Virus record (IMG/VR): IMGVR_UViG_3300019889_000023
Coordinates: 1 to 45,968 of that record
Source: a virus
Strand: one strand, 5' to 3'
DNA length: 45,968 nucleotides
A model generated the notes under the pieces. It was not told the DNA's origin, did no database searches, and saw nothing but the letters and a program-made list of their open reading frames with translations. Numbering within the stretch: the stretch's first letter is position 1; each line of letters begins with the position of its first letter. Of this stretch, positions 1 through 45,968 are shown in pieces. Both the position numbers and the translations under genes were made by a program.

Positions 1-4
1 ATCT

Positions 5-130
5 AACAGAACGAACTGCGGCAGCAGGGAATCGAGAACCGTCAGCAGCAGGAAGAAATCGGCAACGAAAGCAAGCGGACGAGGAACGAAGGCAAGGCCG
101 GGGGGATGACCCAGGCGGAACGCAACGACG
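5..130. repeat. Direct terminal repeat (left copy), assembly overlap
   Basis: These 126 bases are identical to the last 126 bases of the window (45843-45968). The open reading frame across the join continues without interruption, so the contig closes into a circle. The first four bases of the window, atct, do not match the bases before the right copy and create an in-frame TAA; they look like a sequence-end artefact. The repeat length is compatible with a k-mer overlap of a circular or circularly permuted genome, so it need not be a physical terminal repeat. Confidence 0.9.
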
Positions 131-345
131 CGAAGGAAGGCCGCCGGAACGCCTATGCCACGGCGAAGACCCTGTTCGAAAAGCGGAATTGGCCGAGCTG
201 GGGCGCCCTGACCCAAAGGGTCGCGAAAGAAAGTGAAGTCTCCCCGGCGGAGGCCCGCGTCGCGGTGAAGAAAATCCGCGAAAAAGTCGAAGCGGAAGAA
301 GCGAAGAAAAAGAGAGAAATCGCTCACCACCCCTGGGCCTACTAA
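7..345 (+). CDS. Internal virion protein, C-terminal part (5' end at window end)
   Basis: This is the C-terminal 112 codons of the gene that begins at 45089. When the terminal repeat is merged, the full protein is about 364 residues. The part seen here is highly charged and rich in Q, E, R and K, with a predicted coiled-coil or helical character, and ends in residues HHPWAY. An ATG at 106 lies inside the gene and is not a likely start. The stop codon is directly followed by the ATG of the 1471-aa gene at 346. Size, charge and place between a 250-aa and a 1471-aa virion protein suggest a middle internal (ejection) protein; that role is inferred from order only. Confidence 0.8.
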   Translation, partial: QNELRQQGIENRQQQEEIGNESKRTRNEGKAGGMTQAERNDAKEGRRNAYATAKTLFEKRNWPSWGALTQRVAKESEVSPAEARVAVKKIREKVEAEEAKKKREIAHHPWAY

Positions 346-3300
346 ATGCCGACCTCGGCCGACAAATTCTCCGCAGGCTACGCCGGGAAGAAGAAGCCGA
401 AGAAGGCCGAAGTCGCCGGTCCCTACCGGAGTCAGTCTTCGAACCCAAAGATCCGCTCAGAAGCGACCCCCACCGAACACCGTTCGGAACCGACGACCGT
501 ACGGGGCGCGAACCGGAAGACCAGGAAGACCAGGACCAGGAAGCCTCCCCGCCCCGCCAAGGTCAAGGCGGTTGTGCCGAAGCTCAAGGGGATCAAGATC
601 GACACGCCGGTCGACCCCTCGACCGCCTACCAGCAGGCGAAGTATCACGGCACCGTACCCTCGCAGGAGCTGAAAGAAAAATACGGGTCGAAGGCGTTCA
701 AGCGCGCGGAAAAGGCCAGGATGCAGTACGTCGGCGAAAGGGAGGGGATCCACTCCGACCCCGCCGCCGAATTCGTCATCGGGTCGCTAGCCACCGCCGG
801 GCTCGGCGGTGTGGCCGCTGGCGGTGCCAAGCTTCTCGGCAAGCTCGGCGCCAGGGAGGCGGAGAGCGTGCTCGCGAAGGGCGGCGCCCAGATCGCCTCG
901 AAGGAGGCCAGCGGCGCCTCGACCGCCGCCCAGAAGACCGGGTCGAAGATCGTCGCCAAGGTGAAGGCCGCCCCGGCCAAGAAAGTGCGGGCGGTGAAGA
1001 CCGCCCCGAGGCGGGCTGCGAAGCGGGTCAAAGAGACGCCCCAGCGCGTCCGCACCGCGCCCGCGCGCGCGAAGAAGGCTGCCACCACCAAAGAGGGCCG
1101 CAGGGCCGCAGCCGGCGGCGGAGCCCGCCGCGCCGCCAGGCATCCGGTCGGCTCCGGCACGGGCGCCGCTGCGATCAGCCCGGTACCTCTCCCCGGCGAA
1201 CTCGACAAGCGCGCCAACGCTTTCGTCAAGGGCACCGCCGCGGCCGTGGTGAATCACCCGAAGGAGACCCTGGCGCAGACCGGGAAAGGTGTGCTCGGCT
1301 TTCTGACCAGTCCACTTGCGATAGCGGGCGCCGGGGTCTCGTCGGTGAAGCAGGGCAGCCCCGCGCCGCTAGTGGCCACCGGGAAGACCCTGGCTGAGGG
1401 GACCGCCCACATGGTGGGTAACCTCGCCTCCGGCGATCCCAACAAGGTCGAGCAGACGACCCTGAAGGAAACCGGCCTGACCCCGTTCATCCCGGTCCCG
1501 CACGTCATCAGGGGGGTCCGCCGCTCCGAGGGGTTCGGGGAGCTGCGCGGCGGCATCCGGTCCAGGGTCGAGAACCGCCGCGCCGGCACCCGCGAGGGGC
1601 GGGCAGCCGCTCGGACCCGAGACAGTGAAGCCGGGAAGTTCGTCGGCAAACGCCAGCTGCGCAAGAAGCCGATCCGCCATTCGGTCGCCGATACCAGCCG
1701 CCCCGGGCAGAACTACGTACTCCGCCGCACTGGCGAACTGATCGAGCGACAGCGCTCCCGCAGCGGGATCTCCAGGTTCGTCACCCGCATGGGTGAAAAA
1801 GGGACCTACTGGGGGAAGCACTCCGGTAGGGAGATCCGCAAGGAGCTGAAGAAGTCGAAGCTGACCGACCGCTCCGACCAGAACGCCGGGGACGCGCTGC
1901 GGATCATCGTCAAGTACGGGGTGCCGAAGGACGAGATCGCGGGCCTGGCCCACGTCAAAGAGATCCACGACAGCTACCCGAACATCGACAAAGGGGTGAA
2001 GCCACCCGAAGGTGTCCATCTCGATCGCCACTCGACGCAATGGATCCTCGACCACCCAGAGCTGTTTCACGATGAGCACTTCTGGAAGGCGGTCGACGCC
2101 TTCGAGCGCCAGGCCGAGGAGGTCGGGGTCTCCGAGCGTAACCGCTACCTGGCCAGCGCCAACAGCGTCGTCAACCCCCGCCGGGTTGCCGAAGGGAAAG
2201 CCCCGGTCCTGCTCCCGGAGGAGCGGATCTCACAGCTCGCCGAACGCTACCTGCCCCAGCGAGACCATGCCTACAGTCGCAAGGAGGCGCTCGACATCGG
2301 CCTCGAACGCGAGGCCTTGATCAAAGACCTGAAAAGTGGCCGCGGCAACCAGGCGAAGATCGCCGCCCTGGAGGCGGAGCAGAAAGGCCTGATGGAGTCG
2401 ATGGCCGGGCTGATGAAGCCCCCAGAGCACGGCGGCGCCGAGCACGGGATCTCGACCACTCGCGCCGAGGCCTACACGCCCGAAATGTTGAACGGGTTCG
2501 TCAACGACATGAAGCGCGCCCACGCGGAGATGGGGCTCCGCACCCCGGCCGCCTATGTCGCCGACCAGGTCCCGTCCTCGCTCGGGCCTGGTGACAAAGC
2601 CCCCGACTTCGCCCAGTACGTCCCGGCGACAAAGGTCTGGCCCTCGCAGGGTAAGGCAGCGATGAGCGGCAACGCGGAGTCGGGCTTCGAGCATCTCCAG
2701 CGCCACTCGATCGAAGGACCACGGGCTCGCCGCGCGGTAAACCACGGGCTCGCCGAAATCTTCGAGAAATTCAAACGGCCGGTGAACGGCAAAGCCGTCC
2801 TGACGAAGGGGGAAGTCGAGCACCTGATAGCCACCCACCAGCTCGACCAGAGCAGGGTCCTGATGGTGCGGACGCAGTTCCTCAACTCCGCCCTCGACGG
2901 CGAGTTCACGCTGAACCCGGAGAGGTTCCAGCAGGTGCTCGATGACGAGGTCGCCCACGCCCAAAAAATGGCCGAAGGGTCGACCCAACTTCGCGACGAA
3001 CTGCACGCCGGCTCGAAGTTGAAAGGCGAAAAATTCGTCCCGATGGACGCCGTCGCGATCCATGAGCTGATGGGCCACTTCCAGCCGCTCGGGAAGGTCT
3101 CGGACTGGGCCTCGAAAGGCTCCAACTTCGCCACCAGGACGATCCTCAACTCGCCGGCGTTCGCCCTGATCCAGATCCCCCAGGAGGGCCTGCCGCTGGC
3201 GGCGGCGCTGGGGCGGAACATCGTCCACGTCCCGAAAGCGATCGCCAACCTGCGAAGGATCTCCAAGTTGCCTCCGGAGATGCTCGCCGAATTCCGATCC

Positions 3301-4761
3301 AACGTCGGGTCCTCGGTCGGCGTCCTCGGCGCCCCGGCGCGGAGGGAGCTGCGATCGGAGCCCCGAGCGCTGGCCAACCCGATCCGCGCCGCCGGCCCGT
3401 ATCCGAAATGGCGCCACGCCTGGAACATCATCAACGGCAACACCCTCGGCAAGTTCGATCGCGGCCGTGCCGGCATTTTCAGGGAGATCGCCGCCGACGC
3501 CAAAATCCACGGTGACTTGAAGCGCGCTCAGAAGGGCTTCAACCGCTGGCGCCGGGGGGCGAACAACCTCTTCAAAGGGGAGGAGGCCGCGGTCAAAGCG
3601 ATGCAGGGGATGACCCGAGCGGAGCGGGACGCCTACGTGGCCGCGCACCCCCGCCTCGGCGACAAGCTGATGACCGCAATGAACGACATGGCTGGCAACT
3701 GGAACTCCTTCACCGTCTTCGAGAAACACTTCGCCCCGCTGACGATCTTCTACCCATTCCAGCGCTACTCCGTGAACTGGATGCTCTACCACTTCCCGCT
3801 CGATCATCCGGTCGTCGCGACGGCGATGGCGATGCTCGGCCAGGTCAACGCCCAGGAGCTGGAGAAAATTGCCAAGACCAAAGGCTCCGTCCCGAGCGTC
3901 CTCGACTACACGATGCCGGTCATCCAGAACGGCCCGGGCAAGGAACCCACCATCCTCCCCGCCGGCCAGCGCACCTTCCCCGGCCTCAGCACCGTCCAGA
4001 CCGCCGCCGTCACCGGCAAGCCGACGCAGCTGATCGGGGAGGTCTCGCCGCTTCTGTCGATTGCCGCCTCCGCCAGCCAGGGGATCGACGCTTACACCGG
4101 GCGCCCGATCGAAGGCGAATCGGGCTGGGAGTACATGGCCCGCCAGCTCGCCGCGCTCTCGCCCGCAGGTCGACTCGCCGGGGTGAACACCCTCGGCCAG
4201 GACGAGTCGACGGCCAGCAAAACCTACGGCGCCCAGGATCCGCTGCGGCCCTACCGCTCGACCCTCGACCCGTTCATCGGCCAGACCGCGGCCCAGTTCG
4301 CGGAGACCAAGAAGCTGAACCGCGACTTCAAAGACAAGTACGCCGACCCGGTCCCGGAACTCTCCGACAACCCGGAAATCAACGAGGCGATCTACGGCGT
4401 CAATGGCCGGGGCGGCTGGGTCAACGGCGACAAACGCCCGCTCGAAAAGCTGGTTCGCGAACACAAGATCTCCGAACGCGCATCCGACCGGCTCTCTGCC
4501 GCCGAGAAGCCCTACCTGCCGAAGAACCAGAGGCTGACCAAGCGCCAGGAAAAGCTCCGAAATGAAGCCTATGAATTGATCCAGGGGGGCATCCTGATCC
4601 CGACCGAACAGAAGCCGAAGGTGAAGCTCAAGGGGGGTGGCATCGGCGGGGGCTCCGGCTCCGGTATCGGTGGACACCCGATCGGCGGTTCGATCGGCGG
4701 CCCCATTGGCGGCTCGACAGGGGGGGGTGGCATCGGTGGATACCCGATTGGCGGTGGCTAG
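346..4761 (+). CDS. Giant virion protein, probable internal/DNA-ejection protein
   Basis: This 1471-residue protein is the largest in the genome. Roughly the first 300 residues are very rich in K, R, A and P, in part histone-like. Small hydrophobic, Gly/Ala-rich stretches lie near residues 143-170 and 318-340 and could insert in a membrane. Further aromatic and hydrophobic segments occur near 935-985 and 1125-1170. The last 50 or so residues are a Gly-rich tail with repeats of the GG-x-PIGG type. It starts directly after the stop of the previous virion gene and is followed by the lysis cassette. Position after two smaller internal-type proteins resembles the gp14-gp15-gp16 order of T7. I see no clear transglycosylase motif. 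The role as ejection protein is inference; the coding call is firm. Confidence 0.75.
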   Translation: MPTSADKFSAGYAGKKKPKKAEVAGPYRSQSSNPKIRSEATPTEHRSEPTTVRGANRKTRKTRTRKPPRPAKVKAVVPKLKGIKIDTPVDPSTAYQQAKYHGTVPSQELKEKYGSKAFKRAEKARMQYVGEREGIHSDPAAEFVIGSLATAGLGGVAAGGAKLLGKLGAREAESVLAKGGAQIASKEASGASTAAQKTGSKIVAKVKAAPAKKVRAVKTAPRRAAKRVKETPQRVRTAPARAKKAATTKEGRRAAAGGGARRAARHPVGSGTGAAAISPVPLPGELDKRANAFVKGTAAAVVNHPKETLAQTGKGVLGFLTSPLAIAGAGVSSVKQGSPAPLVATGKTLAEGTAHMVGNLASGDPNKVEQTTLKETGLTPFIPVPHVIRGVRRSEGFGELRGGIRSRVENRRAGTREGRAAARTRDSEAGKFVGKRQLRKKPIRHSVADTSRPGQNYVLRRTGELIERQRSRSGISRFVTRMGEKGTYWGKHSGREIRKELKKSKLTDRSDQNAGDALRIIVKYGVPKDEIAGLAHVKEIHDSYPNIDKGVKPPEGVHLDRHSTQWILDHPELFHDEHFWKAVDAFERQAEEVGVSERNRYLASANSVVNPRRVAEGKAPVLLPEERISQLAERYLPQRDHAYSRKEALDIGLEREALIKDLKSGRGNQAKIAALEAEQKGLMESMAGLMKPPEHGGAEHGISTTRAEAYTPEMLNGFVNDMKRAHAEMGLRTPAAYVADQVPSSLGPGDKAPDFAQYVPATKVWPSQGKAAMSGNAESGFEHLQRHSIEGPRARRAVNHGLAEIFEKFKRPVNGKAVLTKGEVEHLIATHQLDQSRVLMVRTQFLNSALDGEFTLNPERFQQVLDDEVAHAQKMAEGSTQLRDELHAGSKLKGEKFVPMDAVAIHELMGHFQPLGKVSDWASKGSNFATRTILNSPAFALIQIPQEGLPLAAALGRNIVHVPKAIANLRRISKLPPEMLAEFRSNVGSSVGVLGAPARRELRSEPRALANPIRAAGPYPKWRHAWNIINGNTLGKFDRGRAGIFREIAADAKIHGDLKRAQKGFNRWRRGANNLFKGEEAAVKAMQGMTRAERDAYVAAHPRLGDKLMTAMNDMAGNWNSFTVFEKHFAPLTIFYPFQRYSVNWMLYHFPLDHPVVATAMAMLGQVNAQELEKIAKTKGSVPSVLDYTMPVIQNGPGKEPTILPAGQRTFPGLSTVQTAAVTGKPTQLIGEVSPLLSIAASASQGIDAYTGRPIEGESGWEYMARQLAALSPAGRLAGVNTLGQDESTASKTYGAQDPLRPYRSTLDPFIGQTAAQFAETKKLNRDFKDKYADPVPELSDNPEINEAIYGVNGRGGWVNGDKRPLEKLVREHKISERASDRLSAAEKPYLPKNQRLTKRQEKLRNEAYELIQGGILIPTEQKPKVKLKGGGIGGGSGSGIGGHPIGGSIGGPIGGSTGGGGIGGYPIGGG

Positions 4762-4803
4762 ATGGAGGCCCACCGCGGCACGCTGATCGCGACCTACGGA
4801 TGA
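4762..4803 (+). CDS. 13-codon coupling micro-ORF
   Basis: The ATG follows the TAG of the giant virion gene with no gap, and the TGA overlaps the ATG of the next gene (ATGA). It encodes 13 residues, starting MEAHRG. It may be real or may only serve to carry ribosomes across the gap to the next start by termination-reinitiation. No known function. Confidence 0.3.
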   Translation: MEAHRGTLIATYG

Positions 4804-5135
4804 TCTCGACTCGCCGATACCTCATGAAGCTGCGGGAGGCCGATCTCTACTGGGGCGAGAGGCTTCAAGCCGAGCGTGACAAGGCGACCGCCCAGACCCA
4901 GCGCCTCTACGACTACGAGAAACAGAAAGCGAACCAGCTGCGCGAGCAGATCGGCGAGGAACGCAACCTGTACCCGACGAAGACCGAACTGACGGCCGCG
5001 ATCGAAAAAGTCGAGGCGGCCCGCGATGCCAGCCATATCGACTCCCGCACCTTTGTCGTCGCCGCCTCCGGGGTCGGGGTCGGCTTCGTCGGGATCGTCG
5101 TCGCCGTCCTGGCGAACGCCGGCATCTTCGGCTGA
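4800..5135 (+). CDS. Coiled-coil protein with C-terminal membrane anchor, lysis-cassette type
   Basis: A 111-residue protein. The first 80 residues are charged and helical with a probable coiled coil (Q, E, K and R rich). A single strongly hydrophobic, Gly/Val-rich segment fills about residues 85-109, with only two residues after it. This tail-anchored layout, directly before the endolysin and holin genes, fits an accessory lysis or membrane protein of the kind found beside many phage lysins. It could equally be a holin-like protein. ATG at 4800 overlaps the stop of the preceding micro-ORF; a second ATG at 4824 is possible. Confidence 0.65.
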   Translation: MISTRRYLMKLREADLYWGERLQAERDKATAQTQRLYDYEKQKANQLREQIGEERNLYPTKTELTAAIEKVEAARDASHIDSRTFVVAASGVGVGFVGIVVAVLANAGIFG

Positions 5136-5229
5136 CCCTTCCCGTGAGCCAGGAACGTTCGATCGACGCCCTCAGCGTCGTCTCTTACTAGCCGCCTAGC
5201 GGCCCTATACCCGTGAAAGGAGGGCCGCA

Positions 5230-5712
5230 ATGGCCCGAGGAAAATCCCTGCCCGCAGGGGTGAAGACGCGCATCCGTCGGATTGAGAAGGCGATCACCTT
5301 GGTCGCCCGTCGCAAGCTCATCTACTCCTACGGGGGCGGACGCGGCGCCACTCACATGTACGACCCCCCGGCCAGCGGTTCGTGGACGGACTGTTCGGGC
5401 TTCGCGCAGTGGCTCTGTCAGGTCGGTGATATCCGCCTGAGCAACTACGTCGGATCGACCTGGAGCCTGGCGGACGAAGGCACCGCCGGGACCAGTCCGT
5501 ACTTCACGATGTTCATCAAGAACACCCCCGGCGACGAACACGTAATCGTCCGCCTCCGGCGTAGGACCCGACTCGGCCGCAAAGTTCTCGGCGAGTTCCG
5601 CTGGGCGCAGTGTGGGGGACGTGACAACCCGAACCCGGGGGGCGGCCCCAGCTGGTTCCGGCCGACCAACGCCCGCATAGCGGAGTTCCCCATCCACCGG
5701 AAGTTCTTCTAA
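5230..5712 (+). CDS. Endolysin, NlpC/P60-type cysteine peptidase
   Basis: A 160-residue protein with the NlpC/P60 signature: a YSYGGG stretch near residue 35, then DCSGF with the catalytic Cys at residue 55, and a GDEHV block with the likely catalytic His at 104. Enzymes of this family cut peptide bonds in cell-wall stem peptides. There is no signal peptide and no extra wall-binding domain, although the N-terminus is basic. The start has a strong site AAAGGAGGG 6 bases upstream. The holin gene begins 10 bases after the stop. Together they form the lysis pair. A second NlpC/P60 domain lies in the virion protein at 30870. Confidence 0.85.
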   Translation: MARGKSLPAGVKTRIRRIEKAITLVARRKLIYSYGGGRGATHMYDPPASGSWTDCSGFAQWLCQVGDIRLSNYVGSTWSLADEGTAGTSPYFTMFIKNTPGDEHVIVRLRRRTRLGRKVLGEFRWAQCGGRDNPNPGGGPSWFRPTNARIAEFPIHRKFF

Positions 5713-5722
5713 GGAGTGAACG

Positions 5723-5890
5723 ATGAACCAGACCACTACCACCGTGACCACTGCGGGAGCCGCCTTCGGCGGGATCATTGCCTGGGGGATCTCCCTGATC
5801 AACGGTGTGACGATCCCCGTGGAGGTAGCAGGACTCTTTGCGACCCTCGGCGCCTTCGCCTTCGGGGCAATCTTCCCGCTGAAGAAATGA
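5723..5890 (+). CDS. Small holin, two membrane segments
   Basis: The 55-residue product has a polar, Thr-rich N-terminus, two hydrophobic segments (about residues 10-26 and 32-51) separated by a short turn containing a Pro, and a positively charged end (LKK). This is the class II holin layout. The ribosome site AAGGAGTG lies 7 bases before the ATG. It follows the endolysin by 10 bases, and its TGA overlaps the next ATG (ATGA). A holin would make the membrane lesion that releases the endolysin. Function is inferred from topology and context. Confidence 0.8.
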   Translation: MNQTTTTVTTAGAAFGGIIAWGISLINGVTIPVEVAGLFATLGAFAFGAIFPLKK

Positions 5891-6060
5891 AGATGCCCGA
5901 TCAGCGGCTGGTCGTCTACGACAGCCCCAAAGGCAAGGGGATCGTCTACGACACCGCCTACGACGACAGGCAGACAGCTGACGCTGTTGCTCGTTGCGTG
6001 AGCTTCCACGGCAGGCGCTCGAATGTCAGGGCGGTCCGTGCCAAGGGGCACATGGCGTGA
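5887..6060 (+). CDS. Small hypothetical protein
   Basis: A 57-residue polar protein (starting MKMPDQRL) with an ATGA overlap with the holin. It has short beta-like stretches (VVYDSP, GIVYDT) and ends basic. I do not recognise the family. It is flanked by the holin and a resolvase-like nuclease, so it is transcribed at the end of the late operon. Confidence 0.7.
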   Translation: MKMPDQRLVVYDSPKGKGIVYDTAYDDRQTADAVARCVSFHGRRSNVRAVRAKGHMA

Positions 6061-6353
6061 GTCGAGGGATCCAGCGCGAGCGCCAGGTCAAGGCCGTGCT
6101 CGAAGCCGAAGGCTGGTGGACGATGCGCGCCGCGGCCTCACTCGGATCCGTCGATGTGGTCGCCTTGAAGGCCGGGCATTCTCCTCGGTTCATCGAGGTC
6201 AAGTCGACGGCACAGGGACCGTGGGAGCGCTTCGGACCACGCGACCGCGCCGACCTCCTGACCGCCGCCGGCCAGGCCGGGGCCGTCCCCGAACTGGCCT
6301 ACTGGCCGCCCCGGGGGAAGCTCGAATTCATTGACACGGATCGCTGGCCTTAG
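6057..6353 (+). CDS. Holliday-junction-resolvase-like nuclease (Hjc type, PD-(D/E)XK)
   Basis: With the GTG start at 6057 (overlapping the previous stop, GTGA) the protein has 98 residues. It shows the PD-(D/E)XK core in the expected order: Glu8 in the first helix, Asp33 in GSVDVV, and EVK at 47-49. The stretch GWWTMRAAASLGSVD resembles archaeal Hjc and phage resolvases. Such enzymes cut four-way DNA junctions and could resolve replication intermediates before packaging. It is the last gene of the plus-strand late operon and converges, with a 4-base overlap, on the immunity operon. Confidence 0.7.
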   Translation: MSRGIQRERQVKAVLEAEGWWTMRAAASLGSVDVVALKAGHSPRFIEVKSTAQGPWERFGPRDRADLLTAAGQAGAVPELAYWPPRGKLEFIDTDRWP

Positions 6354-6703
6354 AGTGCCCGGCCCGTGTTGCTTGCGTAGGACGTCGCGAATTCGTGCGC
6401 CCAGCCCCAGCGGTCCTGCACGTACTGGGCAAATTCCTGGGAGCTGAGCACGACGTTCTCCTCGACCTCGAAGTCCAACATCTCCAGAACCCGGACGTAG
6501 TCCTCAGTGTGGTCTTTCGGCTCTTCCAGATTGACGAATAGCTGAACCTTTCCCTCTTTCGCCCGACCCAGCATTGATTCCAGATTGGCGATCGCCTTCC
6601 TGGTGAACGCCTCATGGGCCTCGACGTAGAGCCTCTGGTGGGTCTCCCTGTTTGCTTCAACAACCGTTCGTAGTCTGTCTTTGTTGATCGTCACGTTGTT
6701 CAT
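6350..6703 (-). CDS. Hypothetical protein, last gene of immunity operon
   Basis: A 117-residue mixed-charge protein, mostly helical by composition, starting MNNVTINKDRL. The ATG directly follows the TAG of the gene before it, showing it is the distal gene of the minus-strand operon that begins with the repressor at 8638. I do not recognise a family. Its 3' end overlaps the end of the resolvase-like gene by 4 bases, so no terminator separates the two converging operons. Confidence 0.75.
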   Translation of the reverse strand: MNNVTINKDRLRTVVEANRETHQRLYVEAHEAFTRKAIANLESMLGRAKEGKVQLFVNLEEPKDHTEDYVRVLEMLDFEVEENVVLSSQEFAQYVQDRWGWAHEFATSYASNTGRAL

Positions 6704-6856
6704 CTATCGGCCTTTCTCGCCCTTCATTTCTGGAGATGGGGGGTTTTTTTGTGCCGCCTTCGCGACTTCCGCCGCCTCGTTGAGCACCTTCAACGGGAAG
6801 AGCTTCTTCAGAACCTCTTCATCCGTCAGATGCATCGCCTTCCTTCGCTCGCTCAT
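6704..6856 (-). CDS. Small hypothetical protein of immunity operon
   Basis: The 50-residue product starts MSERRKAMHL and is charged and helical. The start overlaps the TGA of the upstream gene (ATGA) and its TAG abuts the next ATG. The tight coupling on both sides supports that it is translated. Function unknown. Confidence 0.65.
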   Translation of the reverse strand: MSERRKAMHLTDEEVLKKLFPLKVLNEAAEVAKAAQKNPPSPEMKGEKGR

Positions 6857-7311
6857 TTCTTCTTCCCGTTCCGCTTCGGGGCGATCGAAGCGTCTCGCCA
6901 GTAACCAATGTTGTGCGTGAACGCGCGCTTTGCGAGATGCGTCCCCTGGCGGGAGGTCCGCCTGAGCTGCCGAGACACTGCTTCCGTGACCATGAGGCGC
7001 TGACCCTCATCCAAGGCCTCCAGCGCCTTCATCGCCGAGGGCGGCAATTTGTTCGGGTGCAGCAGCGTGAAGCCGACATCGTTGATCCGCCACCGCATCT
7101 GGCTTTTCTCATCGTCCTGTTCCATCACACCGAACCGGTTCAGCCACGCAAGGCGGCTGCCGATGTTTTTGGCCGGGGAGTCCTCCAGATTGAGACCGAG
7201 ATGTTCGGCGATTTCGAGAGAGGTCGCCCAGCCTTCATCGTCCCCGGATTCCTCCAGCGCATAAAGGAGATCGTGGTCGGAAAAATCAACCAGCCGTAGG
7301 CTCATCGGCAT
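6853..7311 (-). CDS. Winged-helix DNA-binding protein
   Basis: A 152-residue protein. Residues about 10-75 read as a winged helix: a helix with DLLYALEESG, a helix-turn-helix with TSLEIAEHLGL, an IGSRLAWLNRFGV recognition region and a wing around MRWRINDVG. The C-terminal half is basic. It is the fourth gene of the immunity operon, 4 bases after the previous stop. It probably regulates transcription, but the target is unknown. Confidence 0.7.
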   Translation of the reverse strand: MPMSLRLVDFSDHDLLYALEESGDDEGWATSLEIAEHLGLNLEDSPAKNIGSRLAWLNRFGVMEQDDEKSQMRWRINDVGFTLLHPNKLPPSAMKALEALDEGQRLMVTEAVSRQLRRTSRQGTHLAKRAFTHNIGYWRDASIAPKRNGKKK

Positions 7312-7315
7312 CTGA

Positions 7316-7783
7316 CTAGCCTCTCTCGATCAGCGCGTAGTGCGCCGCCTTGACGTGGGGCGGGGTGCCTTTGGGGTGTTTGGCACCGACCAGACGAAGC
7401 TCTCCCTCGGCCCGCAGTGCTTCGATGATCGCTTTTCCAGAGCTGTTGTCCGTCCTGATGATCTCCGTCATCTCGCGGATCGTGAACTCCGCATCGAGTC
7501 GGCGGATGACCCGCCGGGCCTCCTCCAGCCTCTCCTCGGAAACGCCTCTCCCGCGTTGCCGCACGGCAGCTGCTTTGGGAGGGCGGCCGCCGGTTGGTTC
7601 CAACAGACCGCCGGCCCGGAGGATTTTGTCGACCGCCTTGATTTCCCGCCGGACCTCCAGCGCCAGCTTCTCGAAGCCGGTCATTTTATCGACCAGCTCC
7701 CCGCGTCTCTCGGTAAGCGGCCTCAGTGTTTCCTCGATCAGGGTCTCTTGACCGTGATCTCCATCTCCGTTCGCATCACTCAT
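7316..7783 (-). CDS. Coiled-coil plus HTH regulatory protein
   Basis: I choose the ATG at 7783 because AAGGAGG lies 5 bases before it; an upstream frame without such a site is ignored. The 155-residue protein has an acidic N-terminus, a coiled coil around residues 20-60, a GGRPPK motif like an AT-hook near residue 70, and a C-terminal winged-helix-like part (FTIREMTEII, then KAIIEALRAEGELRLVG). This layout is typical of small phage regulators. It lies between two other DNA-binding proteins in the immunity operon. Confidence 0.7.
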   Translation of the reverse strand: MSDANGDGDHGQETLIEETLRPLTERRGELVDKMTGFEKLALEVRREIKAVDKILRAGGLLEPTGGRPPKAAAVRQRGRGVSEERLEEARRVIRRLDAEFTIREMTEIIRTDNSSGKAIIEALRAEGELRLVGAKHPKGTPPHVKAAHYALIERG

Positions 7784-7802
7784 GGGGGCCTCCTTGGCAT
7801 AT

Positions 7803-8216
7803 TTAACTGGCCGCGACATCGCGGCCAGTCTCTTGGACGATCGCCGCAATTTTCGCGACGACGCCCCTGTGTCCTTCGGTAAGAAGTTTGCTGATTTGGT
7901 CGAGCGCGGCACCGTCTCCCTCGTCAGCGACGACGACGCCCGGCTTCAAGATGTAGAAGTTCTGCACCGCTCCGCGCACGGGCTCCTGATGAGAGAGGGA
8001 GATCGCCTCGTATCCCAGCAAGACTTTGACGTGGTAGCTCACAAGGCTGACCGCCCGGTCGAAGTCGACGTTCCCACCGAACGGGTTCATCCCCAGCGCT
8101 TCGACCATTGTCTTCGGGCTGAGCGGCTTGGCGATCGCGTCCATTTGCAAAACCAATTCGTCCCGAAGGGGGTGCTGGTTCTTGCCCATTCTGTCTCGAT
8201 TGATTCGTTTCGGCAT
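7803..8216 (-). CDS. ArsR-like winged-helix regulator (copy A)
   Basis: The 137-residue protein has the pattern HPLR, then SPK, then VSYHVKVLLGYEAISL, then RGAVQNFY. The same order occurs in the 82-residue protein at 29039, so the two are related. The family resembles ArsR/HTH_20 regulators, with a recognition helix in VSYHV. No Cys-based metal site is visible. It is the second gene of the repressor operon, starting 8 bases after the repressor stop, and is likely made in the lysogen. Confidence 0.7.
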   Translation of the reverse strand: MPKRINRDRMGKNQHPLRDELVLQMDAIAKPLSPKTMVEALGMNPFGGNVDFDRAVSLVSYHVKVLLGYEAISLSHQEPVRGAVQNFYILKPGVVVADEGDGAALDQISKLLTEGHRGVVAKIAAIVQETGRDVAAS

Positions 8217-8224
8217 CGGAGCGG

Positions 8225-8638
8225 CTAGTGGTGGGCGGCAGCGTCCAGCCGCTCCGGGGTCACCACGCCCGGAGCCGGCGCGGTCAGGCCGAGTTCTGCC
8301 AGTAGCTCGGCCTTCAGCCGCGTGAACTTCAGATCCATCTCACGGCGAAGCCTCGCTTCGAGGGCGCGGAGGTCGGCGCGCTCTCTCCCCACGCGCACCG
8401 CCGGCCCCTCATCGCCGTAGAGGATCCAGGTCTTGGTGATCGTCTCGTCCGCCAGCTTGCGTTTGTAGAACCCCGCCACCCTTTCGTAGTTCGCTTCGCT
8501 GGTCTCGACCTCGCCGTTCTCCCAGGACTGGAAGGTCCGATAGGGCACGCCCATTTCCGCGGCGGCCTCGGCCTGGCTGAGGGCCAATCGCCCCCGCAAT
8601 CCCTTCAGTCGATTTTTGAGGGCGTCGAGGTCGATCAT
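8225..8638 (-). CDS. XRE-family repressor, probable immunity repressor
   Basis: With ATG at 8638 the protein has 137 residues. The helix-turn-helix lies at about residues 18-43 (LSQAEAAAEMGVPYRTFQSW), the hallmark of Cro/CI-type proteins. The C-terminal part is helical and could dimerise. It is the first gene of a minus-strand operon, divergent from the early operon, with repeated half-sites in between. This is the usual layout of a lysogenic switch. An open frame extends further upstream, but it runs through the control region and is not used. Confidence 0.8.
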   Translation of the reverse strand: MIDLDALKNRLKGLRGRLALSQAEAAAEMGVPYRTFQSWENGEVETSEANYERVAGFYKRKLADETITKTWILYGDEGPAVRVGRERADLRALEARLRREMDLKFTRLKAELLAELGLTAPAPGVVTPERLDAAAHH

Positions 8639-8720
8639 CGGGTCAAATCGGTGGTGACGTGGCAACTGGTTCCTTCCTCGTTTTCCGGCTGGCGCGGGAA
8701 ACCCTAGAGCACGCCGGAGA

Positions 8721-8810
8721 CGCGCAACGCGCAAACCGCGTATTTCCGAGTCTTGCGTGCCTTGCGCGCAATGTTGCGCAAGGGTATCTTGCGTACCGTG
8801 AAGGTGCAAG
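8721..8810. promoter_or_regulatory. Switch region: operator half-sites and early promoter
   Basis: At least seven copies of the half-site TTGCGY (or its complement) lie here: CGCGCAA twice in tandem at 8721-8734, CTTGCGT at 8752 and 8788, CTTGCGC at 8761 with its mirror GCGCAAG at 8776, and TGCAAG at 8805. The pair 8761/8776 forms a perfect 7-base inverted repeat with an 8-base centre. A plus-strand promoter fits inside: -35 TTGCGC at 8762, 17-base spacer, -10 TATCTT at 8785. The repressor would cover it. Seen: repeats. Inferred: operator role and promoter. Confidence 0.7.
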
Positions 8811-8843
8811 GAAACAGGGGAGGCGCCCTCTAAGGGAGCCCCA

Positions 8844-9155
8844 ATGCCGACTCCGGCCTCCAGCGCGGGTTCCCGAAAGGTCGAGCCCCGGAAGAGAAAG
8901 CGGTCGCCGAGCGACAACGCACGCAACCTGCGCCGTCGTCTCGCGAAGGCCGTCCGGACCTCCTCTGAGATCCAGGGGAAGTCGCGGAGGCGACAGCGGT
9001 CCAGGGCGGCCGGGGAGGCCAACTTCGCGACTTCTCTCGACACCGATCTGCGCGGGCTGTACGAGATCTTCGGCGACGACAAACGCGACGTCTTCGCTAC
9101 AGGCAAGGTCCCCGATGGCACCCCGTATAGGGGTCGGACCTGGAGGGCATCGTGA
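8844..9155 (+). CDS. First early gene, basic protein, Cro-position
   Basis: A 103-residue protein, very basic in its first 60 residues (many R and K) and more acidic at the end. The start is preceded by AAGGGAG. It is the first gene after the early promoter, the position of a Cro-like or antiterminator protein. No clear helix-turn-helix is seen. Function unknown. Confidence 0.65.
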   Translation: MPTPASSAGSRKVEPRKRKRSPSDNARNLRRRLAKAVRTSSEIQGKSRRRQRSRAAGEANFATSLDTDLRGLYEIFGDDKRDVFATGKVPDGTPYRGRTWRAS

Positions 9156-9406
9156 AGGTGAAGACGCATCTTCGGGTCGCCAAGGGGCCGAAGGGGCCAA
9201 GGCTTGAGGCGAGCACGAAGCCGAACTACAAGCCGCTGACGCGGGGGGTCGGGGGCTGGGACAAGGAGCCGCTGCCGACTGCGATGTTCGCGGTGGTCTT
9301 CGATATCCCCGATGAGCTTTTCAACCGGGCCTCGATTGTGCTGGCTGAAATCGCCGTCGACTCCGATACCGGTTCGATCGCGGCCGAGGTCGTCCATGTC
9401 GACTGA
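9152..9406 (+). CDS. Hypothetical early protein
   Basis: An 84-residue protein with GTG start overlapping the previous stop (GTGA). It has a basic N-terminal third and a beta-like C-terminal half (AMFAVVFDIPDELFNRASIV). No family recognised. Part of the overlapping early operon. Confidence 0.65.
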   Translation: MKVKTHLRVAKGPKGPRLEASTKPNYKPLTRGVGGWDKEPLPTAMFAVVFDIPDELFNRASIVLAEIAVDSDTGSIAAEVVHVD

Positions 9407-9584
9407 CCTGGCCGAAGTCGAGCTGCCGGTCTGTGAGCAGTGCGGGCATGTCGGCCGGATGCCAAACGGCAACTACGGCGGCGCCACCTGGTGCACCGGC
9501 CCCGGGAAGCAGCACCACAAACGCATCAGAAAGACCATGCGCCGGTTCGTTGAGGCGCCCGACCCCAAAGACAAGGCGGCTTAA
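9396..9584 (+). CDS. Small zinc-ribbon-like protein
   Basis: The 62-residue product starts with ATG at 9396, overlapping the preceding gene by 11 bases. It holds a CEQCGH pair, then WCTG and GKQHH, so Cys and His residues could bind one zinc. Such small ribbons are common in actinophage early regions. The C-terminus is basic, then ends in an acidic stretch. Function unknown. Confidence 0.65.
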   Translation: MSTDLAEVELPVCEQCGHVGRMPNGNYGGATWCTGPGKQHHKRIRKTMRRFVEAPDPKDKAA

Positions 9585-9587
9585 CCA

Positions 9588-9809
9588 ATGTTCTGGATCC
9601 TCCTCGCCCTGTTTGCCGTCCTCGCCCTGATCGCAGTCCTCCTCCTCAGATCCATGCGGGCCTTCGGGATGATCCTGGTCCGAGCGAAGCGCACCGACGA
9701 GGGCGACGTCGAGGTCGAGTACATGGTCGACCCCTGGAAGTGGCCGCCGAAATGGAAGCCCTCCGAGGAGAGGTTTGTGGGGCCGCGAGACCACGACCGG
9801 CTGCCTTGA
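9588..9809 (+). CDS. Small N-terminal membrane protein
   Basis: A 73-residue protein with one strong transmembrane segment at residues 2-20 (Leu/Ala/Val rich), followed by a basic and then acidic cytoplasmic-looking tail rich in Trp and Pro. Early phage membrane proteins of this kind sometimes block superinfection, but nothing here proves that. Confidence 0.65.
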   Translation: MFWILLALFAVLALIAVLLLRSMRAFGMILVRAKRTDEGDVEVEYMVDPWKWPPKWKPSEERFVGPRDHDRLP

Positions 9810-9997
9810 CGAGCCGCGATCTGAGGCAATGGAGCCGGGCGCTGCCGCGGAAGCTCGACGCGTCGCTGGGTCGGGATATCCGGCTTATGAACTTCCACCG
9901 GGCGGAGTTGCGGTTGCTCGGCAAGAAGGAGGCCCTGGCCTACATGGACACCGCAATCGAGTCAATCGAAGAAGCGAGAAGGGAGCTGGTCAAGTGA
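9806..9997 (+). CDS. Small helical hypothetical protein
   Basis: If read from the TTG at 9806, which overlaps the previous stop (TTGA), the product has 63 residues and is helical and basic, ending in a run of Glu, Ala and Arg. No strong ribosome site is visible, so a later ATG (MNFHRAEL) is possible. Function unknown. Confidence 0.55.
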   Translation: MTSRDLRQWSRALPRKLDASLGRDIRLMNFHRAELRLLGKKEALAYMDTAIESIEEARRELVK

Positions 9998-10398
9998 AGC
10001 CGTACGAAGCGTTGGAAGGAGCCCTCGGCATGATCGAGGACGAGGACAGCTGGTGCCAGGGGCAGATGTTCCAGGGAGACCGGGCCTGCTCGCTGGGGGC
10101 GATGTCGAGGTTCATGACGAGCCATCTCGGCGATTCGGATTACGGGGAAGTTGTGGGGGCCGGTTGCGCCGGCCTGGACATTCTCCGTCGCCGACTGCCG
10201 GCCGGCGAGAGATTCTTCATCGGCAGTTGCACGGGTTTTCTGGATCCGATCGCGGTCTTCAACGACACCCACACCCACGCCGAGGTCGTCGCGCTCTTTC
10301 AGAAGGCGATCCGGGTGGCGAAGCGCCTTGACGCGGAGGCGATCGCGATCCCCGTCGAGCAAGGGCCATACGACGCCCCATTGCCGGTGCCGGCGTGA
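9994..10398 (+). CDS. DUF6197-like protein
   Basis: A 134-residue protein from GTG at 9994 (GTGA overlap). It contains SWCQGQMFQGDRACSLGAM near residue 20, the WCQG...D.R.C.LGA pattern that marks the DUF6197 family of actinobacteria and their phages, and a later NDTHTHAEVVALFQKAI block. The biochemical role of this family is not known to me. It precedes the SSB-like gene. Confidence 0.65.
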   Translation: MKPYEALEGALGMIEDEDSWCQGQMFQGDRACSLGAMSRFMTSHLGDSDYGEVVGAGCAGLDILRRRLPAGERFFIGSCTGFLDPIAVFNDTHTHAEVVALFQKAIRVAKRLDAEAIAIPVEQGPYDAPLPVPA

Positions 10399-11153
10399 GT
10401 CAGGAGTACGGAGTCACCTGGGTCGGGGACCCGCGCGAGTGGCAGTCGAGCCGGGGGGACACCTTCCTCGCCTACGAGATCGAAGTCGAGGGGGTCCAGG
10501 GCAAGATCGAGTGGAGCCGCAAGCCCGACTCCGATCCCCCCGAAGTCGGGGGGATGACCCCGCTGGCGACGATCGACAACGGGTCCCACGGGAAGAAGCT
10601 GAAGGTCGACTGGAACGGGATCAAGGAACAGAAGGCCGGAAAGCCGTCGACCGGCAGCTCGGGCTCGGCCAACTTCGCCCCGGCTGAGTTCATGAAGCCG
10701 CTGCGCCCGGAGGTCCAGCGGGCGATCCAACGCCAGCACTCCCAGGAGATGGCGCTGCGCTACCACGCCTTCGACAAGGAGAGCGCCTCGCCGACCCTGG
10801 CCCAGATCTTCCAGGTCGCCGACGCCTTCGACAAGGACATCGCTGACGCCCAGGGCGCGCCGGCCACTACCGCCCCGGCGCCCCCAGCGCAGCGTCCAGA
10901 CGTCGATCTGTCGGAGATCGAGCAGGCCCTGGAAGCGGCCAATTGTCCCCCCGCCGCCGTCCCGATCATCTCTCTCTACATGGCGTTCGAGCTGTCGCCC
11001 GCCCGCGCCACGGAGGCGGTCCGCAAGCTCTCGGCCTCCACCGACCCGACGACCCAGAAAAAAGCTCTCGACGCTCTGGTGACCCTGACCGAAAAACACC
11101 GCGGCGAACCGCTCCCGATGGAGCCGGCGCCCGAGGACGATATCCCCTTCTGA
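10395..11153 (+). CDS. Single-stranded DNA-binding (SSB-like) protein
   Basis: A 252-residue protein. Residues 1-90 are beta-rich with Trp and Gly and could form an OB fold. A low-complexity Ala/Pro/Thr linker follows near residues 150-170. The last residues are acidic and end in EDDIPF, the conserved tip by which bacterial SSB proteins recruit replication partners. It lies upstream of the replication initiator in the same operon. The tip is the strongest evidence; the OB fold is inferred. Confidence 0.7.
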   Translation: MSQEYGVTWVGDPREWQSSRGDTFLAYEIEVEGVQGKIEWSRKPDSDPPEVGGMTPLATIDNGSHGKKLKVDWNGIKEQKAGKPSTGSSGSANFAPAEFMKPLRPEVQRAIQRQHSQEMALRYHAFDKESASPTLAQIFQVADAFDKDIADAQGAPATTAPAPPAQRPDVDLSEIEQALEAANCPPAAVPIISLYMAFELSPARATEAVRKLSASTDPTTQKKALDALVTLTEKHRGEPLPMEPAPEDDIPF

Positions 11154-11254
11154 TGAAGGACTGGAAGGACTGGACCTGGATCGACGTCCTCGGCATCGTC
11201 ATCGGCGCCTTCATCGCCGCGGTGATCATCGTTGCGATCAAAGCGGTTTTCTGA
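11153..11254 (+). CDS. 33-residue single-pass membrane protein
   Basis: The product has an acidic, Trp-rich N-terminus followed by a hydrophobic segment (about residues 11-30, Ile/Val/Ala rich) and a basic end. ATG overlaps the stop of the SSB-like gene (TGATG) and its own TGA overlaps the next ATG the same way. Function unknown. Confidence 0.6.
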   Translation: MKDWKDWTWIDVLGIVIGAFIAAVIIVAIKAVF

Positions 11255-11490
11255 TGCCCTGGCGCCCCAAAGGAAACGGCGTCCCGAGGAGCTGGTTCGA
11301 GGAGGTCCCCCACTGGGAGTTCCGGGCAACGAGCGCTGATGGCGAGGTCTCGAAGCTGGTCGGCCACTTCCCCCGTATCGACTACGACGCCGCCGAGATC
11401 CTCTACGTCCAGATGGAGCGCGAACGCGAGATCGAGTACCTCGAACAGCACCGCTACGACCCGCCGTTCCGGGAGGAGTTCCGGGGTTGA
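11254..11490 (+). CDS. Hypothetical early protein
   Basis: A 78-residue protein, start overlapping the previous stop (TGATG). The C-terminal half is highly charged and helical (EREREIEYLEQ). No family recognised. Confidence 0.6.
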   Translation: MPWRPKGNGVPRSWFEEVPHWEFRATSADGEVSKLVGHFPRIDYDAAEILYVQMEREREIEYLEQHRYDPPFREEFRG

Positions 11491-11507
11491 GGGCGGCAGG
11501 GGAAGTG

Positions 11508-11882
11508 ATGAAGGCGCTGGATGACGCCAGCGCTGAGATCCAACGCGTCTCCACCAAGCTCTCGCGACTCAGCGTCGAAATGTACGAGGGCAAGATCTCC
11601 GCGGACGGCGAGGTCGAGATGGGGATCGCGCTCCGCTACGAGGAGGCGCTGGACGACGCCTTGATCGCGATCTACACGGACGCGATGGAGGGCGAGCGCA
11701 AGATGCCCGCCGAAGGGATCCGCGAAGCGATCGCCCGCAAAGCGGTGAAGACGAAGGATCTTCCGCTCTTCCTCGACTACCGCAACAAGCTCCAGGAAAT
11801 CGAGGCGATGAAGGTCTGGATCACCAGCCAGAAGGCGGCGATTTCCGCCAACCAGAGCGTTTTACGTGGAGAGCGCGAGTGA
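11508..11882 (+). CDS. Helical hypothetical protein
   Basis: I prefer the ATG at 11508 because AGGGGA lies 7 bases upstream; a TTG at 11487 overlapping the previous stop would add 7 residues. The 124-residue product is acidic and almost fully helical, with Ala, Glu and Lys heptad-like spacing. It is directly upstream of a Cys-rich gene and the replication genes. Function unknown. Confidence 0.65.
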   Translation: MKALDDASAEIQRVSTKLSRLSVEMYEGKISADGEVEMGIALRYEEALDDALIAIYTDAMEGERKMPAEGIREAIARKAVKTKDLPLFLDYRNKLQEIEAMKVWITSQKAAISANQSVLRGERE

Positions 11883-12115
11883 AGCACGGCACCAACAGCT
11901 GCTACCGCAACTACGGCTGCCGCTGCAAGCGCTGCCGCGCCGCGAACGCAGCCTGGCAGAGGGCCGCCCGGAGCCGCCGCGCGGCCTGCATCCCCGAGCA
12001 CGTCCACGGCACCGACAACGGCTACCGCAACTACCGCTGTCGCTGCGCCCCCTGCCGAGCCGCCGGGACCGCGGCGACGATGGCCGGTTTGCGGCGCCGG
12101 GAAGCAGCTGCGTGA
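11879..12115 (+). CDS. Duplicated CxC-x2-C zinc-binding protein
   Basis: The 78-residue protein from GTG at 11879 holds two copies of the same unit: HGT-x(2)-CYRNYGCRCKRCRAA near residue 3 and HGTDNGYRNYRCRCAPCRAA near residue 43. Each unit has a CxCxxC and a His, enough for one metal site. Single units of this kind are widespread in actinophages. The tandem form and high Arg content suggest nucleic-acid binding. Start overlaps the previous stop (GTGA). Confidence 0.65.
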   Translation: MKHGTNSCYRNYGCRCKRCRAANAAWQRAARSRRAACIPEHVHGTDNGYRNYRCRCAPCRAAGTAATMAGLRRREAAA

Positions 12116-12118
12116 AGG

Positions 12119-12886
12119 GTGGACTGGGTGAAACTTCTCACTGAATTCCACGACAACCCGAAGGTGCTCGGCGTCGGTTTGGCCGGCGCCGGGCTCTACG
12201 CCCGCTCCCTCGCCTACTGCGGCAAGTACGAGACGGATGGACTGATTCCCGCGTCCTGGGTGCGCCAGGCGGTCGGTGCCGAGGGCCTGGGCGAGCTGCC
12301 CAAGCACTTGCTAGGCGCCGGCTTGTGGAAAAAGGCGGAATCGAGCGAATCCGACTACGAAATCAGGGACTACCTGGACGTGAATCCGTCGAAAGAAGAC
12401 CTAGCGTCCCTACGCAAAACACGCTCAGTAGCAGGTAGAAGAGGGGGTCTAGCAAAGGCTAAAGCAAAAGCTAAGCAAAAAGGTGGCAAATCTAACTCTT
12501 ACTCTTACTCTCCTTCTTCCTCTGTTTCTTCTGTTGTTTCTGTTGCTGTTCGTACTGAGTTCAACGATTGGTTGAAGCACTACAGGGAGATCACGGGACG
12601 AACGTCGGTTCGGGGTTCGGAGACCGCCCAGAAGGCCTTCGCTGCCCGACGCAAGCAGTGGTCGCTGGAGGAGTTGAAGCAGGCTACGGTCGGTTGTCAC
12701 AGCGATCCCTGGCGGGTCGAGCACGCCCATGACGTCCCCGACACGATCCTCCGGGCCAAGAACGTCGAGGGCTATATCCAGGCCGGTCGCACCCCGAAGG
12801 CGGTCAACGACCCGACCGCGCGCCAGAACGCCCGCCTCCAGCGGCTGGAGGAAATGAAGCGCCAGGTCGAGGGCGAGGACGCGTGA
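12119..12886 (+). CDS. Replication initiator (replisome-organiser-like)
   Basis: A 255-residue protein from GTG at 12119. Residues 1-90 resemble the winged-helix N-terminal domain of phage replication initiators (WVKLLTEFHDNPKVL, then a LYARSLAYCGKYETDG block). A low-complexity linker at about residues 110-142 (Ala/Lys, then Ser/Tyr/Val rich) leads to a C-terminal domain with EFNDWLKHYREITGR. The DNA coding the linker looks like an origin (separate entry). The next gene overlaps and is probably its partner. Confidence 0.7.
   Translation: MDWVKLLTEFHDNPKVLGVGLAGAGLYARSLAYCGKYETDGLIPASWVRQAVGAEGLGELPKHLLGAGLWKKAESSESDYEIRDYLDVNPSKEDLASLRKTRSVAGRRGGLAKAKAKAKQKGGKSNSYSYSPSSSVSSVVSVAVRTEFNDWLKHYREITGRTSVRGSETAQKAFAARRKQWSLEELKQATVGCHSDPWRVEHAHDVPDTILRAKNVEGYIQAGRTPKAVNDPTARQNARLQRLEEMKRQVEGEDA
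12443..12552. other. Candidate replication origin inside initiator gene
   Basis: Three near-identical 12-base units AGCAAARGCTAA lie in tandem at 12451-12485 (the third degenerates after 8 bases). They are followed by about 60 bases that are almost only T and C on the plus strand (12487-12546). Codons here end mostly in A or T, against the strong G/C preference of the rest of the genome. Tandem repeats next to an AT-rich, strand-biased tract inside an initiator gene is the lambda O arrangement. Origin activity is inferred. Confidence 0.5.
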
Positions 12887-13437
12887 CCCGCGGGGAGTGG
12901 ATCACCGTCGTCCAGCGGATGGACATGAACTGGCCCCACGCGAAGATCCCGGAGGCGTCGATCGCGAAGTGGTTTGACGACCTCCACCGCCTACCCGGCG
13001 AGCAGGTGCTGGTCGCAGTCGAGGCGAGCTACCGGGATGGCAGCGCGTTCCCCCCGAACGGGGCGCAGATCCTCGCCAAGATCGCCGCCTTGGACCGCCA
13101 CGACCCTGACCACGGCCGGGCCTGGGAGCTGGTCAACAAGGCGCTCTGGGCGCACGCGCCCTACGACTGGACCGCCTTTTACGCGCAGCTCGCCGAGGAG
13201 TCGCCGGCCACCGCCGAGGCTGCCCGGCGCTACGGCTTCGAGTCTCAGTCCGGCTACCTAAAATCCGAGGAGGGAACGGTGCGAGCACAGTTCAGGGAGA
13301 TCTACAAGGCGGTCTGCGACGAGCGCCGTCGCGATGACGCCTACGCCGGGCTGCCAAGCGCCGGCCTCCGCGGCCTCGACTCCGGCCCGCGGAAACTGGC
13401 GGCCGGGGCGATGCTGAAGAAATTGGAGAGCCGATGA
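12883..13437 (+). CDS. Probable replication accessory protein, helicase-loader-like position
   Basis: A 184-residue protein from GTG at 12883, overlapping the initiator stop. The N-terminal 90 residues (WITVVQRMDMNWPHAKI, ASIAKWFDDLHRL, FPPNGAQILAKI) resemble the helical domain of phage loader proteins found after initiator genes. The rest is helical and basic. There is no Walker motif, so it is not an ATPase. The role is inferred from fold hints and position. Confidence 0.55.
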   Translation: MTRGEWITVVQRMDMNWPHAKIPEASIAKWFDDLHRLPGEQVLVAVEASYRDGSAFPPNGAQILAKIAALDRHDPDHGRAWELVNKALWAHAPYDWTAFYAQLAEESPATAEAARRYGFESQSGYLKSEEGTVRAQFREIYKAVCDERRRDDAYAGLPSAGLRGLDSGPRKLAAGAMLKKLESR

Positions 13438-13766
13438 TCGACCGCGCCCAGGTGGTGGCCGCGGGCCAGCGCGGCAACGAAGTCCGGATGCACCGCAAGA
13501 AGCTGAGGGATCAGATCGCTGCCGGGGAGGTCCCGCTGTCGAAGGCCCTGATCCGCCCGGACCCGTGGTTGCAGAAGATGCCGGTCCGCGAACTGATACT
13601 CGCGGTCAAGGGCGTCGGCCCGACGAAGGCCGATCGGATCCTGGCCAGCTGCCGACTGCACTCCCTCAAGGTCGGCGATCTCACCACGGCGAACCGGACC
13701 GACCTCCTCTCCGAGCTTTACGGCCGCTATCCGGCCGTCCGTCCACGGCTGGGGATCGGCCGATGA
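13434..13766 (+). CDS. Actinobacterial-IHF-like H2TH protein
   Basis: The 110-residue protein has a helical, basic N-terminus (NEVRMHRKKLRDQIAAGEV) followed by the core VRELILAVKGVGPTKADRIL, a helix-two-turn-helix with the GVGPTKA hairpin, as in the integration host factor of mycobacteria and streptomycetes. Those proteins bend DNA and are needed for integrase of phages such as L5. It sits two genes before the integrase, so a phage-encoded architectural factor for integration or excision is a good guess. Start overlaps the previous stop (ATGA). Confidence 0.75.
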   Translation: MIDRAQVVAAGQRGNEVRMHRKKLRDQIAAGEVPLSKALIRPDPWLQKMPVRELILAVKGVGPTKADRILASCRLHSLKVGDLTTANRTDLLSELYGRYPAVRPRLGIGR

Positions 13767-14047
13767 GCGAGCGCGTCCTGACCCTCGCCCAGGTGTACGA
13801 GGAGAAGATCCTGCCGCTGTCGAGGTCGCGGCTGTACGAGATCGCCCAGGAAGGCGGCGGCTCTCCGTTTCACAAGCGCGGTGGGCGCTGGATGACCGTC
13901 GAATCCGATCTTCTGGCGTGGGTTCGCGCGGGCGAAAAGCCCAGCTCCCGCCGCTCCGCCGGGGGCGATCCAATGCCCCGCCCTCGCCAGGGACACCGGG
14001 GCGCGCTGATAGAGCGCGTTCGCGAGATTCGGAGCGAAGTTGCCTAG
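13763..14047 (+). CDS. Excisionase-like MerR/HTH_17 protein
   Basis: A 94-residue protein from ATG at 13763 (ATGA overlap). The first 55 residues match the small winged HTH of excisionases and HTH_17 proteins: TLAQVYEEKILPLSRSRLYEIA, then GSPFHKRGGRWMTVESDLLAWVRAG. The tail is basic and rich in Arg, Pro and Ser. Directly before the integrase, it probably acts as recombination directionality factor. Confidence 0.7.
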   Translation: MSERVLTLAQVYEEKILPLSRSRLYEIAQEGGGSPFHKRGGRWMTVESDLLAWVRAGEKPSSRRSAGGDPMPRPRQGHRGALIERVREIRSEVA

Positions 14048-14085
14048 CGTCGCCAATCGTGAGAGACTCCCGACTAATGGAAAAT

Positions 14086-14116
14086 GCCCCGGCAGCGGTT
14101 ACTCCCGCCCCGGGGC
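14086..14116 (+). terminator. Hairpin upstream of integrase
   Basis: GCCCCGG at 14086 pairs with CCGGGGC at 14110, with an inner GCGG/CCGC pair. No T run follows, so it is a weak terminator candidate or a structure that limits integrase mRNA. Confidence 0.4.
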
Positions 14117-14138
14117 TGGACAACAGGAGATACCCCTG

Positions 14139-14180
14139 ATGCCGAGCCTCAACGATACACACGAAGATGGGGGCTGTTGA
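14139..14180 (+). CDS. 13-codon leader ORF coupled to integrase
   Basis: ATG at 14139 has a good ribosome site (CAGGAG, 10 bases upstream). The frame gives 13 residues ending DGGC and stops at TGA 14178-14180, which overlaps the integrase ATG (TGATG). The integrase itself lacks a clear site, so its translation probably depends on this leader. Confidence 0.45.
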   Translation: MPSLNDTHEDGGC

Positions 14181-15394
14181 TGGCCTCGATCGAACCGACC
14201 CCAGCGGGAACGTTCCGCGTCTGTTGGCGCGAGAACGGTCGACCGAAATCGAAGATCAGAAAGACCCGGCCCGAGGCCAAGGTCTACCTCGAAGAAGTCG
14301 AGCGCCGGCTGACGGAGGGCAAGTTGGTGATGCGCCGGAGCGACGTGCCGACGCTGTCGGAGTTCACCGCGCAGGTGCTGGCGACGTGGTCGGGGCGCGT
14401 CACGGAGCGGACGCTGGGCGTCTACGCGGAAGGCCTTGAAGTTCACGTCCTGCCGTTCCTGGGCCACCTGCCCCTCACTGATTTGCGCCCGCGGCGACTG
14501 GGAGAATGGCAGGAGCAGCGGCTAGCCGAAGGCGCCGGCCCGGCCGTCCTGGGGAAAACCCAGAGGACTCTCGGACGGATCCTGCGCAAGGCCGTCCTGC
14601 CGCACGAATATCTCGACCACAACCCGGTCGACGCTCTCGACCAACCCGGCTACACGAAGAAATCGCAGCGCTGGTTGACGGCGGAAGAGGTCGAGGCGCT
14701 GCGGACCTGGTACCTCGAAAACGACGACCCGGGTTCGGCCACCCTGATCTCCATCCTCGCCTACATCGGCATCCGCCCCCAGGGCGCCCTCGCCCGGACC
14801 TGGGCGGATCTCACCCCCGGCGCACCCGGCTGGGTCAAACATGCGTCCGCCGACGCGGGCGGCCTCACCGTCACCACGAAGAATGTCGACGGGAAAATCG
14901 TGGAGGGATCGAAGGCCAGCTCAGACTCGAAATACGTGGTCTACGTCCCGGGGCCGGTTCTGGCCGATCTGGAGATCTGGCGCCCGATCTCGCCGCTCAG
15001 CGCCATCGGCCTGCTCTGGCCGCAACACCGCGACGGGAAGCCCTGGACGAAGACTGACTGGGGCAACTGGTCCTCGCGCTCCCCGAGCAAGCATCACCGC
15101 CAGCGGCCGAAGTGCTTCAAGCGGGCGGCGGAAGATATCGGCCTCGGCTCGACGCTGACGCCGTACCACCTGCGGCACACGGCGGCGACGTTGTACGCGG
15201 CGGCCGGATGGAGCCACATCGAAGTCGCCAAGCAGCTGATGCACAGCCCGGCTGTTTCGGCGAGCACCTACCAGCATCTATTTGACCAGCGGCCGACCGG
15301 AGCCCCGAACGCTTCGATCGATGATTACATTCGCGAGGCCCGCGGCCTGCCGCGGACCGCGCCGAACCGGGGGTTCATTGCCGAACGATCGTGA
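14180..15394 (+). CDS. int: Tyrosine integrase
   Basis: With ATG at 14180 the protein has 404 residues. The N-terminal 50 residues are an arm-binding-type domain (KIRKTRPEAKVYLEEVERRL), then a core-binding domain (about 58-165), then the catalytic domain with Arg199 (GIRPQGA), His330-x-x-Arg (HLRH, R332 with H333), His355 and the nucleophile Tyr364 (STYQHL). The usual Glu of the first RxxE box is replaced: the residues after Arg are PQG. It inserts phage DNA at attB. The tRNA-like attP lies 350 bases downstream. Its start depends on a coupled leader ORF. Confidence 0.9.
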   Translation: MASIEPTPAGTFRVCWRENGRPKSKIRKTRPEAKVYLEEVERRLTEGKLVMRRSDVPTLSEFTAQVLATWSGRVTERTLGVYAEGLEVHVLPFLGHLPLTDLRPRRLGEWQEQRLAEGAGPAVLGKTQRTLGRILRKAVLPHEYLDHNPVDALDQPGYTKKSQRWLTAEEVEALRTWYLENDDPGSATLISILAYIGIRPQGALARTWADLTPGAPGWVKHASADAGGLTVTTKNVDGKIVEGSKASSDSKYVVYVPGPVLADLEIWRPISPLSAIGLLWPQHRDGKPWTKTDWGNWSSRSPSKHHRQRPKCFKRAAEDIGLGSTLTPYHLRHTAATLYAAAGWSHIEVAKQLMHSPAVSASTYQHLFDQRPTGAPNASIDDYIREARGLPRTAPNRGFIAERS

Positions 15395-15725
15395 CAGGGG
15401 GAAGAGGGCAGTCGAGCGGGTTCTCGACACCTTCTATCGCAACATCGGAACACCGCCGCCCGCTCCCGGGATCGAACGCCTGGCGTTCTTCGCGGTCGAA
15501 GCGGCGTACACGGCACTTCGCCGGGCCTGGGAGGAAGAGCTGTTCTCCGACGATGCGATCGACGCCGCGGCGCGCGCTGTCTTCGACGCGAGCGGCAGCG
15601 ACGGCCACTACGACACCCTCTCCGAACGCGAGCGCCACCATCTGCGCGCGGGGGCTCGGCAAACCATCGTCAAAGCGGTCGCGACGACGCCCCGCCTCGG
15701 CGTGGACGATTGGAAGGGGCAGTAG
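15378..15725 (+). CDS. Hypothetical protein after integrase
   Basis: A helical 115-residue protein if read from TTG at 15378, which overlaps the integrase end by 17 bases. It holds AVERVLDTFYRNIG and a long Ala/Glu/Arg-rich helix region. The open frame extends upstream into the integrase gene but without a better start. Family unknown; it lies between integrase and attP. Confidence 0.6.
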   Translation: MPNDRDRGKRAVERVLDTFYRNIGTPPPAPGIERLAFFAVEAAYTALRRAWEEELFSDDAIDAAARAVFDASGSDGHYDTLSERERHHLRAGARQTIVKAVATTPRLGVDDWKGQ

Positions 15726-15741
15726 GATGCCCGACTCTTCC

Positions 15742-15814
15742 GGGCGCGTAGCTCAGCTGGGAGAGCGTCGCCTCGACAAGGCGAAGGTCGCAGGTTCGAG
15801 CCCTGCCGCGCCCA
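15742..15814 (+). tRNA. tRNA-Val(GAC)-like sequence, probable attP core
   Basis: A full cloverleaf folds: acceptor GGGCGCG/CGCGCCC, D stem GCTC/GAGC, anticodon stem TCGCC/GGCGA with loop TCGACAA (anticodon GAC), T arm GCAGG-TTCGAGC-CCTGC, discriminator A. No CCA is encoded. Position 33, almost always T, is C here, which argues against a working tRNA. Its place just after the integrase gene, followed by repeated putative arm sites, suggests that it is the phage copy of the host tRNA gene used as attachment site. Confidence 0.75.
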
Positions 15815-16117
15815 TCGGTAGCCAAAGTTGTCCCCGATCCGTCCCCGATCCAGCCCCAGTGACTACCAGATTTTGGTCCCCGATGGCTCTACAAAAGGGC
15901 TTGCGGGGCTGGATTTACAAAGTGACCCCCAGCTCGACAAGCTGGATCTGGCCGGAAGTGACAGTACGGGAGCGTAAAGCCCCCGAAGGGGATTCCGCTT
16001 GCTAGAGCGGTTCCCCGGTTCTGCACTTCCAACAACCCTCCCTCGCGCTACTCCTCGATCTGTTCCCTTCTACGTCTGCGTGTCCCCGTTTTGTCCCCGA
16101 TCCGGGGGGCGTCCGGC
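15815..16117 (+). other. Non-coding attP arm region with GTCCCCGAT repeats
   Basis: No gene is seen in these 303 bases. GTCCCCGATCC occurs at 15830, 15841 and 16093, GTCCCCGAT at 15876 and a partial GTCCCCG at 16082. The copies are direct repeats on one side of the tRNA-like core and fit arm-type integrase sites. Between them, a hairpin CCCCGAAGGGG (about 15982) is present. A chance frame through the tRNA and this region gives the well-known false peptide of tRNA genes and was not annotated. Confidence 0.55.
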
Positions 16118-16339
16118 GTGAGACCCCCCAGGGCCAACTGGCGGGGGCCGAAGCGCTCCGATCGCAAACGCAGCTGTCCGAGCGGGAAGAAGGGGTTCAG
16201 GAAGCGCGGTGACGCCGAAGCCGCCGCGTCGTCTCTGGATCTCCTCGTCTATCGCTGTCCGGATTGCAAGCAACTCCATCTCTCCGACCCGGTCAGCCGC
16301 CGCGAGCGCCAGCGTCGAGCGAAGGAAGGCCAGCTGTGA
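16118..16339 (+). CDS. Small zinc-ribbon protein
   Basis: The 73-residue product from GTG at 16118 is basic. It has a CPSGKKGFRKRGDAEAAAS part and later YRCPDCKQLHLS, so CxxC plus the first Cys and His could bind zinc. This layout (C..GK..F....A, YRCP.C...HL) is common in small actinophage proteins of unknown role. It opens the operon segment to the right of attP. Confidence 0.65.
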   Translation: MRPPRANWRGPKRSDRKRSCPSGKKGFRKRGDAEAAASSLDLLVYRCPDCKQLHLSDPVSRRERQRRAKEGQL

Positions 16340-16545
16340 GTCGGGACCTCGGCGGAGTCGAGGACCTGACCCGCCCGCGTCCCACCGGGCCGTGCGACTG
16401 GTGCGACCTCCCGGCGGTCGGCAGCGTGCCGATCCTCAAGCGGGTCCCGGGGAAACGAAACGCCCGGGTCCTGACGGGGATGAACGTCTACTTCTGCAAC
16501 CGCCACCAGGGCACCGCTGAACGCCACGTCGCGGAGCCGCTGTGA
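16336..16545 (+). CDS. Small Cys/His protein
   Basis: A 69-residue protein from GTG at 16336 (GTGA overlap). CDWCDLPA near residue 20 and YFCNRH near residue 55 make a possible C2-CH metal site. Function unknown. Confidence 0.6.
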   Translation: MSRDLGGVEDLTRPRPTGPCDWCDLPAVGSVPILKRVPGKRNARVLTGMNVYFCNRHQGTAERHVAEPL

Positions 16546-16547
16546 GC

Positions 16548-17213
16548 ATGGCGGCCAAGGGAGAGAAACTGTCGGCCGAGATCAGGGCGAAGATCAGCAA
16601 AGCGCTGATCGAGCGCTTCCGCGCAACGCTGAACGGCCACGTCGAGGAGCCTCAGTTCAAGCGTTGCATCCGGTGTGGGGAGACGAAGCCGGTCGCGGCC
16701 TTCTACCACGTCAGGCGCAGCCTGAAGTCGGGGATCGTTGCCGTTTATCCGGCATCGCCCTGCAAAGCCTGCAAGGGGGTAGAGGAGAAAGCGCGACGCG
16801 ATCGGCTTCGGGCCGAAGGCAAACCTGTCCTCCGCGGACGAGAAAAAGCGTCAGCCCGCCGCCTCACCCGCAGACGCGAAAACGCGACGGCCAGGCGGCG
16901 CGCCGAAGGGATCCCACCCCGCAACTTCAAGACCCCGCGCCAGGATGGTGGGTGGGAAAGACCGCTGCCCTCACTACCCCTAAGGGAGTTCCTCGAAAAG
17001 GAGCTGGCGGTCCAATCCCTGGGGACGATCTCGGCGGCCTCCGGTATCCCCCCGCGGACGATCTTCGCCTACCTCCACGGGGAGCGGGCGACGGTCACGC
17101 TGCGCGTGGTCGACCAAATCCTTCACGGCCTCGGCAAACCCGAGGAAATGTCTCGGCTCTACCCCGACACCAGCGTCGGCTACCACTACCTGGAGGCGAA
17201 CAATGACGATTAG
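16548..17213 (+). CDS. Zinc-finger plus HTH DNA-binding protein
   Basis: A 221-residue protein from the ATG at 16548 (a GTG at 16542 overlaps the previous stop and may be used). Near residue 40 there is CIRCGETKPVAAFY and about 30 residues on CKACKG, a four-Cys finger. The middle is very basic (R and K rich). Residues about 160-200 form a helix-turn-helix (TISAASGIPPRTIFAYLHG). The combination suggests DNA binding. An HNH gene follows. Confidence 0.65.
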   Translation: MAAKGEKLSAEIRAKISKALIERFRATLNGHVEEPQFKRCIRCGETKPVAAFYHVRRSLKSGIVAVYPASPCKACKGVEEKARRDRLRAEGKPVLRGREKASARRLTRRRENATARRRAEGIPPRNFKTPRQDGGWERPLPSLPLREFLEKELAVQSLGTISAASGIPPRTIFAYLHGERATVTLRVVDQILHGLGKPEEMSRLYPDTSVGYHYLEANNDD

Positions 17214-17517
17214 CGCCGCACACCCGCGGCAGCGTAAGAAGGTCCGAGACGAGGCCTGCGTCTACTGCGGCCGGGGCCGGGAGCAGGAAAAGATCGACCC
17301 GGCGCACCTGTGGGATCGAAGCCGGGGGGGCTGCGACGACATGGACTGCGTCGTCCCGCTCTGCCGGAAACACCACCGGGAATACGACGAAAAAAAGCTC
17401 GATATTCTCCCGGCGCTGATCAGCGGTGGCTACTGGCATGAGATGGGCCACCCGATCATCCGACACCAGGTCAGCCCGTTCCGGCTGACCGCGAGATTGA
17501 CGGGAGAAGGATTGTGA
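17203..17517 (+). CDS. HNH endonuclease
   Basis: A 104-residue protein with a compact HNH pattern: CVYCGRG, then IDPAHLWDRSRGG with the first catalytic His, then DCVVPLCRKHHREYDEKKLD. The CxxC and C..HH pairs bind the structural zinc. Free-standing HNH proteins of this size nick or cut DNA and often help phage packaging or recombination. The gene overlaps its neighbours by 11 and 4 bases. Confidence 0.8.
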   Translation: MTISAAHPRQRKKVRDEACVYCGRGREQEKIDPAHLWDRSRGGCDDMDCVVPLCRKHHREYDEKKLDILPALISGGYWHEMGHPIIRHQVSPFRLTARLTGEGL

Positions 17518-17978
17518 ACGGGCTCAACGACTTCATCGAAGAAAGCAACCGGATCGAGGGGATCAAGAAGAGCCCTGGCAAGGAAGTCGAGGCCTACGTC
17601 AAGTTCCTGGCGCTGCCCGTGGTCGGGGTCGCAGCGCTGGAGGAGTTTGTCCTGGAGATCGCCCGCGCGCAGTTGCGGTTGATCCCGGGAATGAACGTCC
17701 GAGTTGGAAAAAATCACGTTCCTCCGGCCGGAGGGCCAGGGATCCCGAAACGGCTGGAAGCGATCCTGACGACCCCGGGCTACGCCCCCGGCGCCCCCTG
17801 GAGGACCCACGTCCGCTACGAGACCTTGCACCCCTTCATGGACGGCAATGGGCGCTCAGGACGCGCCCTGTGGGCCTGGATGCGCCTCCGGGAAGACCGC
17901 GACCCCTTCGCCCTCGGCTTCCTGCACTCGGCCTACTACGAAGCCCTCGAATCGCAGAGGAAACATGGCCAAACGTAA
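17514..17978 (+). CDS. Fic-domain protein
   Basis: A 154-residue protein from GTG at 17514. The Fic motif HPFMDGNGRSGR is complete at about residues 106-117, with the catalytic His and the GNGR loop. Residues SNRIEG near 10-15 match the inhibitory helix consensus (S/T)xxxE(G/N), so it could be self-inhibited. Fic proteins usually attach AMP or another nucleotide part to target proteins. The protein is short for the family, so it may be minimal. In an early phage operon it may alter a host target. Confidence 0.8.
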   Translation: MNGLNDFIEESNRIEGIKKSPGKEVEAYVKFLALPVVGVAALEEFVLEIARAQLRLIPGMNVRVGKNHVPPAGGPGIPKRLEAILTTPGYAPGAPWRTHVRYETLHPFMDGNGRSGRALWAWMRLREDRDPFALGFLHSAYYEALESQRKHGQT

Positions 17979-18138
17979 GAAGGACGCCCCGGAAGGGGTC
18001 TACGTAACCTTCAGCTACTACGTCCCCCTGGAGGAGTTTCCGAAAGACGTGCGCGACAACCCCGAAGATCTGGAAAATATGGCGGTCGAGCTGGCGCAGC
18101 TCGGCACCCCCGACATCGAAGTCGAGGCCGACCGATGA
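17965..18138 (+). CDS. Small hypothetical protein
   Basis: A 57-residue protein from ATG at 17965, overlapping the Fic gene by 14 bases. Basic N-terminus, then YVTFSYYVPLEEF and an acidic helical tail. It could interact with the Fic protein, but only the overlap hints at that. Confidence 0.6.
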   Translation: MAKRKKDAPEGVYVTFSYYVPLEEFPKDVRDNPEDLENMAVELAQLGTPDIEVEADR

Positions 18139-18575
18139 CCGGGAAGCCCTGGCGCCCGTCGATGCCGGAAGGGGCGAGGAAGCTGATGGACGCCTTCGAC
18201 CAGGAAATGAAAGACAAGTATGGGGCGGAGGCGCGTGAGCGCCACTTCGATCGCAAGGGCAACCCGATCAGCTACGCCGACTGGGCTGAGGCGTTCAGTG
18301 ACTACGAGTACAGGGTGGTGAAGAAGACGATTATCGGCGACGTGGAAATCTCGACGGTCTGGCTCGGGATGGACCACGGATTTCGTCGCAACGGGCCACC
18401 GATCATCTTCGAGACAATGTGTTTCCAACGTTCCGACGATGGGACCCGGGAAGACTTCGACTTCCAGGATCGCTACGCGACGGAAGCGCAAGCGCTGAAG
18501 GGGCACGCCGAGGCAGTAGTCGCCGTTGAAGCCGACCTGATCAAACCGAGGGGGGACGATGAAGCTCACGACTGA
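18135..18575 (+). CDS. Hypothetical protein, conserved-phage type
   Basis: A 146-residue protein with the run STVWLGMDHGF, then IFETMCFQ, then DRYATEAQALKGH. This sequence order is familiar from many phage hypothetical proteins, but no function is known to me. It overlaps the gene before by 4 and the gene after by 17 bases. Confidence 0.65.
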   Translation: MTGKPWRPSMPEGARKLMDAFDQEMKDKYGAEARERHFDRKGNPISYADWAEAFSDYEYRVVKKTIIGDVEISTVWLGMDHGFRRNGPPIIFETMCFQRSDDGTREDFDFQDRYATEAQALKGHAEAVVAVEADLIKPRGDDEAHD

Positions 18576-19233
18576 CGAGCGAAAAGCAATCTTCAGCGGC
18601 GACTGCCGGGCGCTGAAGCGGAAGAACAAGCCGGACGTAAAGGCTGGCAACAAGCTGATCTTGTCCTGGTCGGGGGGCGGCCGGCAGATCGTGGATCGAG
18701 GGACCGGCGCGACGATCGACGTCCCGCGCAAGCCAACGGTCTGGATCGAGTTCATGGAGCCCGAGCTGAAGGAAGGAGGCTGGATCGTCCGGATCATCGG
18801 CCACGACGAACGCCAGCCGCTTCGCCTGCTCTCCTCGACGCCGGGACCGAGCCGCGAAGCGGGACTGAAGACGCGCTGGCGCAGCGACCCTCCGGCGAGG
18901 GGCGAGGAGACCGCGAACTTCACGCCGGAGACCGAGCGCGGCTATACCGGATCTGGCCGCACCGCGATTGATCCGGCCGAGGGTGTTGACGACGACTACC
19001 TCCGGATCTTCGCCACTGAAGCTCGCACCCACAGCGCCGAGTTCAAGGTCGAGCTGGAGGTCGAGCAGGAGGAACTGAGGAAGGACGCCCGGAAGAAACG
19101 AGAGTGCGCCGTCCGGGATCGGCTGCGCGAGACGATGGCCGACCTCGACCCCCGCGGACAGGTCGAGTTGCTCGCCCGGATCGAGAAGGAGATCCGAATT
19201 GCCTCGACGTTTCCGGCAACTGCCGCTGTTTGA
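18559..19233 (+). CDS. Hypothetical protein, beta-rich N-terminus
   Basis: A 224-residue protein. The first 75 residues are beta-rich with a GNKLILSWSGGGRQIVDR stretch, a little like small RNA-binding ASCH-type barrels, but the similarity is too weak to claim. Residues 150-215 are long charged helices. It ends the early operon. Confidence 0.6.
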   Translation: MKLTTDERKAIFSGDCRALKRKNKPDVKAGNKLILSWSGGGRQIVDRGTGATIDVPRKPTVWIEFMEPELKEGGWIVRIIGHDERQPLRLLSSTPGPSREAGLKTRWRSDPPARGEETANFTPETERGYTGSGRTAIDPAEGVDDDYLRIFATEARTHSAEFKVELEVEQEELRKDARKKRECAVRDRLRETMADLDPRGQVELLARIEKEIRIASTFPATAAV

Positions 19234-19345
19234 AGGTCTAGATTTTCGTTCGCCGGTCCCGGATAATTAGAAGCAGCTCCCGGTAGTCGGCCTCCGGTTG
19301 AAGGGCTGGCGTTTGGACCAACACGGGGCGTAACCAGACGTGCGC

Positions 19346-19561
19346 CTACTCCTCGGGATCCTCTCGCAGCATTTTGTAGGCGCCGCTCCGGGTGACCTTC
19401 GCCAGTCGCGCCGCCTCCGCCATCGACATATCCGGATGGGCCGACGCGGCCCGCAGCAGCTCCTTCATCCTGGCGGTCGCGTCCCGGTGGAGCACGTCGG
19501 CAGCCTCACGTTCCGCCGCCGTCACGGTCAAGCCTTTGCGAATCTCCTCCGGGGTCGGCAT
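19346..19561 (-). CDS. Small HTH protein
   Basis: A 71-residue protein with a C-terminal helix-turn-helix (SMAEAARLAKVTRSGAYKML). It is the second gene of a two-gene minus-strand unit with its own promoter, divergent from the gene at 19860. It may regulate that unit. The 112 bases between 19234 and 19345, where it meets the early operon, show no clear terminator. Confidence 0.65.
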   Translation of the reverse strand: MPTPEEIRKGLTVTAAEREAADVLHRDATARMKELLRAASAHPDMSMAEAARLAKVTRSGAYKMLREDPEE

Positions 19562-19572
19562 TCCCCGGGTTT

Positions 19573-19776
19573 CTACTTCTTCTCGGCTTCCCCTGCTCGG
19601 CCGTCAAGCTCTTTCCGGCCCGCCTCAACCAATCCCGTGAGAATCCGGTGGGCTTCGGTGCCGGGTGGCAGGGATGCGAGGTCGGCCTCATAAGCCTCGA
19701 CGGCGTCGCGCAGCTCTGCATCCCCCAAGTGGCAGAGCGCGTCCTCCCCCGGGCCTACATCGTGCTTTTCGATCAT
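19573..19776 (-). CDS. Small acidic protein
   Basis: I choose ATG at 19776 because CAGGAG lies 11 bases upstream and because the upstream in-frame ATG lies at the predicted transcript start. The 67-residue product is acidic with a long Ala/Glu/Leu helix. Function unknown; coupled to the HTH gene downstream. Confidence 0.6.
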   Translation of the reverse strand: MIEKHDVGPGEDALCHLGDAELRDAVEAYEADLASLPPGTEAHRILTGLVEAGRKELDGRAGEAEKK

Positions 19777-19812
19777 GTCTGGGCTATCTCCTGTGGACGA
19801 AGCTGTGAACCG

Positions 19813-19842
19813 AGTAAACACAACCCTTTAGGAACTGTCAAG
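19813..19842 (-). promoter_or_regulatory. Near-consensus promoter
   Basis: On the minus strand TTGACA (19842-19837), a 17-base spacer and TTTACT (19818-19813) form a good housekeeping-type promoter for the two-gene unit. The plus-strand gene at 19860 starts only 18 bases beyond the -35 box, so the two directions may interfere. Confidence 0.65.
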
Positions 19843-19859
19843 CGTTCAGCGGATAGGCG

Positions 19860-20405
19860 GTGATTGCTGTGACCGAGACCCTGACTAGGTCGCGGCGGGA
19901 CTACACCGACCAGGAGATCAACGCTGGGCTGACGGCGATGGCGATCTGTTCGGGACACCGCGACCGCGCCCACGCCCTGCTCGAAGAACAGGAAATCCGC
20001 ATCCCCGCCTCGACGCTCAGCGAGTGGTGCCGGAAGACCAAGCTGGCGCTCTATGAACGGACCCGCCAGGAAGTCGCGCCGATGCTGAAGGCGCAGATGG
20101 CGGACATGCACCAGGAATTGGCGCAGACCGCCGGAGACCTTGAGCGCGAAGCCGTTTCCCGCCTCCGCGACCGGATGAAAGCCGACGAGGTCGAGACCAA
20201 GGATCTCCACGGCATCGCTCGAACCGCGGCAATTGCGACCGGCATCCACGGCGAGAAACATCTTCTCTACTCCGGCCAACCCACGCAGATCGTCCAGCGC
20301 GATGCGACCGAAGTTCTGCGCGAGCTGGAGACCCTGGGATACAGGCCCGAACTTATCGAGGGGACTGCGGAGGAGATGACGGTTGCTACTGCCGATGAGT
20401 CCTGA
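19860..20405 (+). CDS. Terminase-small-subunit-like HTH protein
   Basis: A 181-residue protein from GTG at 19860 (a second GTG at 19869 is possible). Residues 15-60 (TDQEINAGLTAMAIC, ASTLSEWCRKTK) form an HTH like those of small terminase subunits or related phage proteins. A long coiled coil follows (about 70-130). The tail is acidic. It lies 12 kb from the large terminase. That is unusual, so it could instead be a regulator with a similar HTH. Confidence 0.5.
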   Translation: MIAVTETLTRSRRDYTDQEINAGLTAMAICSGHRDRAHALLEEQEIRIPASTLSEWCRKTKLALYERTRQEVAPMLKAQMADMHQELAQTAGDLEREAVSRLRDRMKADEVETKDLHGIARTAAIATGIHGEKHLLYSGQPTQIVQRDATEVLRELETLGYRPELIEGTAEEMTVATADES

Positions 20406-20699
20406 TCGCCTAGATCCTTGGTTGATTCCTTGAGGCCAGTGTGGCGCATCGCGATACCCGGCGCAAGCCAGGCGTCAACCCCCGAAGGGGATCCCAAAGG
20501 GCAAGCGCGCCGAGGGCCGGAGAATCGCTTACAGAGCCGCTGTTTTCGCGATAGACTGCGCAAGCCATCGTTTAGTGGACTGTGGCCTGCGGTCTCGGGT
20601 TCCTCCAGAACCCGGGGCCGCGTTTTCGTGCAAAGGAAAGGCCCCCAGATCGGAGGCCCCCCCAAAACGTCGCGGTAGTTGGCGCCGCAAGCGGTGCTG
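20406..20699. other. Convergent non-coding region with leader-type motif
   Basis: No convincing gene. It contains the terminator at 20630-20658 and, beyond it on the minus strand, a strong hairpin (GGGTTC/GAACCC at about 20596-20618) followed by the heptamer AGTCCAC at 20581-20575. The layout of hairpin plus AGTCCAC is that of the leader elements further right, yet only a 52-codon frame (20568-20410) without ribosome site follows. A second small hairpin CCCCGAAGGGG is near 20481. This may be a leader whose gene was lost. Confidence 0.5.
20630..20658 (-). terminator. Intrinsic terminator of minus-strand small-gene operon
   Basis: On the minus strand GGCCTCC pairs with GGGGGCC (one G-T pair) around a short loop and is followed by TTTCCTTT. 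It lies 42 bases after the last gene of the operon. Confidence 0.6.
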
Positions 20700-20804
20700 T
20701 CAAGCGGCCAACGAGCAGATCCCGTAGAGCACCAGGACCACGGCGGCAATCACCAGGAATCCTTGTAGTGCTTCCAACGGCGTGTAGTCCTCATCCATTT
20801 TCAT
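20700..20804 (-). CDS. 34-residue membrane protein
   Basis: Acidic N-terminus (MKMDEDYTPLEA) then one hydrophobic segment (about residues 16-33). GAAATGAGG upstream can serve as ribosome site. Last gene of the operon, before the terminator. It may act at the host membrane; nothing more can be said. Confidence 0.6.
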   Translation of the reverse strand: MKMDEDYTPLEALQGFLVIAAVVLVLYGICSLAA

Positions 20805-20833
20805 CGCCTCATTTCTGCGGTAGTTAGCGCAAG

Positions 20834-20941
20834 CTATCGCGCTGACCGCTGATCGAACTTCCGATTGTGCCGATGGGCGACCACGGCCAGGGCGACATTC
20901 GCCCCGACCATGATCCCCAGGAATGCCAGCGCGCCGATCAT
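20834..20941 (-). CDS. 35-residue membrane protein
   Basis: The start overlaps the stop of the upstream gene (ATGA). Residues 1-22 are hydrophobic (Ala/Gly/Val/Leu), followed by a basic tail with RHRHNRK-like composition. Single-pass, N-out or N-in not decidable. Function unknown. Confidence 0.6.
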   Translation of the reverse strand: MIGALAFLGIMVGANVALAVVAHRHNRKFDQRSAR

Positions 20942-21360
20942 GCGGCCAACTGGTAGAGCCGCTGACGAGACAAGCCGAGCAGGTCCGCGATCCGGGTCAC
21001 TTCCCGCGTTCCTCTCGCCTCTTCTGCCAGCGCGGCAAGCTCCCGGTCTACCTTCACCCGGTCCCGCTCCAGCTTGGCGCGAGAAGCCGCCAGAGCCGCC
21101 GCACGTTCGGCCAGGGATTGAACCTTGACCGGACCGACCTTCGCCCGCCAGGCCATGACCCTCGGCGCTTCCGGTACCAACGGCAGGCCGTGGCGTCCCC
21201 GGATTTCATCGCTGATCGCCTGTATCCGATCATGCGCCGCCAACGCCGTCGCGATGCTCGCTTTCGGCTGTTTGATCATCTCCCGGTTCCGGTTCCGGAA
21301 TGCTTTGCTCGTGAACTCCGGGCCGGGGATGCGAGTCCCCGATATGTGACCTTGTCTCAT
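20938..21360 (-). CDS. Coiled-coil protein with C-terminal HTH
   Basis: ATG at 21360 is chosen because CTGGAGG lies 9 bases upstream and the AGTCCAC leader motif precedes it; an extended frame reads back through the tRNA-like leader and is not used. The 140-residue product is basic, with a coiled coil (about 85-118) and a resolvase-type HTH at the very end (VTRIADLLGLSRQRLYQLAA). Probably DNA-binding. Confidence 0.65.
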   Translation of the reverse strand: MRQGHISGTRIPGPEFTSKAFRNRNREMIKQPKASIATALAAHDRIQAISDEIRGRHGLPLVPEAPRVMAWRAKVGPVKVQSLAERAAALAASRAKLERDRVKVDRELAALAEEARGTREVTRIADLLGLSRQRLYQLAA

Positions 21361-21389
21361 CGCGCTACCTCCAGTAGTCGCATGCGTTT

Positions 21390-21454
21390 GTGGACTGCTC
21401 CGCCAGATGGCGGAAGGGACGCCCGGGAATCGAACCCGGGCAACTCCAGACGTC
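21390..21454 (-). ncRNA. Leader element 2: tRNA-like T-arm minihelix, hairpin, AGTCCAC
   Basis: On the minus strand, starting right after a stop codon: GGAC, a spacer with CTGGAGTT, a 7-bp stem GCCCGGG/CCCGGGC closing the canonical T-loop TTCGATT, then GTCC that can pair with GGAC. A hairpin CCGCC/GGCGG follows, then AGTCCAC (21396-21390) and the leader of the gene at 21360. It looks like the acceptor-T half of a tRNA without D and anticodon arms. Function unknown; see findings. Confidence 0.55.
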
Positions 21455-21826
21455 CTAGCTCGGGTGCTCGCGTCCAGTTTCGGCAAGGGCCGAATAGACC
21501 GCTTCCGCGACGTCGGCGGCGCTGGAGGCGTCGCGGACCGCGACCAACTCCAAATGGTCCATTGCGTCCGTGTCGGTCAACTTCGCGGCCATCGAACCGT
21601 CGTCGGGCTTGTCCGGAATCTCTTCGACGCTTCCGAGGTCGATGTCTCGATCTTCCTCGTTTTCCGGGCGCTCCGAGACAAACTCGGCGCTGCCCTCTTG
21701 CATCGCCTCATCGAGGAAATCGGACCGTTGCTCGGCGGAAAGCGCGTCCCATCCGTCCGGCTTCTCCACGCGCCACGTCTCGCGCAGGTCGGCCCGGCAA
21801 ACGCTTTCATACTCGATCTCGCTCAT
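21455..21826 (-). CDS. Acidic hypothetical protein
   Basis: A 123-residue protein, very acidic (long runs of E and D between residues 40 and 75) with a helical end. GAAAGG lies 7 bases before the ATG. No family recognised. Flanked on both sides by tRNA-like leader elements. Confidence 0.65.
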   Translation of the reverse strand: MSEIEYESVCRADLRETWRVEKPDGWDALSAEQRSDFLDEAMQEGSAEFVSERPENEEDRDIDLGSVEEIPDKPDDGSMAAKLTDTDAMDHLELVAVRDASSAADVAEAVYSALAETGREHPS

Positions 21827-21846
21827 TCTGGGTGCCTTTCGTTTAG

Positions 21847-21913
21847 GTGGACTGACTCCCGGGAAATCCGGGAAGGGACGCGCCGGAATCGAACCGGCGC
21901 AACTCCAGGCGCC
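21847..21913 (-). ncRNA. Leader element 3: tRNA-like T-arm minihelix, hairpin, AGTCCAC
   Basis: Same plan as element 2: GGGC, CTGGAGTT, a 7-bp stem GCGCCGG/CCGGCGC around TTCGATT, then GTCCCTTCC, a hairpin TCCCGG/CCGGGA and AGTCCAC (21853-21847). The stems differ from element 2 in sequence but keep pairing, and loop and flanks are identical. This argues for an RNA structure under selection. Confidence 0.55.
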
Positions 21914-22300
21914 CTAGCTGGCTTCCGTCTCGCGCTTGCTCATCTCGGCGGCGCGCTGTTCGGCGTCCCGCTCCGATTCGGCGGGGATGGCCTCGCCCGT
22001 GATCCCGTCGCGGATGATCCAACCGTCCAGAAGATGCGAGGCGAAGTAGCGCGGCTCGCCCTGGAGGATTTCTTTTCGGGTTTCTGCGTCCATTTTCGGG
22101 TCGGCCACCACTGCGACGGTAATCTCGAACGCAGCCGGTACATGTTCGCCGCTTACCCGCGTGGTTCCCGCGTGGCCTCCGACGACGAAGCGGACACGCT
22201 CCAGTACGTCGTCCAGACTGAGGCCGTCGTCCTGTTGATGTAGGTCGCCGTCAATCTCCTCGATTTGGAGGCTGTATCGGCGATTGGCACGGTTCGTCAT
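21914..22300 (-). CDS. Acidic hypothetical protein
   Basis: A 128-residue protein with a beta-rich middle (HVPAAFEITVAVVAD) and a charged helical end. A WIIRDGITGEAI stretch is typical of small beta domains. The leader has AAAGG before the ATG. Family unknown. Confidence 0.65.
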   Translation of the reverse strand: MTNRANRRYSLQIEEIDGDLHQQDDGLSLDDVLERVRFVVGGHAGTTRVSGEHVPAAFEITVAVVADPKMDAETRKEILQGEPRYFASHLLDGWIIRDGITGEAIPAESERDAEQRAAEMSKRETEAS

Positions 22301-22318
22301 TTCGCTTACCTTTCGTTA

Positions 22319-22379
22319 GTGGACTGATTCGAGCCCTGCGGCTCGACCACCCCCCGCGAACGGGGGACAGTCGAAACGC
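22319..22379 (-). ncRNA. Leader element 4: two-hairpin RNA and AGTCCAC
   Basis: On the minus strand: CGACTGT pairs with GTGGTCG around a CCCCC/GGGGG hairpin. A second hairpin CGAGCC-GCAG-GGCTCG shares bases with the first stem, so the two are partly exclusive. AGTCCAC (22325-22319) and a ribosome site follow. Elements 5 and 6 have the same plan with compensating changes. Confidence 0.6.
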
Positions 22380-22586
22380 TCAGGCGTTGAGCTTCCCGGC
22401 CAACTCCCGCGCTTGCCCTTCGCTCAGTGGCGGTAGGTCCTGCAGGCCGTGGCCATGGCGGCACACGCCCCAGCCGAGCGCCGGGAACTCGCGACCGGGA
22501 AACCGCTTCCGACGCTCTGCAATCGCGTGACGGTTGTTCTCGTCTAGGTCGATGGCGAAGTATTCGCCGACCTCAGCCGCGCTCAT
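22380..22586 (-). CDS. Small conserved protein, short paralogue
   Basis: A 68-residue protein nearly identical in most of its length to the C-terminal two thirds of the protein at 23712: VGEYFAIDLDENNR, FPGREFPALGWGVCRHGHG and LPPLSE are shared. It lacks the Cys-rich N-terminus of its partner. A CRHGHG motif could bind metal. The start overlaps the stop of the gene before it (ATGA). Confidence 0.65.
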   Translation of the reverse strand: MSAAEVGEYFAIDLDENNRHAIAERRKRFPGREFPALGWGVCRHGHGLQDLPPLSEGQARELAGKLNA

Positions 22587-23167
22587 TCGACCAACTCCGG
22601 GACAACCTCACGGGCGAACGCTTCCGCGACCTCCCGGTCCTCGCCGACCAGCTCGACCTCCGCGCTGCCCGACCACGAGTAGCGGTAGAGGACGCGGCGG
22701 ATCTCGTACGTGGTGAGCGTGTCGCCGTCCTGCGCTCGATCCTTTTCGGTGCGGCACTCGATCAGAATCCGATCATCCGGCCCGCCCGTGCCGAGGACGA
22801 TTTCAAACGTCGTCATCGTTTCGACGGCCAGCGGGAACTCGTGCAGCCGATCTTGCGCCTCTTGCTGAACGTCCCAACCCCCATCAGCGTCATCCTCTCC
22901 CGCCGCTGCGAGGTCTACCGCTTCCCGCTCGGCGCGGGACGAATCCTCGCCGTTCCCGATCTTGACCAGCACGGCCAGCCTGTCCAGCCTGCTTCGCATC
23001 GCTTCGCCGACCGCGTCGCTCGCGCAGGTCGGGTCGTAGTCGTCGCGGAACCCTTCCCGCGTGGCCTGCCTGCGGTACTCGTCTTTCTCGACCGGGCGCA
23101 GATTCTCCCAGTGCTTCCCGTCGTTCACGGACGCCAGTGAAGCGGCGCGTTCATCTCGTTTGCTCAT
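22583..23167 (-). CDS. Acidic hypothetical protein
   Basis: A 194-residue protein. Helical, charged N-terminal half with an acidic patch (AAAGEDDADGG), then a beta-rich part (TTFEIVLGTGGPDDRILIEC, TYEIRRVLYRYSWSG) and a final helix. I do not recognise a family. Leader element 5 precedes it. Confidence 0.65.
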   Translation of the reverse strand: MSKRDERAASLASVNDGKHWENLRPVEKDEYRRQATREGFRDDYDPTCASDAVGEAMRSRLDRLAVLVKIGNGEDSSRAEREAVDLAAAGEDDADGGWDVQQEAQDRLHEFPLAVETMTTFEIVLGTGGPDDRILIECRTEKDRAQDGDTLTTYEIRRVLYRYSWSGSAEVELVGEDREVAEAFAREVVPELVE

Positions 23168-23186
23168 GATTCCTGCTTTCTGTCTA

Positions 23187-23248
23187 GTGGACTTTCCGGA
23201 CCCTACGGCCCGACCATGCGTCGCCAGAGCGGCGCACAGTCGGAACGT
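23187..23248 (-). ncRNA. Leader element 5: two-hairpin RNA and AGTCCAC
   Basis: CCGACTGT pairs with ATGGTCGG around a GC-rich hairpin. The second hairpin is CGGGCC-GTAG-GGTCCG. AGTCCAC lies at 23193-23187. Compared with element 4 an A-T pair becomes G-C in both stems, so pairing is kept while sequence changes. Confidence 0.6.
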
Positions 23249-23629
23249 TCAGGCGCCCTCACCGGCTCGCCATCGCCAGGCGGGCCGCAGCTGGTCGTTA
23301 GCGCGCTCCAGCAGGACTGACGCAGTTTCCGCCTCGCCGTCCCGCTCGGCGACCAGGTCCCCGAGCGCGCGTTGTAGGACGCTCGCCTCGTATTCGGTCA
23401 GCGAGTAGGTGACCGTGTCCAGGTCGAGAACCTCCCCGCCCTCGGCGATCCCTTCCGCCGCCTTCGCCAGCGCGACCCCTTCGCCCTCGTCATCGTTCGC
23501 GATGGTCTCGACAACGTCAATGAGGAGATCGAACCGCTGCTCGTCGGCGTAGTTGTAGCTGCGATTGCGCATGTGCTGATCAATCTCGGCGCGACGTTCC
23601 CGCGCTTCCTCGACCGTGAGTCTGGCCAT
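23249..23629 (-). CDS. Acidic helical hypothetical protein
   Basis: A 126-residue protein, mostly helical, rich in Glu, Ala and Asp (LTVEEARERRAEIDQHM, then VVETIANDDEGEGVALAKAAEG). No family recognised. The leader has GAGGG before the ATG. Confidence 0.65.
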   Translation of the reverse strand: MARLTVEEARERRAEIDQHMRNRSYNYADEQRFDLLIDVVETIANDDEGEGVALAKAAEGIAEGGEVLDLDTVTYSLTEYEASVLQRALGDLVAERDGEAETASVLLERANDQLRPAWRWRAGEGA

Positions 23630-23650
23630 GATTATCCCTCGTTTCGTCTA

Positions 23651-23711
23651 GTGGACTTACCGGGCTGATGCCCGACCATCCCCCACCGTGAAGCGGGAGA
23701 CAGTCGGGAAC
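23651..23711 (-). ncRNA. Leader element 6: two-hairpin RNA and AGTCCAC
   Basis: CCCGACTGT pairs with ATGGTCGGG around an inner CTCCC/GGGGA-type hairpin. The second hairpin is CGGGC-ATCA-GCCCG and overlaps the 3' strand of the first. AGTCCAC lies at 23657-23651. Shares CGACTGT and TGGTCG with elements 4 and 5. Confidence 0.6.
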
Positions 23712-23993
23712 CTAGGCGTTGAGCTTATCCGCGAGATGGCGAGCCTGAACCTCACTCAGCGGCGGCAAGTCCTGCAAGCCGTGACCGTGGCGACAGACGC
23801 CCCAGCCGAGCGCCGGGAACTCACGGCCCGGAAAGCGATCCCGGCGCGCGTCGAGCGCAGCCCGGTTGTTCTCGTCAAGGTCGATGGCGAAGTATTCGCC
23901 CACCTTCACGGTCGTTTCGGCGAGACGGTCGGTCCGACAGGCCTTGCAATAGCAATTCGCGCTATGGCGCGTGGTGTCAACGGTTCTACTCAT
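23712..23993 (-). CDS. Cys-rich conserved protein, long paralogue
   Basis: A 93-residue protein, first in the minus-strand operon. It starts with HSANCYCKACRTDR, a possible metal-binding CxCxxC, then the domain shared with the gene at 22380 (VGEYFAIDLDENNR ... GVCRHGHGLQ). An ACTGGAGG site precedes the ATG. Probably a zinc protein of unknown role. Confidence 0.65.
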   Translation of the reverse strand: MSRTVDTTRHSANCYCKACRTDRLAETTVKVGEYFAIDLDENNRAALDARRDRFPGREFPALGWGVCRHGHGLQDLPPLSEVQARHLADKLNA

Positions 23994-24026
23994 CTCGAAA
24001 CCTCCAGTTTCGGACTACGTTTATCA

Positions 24027-24069
24027 GTGGACTGTCAATCAAGGTAGACGTTCTCCCCCGACCTGTCAA
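24027..24069 (-). promoter_or_regulatory. Promoter of minus-strand operon and AGTCCAC copy 7
   Basis: On the minus strand TTGACA (24069-24064), 17-base spacer, TACCTT (24046-24041). The expected transcript start, 6-8 bases downstream, falls just before AGTCCAC (24033-24027). A second TTGACAG follows the -10, and TACCTNGNTTGACAG occurs twice in tandem, perhaps an operator. This is the only AGTCCAC copy with a promoter in place of a hairpin. Confidence 0.65.
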
Positions 24070-24566
24070 CCAGGTACACACCTTGGATGGCGACCAGGTA
24101 GCGCCGTTTGGGTCAGATCGACGCCTGCGCTTTGGTCGGAGATGCCCCGAATCCCGTCCGCTGTTACCCCACCCAGCAGCACTCGGGAGCAGTACTGACA
24201 AGAGCAGTAGGCGAAGCAGAGCGCGAAGGCTTTGGAGTACGGGCGTCGTCAAGGGAGCTTTCCGCGAGCTTTCCGCGAAGCGTCCGCGTCCACCGAAGTA
24301 AACGCGCAAGGCTTTGGTTGCGCCTCAGGCACGAATCAGAGTGAGTACCAGCTAGTCAGGCTGGCAGCTGAGCATCCTCTCTCCCTGCATTACAAGCGGG
24401 ATTGCGCTGCGTTGAGCAGTGAGCGTGAGGGTCGAACGGGGACCGAACAGGGACAGCGATCCCGATCCCCTCCAGGCACAGGGGGGGAGGGGAGGGGCTG
24501 ACCGCCGCAGGCGTGGATATATCTATATAGGCACCGCTCATATATCTCCTCCCCCAAAGGCAATTT
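24070..24566. other. Long divergent intergenic region with short repeats
   Basis: No gene is seen. An 11-base unit GAGCTTTCCGC is repeated in tandem at 24255 and 24266, with a degenerate third copy to 24287. CGCRAAGGCTTTGG-like repeats lie at 24226 and 24308, and ACCAGGTA repeats near 24070 and 24091. A G-rich run (24481-24497) is followed by an AT-rich island GATATATCTATATAGG at 24516-24531, which may contain the -10 box of the plus-strand operon. Possible control region or second origin candidate. Confidence 0.45.
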
Positions 24567-24632
24567 GTAATGACATTACGTTCAGGAGTTGTAATGACAT
24601 TACATTCTCTGGTAGAGATGTAATGACATGAC
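24567..24632 (+). promoter_or_regulatory. Three palindromic operators
   Basis: GTAATGACATTAC, a palindrome around one central base, lies at 24567-24579 and 24591-24603, and with one change (GTAATGACATGAC) at 24620-24632. Spacings are 24 and 29 bases. The third copy covers the start codon of the first gene. Likely operators of a regulator encoded in the operon, for instance the ribbon-helix-helix protein at 28602 or the XRE protein at 28271. Confidence 0.7.
24594..24623 (+). CDS. 9-codon upstream ORF in operator array
   Basis: ATG inside the second operator, with AGGAG 5 bases upstream, the best ribosome site in this leader. It encodes MTLHSLVEM and stops (TAA) 4 bases before the next ATG. 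A longer in-frame start at 24570 inside the first operator is also open. Likely a coupling leader for the gene at 24628, which has no good site of its own. Confidence 0.4.
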   Translation: MTLHSLVEM

Positions 24633-24783
24633 AGTCGATCAACTGCTCGAAGAGCTTAAAGCGCTCCAGGGGGAAGGGCTGGGGGATTCGATCGTCCTCG
24701 CCTACGAAGGCGAGAAGACCGGGATCCTCGTCGCCCGGCACAACGCTGAAATCGCCTTCTTCCCAACGAGCCAAGATGGCTGA
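24628..24783 (+). CDS. First gene of tiny-gene operon
   Basis: A 51-residue protein (MTVDQLLEELKAL...) with a helical start and a beta-like end (IVLAYEGEKTGILVARH). Its ATG lies within the third operator and follows the upstream ORF by 4 bases. Its stop overlaps the next start by 8 bases (ATGGCTGA). Function unknown. Confidence 0.6.
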   Translation: MTVDQLLEELKALQGEGLGDSIVLAYEGEKTGILVARHNAEIAFFPTSQDG

Positions 24784-25129
24784 GAGAACGCTGGGGGACT
24801 TGGAGCAGAAGATGCCGGCGATCGACTGGCGGGCGCCGGTCGAAATCGGGATCGCCCCGGAAGATCTAGTGATGGCCGTGGCCGCCCCCCAGGCGCATCC
24901 CGAGGCCCCCCACATCATCGCCCCGGTTCGACTCCTGGGGTGCCGGGCATGCATCGCCAACCTCGGTTTTCAGGCCGCCTTCTGGGAGGTCACCGACTTC
25001 GTCTTCCGCTGCAACCCCGAGCACTTCGACCCGGCTGACGCTTTTGCCAAGGCCGAGGCCCGCCGCGACGCCGAAGCGCTCTTCGAGCGCCACCTGCGCA
25101 AGGTTCACGGGGTGATGGCCGATGGCTGA
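24776..25129 (+). CDS. Cys-containing hypothetical protein
   Basis: A 117-residue protein with LLGCRACIANLGF, then FVFRCNPEHF and a final FERHLRKVHG, so a CxxC...C...H(x3-4)H-type zinc site is possible. 8-base overlaps at both ends. Function unknown. Confidence 0.65.
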   Translation: MAERTLGDLEQKMPAIDWRAPVEIGIAPEDLVMAVAAPQAHPEAPHIIAPVRLLGCRACIANLGFQAAFWEVTDFVFRCNPEHFDPADAFAKAEARRDAEALFERHLRKVHGVMADG

Positions 25130-25394
25130 GCAGACCCCAGGAATCGCCGTCTCCTATGTCCGCCATCAAGGGACCACGGAGACGCGGAAGTTCGAGCCGC
25201 TCCCTTCCGACCACGATCTGGTTGGAACCTCCTGTTTCGGCTGCGGGAAGGACTTCAAGCCGGGGGACGTCACCACCATGGTCGCGGTTGGCCCAGGCGA
25301 CGACCTTGAACAGAGGAAGAAGGCCCAGAGGGGCTTCTACAACAGCGTCGCCCTGGTGATCCACTGGGCCTGCGCGACGGGCACCGATGCCTGA
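25122..25394 (+). CDS. Small zinc-ribbon-like protein
   Basis: A 90-residue protein with SCFGCGKDFKPGDV near residue 37 and HWACATG near the end: a CxxC and an HxxC pair, as in LIM-like or PARP-like small fingers. 8-base overlaps at both ends. Confidence 0.6.
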   Translation: MAEQTPGIAVSYVRHQGTTETRKFEPLPSDHDLVGTSCFGCGKDFKPGDVTTMVAVGPGDDLEQRKKAQRGFYNSVALVIHWACATGTDA

Positions 25395-25554
25395 CCTCCA
25401 CCTCCTGGCTGCGCTCCACGTCCCAGTCGCGCGGATCTCCGTCGACACCTGGGTCCGGGTCCTTGCCGACGCACTCAAGCTTCCCCAGCCGCTGACCCAC
25501 CAGCACTACCTGGAGTGCCGCGCCCTCCTCGAACCCGTTCTTCGCGATGGCTGA
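25387..25554 (+). CDS. Small hypothetical protein
   Basis: A 55-residue, mainly helical protein (MPDLHLLAALHVPVARI...) with a neutral charge and several His. Start overlaps the previous stop as ATGCCTGA; end overlaps the next start as ATGGCTGA. Function unknown. Confidence 0.55.
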   Translation: MPDLHLLAALHVPVARISVDTWVRVLADALKLPQPLTHQHYLECRALLEPVLRDG

Positions 25555-25726
25555 GCAGATCCAGGCGATCGAGCTGACCGCTGAAGAGCGCGCGATTCTT
25601 GGTTTCGGGCTCGGGAAGATCACCGGGGAGGGCTACATCGAGCTGGAGCAGTCGCTGGCGATCCAGAAGAAGCTCGGCGCCGACAGCCTTCCGGAGCACT
25701 TCGACCGCGAGCGACCCGATGCCTAA
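25547..25726 (+). CDS. Small acidic protein
   Basis: A 59-residue helical acidic protein (AEQIQAIELTAEERAILG). Overlaps of 8 bases on both sides (ATGGCTGA, ATGCCTAA). Function unknown. Confidence 0.55.
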   Translation: MAEQIQAIELTAEERAILGFGLGKITGEGYIELEQSLAIQKKLGADSLPEHFDRERPDA

Positions 25727-26018
25727 GGAACTGCGGCCGACCATGGCTGAGACGGTCCAGGCGATGGTGATCTATCGTTGCCCCCGGGGGCACACGAGGG
25801 GCGCGGCCGACTTTCACTCGGAAATGGTCGGACAGCCGACCTGCGCGGCCTGCCTTCAACTCGGCGACCAGATCGCCTTCATGGAGCGGGTGACCGTGAT
25901 CCCCCCGACGGTGTTGAGCGGCATCCTGGAGCAGCTGGTGAAGATCGACCGATCCCTCGACGAAGCGCTCTGGCTCCAGCAGGCGCGGGAGCAGATTGAG
26001 GCGAGAGCCGATGCCTAG
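25719..26018 (+). CDS. Small Cys-motif protein
   Basis: A 99-residue protein. YRCPRGH and TCAACLQLG give C..H and CxxC pairs for one metal; the second half is helical and acidic. ATG at 25719 is set by the 8-base overlap with the previous gene. Confidence 0.6.
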   Translation: MPKELRPTMAETVQAMVIYRCPRGHTRGAADFHSEMVGQPTCAACLQLGDQIAFMERVTVIPPTVLSGILEQLVKIDRSLDEALWLQQAREQIEARADA

Positions 26019-26157
26019 CTGGCCGACCTGGCGCCTCCTGATCCTCTTCGCCGCCGCGACTGCCACGGTCATCATCGGCCCCTGGTGGCTCGCCCTGGTC
26101 TGGCTGATCGCCTTCGCCGCCGAGCTGATCGTCTGGAACCGGGGACGTCGTGCCTGA
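26011..26157 (+). CDS. Two-span membrane protein
   Basis: A 48-residue protein with hydrophobic segments at about residues 7-22 and 25-42, Trp-rich, ending in a basic tail. Overlaps of 8 bases at both ends. Resembles a hairpin membrane peptide; role unknown. Confidence 0.6.
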   Translation: MPSWPTWRLLILFAAATATVIIGPWWLALVWLIAFAAELIVWNRGRRA

Positions 26158-26521
26158 GTTCAAGAAGCCCCCCGGCCCCCCGGTGATCTACGCGGTGATC
26201 GAGAACGGGCACTTCATCTACGCGAGCCCGGCCGCGGAGACCGGCTTCCCCAAGAGCATGGAGGTCGTCAACTACGTCCCGGAATGGGAACGGGAGGAGT
26301 GGAGGGCCAACTACGCCTCCATCGCCGAGGCCGGGTATCAGGAGGAACAGGCCTTCGAAAAAGCCTTGATCGCGGTGCAGGTCTTGGTTGCCGCGATCGT
26401 CGCCGAGAACGAAGCCGACGTGGTCGAGCTACCCGAGGCCGCGAAAGCAGCCAGGGACGCCGTCGCCTTGGCGAAAGAGCTTGCCCCCGGAGCCTGGATT
26501 ATCAAGAGGGACGATGGCTGA
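26150..26521 (+). CDS. Hypothetical protein
   Basis: A 123-residue protein from GTG at 26150, fixed by the 8-base overlap. N-terminal beta-like part (PVIYAVIENGHFIYAS), then an acidic Ala-rich helix region. Family unknown. Confidence 0.6.
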   Translation: MPEFKKPPGPPVIYAVIENGHFIYASPAAETGFPKSMEVVNYVPEWEREEWRANYASIAEAGYQEEQAFEKALIAVQVLVAAIVAENEADVVELPEAAKAARDAVALAKELAPGAWIIKRDDG

Positions 26522-26873
26522 GGACGCCTTCGAAGATCTGAAAGCCCGACCAGGGGCAGCAATCATCCTGATCGGCGAACGCCGGGAGCTGGTGATCGAG
26601 TCCTACGAGGACGTCATGGCCCGCCTGGAGGAGGCCGAGGCCTGGGTTTCCTTCACCGGCTACTCCGACTTCCCCGCGGCCGACAAGCGGATCACCCAGC
26701 AGCTTCGGCTCCGCGTCGCCGCGATCATCATGGCCGAAGAGATCACCGATGGCTGGCTCGACGCGATGGACAAGGAGCGCGAGGAGCGGGCGAAGAATCC
26801 GCCACCGCTGGCCGGGATGATCGAGATCGGCGGCTTCCTCGACGGCGGAGATCCCCCGGAGTCAGATGACTGA
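26514..26873 (+). CDS. Hypothetical protein
   Basis: A 119-residue acidic protein from ATG at 26514. The stretch AAIILIGERRELVIESYEDVMARL suggests a beta-beta-alpha start; the end is acidic. 8-base overlaps on both sides. Confidence 0.6.
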   Translation: MAEDAFEDLKARPGAAIILIGERRELVIESYEDVMARLEEAEAWVSFTGYSDFPAADKRITQQLRLRVAAIIMAEEITDGWLDAMDKEREERAKNPPPLAGMIEIGGFLDGGDPPESDD

Positions 26874-27102
26874 GCCGAAGATCACCCGGGAGCAGGTCGA
26901 GAGGCTGACGGCGGAGAGGGCCGGCCAGCCGATGGTCGTCAAAATCAACAAAGAGGAGGACGATCCGGCGGGGGTCCTTCGCGCCTCCGTAGGCGGCCTG
27001 CCCGGCCTCGGCTACTACCTGATCTTCCGCGGCGACTCCCTAGCTGTTCAGGCGATGCTCCGCGACGTTCTCGCGGCCTTCGAAGGGACGAACGATGCCT
27101 GA
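26866..27102 (+). CDS. Small hypothetical protein
   Basis: A 78-residue protein with a helical start (TREQVERLTAERAG) and a beta-like middle (GLGYYLIFRGD). 8-base overlaps ATGACTGA and ATGCCTGA. Function unknown. Confidence 0.6.
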   Translation: MTEPKITREQVERLTAERAGQPMVVKINKEEDDPAGVLRASVGGLPGLGYYLIFRGDSLAVQAMLRDVLAAFEGTNDA

Positions 27103-27307
27103 CCAACCTCAGGGGGAGGTAGAGCGGTTCCGACATATTCCTGACCTTCACGCACACCCGCACGCGAAGCTGGTCCCCGACCCCGATGGTCCCTGGGTCC
27201 GGGCCACGGACTACGACGCTCTGGCGTCGACCCTTCAAACCGAGGAAGCCGCGAACCGCTGGCTCTCCTGGGCCATCGGCGAGTGGGCGGCGAAAGCCAA
27301 TGCCTGA
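27095..27307 (+). CDS. Small hypothetical protein
   Basis: A 70-residue protein rich in His near the middle (DLHAHPHAKL) with a helical end rich in Trp and Ala. It begins MPDQP, as does the next gene, a hint of duplication at the junction. 8-base overlaps on both sides. Confidence 0.6.
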   Translation: MPDQPQGEVERFRHIPDLHAHPHAKLVPDPDGPWVRATDYDALASTLQTEEAANRWLSWAIGEWAAKANA

Positions 27308-27506
27308 CCAACCCCCCAGCACCCAGCCCTACCCGACAGCCGACGCCTACGAGAAAGTCTGCGCCGCCCGGAACAAGTGGCAAGCCCGGGCCGAGGCCCT
27401 CGAAGGGGAGAACGAGCGGCTGCGGGAGGCACACAGTGCGATCTTGGGTCTCGCTGTCGCAGCTCTCAGCCGCGTTTTCGGCGGTCGCGAAGGGGCTCGA
27501 CCTTGA
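27300..27506 (+). CDS. Small coiled-coil protein
   Basis: A 68-residue protein, starting MPDQPP, with a coiled coil (YEKVCAARNKWQARAEALEG ...) over about residues 17-45. Start fixed by an 8-base overlap. The next start is 18 bases after its stop, the first break in the overlap chain. Confidence 0.55.
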   Translation: MPDQPPSTQPYPTADAYEKVCAARNKWQARAEALEGENERLREAHSAILGLAVAALSRVFGGREGARP

Positions 27507-27525
27507 GGCGAAGGACTTGCTCTGA
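27436..27525 (+). CDS. Possible 29-residue coupling ORF
   Basis: GTG at 27436 inside the preceding gene opens a 29-residue frame whose TGA overlaps the next ATG (TGATG). It may only serve to couple translation, or may be chance. Confidence 0.25.
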   Translation: MRSWVSLSQLSAAFSAVAKGLDLEAKDLL

Positions 27526-27749
27526 TGTCCGATGATCTTCAAGCCGCCCTGCGGACCGTCAAAGCTGCGGTCGAGCGGGACGGATCCCCGGTCATCTACC
27601 TGCACGATCCCGACACCGGAATCCCCTTCGCCTTCCTCATGCCCGAGCACAAGAACGGCGAACGCCCAATGCTCGACGCGGTTGAAGAGATCATGGTCGC
27701 GAAGGGCTGGAACCCCTACACCCACTCCCACATCGACGGCGATGACTGA
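27525..27749 (+). CDS. Small hypothetical protein
   Basis: A 74-residue protein with AALRTVKAAVERDG and a beta-like PVIYLHDPDTGIPFAFLM stretch. GAAGGA precedes the ATG. Its stop overlaps the next start as ATGACTGA. Function unknown. Confidence 0.6.
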   Translation: MSDDLQAALRTVKAAVERDGSPVIYLHDPDTGIPFAFLMPEHKNGERPMLDAVEEIMVAKGWNPYTHSHIDGDD

Positions 27750-27990
27750 TCTGATCTCCGCCAACGATCTCCACGAAGCCGCGGATAGCGAGCTGATGAT
27801 GGGTGGCGGTTCGGCAAAGGAGGCGATGGCCAGACTGGGGGTCGACGTCAACGCCATCCGGGACTTCCTCAAAAGCTCGAACTTCCATTACCCCGACCCC
27901 GACGGAATTCCCGACAACCTCGATAAATGGTCGGCGGCATACGGGATCGCCCTTGGGATCGCCGTCTCGAAACTGAAAGCCGATGACTGA
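27742..27990 (+). CDS. Small hypothetical protein
   Basis: An 82-residue protein, helical N-terminal half, start set by the 8-base overlap at 27742. Its end overlaps ATG 27983 (ATGACTGA), which opens an 8-codon frame (27983-28009) whose TGA in turn overlaps the GTG of the next gene, so ribosomes can pass on by reinitiation. Function unknown. Confidence 0.6.
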   Translation: MTDLISANDLHEAADSELMMGGGSAKEAMARLGVDVNAIRDFLKSSNFHYPDPDGIPDNLDKWSAAYGIALGIAVSKLKADD

Positions 27991-28005
27991 GCCCGAGGAA
28001 CTGCC

Positions 28006-28089
28006 GTGAACGTCCTGCTCGCAGAATTCGTCTACTGGGGCGCCTTTGCTTTTGTCGTCCTCGCCTTCGTCTACGGGTACACCCACTGA
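28006..28089 (+). CDS. 27-residue membrane peptide
   Basis: From GTG at 28006, coupled to the 8-codon frame before it. Nearly the whole peptide is hydrophobic and aromatic (Ala, Phe, Val, Tyr). TGA overlaps the next ATG. Function unknown. Confidence 0.5.
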   Translation: MNVLLAEFVYWGAFAFVVLAFVYGYTH

Positions 28090-28271
28090 TGCCCGACTTC
28101 GACCCCGACGCCTCCGCTGACGAGACCGTTGCCATGGCCCTCCGGGTCGCCGAACAGGCCGGGGAGGAGGGCAAAAAGGCGATCGTGTGCCTCTGCGGGG
28201 TCTACCTCGTTTCGCTCGACCAGACGACCTGCCCCCGGTGCGGGAAGCCGCTCAAGAATCGGGGGCTGTGA
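28089..28271 (+). CDS. Small zinc-ribbon protein
   Basis: A 60-residue protein: acidic first half, then IVCLCGVYLV and TTCPRCGKPL, two CxC/CxxC knuckles that fit a zinc ribbon. Start and stop overlap the neighbours (TGATG). Confidence 0.6.
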   Translation: MPDFDPDASADETVAMALRVAEQAGEEGKKAIVCLCGVYLVSLDQTTCPRCGKPLKNRGL

Positions 28272-28471
28272 TGGCCGCCGAAGATGTCGGCAAAGAGATC
28301 CGGCTTGAGCGGATCCTCGTTCACGGCATGACCCTGAGCGCCCTGAGCGAAGCCTCGGGGGTCGCCAAGGGCAACCTTTCCGAAATCGAGAACGGTAAAA
28401 AGAGCCCCACCGTGAAGACGCTCCGCAAGATCGCCAAGGGCCTGGGCATCCATCCCGGAGACCTCCTCTAA
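28271..28471 (+). CDS. XRE-family HTH regulator
   Basis: A 66-residue protein consisting of one Cro/CI-type domain: IRLERILVHGMTLSALSEAS, GVAKGNLSEIENGKKSPTVK, then LRKIAKGLGIHPGDLL. Such small proteins bind palindromes. It could act on the operators at 24567 or on the early switch. Start overlaps the previous stop. Confidence 0.8.
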   Translation: MAAEDVGKEIRLERILVHGMTLSALSEASGVAKGNLSEIENGKKSPTVKTLRKIAKGLGIHPGDLL

Positions 28472-28605
28472 TGGGGCCGCTCGAATACGCCCTGCTCGGA
28501 ATCGGGCTCTACCTCTTCCTCGCCGAGCCCACCTGGACCGCGATCTTCATTCTGATCCCACTGTCGCTCGCCTTGACCACCGCCGCCCTCCTCACAGCCC
28601 GATGA
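28471..28605 (+). CDS. Two-span membrane protein
   Basis: A 44-residue protein, hydrophobic segments at about 3-18 and 23-42 around a Pro/Thr turn. Both ends overlap neighbours (TAATG, ATGA). Function unknown. Confidence 0.55.
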   Translation: MGPLEYALLGIGLYLFLAEPTWTAIFILIPLSLALTTAALLTAR

Positions 28606-28952
28606 CCAAGACCACCGTGATCCAGATCCGCGTCTCCGAGCAGGAGAAGGCGGCGATCCAAACCCGGGCGAAGAAGAACGGGAAAAGGGTGGGGGAGTTC
28701 CTCCGGGATCTCGCCCTCCAGGGAGTAGACGTCTCCCAGCACACGCCCTCGGAGGACGCAGCTGCGATCGCCGGCTCCCCGATCGGCAAAGACTTCACCG
28801 ACGAGATGGCCGAGGTCGCGAAGGACGACAATCGTCACCTTCCGACCCCGGAGGACGTCGAGAAGCTCGCGGTGAGAATCCACAACACTGAGGGCCAGAC
28901 GATGCTCCAGGCTCGCTCGATCGCACTCGCCCGGCTGACGATGAGGAAGTAA
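28602..28952 (+). CDS. Ribbon-helix-helix DNA-binding protein
   Basis: A 116-residue protein. The first 45 residues (TTVIQIRVSEQEKAAIQTRA, KKNGKRVGEFLRDLAL) have the MobC/Arc-type beta strand plus two helices. The rest is charged and helical. As last gene of the operon it is a candidate autoregulator for the palindromes at 24567-24632. The 86 bases after it, up to the converging gene, hold only a weak GGAGT/ACTCC hairpin. Confidence 0.7.
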   Translation: MTKTTVIQIRVSEQEKAAIQTRAKKNGKRVGEFLRDLALQGVDVSQHTPSEDAAAIAGSPIGKDFTDEMAEVAKDDNRHLPTPEDVEKLAVRIHNTEGQTMLQARSIALARLTMRK

Positions 28953-29038
28953 GGCCAGGCTCCGGAGTCCCCCCATGACTCCTTGGATGAGTTCATCGTG
29001 GTTTGAACCTCCCCCCGGAAACCTGACCGGTGGAGAAC

Positions 29039-29287
29039 CTACCGCACCAGTACGTAGAAATGCTCGACCGCACCCCTCACCTGCCTGGTGCTCTTCAGTC
29101 TGATCAGGCCAGCTTCGACCAGAGTCGTGATGTGATAGCTGACGTTGCCAATCAGCTCATCGAACTCGTCGCAGAGTTGCTTCGGGGAATGCGCCTCCCC
29201 GTCCGTGTACCGACACAACAGTTGATACCGGAGCGGATGCATTTCCTTCTTCGCCACTTTGTGCCAGTCGATCGGGACCCCCGCCAT
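29039..29287 (-). CDS. ArsR-like winged-helix regulator (copy B)
   Basis: An 82-residue protein with HPLRYQLLCRY, SPKQLCDEFDELIGNVSYHI and RGAVEHFYVLV. The order matches the protein at 7803, which is longer at its end. AAGGAGGAG lies 5 bases before the ATG, one of the best sites in the genome. Last gene of a three-gene minus-strand unit. Confidence 0.75.
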   Translation of the reverse strand: MAGVPIDWHKVAKKEMHPLRYQLLCRYTDGEAHSPKQLCDEFDELIGNVSYHITTLVEAGLIRLKSTRQVRGAVEHFYVLVR

Positions 29288-29340
29288 GTAGCTCCTCCTT
29301 AATGGTCTGAATTCCTTAGGCGGAGGAGACTACCGTAGAT

Positions 29341-29604
29341 TCAGTCCCGGATCGCTTCCATGAAGCAGCCCCGGTGGAAGTACAGGTGTTCCCAGGCGAC
29401 GTCCGGCAGCTCATCCCCCGGACGGACAAGCTCCCTGGCCAGCGGGTCGACGTAGGGGATCGCCAGGCCCTGGTCATCGACCAGGAGATAGATCCCGCAG
29501 CGGACGCAGGGTCTGTCCACCGGCACCGCGATCTCTTGCTCCGGGTCGCAGACCGGCGCCTCCCAGCTCTCCCCGAACCACTGGACGATCCTCTCATCGG
29601 TCAA
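29341..29604 (-). CDS. Small zinc-binding protein
   Basis: An 87-residue acidic protein with CVRCGIYLLVDDQGLAIPY and later HLYFHRGCF: a CxxC and an HxxC pair for one metal. The start overlaps the stop of the gene before it (ATGA). Function unknown. Confidence 0.65.
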   Translation of the reverse strand: MTDERIVQWFGESWEAPVCDPEQEIAVPVDRPCVRCGIYLLVDDQGLAIPYVDPLARELVRPGDELPDVAWEHLYFHRGCFMEAIRD

Positions 29605-29882
29605 TTCTTACCCGCCTCCTTCGCTTTCCCCCGTCGGTAGTAGCCCCAGGACAGATCGGCCCGCCACTCCGGCCCGTAGATCTCCTCCAGAATCCGTTCC
29701 CGCGCCTTCATCCCGTGGGCGAACCCGATCGCCTTCCCGATGGAGAGCCCCAGGGAGCCGGCGATCAGGGCGTAGTACACCGTTTGGCTGAAGTCGAGCC
29801 AGAGCACGCCAACCACCCCGACGACGATCAGGGCGAGCGCCGGAATTCCGCGCAGGATGTGGGGCCACCAGAACTTGAGCAT
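29601..29882 (-). CDS. Two-span membrane protein
   Basis: A 93-residue protein with transmembrane segments at about residues 12-30 and 35-55, then a basic cytoplasmic tail rich in R, E and K. First gene of the minus-strand unit divergent from the late operon. May be a superinfection or membrane-associated protein, without direct proof. Confidence 0.65.
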   Translation of the reverse strand: MLKFWWPHILRGIPALALIVVGVVGVLWLDFSQTVYYALIAGSLGLSIGKAIGFAHGMKARERILEEIYGPEWRADLSWGYYRRGKAKEAGKN

Positions 29883-29955
29883 TTTGGCGCGCCCCCTAGT
29901 CGAGAGCGGGAGGCCATAGGACCAGGGGACGCGGTCGCGACCCTATCCGATCCAT

Positions 29956-30026
29956 TCCGGGGTCGTCCAGCGGCAAGACACGGGGCTCTGAACCCCGGAA
30001 CGGAGGTTCGATCCCTCCCCCCGGAT
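29956..30026 (+). tRNA. tRNA-Gln(CTG)
   Basis: Acceptor TCCGGGG/CCCCGGA, short D stem GTC/GAC, anticodon stem CGGGG/CCCCG with loop CTCTGAA (anticodon CTG, T at 33), T arm GGAGG-TTCGATC-CCTCC, discriminator T. No CCA encoded. It precedes the late operon by 27 bases on the same strand, so it may be cut from the late transcript. Confidence 0.85.
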
Positions 30027-30053
30027 CTGACGACCGATCAACGAAAGGACACC

Positions 30054-30323
30054 ATGAGCTGGACTGCATCCCTCCCGGAGCCGCTCGCAGCGCCGGAGGT
30101 CTACGACGCAATCGACGCCCTGGTTCCCCAGGGCCAGACGATCGGTGAGGCAGTCGCCGCGGCCGACCAGGCGAAGCTCGCCGCCAAGGCGCTGATCGAG
30201 AGCGGCGCGTTGGGGACCGGCTGCGAGTTCCGCGTCGGGCTCTCCGGCCACGCCAACCCCGGCAACGCCCCGGTCGCCGGCTGGGCCAACGATTTCGTCC
30301 AGATCAGCATCACCCAGAACTGA
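30054..30323 (+). CDS. Hypothetical first late protein
   Basis: An 89-residue protein from ATG at 30054 with AAAGGAC upstream. Helical first half (Ala-rich), beta-like second half ending in WANDFVQISITQN, which suggests a small virion or tRNA-linked product. No family recognised. Confidence 0.65.
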   Translation: MSWTASLPEPLAAPEVYDAIDALVPQGQTIGEAVAAADQAKLAAKALIESGALGTGCEFRVGLSGHANPGNAPVAGWANDFVQISITQN

Positions 30324-30490
30324 TGTCGCACTGTCCGAATTGCGGCGCTGAGGTCTGCCCCCGTTGCGGGAAAGCGATCCCGAAGCAGAAGACCGAACAG
30401 CCCTACCCCCGGCCAATCCGGGTCGAACCGGGAAGGGAATCAGTCGGCCAGACCTGGACGATCAACCAGGCGCAGAAAGGTCGCGCATGA
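30323..30490 (+). CDS. Small zinc-finger protein
   Basis: A 55-residue protein beginning HCPNCGAEVCPRCGKAI, two CxxC knuckles for one zinc, then a polar Pro/Arg tail. ATG overlaps the previous stop (TGATG). Confidence 0.6.
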   Translation: MSHCPNCGAEVCPRCGKAIPKQKTEQPYPRPIRVEPGRESVGQTWTINQAQKGRA

Positions 30491-30552
30491 GCCTCCTCGT
30501 CCTCGCAGTCTGCCTCCTCGTAGTGATCTTGCTCGTCCTCATCCTCCGCTGA
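30487..30552 (+). CDS. 21-residue membrane peptide
   Basis: Overlaps the previous stop (ATGA) and is hydrophobic over all its length (Leu/Val/Ile), ending in Arg. It resembles the minimal single-span peptides seen in many phage late regions. Confidence 0.5.
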   Translation: MSLLVLAVCLLVVILLVLILR

Positions 30553-30562
30553 AAGGCCCCCA

Positions 30563-30859
30563 ATGCCCACTCGAACTTCACTCGGTATCCAGCCGAAAGG
30601 CCCCCGCCAGGGCCGCAAACCCTTCGGGATCAAACCCGTTTCCGGGAAACGCGGGGCCACGATCCGGGGTGCGATCAAAGCCTCCGGCGGGTCGCGGAAA
30701 AAGCCTCAGTTCGCCGGCCGAGATGAAGGACGCCCTGGAGCGCCCTCGAAGATGCGCGTGCCCCTGGTCAAACGGGCGATGGGCGACGGGAAAGAAGAAA
30801 ACCGCAGCAAGAGGCGCAAGCAGCTCCGCAAACACGCCGAAACCGGCTACTGGGCCTAG
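30563..30859 (+). CDS. Basic hypothetical protein
   Basis: A 98-residue protein with about a third Lys and Arg and many Gly and Pro, little hydrophobic content. GAAAGG upstream. Possibly DNA-binding or disordered virion protein; function unknown. Confidence 0.6.
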   Translation: MPTRTSLGIQPKGPRQGRKPFGIKPVSGKRGATIRGAIKASGGSRKKPQFAGRDEGRPGAPSKMRVPLVKRAMGDGKEENRSKRRKQLRKHAETGYWA

Positions 30860-30869
30860 GTCGTCCTAG

Positions 30870-32639
30870 ATGCGCCGCCAGTTCGGATCCAGCGGCGGCA
30901 ATCGACGTCCGGCCCAGAGCCTCCCCGGTTCCAAGGGGCGGCCAACGAAGCAGCGCGGCGGCGGTGGGAACAAGGGCGCGCAGGGCTCCCCCGAACCCAC
31001 CTACCTCGAAGTCCCGACCGTAACTGTCACCAGCTCGGGCGCAACGACGACCTCCGGCTTCAAGAGCCAGAAGGCCGCCAGAGCCGCTAAGCGCCGCGCA
31101 CAGGCCTCTCGGCAGCGAAACCAGGCCGTTCTCCACACGATCACCCAGCGCCAGCAGAAGCCGCCCCTGAAGGCGAAGCTGCCGAAACGGGAACCGACCA
31201 CGGCTCCGAAGGTGTCCCGTGCCGCCGAAGACAAGGCGATCCGCGCGGCGCTCGGCCCCGAATCGAAACCGATCACCAGGGCCACGGAAGGCAAGCTCGC
31301 CAAGATCTCCCGCCGGGGATTCGAAGCCGAACAGGGGAAGAAATCGAAAGCGCGGCCGACCGGCTACACGATCCCCAACCCCCGCCGGACGAAGCCGCTG
31401 ACGCCGATCCAGAAACACCCCCAGGCGGTGCGGAAGGTGAAGCGCCAGCTGCGCAAGCTGAAAGCCCAGAAGGGCAACGGGGGCGGGGAACTGCGATCGC
31501 CGATCATCTCCACGCCCGCGCAGTCGAGGGTCGCGAAGATGGTCCTCCGCACCGGCCAGCAGATGGGCGCCGATCGCAAGGAAAAGCTGACGGCGCTCGC
31601 CACCGGCCTGCAGGAGTCCCGCTTCGCGCCCTCCGGCGCCGGCTGGCGGGGGGAACTGAGCCAGTACTACGCCAACCCTGAAGACCTGAAGCAGGGCGCG
31701 CGGAACTTCTACAACGAGGCCAAATCGGACTCCCACGGGGCGCGGGGGAGGGGCCAGACGATCCACGATTTCGCCCAGACGATCCAGGCCTCCGGCGCGG
31801 GCGCCAGCTACTACGCCGACAACGAGCCGGAAGCTCGCTCACTCTTGAAGCAGTTCAACCAGGGGCAGAGGTCTCCCGAACAGAAGGCGAAGCTGAAGAA
31901 AGTCGAAGCCAAAGCCGAACGGTTGGGGCTCAACCCGAAAGCTCCGAACGTCGGCAAGCCGCCGAAGAACGTCGTCACCAAGTTCAAGGTGATCCAGAAG
32001 GCGGCGGATGCCCTGACGAAGATGAAAGTCCCCTACGTCTACGGGGGCGGCCACGGCGGGGGCTTCGAAAGTCGCCCGGCCTCCCTCGACTGCTCCAGCG
32101 CCGTTTCCTGGGTGCTGAGTAAAGCCGACGTGCTCGACTCCCCGATCGTCTCCGGCTCGATGGGGACGGTCCTGAAGCCCGGCCCCGGGGCGGTGACCGT
32201 CTTCTACAACGCCGGCCACACCTTCATGAAGATCGGCGACGAATACTGGGGAACGTCGGTCGGTGATAGTGGGGCCGGCGGGCTCGGCCCGCACCCCGCA
32301 CCGTCCGCGGCCTACCTCTCCGAATACAGCGTCGGCCACGTCGCCGGGCTCGGGAAGAAGCAGGCCCTCCAGCTCGGGATCAACGTTGGTCCCGCGACCA
32401 CCCAATCTTTCCCCGGCATGAGCGTCTCGCCGAGCGGCACATCAGCCACGATAAATACTGGTGCCGGCACTACGCAGACGCAGCCGGGTTTCTCCAAGAA
32501 GCCGATCACCCTGGCCGAACAGGTTGCGCGGACCACGAACAAACTGAAGGCGCTCGGCGTCGGGACCGAACCCCCGCCGGAAGACAAAGCGGCGGCGATC
32601 TCCGCCCTGGAGAAGAAATACGGGGTCAGCGTCGTCTAG
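30870..32639 (+). CDS. Virion-associated peptidoglycan hydrolase (NlpC/P60)
   Basis: A 589-residue protein. Residues 1-200 are basic and low-complexity. Residues about 215-320 (ATGLQESRFAPSG, QYYANPEDLKQGARNFYNEA) look like a lysozyme or transglycosylase-type fold. Residues about 380-490 are NlpC/P60: VPYVYGGG, DCSSAV with Cys408, and NAGHTF with His450. A Ser/Thr/Gly linker leads to a helical end. Such proteins open the wall during DNA entry. It lies directly before the terminase gene. Confidence 0.75.
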   Translation: MRRQFGSSGGNRRPAQSLPGSKGRPTKQRGGGGNKGAQGSPEPTYLEVPTVTVTSSGATTTSGFKSQKAARAAKRRAQASRQRNQAVLHTITQRQQKPPLKAKLPKREPTTAPKVSRAAEDKAIRAALGPESKPITRATEGKLAKISRRGFEAEQGKKSKARPTGYTIPNPRRTKPLTPIQKHPQAVRKVKRQLRKLKAQKGNGGGELRSPIISTPAQSRVAKMVLRTGQQMGADRKEKLTALATGLQESRFAPSGAGWRGELSQYYANPEDLKQGARNFYNEAKSDSHGARGRGQTIHDFAQTIQASGAGASYYADNEPEARSLLKQFNQGQRSPEQKAKLKKVEAKAERLGLNPKAPNVGKPPKNVVTKFKVIQKAADALTKMKVPYVYGGGHGGGFESRPASLDCSSAVSWVLSKADVLDSPIVSGSMGTVLKPGPGAVTVFYNAGHTFMKIGDEYWGTSVGDSGAGGLGPHPAPSAAYLSEYSVGHVAGLGKKQALQLGINVGPATTQSFPGMSVSPSGTSATINTGAGTTQTQPGFSKKPITLAEQVARTTNKLKALGVGTEPPPEDKAAAISALEKKYGVSVV

Positions 32640-34141
32640 TGGAGACCCGGTTGGTGGTCCCCGGCGATGTCGACCAGGAGGCCAAGGCTCGCTTCGAAGA
32701 GCTGGCCAGGATCATCAAGGCGAACCCGCTCCAGGGGTACAACCACCCGCTCTTTCCACGCGTTCACCACAAGCAGCTCGAATTTCACGAAGCCTGGTCG
32801 AAGATCAAGGCCTTCATCGCCGGCAACCGCTCCGGCAAGACGGTGGCCTGCGTGGTGGACGACATCATCCAGGCCGTCGATCGGGCGGTGCTGCCGCCGC
32901 ACCTCCATGCGTTCAAGAAGTGGGAGCCACCATTCCACGTCTGGATCGGCGCCCCGAAGTTCGCCAAGCACGAAGACACGATTATCCCCTTGCTGCGGAA
33001 GTTCATGCCGAAGGACATGCTGATCGAAGGTTCCTTCGACAAGTCCTACCGCCGCCAGCCGGTCCCGATCCTCCGCCTCATCAACGGCTCGACCTTCGGC
33101 TTCAAGACCTACGACCAGGATCTCGATGCCTGGGCCTCCGCCGAGGTCCACCGGATTCATTGGGACGAGGAGCCCAACGGGGAGGACGGTCGGATCCTCC
33201 GCTCTGAGGCGAGGGCCAGGTTGGTCTCGACCAACGGCGACGAGATCATCGGGATGACCCCGTTGCTCGGCTATTCGTGGGTCTACGACGACATCTGGGA
33301 GCGGCGGATGGAGCCCCAGATCACCGTCATCCAGGCGGACATCGAAGACAACCCCTGGAACACCAAGGAAGCGATCGAAGACTTCCTCTCCGAGCTGACC
33401 GACGAGGAGCGCCGGGCGAGGAAATCGGGCGAGTTCGTCCACTTCGGCGGGGTCTTCTTCGATGAGTTCAAAGACTCGATCCACGTCGTCAAGCCGAAGC
33501 TCTACGAGCTGAAAACGCAGGAAATCGTCATCGGCATCGACCCCGGGCTGCGCCGGACGGGAGTCACCTGGACCGCCTTCGACAACGACAACGCCGCTTG
33601 CACCTTCGCCGAGTACTACCCGAAGGAGACGGTGGTCCCAGAGATCGCTGCTGCAATCAAGACGCGGAACCAGAACTTCGGGATCAAGGATCCGGTCTAC
33701 GTGGTCGACCCGTCCTACCGCAACCGGACGGGGATCAACGCCGACTCCCTCGAAGCCGCCTACGCGCGCGAGGGGATCTACTGCCAGCACGGCCAGAACG
33801 ACCGCTCGGCCGGAATTCTCGAGCTGAAGCGGCGCTTCCAGGCTTGCGACGCGGACGGGCAGCCGGCGCCGTCGCTGACGATCTCCGCCGACTGCGTGAA
33901 CCTGATCTGGGAGATCGGCCGCTACCGGAGAGACCCGAACGCGAGCGACGAATGGGCCGCGATCAAGATGGACGACCACCTGATCGACAGCCTCCGCTAC
34001 GCCGTTCTCTCCCGGGCATGGAACTTCGCGATCGAGCACCCCGACCGCGGCCCCGCCTTCCTTCCGAACTACCAGCCGCCGTACTCCGAGGAACGGAAGT
34101 TCATCCAATCCGAGCCGCCCCCGATGGGGGCCTTCAGTTAG
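32639..34141 (+). CDS. terL: Terminase large subunit
   Basis: A 500-residue protein from GTG at 32639 (overlaps the previous stop). ATPase: Walker A GNRSGKT at residues 62-68, Walker B with HWDEE at 174-178. Nuclease of RNase H fold: IGIDPG with Asp301 and HLIDSLRYAV with Asp450. It packages phage DNA into the prohead. The length is typical. The type of packaging end cannot be told from the motifs alone. Confidence 0.92.
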   Translation: METRLVVPGDVDQEAKARFEELARIIKANPLQGYNHPLFPRVHHKQLEFHEAWSKIKAFIAGNRSGKTVACVVDDIIQAVDRAVLPPHLHAFKKWEPPFHVWIGAPKFAKHEDTIIPLLRKFMPKDMLIEGSFDKSYRRQPVPILRLINGSTFGFKTYDQDLDAWASAEVHRIHWDEEPNGEDGRILRSEARARLVSTNGDEIIGMTPLLGYSWVYDDIWERRMEPQITVIQADIEDNPWNTKEAIEDFLSELTDEERRARKSGEFVHFGGVFFDEFKDSIHVVKPKLYELKTQEIVIGIDPGLRRTGVTWTAFDNDNAACTFAEYYPKETVVPEIAAAIKTRNQNFGIKDPVYVVDPSYRNRTGINADSLEAAYAREGIYCQHGQNDRSAGILELKRRFQACDADGQPAPSLTISADCVNLIWEIGRYRRDPNASDEWAAIKMDDHLIDSLRYAVLSRAWNFAIEHPDRGPAFLPNYQPPYSEERKFIQSEPPPMGAFS

Positions 34142-34148
34142 GAGCAGT

Positions 34149-34460
34149 ATGGAACCCCGAATTGTCGACCAGGCACCGATGCCTCCGGGCCAGTGCCTCT
34201 TCTCCCAGGACATCGACGGCCCGTGGATCGACCTCGGCGTTGTCGCCCCCTGGGTCCGCCCCTACGGCTACCTCTCTGTCGAATACGTCGAAGGGATCGC
34301 CCGCGACGTCCTCGGCATGGTCCCCGGAGCTGACGCCGACGCCGAAATTGCGCACCTACGCGATCGCGTCGCCTCGCTGGGGCAGACGATCGACAAGCTC
34401 GAAGCATTCGCCCATGCCGCGGAAGCTCTGGACGGCGAGTCGAAAGTGCTGGTGAGCTGA
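34149..34460 (+). CDS. Hypothetical protein, early head region
   Basis: A 103-residue acidic protein with a beta-like N-terminus (GPWIDLGVVAPWVRPYGYLS) and a coiled coil at the end (IAHLRDRVASLGQTIDKLEA). GGAG upstream. It lies between terminase and a SAP-like protein. Function unknown. Confidence 0.65.
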   Translation: MEPRIVDQAPMPPGQCLFSQDIDGPWIDLGVVAPWVRPYGYLSVEYVEGIARDVLGMVPGADADAEIAHLRDRVASLGQTIDKLEAFAHAAEALDGESKVLVS

Positions 34461-34882
34461 TGGCGGTCTTCCCCGACACCATGAACAGGGGCGACGCCCG
34501 CACGATCGAACGCGGCGTCCACCGGATCTCCGTCGCCACCGGCTACCTGCTCGTTTTCGCAGACGGCGCCAATAACACCTGGCGCCTCAGCGAGGGCGAA
34601 GACTGCGAACCCGGAGATGCTCCCGTCGTCCTGCTCGCGCTCGACGGTACGAATTTCGGGATCGAGTTCACCGAACCGACCGGGACCGAGCCCCCATCGG
34701 TTGACCCCGTAGCCCCGCAGGAGGCCCCCGCGGTTCGGGGTGACTCCGATGATTCGGCCGGCACCGGCTCCTACGAGTCGCGGACGATCAAAGAGCTGCG
34801 CGCCCTGGCGAAGAGCCGGGGTCTGGAGGGCTACTCCAAGCTCGACAAGGACGACCTGATCACGGAGCTGCGCGATGCCTGA
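34460..34882 (+). CDS. SAP/Rho-N-domain protein
   Basis: A 140-residue protein. Beta-rich first half, acidic Pro-rich linker, then a C-terminal SAP or Rho-N-like helix pair (YESRTIKELRALAKSRGLEG, YSKLDKDDLITELR). Such domains bind nucleic acid or mediate virion contacts. Its stop overlaps the next start by 8 bases. Confidence 0.65.
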   Translation: MAVFPDTMNRGDARTIERGVHRISVATGYLLVFADGANNTWRLSEGEDCEPGDAPVVLLALDGTNFGIEFTEPTGTEPPSVDPVAPQEAPAVRGDSDDSAGTGSYESRTIKELRALAKSRGLEGYSKLDKDDLITELRDA

Positions 34883-35174
34883 GCGCACCCGAGCGGCTTT
34901 CATCAAGGCGGAAACCGCGACCACGCCGAAGGGCAAAGTCACGGCCAAAGCGACCTCCGAAACCCTGGTCGCCGCCAACCCCGCCCGGGTCGAACTGTAC
35001 GTCTGCAACCCCTCCTCGAAAGAAGTCTGGCTCAGCCTCGGCACGCCGGCAGTCAAAGAAGAAGGGATCTGGCTGAAGAAAGAAGGCGGCGCGGTGGTGA
35101 TCCCGGGGTACCTCGGAATCGTCACCCTGATCACCAGTGAAGGTGAAGGCACCGTCACCTTCTCAGAAGTGTAG
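34875..35174 (+). CDS. Beta-rich small virion protein, decoration-like
   Basis: A 99-residue protein, nearly all beta by composition (ARVELYVCNPSSKEVWLSLG, VIPGYLGIVTLITSEGEGTV). Fits a small jelly-roll or beta-sandwich, as in head decoration proteins. Starts as ATGCCTGA overlapping the previous gene. Confidence 0.55.
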   Translation: MPERTRAAFIKAETATTPKGKVTAKATSETLVAANPARVELYVCNPSSKEVWLSLGTPAVKEEGIWLKKEGGAVVIPGYLGIVTLITSEGEGTVTFSEV

Positions 35175-35180
35175 AAGGCA

Positions 35181-35477
35181 ATGACCACTCTCCTCTGGTT
35201 TGCCTGTGGCCTCGGCTTCGGCCTTCTGCTCGGCTACTGCTTCACCGCCACCCTCGCCTTCCGACGCCGGGAAGACTACGTCTCCCACCTGACCGATCAG
35301 GTTGGTAAGGAGCGTGAAGCCTGGGCCGCCGAGCGCCGCGACCTGAACAACCGGATCCAGGTCCCCGAGGCCGCGCCGTTCATGGACACCAGCGAGGCCC
35401 CCACCCGCCAGCACGTCCCCTTTGACGACGACGTCGCCTTCCAGGCGGCCCAGGAAGAGATGACTGAATGGCCCTGA
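35181..35477 (+). CDS. N-terminal membrane-anchored protein
   Basis: A 98-residue protein with a single transmembrane segment at residues 3-25, a charged coiled-coil part and a polar end. It overlaps the portal gene by 10 bases. Role unknown. Confidence 0.6.
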   Translation: MTTLLWFACGLGFGLLLGYCFTATLAFRRREDYVSHLTDQVGKEREAWAAERRDLNNRIQVPEAAPFMDTSEAPTRQHVPFDDDVAFQAAQEEMTEWP

Positions 35478-37471
35478 TGGAAAAGGCGAAAGAGCTGCTC
35501 AAATTCGACCCGGTCGAGATCCCGAAGTCGATCGAAGGGCGAATGAAGCGCGGCCGCGACGCGATGCGCGAAGGCGCTCCGAAACGGAACGAGTGCCTGG
35601 CCTTTGCTCGCGGCCAGCAGTACAAGTGGGTCGACTCCAAGAACGTCCTCCGCGAGCAGAACACCGCCAGCGCCAGCACCCTGGTCGACCGAGGAAAGCC
35701 CCGCCACCGCGTGCGGCAGACCCGCAACTTCATCTTCGACATCGTTGAGACCGAGATCGCCGCCACGGTCCAGAAGGTGCCCGGCTACGACATCGCCCCC
35801 ACCAGCGCCGAACCCTCCCGTGAGTCCGCCGCCGGCATCGCCCGCAAGGTCGCTTACTACGGCTACGACAAGTGGGGGCTGCGCCGGATTACCGAGCGCG
35901 TCGTCCGCTACGCCCTGATCGCCGACGAAGGTTTCGCCTGGCCCTACTTCGACAACACGGTCGGCCCCTACCTCTCCGACGAGGAAGGCAACGTGGTCGG
36001 CCAGGGCGAGGTTCGCATCCGCACCTTCGGCCCGAACGAACTCTTCTGGGAGCCCGGACTGCCCTTCGAGGAATCCCGCTGGCACGGGATCGAACAGGCC
36101 CGTGACATTGCCTCCACGATGGAAATGGAGGGTTACCTCGGCGGCAAACTCGACGCCGACGCCCAGAAAGCGGAAACGGACAAGACCAACCCGCAAGAGA
36201 AGCTGGTAATGGTCACCGACTACCTGGAGCGCCCGTCGCCGAAAAACCAGCTCGGCCGCTGGATCACGATGGCCAACGGCAGGGTGATCATCGCCGAGCG
36301 TCCGTACCCGTGCGTGGACTCAGACGGCCGGGTTCTCGATGAGCCGGTGCTGCACAAGCTGACCTACTCGATGGACCCCGAGAGCGACCGCGACTCCGGC
36401 CTGGTGCGGCACCTGATCGACGCCCAGCGGACGATCAACTACTGCAACAACAAGATCACCGAATGGGCCGCGCTCGCGCTCAACCCGCAGATCATCATCC
36501 AGAACGGCCAGCTGAAGCAGAAACTGACCGATGAGCCGGGGGCTGTGTACAACGCCGTGGGGACTGGGGAAATGCAGTGGCGCCCGACCCCGAACACCCC
36601 CGGGGAGCTGTTCCAGCAGAAGGAGGAAGCGCTGTCCGACATGGGTCGGATCAGCGGCCAGAACAACCTCGGCGGTCAGGTCGAATCCGGGCGGGGAATC
36701 CAGGCCCTGATCGAACAGGAAAGCGCCCGGCGGGCCAACTTCATGGAAAACCTGGCGCAGTTCCACTCCCGGTTGATGCGCCACTGCCTGTACCTCGTCC
36801 AGCGTCATTACACGGAGCCTCGGACGTTGAAGGTGAGGGGCGAGCGGGGGATCTGGCCGATGAAAGATTTTCTCGGCGCCGAACTGCTCGGCGAGGTCGA
36901 CGTACGGGTCGCCCCCGGCTCGCTCGAATCGCTCACCCATGAGGCGATCGAAGGCAAAATCATGGCCTTCGCGGAACGTGGCTGGATCTCCCCCCACGCC
37001 GCGATGGCAGCGATCAACAGCGGCACGGCGGAGAACCTGGTCGACTCCTACGAACGCGACGTCGCCCGCGCGAACCTGATCATCCAGAAGATCCTCGAAG
37101 GGCCGGAAGTGTTGTTTGCCAGCCCCGAACGCCGGCCGTTCTTCGGTGAGGACCCCGGCTTCAACGAAGAAACCCAGATGCCGAACGAATTCGTCCCCGG
37201 CTGGATGCCGCGGCCGTTCGACTCGATACCGGTTCAGAAGGACGTCTTCGCCGACTGGATGAAAGGGACCGAGTACGACGACCTCGACGGCCCCCAGCAG
37301 GAGGCCGCCAACACCTACTACGACGCCCTGCTTCAGATCGAAGCCAAACAGCAGGCGCAGGCCGCCGAAGCACAGGCGCAGACGGCGGAATCACTGGGTA
37401 TGAGCAACGCGGCGAAAGAGCAAGGTCCGCCGCCGCTCCCCGACCAGGCGCCGCTGAACAAAGAATCTTAG
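35468..37471 (+). CDS. Portal protein
   Basis: A 667-residue protein. Features of phage portals of the P22/T7-like size class: NECLAFARGQQYKW near residue 40, RQTRNFIFDIVETEIAATVQ, WPYFDNTVG, the clip-like helical region with IDAQRTINYCNNKITEW, and a Gln/Ala-rich C-terminal helix as in portal barrels. Forms the ring through which DNA enters. Placed after the terminase and before scaffold and capsid genes, as expected. Confidence 0.85.
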   Translation: MALMEKAKELLKFDPVEIPKSIEGRMKRGRDAMREGAPKRNECLAFARGQQYKWVDSKNVLREQNTASASTLVDRGKPRHRVRQTRNFIFDIVETEIAATVQKVPGYDIAPTSAEPSRESAAGIARKVAYYGYDKWGLRRITERVVRYALIADEGFAWPYFDNTVGPYLSDEEGNVVGQGEVRIRTFGPNELFWEPGLPFEESRWHGIEQARDIASTMEMEGYLGGKLDADAQKAETDKTNPQEKLVMVTDYLERPSPKNQLGRWITMANGRVIIAERPYPCVDSDGRVLDEPVLHKLTYSMDPESDRDSGLVRHLIDAQRTINYCNNKITEWAALALNPQIIIQNGQLKQKLTDEPGAVYNAVGTGEMQWRPTPNTPGELFQQKEEALSDMGRISGQNNLGGQVESGRGIQALIEQESARRANFMENLAQFHSRLMRHCLYLVQRHYTEPRTLKVRGERGIWPMKDFLGAELLGEVDVRVAPGSLESLTHEAIEGKIMAFAERGWISPHAAMAAINSGTAENLVDSYERDVARANLIIQKILEGPEVLFASPERRPFFGEDPGFNEETQMPNEFVPGWMPRPFDSIPVQKDVFADWMKGTEYDDLDGPQQEAANTYYDALLQIEAKQQAQAAEAQAQTAESLGMSNAAKEQGPPPLPDQAPLNKES

Positions 37472-37513
37472 GCGCAGTTCCGCGCCAAAGGGAGACACAC
37501 CGCCCCAGGCGGT
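37471..37513 (+). terminator. Two hairpins between portal and scaffold genes
   Basis: GGCGC/GCGCC at 37471-37486 and ACCGCC-CCA-GGCGGT at 37499-37513. No T run. They may trim or stabilise the transcript so that scaffold and capsid are made in larger amount. A ribosome site AAGGAG precedes the scaffold gene. Confidence 0.45.
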
Positions 37514-37570
37514 CCTCCATCCCATCCGGACACGCGCTCAGCGCCCCGGTACATACACAAGGAGTCACCC

Positions 37571-38254
37571 ATGCCCGATGAGGCAACCCCGGCCCCTGAC
37601 GAGGTTCAGGACACGCCAACCGACGCGGCCGTCGAGGAGACGAAACCCGCGGAAGATGCACCCGCCAGCACCGATAATTGGGAGCAACGCTACAACGACT
37701 TGCGGCCGGAGTTCGACCGCAAGAACCAGTTGCTCTCGGCAGCCGAAGGACACCAAGGGCCTGAGCTTCAGGCCCAAGCCCTTCGCCAGATCGGCGTAGA
37801 AGTCGAACTGGAGCAGGAAGAGGAGGACAAAGACGACGAATGGGTCGACCCGGATGACCGGATCGACAAACTCGAAGCCAAGCTCGCCGAACGTGACGAA
37901 GCTGACAAAGAGGCCCAGTGGGCGCAGAGGGAGGAATCCTTCATCGACACCACGCTGAGCGAGATCGAAGGCAAAGAGAGCATGAAGCTCTCCGACGCCG
38001 AGACCAAGTTCGTCGTCACCAACGCACTCTCCAACCGGGACCCGCAGAGCGGGGAACCGAACCTTCAGGGCGCATTCGATGACCTGAAGGGGATCAAGAG
38101 CGCGGCCAGGGACGAATACCTGGCGTCCAAGAAATCCACTGCGGCACCTATCGGAACGGCGGGGGAAGAGAAAGTCGACTTCACCAACGCCGACGCCCGT
38201 CGCAAGTTCATGTCCGAAGACCTTGCAGCCCGCATGGCAGCGGAGGAGTCCTGA
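37571..38254 (+). CDS. Scaffolding protein
   Basis: A 227-residue, very acidic protein with coiled coils (about 70-150: ELEQEEEDKDDEWVDPDD-type composition) directly before the capsid gene. It ends in a short basic and helical region. This is the standard scaffold profile. It would form the core for prohead assembly. Confidence 0.8.
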   Translation: MPDEATPAPDEVQDTPTDAAVEETKPAEDAPASTDNWEQRYNDLRPEFDRKNQLLSAAEGHQGPELQAQALRQIGVEVELEQEEEDKDDEWVDPDDRIDKLEAKLAERDEADKEAQWAQREESFIDTTLSEIEGKESMKLSDAETKFVVTNALSNRDPQSGEPNLQGAFDDLKGIKSAARDEYLASKKSTAAPIGTAGEEKVDFTNADARRKFMSEDLAARMAAEES

Positions 38255-38271
38255 ACCAATAGGAGCCACCC

Positions 38272-39474
38272 ATGGCTGGGACCCTCGCAACGCTCGAACC
38301 AACGCTTGAGCGTGTGTATGCACCGAAAAAAGTAGTTGAGCAGCTCTACCAGGAAAATCGTTTCTGGCAGAAAGTGAAGAAAACCGACCGGTACACGATC
38401 GGTGAAGAAGCCCGAGTCGTCCTGCACGACCGGCGCAACGGGGGATTCACCAACCTCCCCGAAGGCGGCGGCACGCTGAACGAAGCCGGCCAGCAGGGAT
38501 TCCGTAAAGCGGGATTCAAATACAAGAATTTCCACCAGCAGGTGGCGATTCAGGGAGAGGCGATCGACGGCACCAAAGGCGACGCGAACGCGATCGTTGA
38601 GGCTGTTGACGTCGAAATCCAGGGCGCGATCAACGACATGAACCGTCAGCTCACCCGTCAGTCCTACTGGGACGGGACCGCGCTGATCGCCCAGTGCCGT
38701 GCGTCGTCCTCGAACAACGTGGACCTCAACGTCACCACGGGTCCGATCCCGCTCGAAAGGGGATGGCTGTTTGAAGGTCAGCCGGTGATGCTCGGGACGA
38801 AAGCCTCGGCGGAATCGATTCAGGCCCCGACGCTGATCACCGCGATTGATGAAACCAACGTCGCCTTCACGGTCGCCGCTGGAGCCATCACCACGGAGGG
38901 AACGACCACGTTCGTCTCCCAGGCGAAAGGCCGTGTGGGGGAAGTCTCCAACGAGATGAACGGGCTGCGCAACATCGTCAGCACGTCCGAATTGGGCGGA
39001 CTGTCGAGCGCGACCGCACCTGTGTGGAAGTCGACCGTCAACGAAGCCACTACCGCGTTGACGATCTCGGCTCTCCTCCAGGCCCAGCAGAAAATCAGGC
39101 AGAAGCAGGGGAAAACCCCGAACTTTGTCCTGACCGGCCTCAAGCAGCAGCGGAAGTTCTACGAACTGCTTGAGCAGCAGGTTCGGTACAACAGCGACGG
39201 CGGGCTCAATGCCGGCGGCGACGAAAGCGCACAGTGGAACGGGATGGAAATCTTCGGAGATCCAGACTGCCCGGATGAAGACCTCTACATGGGTCACTTC
39301 GAGCACCTGTTCCTCGTTGCGTTGAAAGACCCGTACTGGCAGAACGCGATCACGGGCGGCGAGATGCTGTCCTGGTCGCAGGGGACGGACGCGTACGTCG
39401 GCAAGCTGACCTACCGCGCCAACCTCGCCTGCAACCGCAGGAACGACCTGTACCGGTTCTCCGCGCTGGCGTAA
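38272..39474 (+). CDS. Major capsid protein
   Basis: A 400-residue protein after the scaffold gene, with GGAGCC 9 bases before the ATG. Contains a long N-terminal helix part, RVVLHDRRNGGFTNLPEG, a helix EAVDVEIQGAINDMNRQLTR, and beta-rich ends, as expected of an HK97-fold subunit. The strong TTCG hairpin after it fits an abundant structural protein. Confidence 0.85.
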   Translation: MAGTLATLEPTLERVYAPKKVVEQLYQENRFWQKVKKTDRYTIGEEARVVLHDRRNGGFTNLPEGGGTLNEAGQQGFRKAGFKYKNFHQQVAIQGEAIDGTKGDANAIVEAVDVEIQGAINDMNRQLTRQSYWDGTALIAQCRASSSNNVDLNVTTGPIPLERGWLFEGQPVMLGTKASAESIQAPTLITAIDETNVAFTVAAGAITTEGTTTFVSQAKGRVGEVSNEMNGLRNIVSTSELGGLSSATAPVWKSTVNEATTALTISALLQAQQKIRQKQGKTPNFVLTGLKQQRKFYELLEQQVRYNSDGGLNAGGDESAQWNGMEIFGDPDCPDEDLYMGHFEHLFLVALKDPYWQNAITGGEMLSWSQGTDAYVGKLTYRANLACNRRNDLYRFSALA

Positions 39475-39489
39475 GAACCCGAACGAACT

Positions 39490-39515
39490 GGGGGAGGGGC
39501 TTCGGCCTCTCCCCC
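39490..39515 (+). terminator. TTCG-capped hairpin after capsid gene
   Basis: GGGGGAGGGGC pairs with GCCTCTCCCCC around TTCG. Very stable, but followed by TAGTCGTT and not by a T run. Probably a partial terminator or 3'-end protector that sets capsid mRNA above downstream genes. Confidence 0.6.
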
Positions 39516-39537
39516 TAGTCGTTGGAAAGGAAATCTC

Positions 39538-39873
39538 ATGGCTGTAACTGCCACTTCCGTTGCCTCTGGCGGGTTGCCCTACCGGGTCGTCGGCAATCAG
39601 AGGGAGACGATCACCGAAGTTGTCTTCGACTCCTCCTACGAAGCCGAAGGCGAGCCCCTGACGGCGGCCCAGCTCGGGCTCAACATCGTTGAGTCCTCCA
39701 GTGTCGACGTCACCAACGGTTCTGAAAACGAAGCCGAATTCCCGGTCGAGACCGGCTACTACACGCCGGCCACGTCGAAGATCCACCTGGTCAACTCGAA
39801 AACCTCAAAAGAGGTCGCGTCGACCAAAAACGTGGAAAAAGTCAAAGCACTGGTAACCGCTCGCGGACGATGA
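39538..39873 (+). CDS. Small beta-rich structural protein
   Basis: A 111-residue protein, beta-rich (PYRVVGNQRETITEVVFDSS), with GAAAGGAA upstream. Place directly after the capsid gene fits a decoration or cement protein. Family not recognised. Confidence 0.55.
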   Translation: MAVTATSVASGGLPYRVVGNQRETITEVVFDSSYEAEGEPLTAAQLGLNIVESSSVDVTNGSENEAEFPVETGYYTPATSKIHLVNSKTSKEVASTKNVEKVKALVTARGR

Positions 39874-40370
39874 AGGACACGTTCGGGTTGGTCCCGCCAG
39901 AGATTCGGGCGATGGTCGACGCCGAGGACTACAACGAGCGCCAGGCCCGGGCCGGGCGGGGGATCAGCGAAGCGCTGAACGCCCTCGACCCGGACCTCGA
40001 CCTGATCTTTGTCCGGCATGACGCCGCCCCGGAGATCCTTCCGCCGGGTGCGGTGCCGGGCCGCTGGCATGTACGCAACAAAGCGGCGCAGCCGATCCCC
40101 ACCTTCTCGCCGATCGAAACCCCGACTGGCCGCTATCGCGAACCCGACTCCGGGATCCTCCAGGAATACGCCCGCCGCGATATGCGCAGGGACGACGTCC
40201 GGCGGGAGACCTACGAGAAACCTCACGCCGAAAAGGCCGCCCGACTGCGCAAACAGGCGCTGGAGGCTGAACAGCGGAAGGACGAAATCAGGAACGACCT
40301 GAAGGCCGGCTGGCGGGTTGCCGGCGACGGCGGGCTCACCAAACGGACCTGGAGTAAAGGCCGCCGATGA
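39870..40370 (+). CDS. Hypothetical structural-region protein
   Basis: A 166-residue protein, helical and charged, with RYREPDSGILQEYARRDMRR and a basic coiled-coil end. Overlaps both neighbours (ATGA). It lies between the capsid and the adaptor genes. Function unknown. Confidence 0.6.
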   Translation: MKDTFGLVPPEIRAMVDAEDYNERQARAGRGISEALNALDPDLDLIFVRHDAAPEILPPGAVPGRWHVRNKAAQPIPTFSPIETPTGRYREPDSGILQEYARRDMRRDDVRRETYEKPHAEKAARLRKQALEAEQRKDEIRNDLKAGWRVAGDGGLTKRTWSKGRR

Positions 40371-40969
40371 ACTCTGAAGAACTGGTCACCGAATTCCTCG
40401 GCCGCGGTTTCGACTACCTCTCCAACACCAAGGCGCTCGGCTACCTCAACGACTCCTACCTGGTCGACATCTGCGGTGACCAGGACTGGAGCTTCCTGGA
40501 GGACACGATCACCGGGGTTGCGCCGCTGACGTTGCCGGAATTCGAGACGGTCGAGTACGTGATCGACACGACCGAAGAACGGAAGCTTCTCCCACTCGAT
40601 CGACGGTTGCTCACCGACAAATACCCGACCCTCGCCGAAACCGGCACGCCGAGCTTCTACTACCTGACCGAAGGGGACGTTCTGAACGTGTTCCCGACGA
40701 ACACCATCGACTCCCTCCTGGTCCGCTACTGGAAGACCCCGGCCGCCCTCACGGGCTCCAGTACGCCGCTTCTTCCCGAACGCTTTCACTCGCTGATCAT
40801 CGACGGCGCGATCGCGCGCGCCTACGAGGACTCCGACGACTACGAACTCGCCGAAAACGCCGAAACCAAATTCCAGCGCCGGCTCCAAAAAATGCGCGAA
40901 GCCCTGCTCGGGCCATACCGGGATGGACCCGACGTCTACGTAGCCATCACCGACCCCCTGGGGTTCTGA
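40367..40969 (+). CDS. Head-tail adaptor (gp11/gp4-like)
   Basis: A 200-residue protein with a helical start (SEELVTEFLGRGFDYLS), a beta part and helical ends (IIDGAIARAYEDSDDYELAE, FQRRLQKMREALLG). Length and fold hints match adaptor proteins of podoviruses (T7 gp11 or P22 gp4 type). The next gene overlaps (TGATG). Confidence 0.65.
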   Translation: MNSEELVTEFLGRGFDYLSNTKALGYLNDSYLVDICGDQDWSFLEDTITGVAPLTLPEFETVEYVIDTTEERKLLPLDRRLLTDKYPTLAETGTPSFYYLTEGDVLNVFPTNTIDSLLVRYWKTPAALTGSSTPLLPERFHSLIIDGAIARAYEDSDDYELAENAETKFQRRLQKMREALLGPYRDGPDVYVAITDPLGF

Positions 40970-42555
40970 TGGCCGGCGGCCTGACGTCCTATCCGTTCCA
41001 GAGCTTCGGCAAGGGGTTGAACCTGGTCGCCAAGCCCGACGCCGTCGACCCGGCCGAGTGCATCGACGCCGGCAACGTCCTCTACAGCGATCGCGGCGCG
41101 ATCCAGCAGCGCTCGGGCTACGAAGCGCTGACCGGCGCCCTGACGAACCGCGTCGACTCGCTCTCGCCGTTCTACACCGCCGCTGGGACCAGACAGCTCC
41201 TGGCAGGCTGTGGGACGCGTCTGGAGGCGATCGAAACCTCCGGCACGGTGAAAGCCTCGGAAACGGGGCTCGCGGGTGGCCCGTACGAGTTCTGCCGCTT
41301 CGGCGCCCCGAACGCGGAGGCCGCCTTCGCCGGCAACGGCACCGACACGATCCGCAAGTGGAGCGGGACCGCCTGGTCAGCCCCCACCGCCACGGTCAAC
41401 GGCGAAGCGGCCAAAGCGATGCCGAAGGCCCGCTACCTCTGCATCCAGACCCCGGATAACCGAATGGTCGCCACCGGCTTCGCCACCAGCACCGGGGGGC
41501 CGAATGCCTCGACCTCCTCGCCCTCCCACGTCTACTTCTCCGAGCCCGGCGCCCCGGAAGAATGGAAAACTGCCGGGACTGAAGCCAACCCGAACAACTC
41601 GGTTCAGCTGACCCCGGGGGACGGGGAGGCGATCCAGGGAGTGATCGCCTGGCGCGAGCTGGTGATCGTCTTCAAGGAAACGAAGTTCTTCGTCTTCTAC
41701 GGCAACTCCACCGACGCCAAAGGCAACCCCGTGTTCAACTACCGCACGGTCGAATCCGGGATCGGCCTGGTCTCCCCCCGGGCGGTCTCGGCCCACCAGA
41801 CCGGGGTCTACTTTCTCGCCAGAGGAGGCGTCTACCGGACCACCGGCCAGCAGCCGGAGCTGATCTCCAACCTGGTCGAACCGCTGTTCATCGGCGGCAC
41901 GTCGAGCTTCTACACCGGAGGGTCCCTGCTCGGCTCGAAAATCACCAACGCGTCGATGGCGGTCTGGCAGGAACGCGTCTACCTTTCCTTCCCCACCGAA
42001 GAAGCCAACAACCGAACCCTCGTCTACGACATCGCCGATGAATGGTGGACGCTCTACGACCTCCCCTGCGCGGCATTGACCAGCTTCCGGGTCGCCAGCG
42101 TCGAGGAGCTTGTCTTCGGCTACGCGGCGGGAGAAAACAAGATCGGCCGCCACAACATGACCGCGACCTCCGATATCGGGGTGGCAATCGGATCCTACTG
42201 GCGCTCGGGCTGGTTCGACCTGAACAGCCCGGACGTGAAGACGCTCCGCTCGGCGAAGGTCTGGGGGACGGGGAAGGTCTCGATGGGGATCGGGTACGAC
42301 TTCCGGCAGGGGGTTGGGACCACCGACGAACTCAACTTCACCGACCCCACCGCCTCGACCTGGGGGGGGAGCACCTGGGGAGGGACCACCTGGGCCGAAC
42401 CCCGCGGGCTGATCGCCAAGGAGCGTCGCCGCGCCACCCGGGGGACGGTCTTCTCAGTCTATTTCGCCAACTCGATTCTCAACCAGGAATGGTCGGTGCA
42501 TCGCGTCGACCACCACTTGCGCGAGATTCGCAAACCATCGACGGTGAATGCCTAA
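40969..42555 (+). CDS. Tail nozzle/hub-like beta-propeller protein
   Basis: A 528-residue protein. Begins FQSFGKGLNLVAKPDAVDPAECIDAGNVLYSDRGAIQQRSGY, a start known from tail hub or nozzle proteins of the P22 gp10/T7 gp12 kind. The rest is blades of beta strands with many Gly, Thr and Trp. Overlaps the adaptor gene by 1 base. Probably closes the short tail. Confidence 0.7.
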   Translation: MAGGLTSYPFQSFGKGLNLVAKPDAVDPAECIDAGNVLYSDRGAIQQRSGYEALTGALTNRVDSLSPFYTAAGTRQLLAGCGTRLEAIETSGTVKASETGLAGGPYEFCRFGAPNAEAAFAGNGTDTIRKWSGTAWSAPTATVNGEAAKAMPKARYLCIQTPDNRMVATGFATSTGGPNASTSSPSHVYFSEPGAPEEWKTAGTEANPNNSVQLTPGDGEAIQGVIAWRELVIVFKETKFFVFYGNSTDAKGNPVFNYRTVESGIGLVSPRAVSAHQTGVYFLARGGVYRTTGQQPELISNLVEPLFIGGTSSFYTGGSLLGSKITNASMAVWQERVYLSFPTEEANNRTLVYDIADEWWTLYDLPCAALTSFRVASVEELVFGYAAGENKIGRHNMTATSDIGVAIGSYWRSGWFDLNSPDVKTLRSAKVWGTGKVSMGIGYDFRQGVGTTDELNFTDPTASTWGGSTWGGTTWAEPRGLIAKERRRATRGTVFSVYFANSILNQEWSVHRVDHHLREIRKPSTVNA

Positions 42556-43233
42556 ATGACCAAAGTCACGCTGCCCCGCCTGAACCAGACCGGTACCAAC
42601 GAATGGTCCGACGTCGAATCGAACGACGTCGCCCTCCGGGAAGTAGTCAACGGCCAACTCACCAACGAAAACCTGGAAGCCGCGGCGGGAATCGTGGATA
42701 CAAAACTCGCCAGTCCCAACAACTCGGTGTATCGAGCGATACACTCCGCGTTCGGCCTCTCGGCTGCGGGGATGGTCGCGGGTACCTACATCCTCGGGAC
42801 CAATGAGGGGGCGGCTTTCTCCACTGGGATTGCGCCGAGCGGGGCAAGTCTAGTGAAAGAACATTCGGTTGGCGCGTCGTTCTTCTACTTTGATGACGCC
42901 GATTACACCGTTGCCGGTAAGACTCAGAAACTGCGACTGCGGTCGCAGTTGGCATGCAACGGAACGAAAGCGACCTTGAAATTTACCTTCGGGTTGTACC
43001 CGATTACGGTCTCAGGCGGGATTACCGAACTGAAAATTACGCTGGGAACTGTTGTCAGTGGGTCAACCGTGGAAATCAACGAACCTGCCGCGAGTACCGT
43101 GTCAAGCGGGGTTAGTTCAGAATTCACGATCCCGGCCGACGGTGCCTATGCGCTCGGCTGTGTGACCGGCGCCTCGATGACCACCGGTTCAGCGGTTCTG
43201 CTCAGCGCCCAGCTACAGACGCGCAACGTCTAG
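42556..43233 (+). CDS. Tail-fibre or spike-like protein
   Basis: A 225-residue protein. The first 80 residues (RLNQTGTNEWSDVESNDVALREVVNGQL) look like a virion-binding part; the remainder is Thr/Ser/Gly/Val-rich beta structure, like trimeric fibre heads. Base composition at about 42,840-43,130 is clearly poorer in G and C than its surroundings, a sign of recent exchange in a receptor-binding part. Confidence 0.6.
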   Translation: MTKVTLPRLNQTGTNEWSDVESNDVALREVVNGQLTNENLEAAAGIVDTKLASPNNSVYRAIHSAFGLSAAGMVAGTYILGTNEGAAFSTGIAPSGASLVKEHSVGASFFYFDDADYTVAGKTQKLRLRSQLACNGTKATLKFTFGLYPITVSGGITELKITLGTVVSGSTVEINEPAASTVSSGVSSEFTIPADGAYALGCVTGASMTTGSAVLLSAQLQTRNV

Positions 43234-43602
43234 TCACCACCCCCACGCCGCCCAATCGATTTTAAAGCGGGTGACGCTGGCGATGAATGGGATGGGGATG
43301 ATGCCCGTGACTTCTTCCGATTGGACTTCGCCCGTTTCCGCATCACTGGTTTCGGTGGTCCCAACGATGTGGTCCAGCACCCAGCATTTGACGTGAAACA
43401 TTGAAAGGCGGTGACAGCGGCGGATTACAAGGGGAACCCCTCCGGGTTCGACCCCCCCGCCGAAGGTGCGCACCTCGCGCTTCGCCTGAGCAATCGTCAC
43501 GGGGCTTGCCTGGACGCGGTTCGGCAGAGGCTGGGCGCTCACGCTGGCCACGCCAACGGAGAGAAGCGCCACTATCGCTACCACTAGGATTCGGAGTTGC
43601 AT
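43234..43602 (-). CDS. Secreted protein, probable lysogenic-conversion gene
   Basis: A 122-residue protein from ATG at 43602, fixed by AGGAGG 8 bases upstream. Signal peptide at residues 1-22 (QLRILVVAIVALLSVGVASVSA with a cut after VSA). The mature part of about 100 residues has two Cys (CHRLSMFHVKC), enough for one disulphide. It is the only minus-strand gene within the 16-kb late operon, so it may be transcribed in the lysogen. Family unknown. Confidence 0.7.
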   Translation of the reverse strand: MQLRILVVAIVALLSVGVASVSAQPLPNRVQASPVTIAQAKREVRTFGGGVEPGGVPLVIRRCHRLSMFHVKCWVLDHIVGTTETSDAETGEVQSEEVTGIIPIPFIASVTRFKIDWAAWGW

Positions 43603-43624
43603 CAGGACTGACCTCCTGGTGTCG

Positions 43625-43656
43625 GCCCCGGAACGTCTAATCCACGTTGCCGGGGC
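43625..43656 (-). promoter_or_regulatory. 12-bp hairpin in the leader of the secreted-protein gene
   Basis: GCCCCGG-AACGT pairs with ACGTT-CCGGGGC around a 7-base loop, with one extra base. It lies about 30 bases before the start codon on the minus strand. It could be a terminator that shields the gene from late transcription or a 5'-leader stabiliser. Confidence 0.5.
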
Positions 43657-43715
43657 ATTTGCATGGAGGAGAACATACCACTTAACCAGGACCAACCCGA
43701 GGAGCCTCTTCGATC

Positions 43716-43925
43716 TTGACGGATTTCCTGATTCTTCTCCGCGACTCTGAAACCGACCCCTGGCGCTACGTGGGCACGACCGTGGACAGAGAACCAGATG
43801 AAGGAGCGAAGGTCATCGAAGATGTGCAAATCGGCGAAGGGGACTACCTGGCCTTCCCGATGGACGCGGCGATATCAAGGTCCGTCCGGATTCACTTCAG
43901 TGTCGAAGTAGGGAGGCCGATGTGA
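43716..43925 (+). CDS. Small hypothetical protein
   Basis: A 69-residue protein if read from TTG at 43716; GAGGAG lies 11 bases upstream. Acidic, mixed alpha/beta (TDFLILLRDSETDPWRYVG). It resumes the late operon after the reversed gene and overlaps the next start by 4 bases. Confidence 0.5.
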   Translation: MTDFLILLRDSETDPWRYVGTTVDREPDEGAKVIEDVQIGEGDYLAFPMDAAISRSVRIHFSVEVGRPM

Positions 43926-44329
43926 CTCTCCCGCTGCCGTCGACCGTCCAGGATCCGAACCAACAGGAGATCAACGACACGCTCGCCAGGGTCTTTCCCC
44001 TGAGCGCGGACAAGCTCGGGAAGTCGGCGAAGGAACTGTTTCCCCAGCTCGTCACCCCCGCCGCCCGCAAAGAAGCCTTCGGCTCGAAAACGGTCACCTG
44101 GCCCGGGGCAACCAACTTCGCGGGCATCGTGGAAATCGCTCATGGCCTCGGCGTCGTTCCCGCGTCCATCTCCCTGACGGTGACGGCGACCAACATCTCG
44201 GCCTTCCTCCCCCCCAACGCCTACCTCTCGGCAGATCCAACTTCTACCGTCCTGAAAGTCCAAGTCTGGGCAAACGGCGCGGTGACCGCAGGCAAAACCG
44301 CAATCGTCTACTGGCGAGCGATCGGATAG
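43922..44329 (+). CDS. Fibre- or appendage-like protein
   Basis: A 135-residue protein from GTG at 43922. N-terminal helix, then a beta-rich domain: TVTWPGATNFAGIVEIAHGL, VPASISLTVTATN and ending AIVYWRAIG. The final WRAIG-type end is common in small phage tail-fibre-associated domains. Probably a receptor-binding accessory. Confidence 0.6.
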   Translation: MTLPLPSTVQDPNQQEINDTLARVFPLSADKLGKSAKELFPQLVTPAARKEAFGSKTVTWPGATNFAGIVEIAHGLGVVPASISLTVTATNISAFLPPNAYLSADPTSTVLKVQVWANGAVTAGKTAIVYWRAIG

Positions 44330-44339
44330 GAGCAGTCGT

Positions 44340-45092
44340 TTGGCGAATCGCACCGCAATCGCCCATGCTGTCAAAGCCCGCCCCCGGGTCGCAAACGGGG
44401 GAACCTCCGCGCCGAAATCGGCCGCGGGCGGCATAGGGGTTTACAACAACCGCGTCGCTCCCAATCCAGGCCGGGTCGGCGGGAACCGTCCAGTGGCGAA
44501 GCCCAAATCGGGAGCTGGCGCCGCAGGGGCGCCTGCCGCTCCGTACACGGGTGCCCCCTGGGACTCGCAGTACGAACTGTCGAGTGCCGGCGCGACCAGC
44601 AAGTACAACAACGCGAACATCGGCCTCGACTACAAAGAACAGGCCTACAAACAGGACTACGGCCTGGACGCGGGATTCAACGACTACAAGACGAATCCCT
44701 ACTCCCGCGCCTCCCTGCTCGAACAGTCCTACCAGCGCGCCAACCGGGGATCCACCAACTCTTATGCCGCCGCCGGTCAGCTCTACGCCGGGTCGACGCA
44801 GAACGCCCTTGGCTACAACCGTGACGCTGTCGGCCAGGAACGCGACCAGCTCCAGAAATCGTACTCGGCCGCGCTCCAGGGCGTGTCCGCCGAACGACTC
44901 GCTGCTAGCGATCGGAAAAACGAAGAAATCAACAACGCCGGCTGGAGCCGCCTCGAACGGGCCGAAGGCGAACCCCTCGACCCGACCACGTCCCCACCCG
45001 GCAAAGCGAAAGCCAAAAAACCAGCCGGCAAAAAAGCCGCAATCAAACAGGCAGTGTCTAGCGCCCGAGCCCTTCCCAGGAGGAAAAGATGA
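44340..45092 (+). CDS. Internal virion protein (small)
   Basis: A 250-residue protein from TTG at 44340 (AGGAGC upstream). Basic Ala-rich start, then PWDSQYELSSAGATSKYNNA, LDYKEQAYKQDYGLDAGFND, many Tyr, Gln and Asn, helical middle, very basic Lys-rich end. The YxxQ/YG-type repeats are known from podovirus internal or tail-associated proteins. First of three consecutive genes proposed to make the ejection complex. Confidence 0.6.
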   Translation: MANRTAIAHAVKARPRVANGGTSAPKSAAGGIGVYNNRVAPNPGRVGGNRPVAKPKSGAGAAGAPAAPYTGAPWDSQYELSSAGATSKYNNANIGLDYKEQAYKQDYGLDAGFNDYKTNPYSRASLLEQSYQRANRGSTNSYAAAGQLYAGSTQNALGYNRDAVGQERDQLQKSYSAALQGVSAERLAASDRKNEEINNAGWSRLERAEGEPLDPTTSPPGKAKAKKPAGKKAAIKQAVSSARALPRRKR

Positions 45093-45968
45093 GTGTAGGC
45101 GGCACGAAGGTGAAGGGCGGAAAACCGAACAAGAAGCAGGGGAAGCCGCAGGGTAAGTGGTTGAACGAACCCCTCACCCCCCAGCGCCTGCGCAAAGAAA
45201 CCCAGGCCTCCACCCGCCTCGCCTACCGCCCCACCGAACGGGCGATCAACGCCGAAAAACGGGCCTCCGAACGTCGCACCAAAGACGTCGGCAACTGGTG
45301 GAACGAATACCTGAAGACCGTCTCGGGCTCGCAGGCCGACACCGCCAACGCGTACGCACAGGCGGCGACCCAGGGCCAGGGCTACATCGCCCAGTCCTCC
45401 GCCCAGGACAACGCCAACACGGCGAAACTCGACGCGCAGGCCGCGCAGTCGGCTGCCCTCCGCGGTCAGACCGCACCTACCGAACCGGCCGAACGCGGAG
45501 CTGCCGCCCAGGCCCAGCGCAACTACCTCAGCTCTGCCTTCGGCGGGGCCACGGCCGCGCGCGGTGCCAACCAGCAGGGGTACCTGTCCGACAAAAAGCG
45601 GATCGGCGCCGGCCAGAAGGTCCAGTCGAAGATGAACGAGCTGAAGCGCACCCGCTCGATCGAAGGTGACAAGCGCGAACTGGCGAAACAGCGCGGCGAC
45701 TACGCCTCCAAATTCCGCGGCGAAGCGATCCAGAACAACCACGATTACCTGATCCAGCGGCAGGCGTACGGGCTCGACAAAGCGAAGTACCACAGCGAAA
45801 AGGCGGCCGGCGCCGCAGCCGCAGCTGCCGACGCCCGTAAGGAACAGAACGAACTGCGGCAGCAGGGAATCGAGAACCGTCAGCAGCAGGAAGAAATCGG
45901 CAACGAAAGCAAGCGGACGAGGAACGAAGGCAAGGCCGGGGGGATGACCCAGGCGGAACGCAACGACG
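45089..45968 (+). CDS. Internal virion protein (middle), 5' part; continues at 7-345
   Basis: ATG at 45089 overlaps the previous stop (ATGA) and has AGGAGG 5-6 bases upstream. The frame runs off the window end and continues at the left end through the 126-base overlap to the stop at 345, about 364 residues in all. The product is Ala/Gln/Glu-rich with long helices (SQADTANAYAQAATQGQ, EKAAGAAAAAADARKEQ). Helical, Gln/Ala-rich proteins at this position act as ejection proteins in podoviruses. Confidence 0.8.
   Translation, partial: MSVGGTKVKGGKPNKKQGKPQGKWLNEPLTPQRLRKETQASTRLAYRPTERAINAEKRASERRTKDVGNWWNEYLKTVSGSQADTANAYAQAATQGQGYIAQSSAQDNANTAKLDAQAAQSAALRGQTAPTEPAERGAAAQAQRNYLSSAFGGATAARGANQQGYLSDKKRIGAGQKVQSKMNELKRTRSIEGDKRELAKQRGDYASKFRGEAIQNNHDYLIQRQAYGLDKAKYHSEKAAGAAAAAADARKEQNELRQQGIENRQQQEEIGNESKRTRNEGKAGGMTQAERND
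45843..45968. repeat. Direct terminal repeat (right copy)
   Basis: Identical to bases 5-130. Lies inside the coding region of the middle internal virion protein, so a natural genome end here would cut a gene; a circular map is the simpler reading. Confidence 0.9.

Follow-up and report, generated by a model that had tools for sequence, protein, structure and literature searches.

Polycistronic RNA in mitochondria is punctuated by tRNAs, which lie between coding genes, where RNase P and RNase Z can cut. In phage T7, RNase III sites lie between the early genes, and the early region includes an antirestriction gene. RNase P also acts on substrates other than tRNA, including the C4 RNA of P1/P7, the gene 32 mRNA of T4 and polycistronic mRNAs (PMC11143913). 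These are precedents on phage RNA and operon mRNA, but they are single cases and not a repeated intergenic family. The nearest described pattern to the one analyzed here is that of the SAS and extended SAS (ESAS) of cluster K mycobacteriophages. The start-associated sequences (SAS) are a short repeat found just before the starts of non-structural genes, about half of them with an inverted repeat upstream (PMC3203893, PMC11373665), and in ESAS, SigA-like hexamers are spaced 17-18 bp apart within the inverted repeats (PMC11373665). Such hexamers were also present inside the ESAS repeats of the TM4 sequence that we examined.

The elements described here lie between the genes of a phage operon and come in two types, A and B, of which type A is tRNA-like. 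Like SAS/ESAS, they are found upstream of a start-associated sequence. However, ESAS repeats carry promoter hexamers and keep their sequence, whereas our elements lack such hexamers and keep their pairing through changes on both sides of the stem. Furthermore, the SAS consensus, GGGATAGGAGCCC, does not match the leaders found here (AGTCCAC..ACGAAAGG and similar). Identity with ESAS was thus rejected on the basis of the published descriptions (PMC3203893, PMC11373665), the TM4 sequence and the lack of promoter hexamers in our elements; the 17-bp palindromes of cluster O were also considered. The likeness to mitochondrial punctuation lies in tRNA-shaped RNA between coding genes, with possible RNase P/RNase Z sites, but the elements here have no anticodon arm, are not adaptor tRNAs and belong to a phage operon, and their cleavage is inferred. 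T7 is similar in having hairpins in the gaps of an early operon and an antirestriction gene among the operon genes, yet type B is shorter and differs in its conserved sequence, and there are no tRNA-like elements in the T7 gaps.

Results

We analyzed a virus record of 45,968 bases (hereafter, the window), read as a soil actinobacterial phage. Its terminase has distant relatives in Arthrobacter phages and in other phages. Both element types were found in only one cellular assembly, the Actinomycetota MAG SZAS-14, where the contig concerned carries a gene for a relative of the window terminase as well. Based on this contig and the terminase relatives, the host of the window phage is probably an actinobacterium.

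The minus strand of the window carries an operon of small genes of no known family, extending from 24,050 to about 20,900. Gene 1 (23712..23993, 93 amino acids, no known family) provided the route to related phages, with L004, L005 and L006 coming from a scan for its relatives and L015 and L016 added by a gene 1 profile. It is followed by gene 2 (23249..23629, 126 amino acids) and gene 3 (22583..23167, 194 amino acids), both also of no known family, which lie behind the first and second type B copies, respectively. Gene 4 (22380..22586, 68 amino acids) is paralogous to gene 1; it and the end of gene 3 overlap (ATGA), with no element between them. Gene 5 (21914..22300, 128 amino acids) lies behind the third type B copy, gene 6 (21455..21826, 123 amino acids) behind a type A element, and the last is gene 7 (20938..21360, 140 amino acids), all on the minus strand. 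A 130-amino-acid relative of gene 7 in contig C94 of SZAS-14 (L276) has a weak match to a resolvase-type HTH and is likewise found 3' of a type A element. The two paralogues at 22380-22586 and 23712-23993 (68 and 93 amino acids) have in common a conserved domain, EYFAIDLDENNR...GWGVCRHGHGLQDLPPLSE, whose function is unknown and to which other N-termini are fused in relatives. Near the operon end, at 20451-20834 on the minus strand, four copies of GCTTGCG-N-AYCGC were found within 400 bases (0.26 expected); these repeats are possibly operator-like.

Three of the gaps in this operon contain type B elements, on the minus strand at 23651..23711 (copy 1), 23187..23248 (copy 2, upstream of gene 3) and 22319..22379 (copy 3, upstream of gene 5), with the sequence that the original prediction had reported. 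In copy 1, a long hairpin, CGACTGT...ATGGTCG, is followed by a possible second hairpin (GGGC-ATCA-GCCC) and AGTCCAC. CGACTGT-N8..25-TGGTCG matches the window at exactly three places, compared with 0.03 expected from dinucleotide-preserving shuffles. Each copy is preceded by a stop codon (3/3) and followed by AGTCCAC, a ribosome site and then ATG. The proposed pairing of CGACTGT with RTGGTCG around an inner hairpin also holds, and since the seven outer pairs run directly into the inner stem, the first hairpin is best described as one stem of about 13-15 pairs. Folding z-scores for the three copies were -4.5, -2.2 and -2.9. The second hairpin, predicted to have 5-6 bp, stood only in part: it can form in some copies, but with only four pairs unless bases are shared. 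RTGGTCG ends in the CG with which CGAGCC begins, and these two shared bases mean that both stems can never be full length together. In the minimum-energy folds of the copies at 22319 and 23651 the first stem is extended and the second hairpin unformed, while in those of the copy at 23187 and three relatives it is formed. The second hairpin is thus the less certain part of type B. Taken alone, AGTCCAC shows only mild enrichment in the window (10 versus 4.6), and what is notable about it is not its count but its position before starts in this operon.

The three window copies are by themselves thin evidence, and the case for type B depends on its relatives in L005, L015, L276 and L285/L288. The element is present in L005 and L015, and a covariance model (R2) built from these and the window copies, five in all, found a copy on which it had not been trained in L276, with E = 5.1e-20. 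A targeted pattern detected type B in two further virus records, L285 and L288, in which the element is identical. Homologues, whose absence would have counted against the prediction, were thus found outside the window in four phage lineages or records. Pairing holds in 95.7% of the cells when all seven distinct copies are counted, and six pairs are changed on both sides. Covariation was 0.42, above all 500 shuffles (0.165 +/- 0.036), and at most 0.126 in slid-partner controls, in line with the claim that pairing is kept while bases change. The outer CGACU/UGGUCG is invariant, and the variation lies in the inner stem. Since the two-sided changes fall in a few groups of related sequences, independent events are fewer than these counts. 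The covariation and the homologues nevertheless support a selected RNA family, though its role as a leader RNA is at most inferred. As the original prediction supposed, no described family was recovered: there was no Rfam 15 match at or above the gathering score, and sub-threshold Rfam matches in the element region were to unrelated families, apart from mascRNA, which is itself tRNA-like. Type B had no match in cultured Gordonia phages, nor in phage and plasmid collections by DNA similarity search. Eight matches to a strict type B plus AGTCCAC pattern over IMG/VR were attributed to chance, those examined having neither copies nor leaders, and among the matches listed for a looser pattern, only loci already known fold and have a leader. 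Before the ArdA gene of L005, at 8160-8240, lies a related but different hairpin, CTCTAGCCGCG...CGCGGATAGAG, followed by GAGCC-GACA-GGCTC, which is possibly a third element type.

Two further gaps of the window operon contain, instead of type B, a tRNA-like minihelix (type A), consisting of an acceptor stem of 6-7 pairs, a (T)GG linker and a T-arm with the loop TTCGAYY, but no anticodon arm. The first (21876..21914, minus strand) has an acceptor, a CTGGAGTTGC linker and the T-arm GCCGG-TTCGATT-CCGGC, with a second hairpin, CCCGG-ATTT-CCGGG, at 21857..21873. The second (21417..21455, minus strand) has GGACGT...GCGTCC and the T-arm CCGGG-TTCGATT-CCCGG, with a second hairpin, TCCGCC-ATCT-GGCGGA, at 21399..21414. 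Each begins with the final G of the TAG stop codon upstream of it, that of gene 5 and of gene 6, respectively. A plain hairpin of 15 pairs at 20588..20622 (minus strand), followed by ACAGTCCACTAAACG-ATG, is likely a further member of the series, with low confidence.

Type A was also seen in L004, L006, L015 and L016, and a pattern search located it in further IMG/VR records, amounting to over 20 virus records, between genes. A model of 24 copies (R1) gave at least one match in 22 of the 23 records searched, some of them by construction and a few weak; 14 of these 23 records encode a relative of the window terminase and nine had no terminase match, several of the nine being short fragments. In the 24 copies 95.7% of pair cells are paired, 55 cells are changed on both sides, and covariation is 0.525 versus 0.140 +/- 0.023. 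The absence of R1 matches at E <= 1e-5 from 298 other genomes of the class of SZAS-14 indicates that type A belongs to, or travels with, phages. The minimum-energy fold of the window type A copies, one long hairpin that uses the linker, was rejected: across the 24 copies, three pairs of the T-stem carry changes on both sides and yet are always paired (100%).

Of the features of tRNA (RF00005), type A has the acceptor stem and a TTCRANN T-loop closed by G-C, neither of them shared by type B, which has no T-loop. It lacks the anticodon arm and the full cloverleaf, with a linker of about 8-20 nt in their place. The 3' strand of T-arm plus acceptor is 11-12 nt long in window-type copies, as in tRNA. 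ARAGORN and Rfam made no calls at the window, Gordonia or L276 elements (ARAGORN: none in L279, L280 or L276), and one IMG/VR element (L158) was called as an odd tRNA-???. The tRNA-like domain of tmRNA and mascRNA/menRNA (RF01684) are alike in having an acceptor and T-arm with the D and anticodon arms reduced or absent, but type A has no tag peptide or lncRNA context, and the mascRNA matches at two type A regions were weak, far below the gathering score. Abundant GTCTGTTTAACTAG...GGTTCGACTCC matches that appeared to be another family were ordinary tRNA genes.

Several other loci were noted during these searches. L138 and L191, from another lineage, have weaker, similar tRNA-like elements flanked by TGGTTG and ACTACCGGC, with the leader GAGAGAGAGGATAG. 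One compact tRNA-like element with a CTTGGAG linker was found in each of L163 and L213, which have no terminase match to the window. In the window itself, at 29956-30027 on the plus strand, a full tRNA-Gln (CTG) stands immediately before a small gene and is followed by GATCAACGAAAGGACACC-ATG; this is a complete tRNA in the slot held elsewhere by tRNA-like elements. At 9046-9092 of L016, a type A element breaks an open frame without a stop, while the homologous gene of L004 is uninterrupted there, so that this locus looks like an inserted element-plus-gene unit.

Cultured Gordonia phages were reached by BLAST with one type A element. One gap after another among the far-right genes of Cafasso and Morgana contains a tRNA-like element, a second hairpin and the leader ACCCAACA or similar, and in VanLee the tRNA-like layout was found in 12 of the 12 gaps examined. 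The layout is also present in Mycobacterium phage MrMiyagi, in 6/6 examined gaps of about 100 nt, the T-loop being intact in five and degenerate in one. Pairing was counted directly over 23 elements from these Gordonia and Mycobacterium phages and not from the alignment, in which the 5' acceptor was misplaced: 98.7% of acceptor and T-stem cells are paired, and covariation is 0.683 versus 0.137 +/- 0.025. The linker contains GG in all 23 and, in several, presents it in the loop of a small, D-arm-like hairpin. The distance from T-loop to discriminator is 12 nt in 20 of the elements and 11 nt in the other three, as in tRNA. None is annotated as RNA in the phage records, and in a literature search, with most subscription journals outside its reach, no account of intergenic tRNA-like elements in phages of this kind was found. 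An extra hairpin, GCGCGCAAGAGGGTAGCGC, stands between linker and T-arm at 2514-2635 of MrMiyagi (L289), in the position of the anticodon or variable arm of tRNA.

Types A and B are thus the two occupants of one slot. It opens with a stop codon and the structured element; a second hairpin follows, though not in all cases, and then come the leader, the ribosome site and ATG. The two types share this slot in the window operon, in L015 (B then A) and in L276 (B, A, A). In 27 of 28 type A copies of the IMG/VR kind, an open frame at least 51 codons long terminates at the element, its stop codon sharing its last base or bases with the 5' end of the acceptor. This proportion is inflated, many loci having been found by a pattern beginning with CTAG, though the open frame is not there by construction. 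In the Gordonia phages, most stop codons are a few bases upstream of the element. The ArdA antirestriction gene lies directly 3' of type B in L276 and of the related hairpin in L005, which indicates that element types have been exchanged before the same gene. Its presence suggests early genes directed against host defence; the window's own genes have no assigned function.

The leader, in the window of the form AGTCCAC...ACGAAAGG, is start-associated, and the original prediction missed that it also stands without an element directly behind the promoter-like sequence of the operon. The AGTCCAC of the first gene (24027..24033, minus strand) has no hairpin element and begins 7 nt after the -10 hexamer of a putative promoter (24041..24069, minus strand; TTGACA-N17-TACCTT), about where transcription would begin if that promoter is real. 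Its second hexamer is weak, matching TANNNT only, and a strict promoter scan of 20300-24300 reported no promoter-like site, this one included. The first-gene leader of L276 (ATCCACTRGA / ATCCACTAGA) is likewise behind TTGACA. About 20 copies of the leader are present in Cafasso, and only about half come with a tRNA-like element, which the leader therefore does not require. Taken together, the copies behind a promoter-like sequence and those without an element indicate a start-associated sequence in its own right, with the element standing where a promoter may stand. We also considered, by inspection, whether AGTCCAC pairs with the TGG in the elements, and abandoned the idea because it fails for other leaders. 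Elsewhere in the window, at 19793-19798 on the minus strand, GTCCACAGGAG precedes a start codon behind TTGACA-N17-TTTACT, placing the leader motif after a second promoter-like sequence.

Discussion

Our findings are best explained, in a judgment that we regard as evenly poised, by cis-acting RNA elements that punctuate the mRNA of an early or accessory phage operon, probably through mRNA processing or insulation. What we observed is where they lie, how they fold and covary, that they recur in other phages and that the types are exchanged before genes of the same kind; the mechanism is inferred. Each element lies between the stop of one small gene and the leader of the next, which would be the place of the promoter at the first gene. 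Most likely the transcript would be cut at the elements, or neighboring messages would at least be insulated there. Host tRNA-processing enzymes are suggested as the readers by the tRNA features and measured length of type A, which would undergo an RNase Z-type cut after the acceptor stem and possibly an RNase P cut on the 5' side. Type B might be cut by a double-strand-specific or other host nuclease, and the same role is inferred for it from the slot that it shares with type A. Such a cut would leave the upstream message with a protective structure (a cap) at its end, and the downstream one would start close to AGTCCAC, the leader that the primary transcript also has. This more specific version, in which actinobacteriophages place anticodon-less tRNA mimics or their type B substitutes in operon gaps and host tRNA-maturation nucleases thereby cut the polycistronic RNA into single-gene messages with the leader of the primary transcript, is put forward tentatively, as a possibility short of probable.

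Several observations weigh against punctuation by cleavage. In the absence of transcript data, neither transcription through the region nor cleavage has been observed, and the cutting, the enzyme and the equal role of the two types remain inferences. The overlap of the acceptor with the stop codon means that an RNase P cut would break the stop, arguing, in the lineage of the window, against RNase P and in favor of 3'-side cleavage or none. Type B has no T-loop, and as an RNase III site its stem of 13-15 pairs is short; a further 4-5 pairs may be stacked on it coaxially. In addition, about half of the Cafasso leaders have no element, and the second promoter hexamer is weak.

The main rival explanation does without cutting and invokes insulation of translation. 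The elements would act as translational insulators or start regulators, at which terminating ribosomes leave or the next site stays open, giving each gene a fresh start, and the leader or hairpin may be recognized by an RNA-binding protein of phage or host origin. The operon genes either overlap (22583/22586) or have an element between them, and a leader and Shine-Dalgarno sequence follow every element, as such a role would have it; the start-associated sequences of cluster K have also been suggested to act in translation initiation (PMC3203893). Yet any stable hairpin would suffice for insulation, and the invariant CGACU/UGGUCG, the tRNA elbow and the length ruler exceed that requirement, for which reason we consider this explanation rather unlikely, though far from dismissed.

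Different genes behind near-identical elements (L004, L006, L160, L167), different elements before ArdA in L276 and L005, and the frame in L016 that continues without a stop across its element could instead reflect DNA-level recombination boundaries, structured junctions for cassette exchange comparable to attC-type sites or to boundary sequences that are conserved. However, the compensatory changes seen in all stems, together with the conserved T-loop, require selection acting on a strand that folds and has tRNA features, and the layout is oriented with transcription, leader and start being always downstream, which makes this improbable. We give very little weight to transcription attenuators, terminators or antiterminator RNAs of the HK022 put-like kind. 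Adjacent hairpins in an early-type operon, with a shared stretch that would permit alternative folds, are compatible with them, but there is no T run on the minus strand after any of the five main elements, which are therefore not intrinsic terminators, and the copies lie between genes, with none in the promoter-proximal leader. Promoter-operator elements at which a phage repressor binds DNA, as in the cluster K ESAS, share the site upstream of a start-associated sequence and have imperfect inverted repeats of similar length (PMC3203893), but ESAS hold SigA-like hexamers inside their repeats (PMC11373665; TM4 sequence), the strict scan found none in 20300-24300, and pairing kept through letter changes is not needed by a DNA operator, so that this explanation is barely tenable.

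Punctuation of the operon mRNA thus remains our preferred explanation, and it extends beyond the three copies from which the analysis began. The original prediction missed that type B is one variant of a wider slot, filled by type A in the same operon and in many relatives. As the layout recurs gap after gap, unannotated, in cultured, tractable phages of M. smegmatis and Gordonia, the question is directly testable. The elements mark the boundaries of small accessory genes, antirestriction genes included, and so offer a handle for finding such genes. Even if the RNA is not cut, they constitute a widespread class of structured RNA that has been missed by gene finders and Rfam. If it is cut, these phages would be using host tRNA-processing enzymes to produce single-gene messages, a bacterial parallel to the tRNA punctuation of mitochondria.
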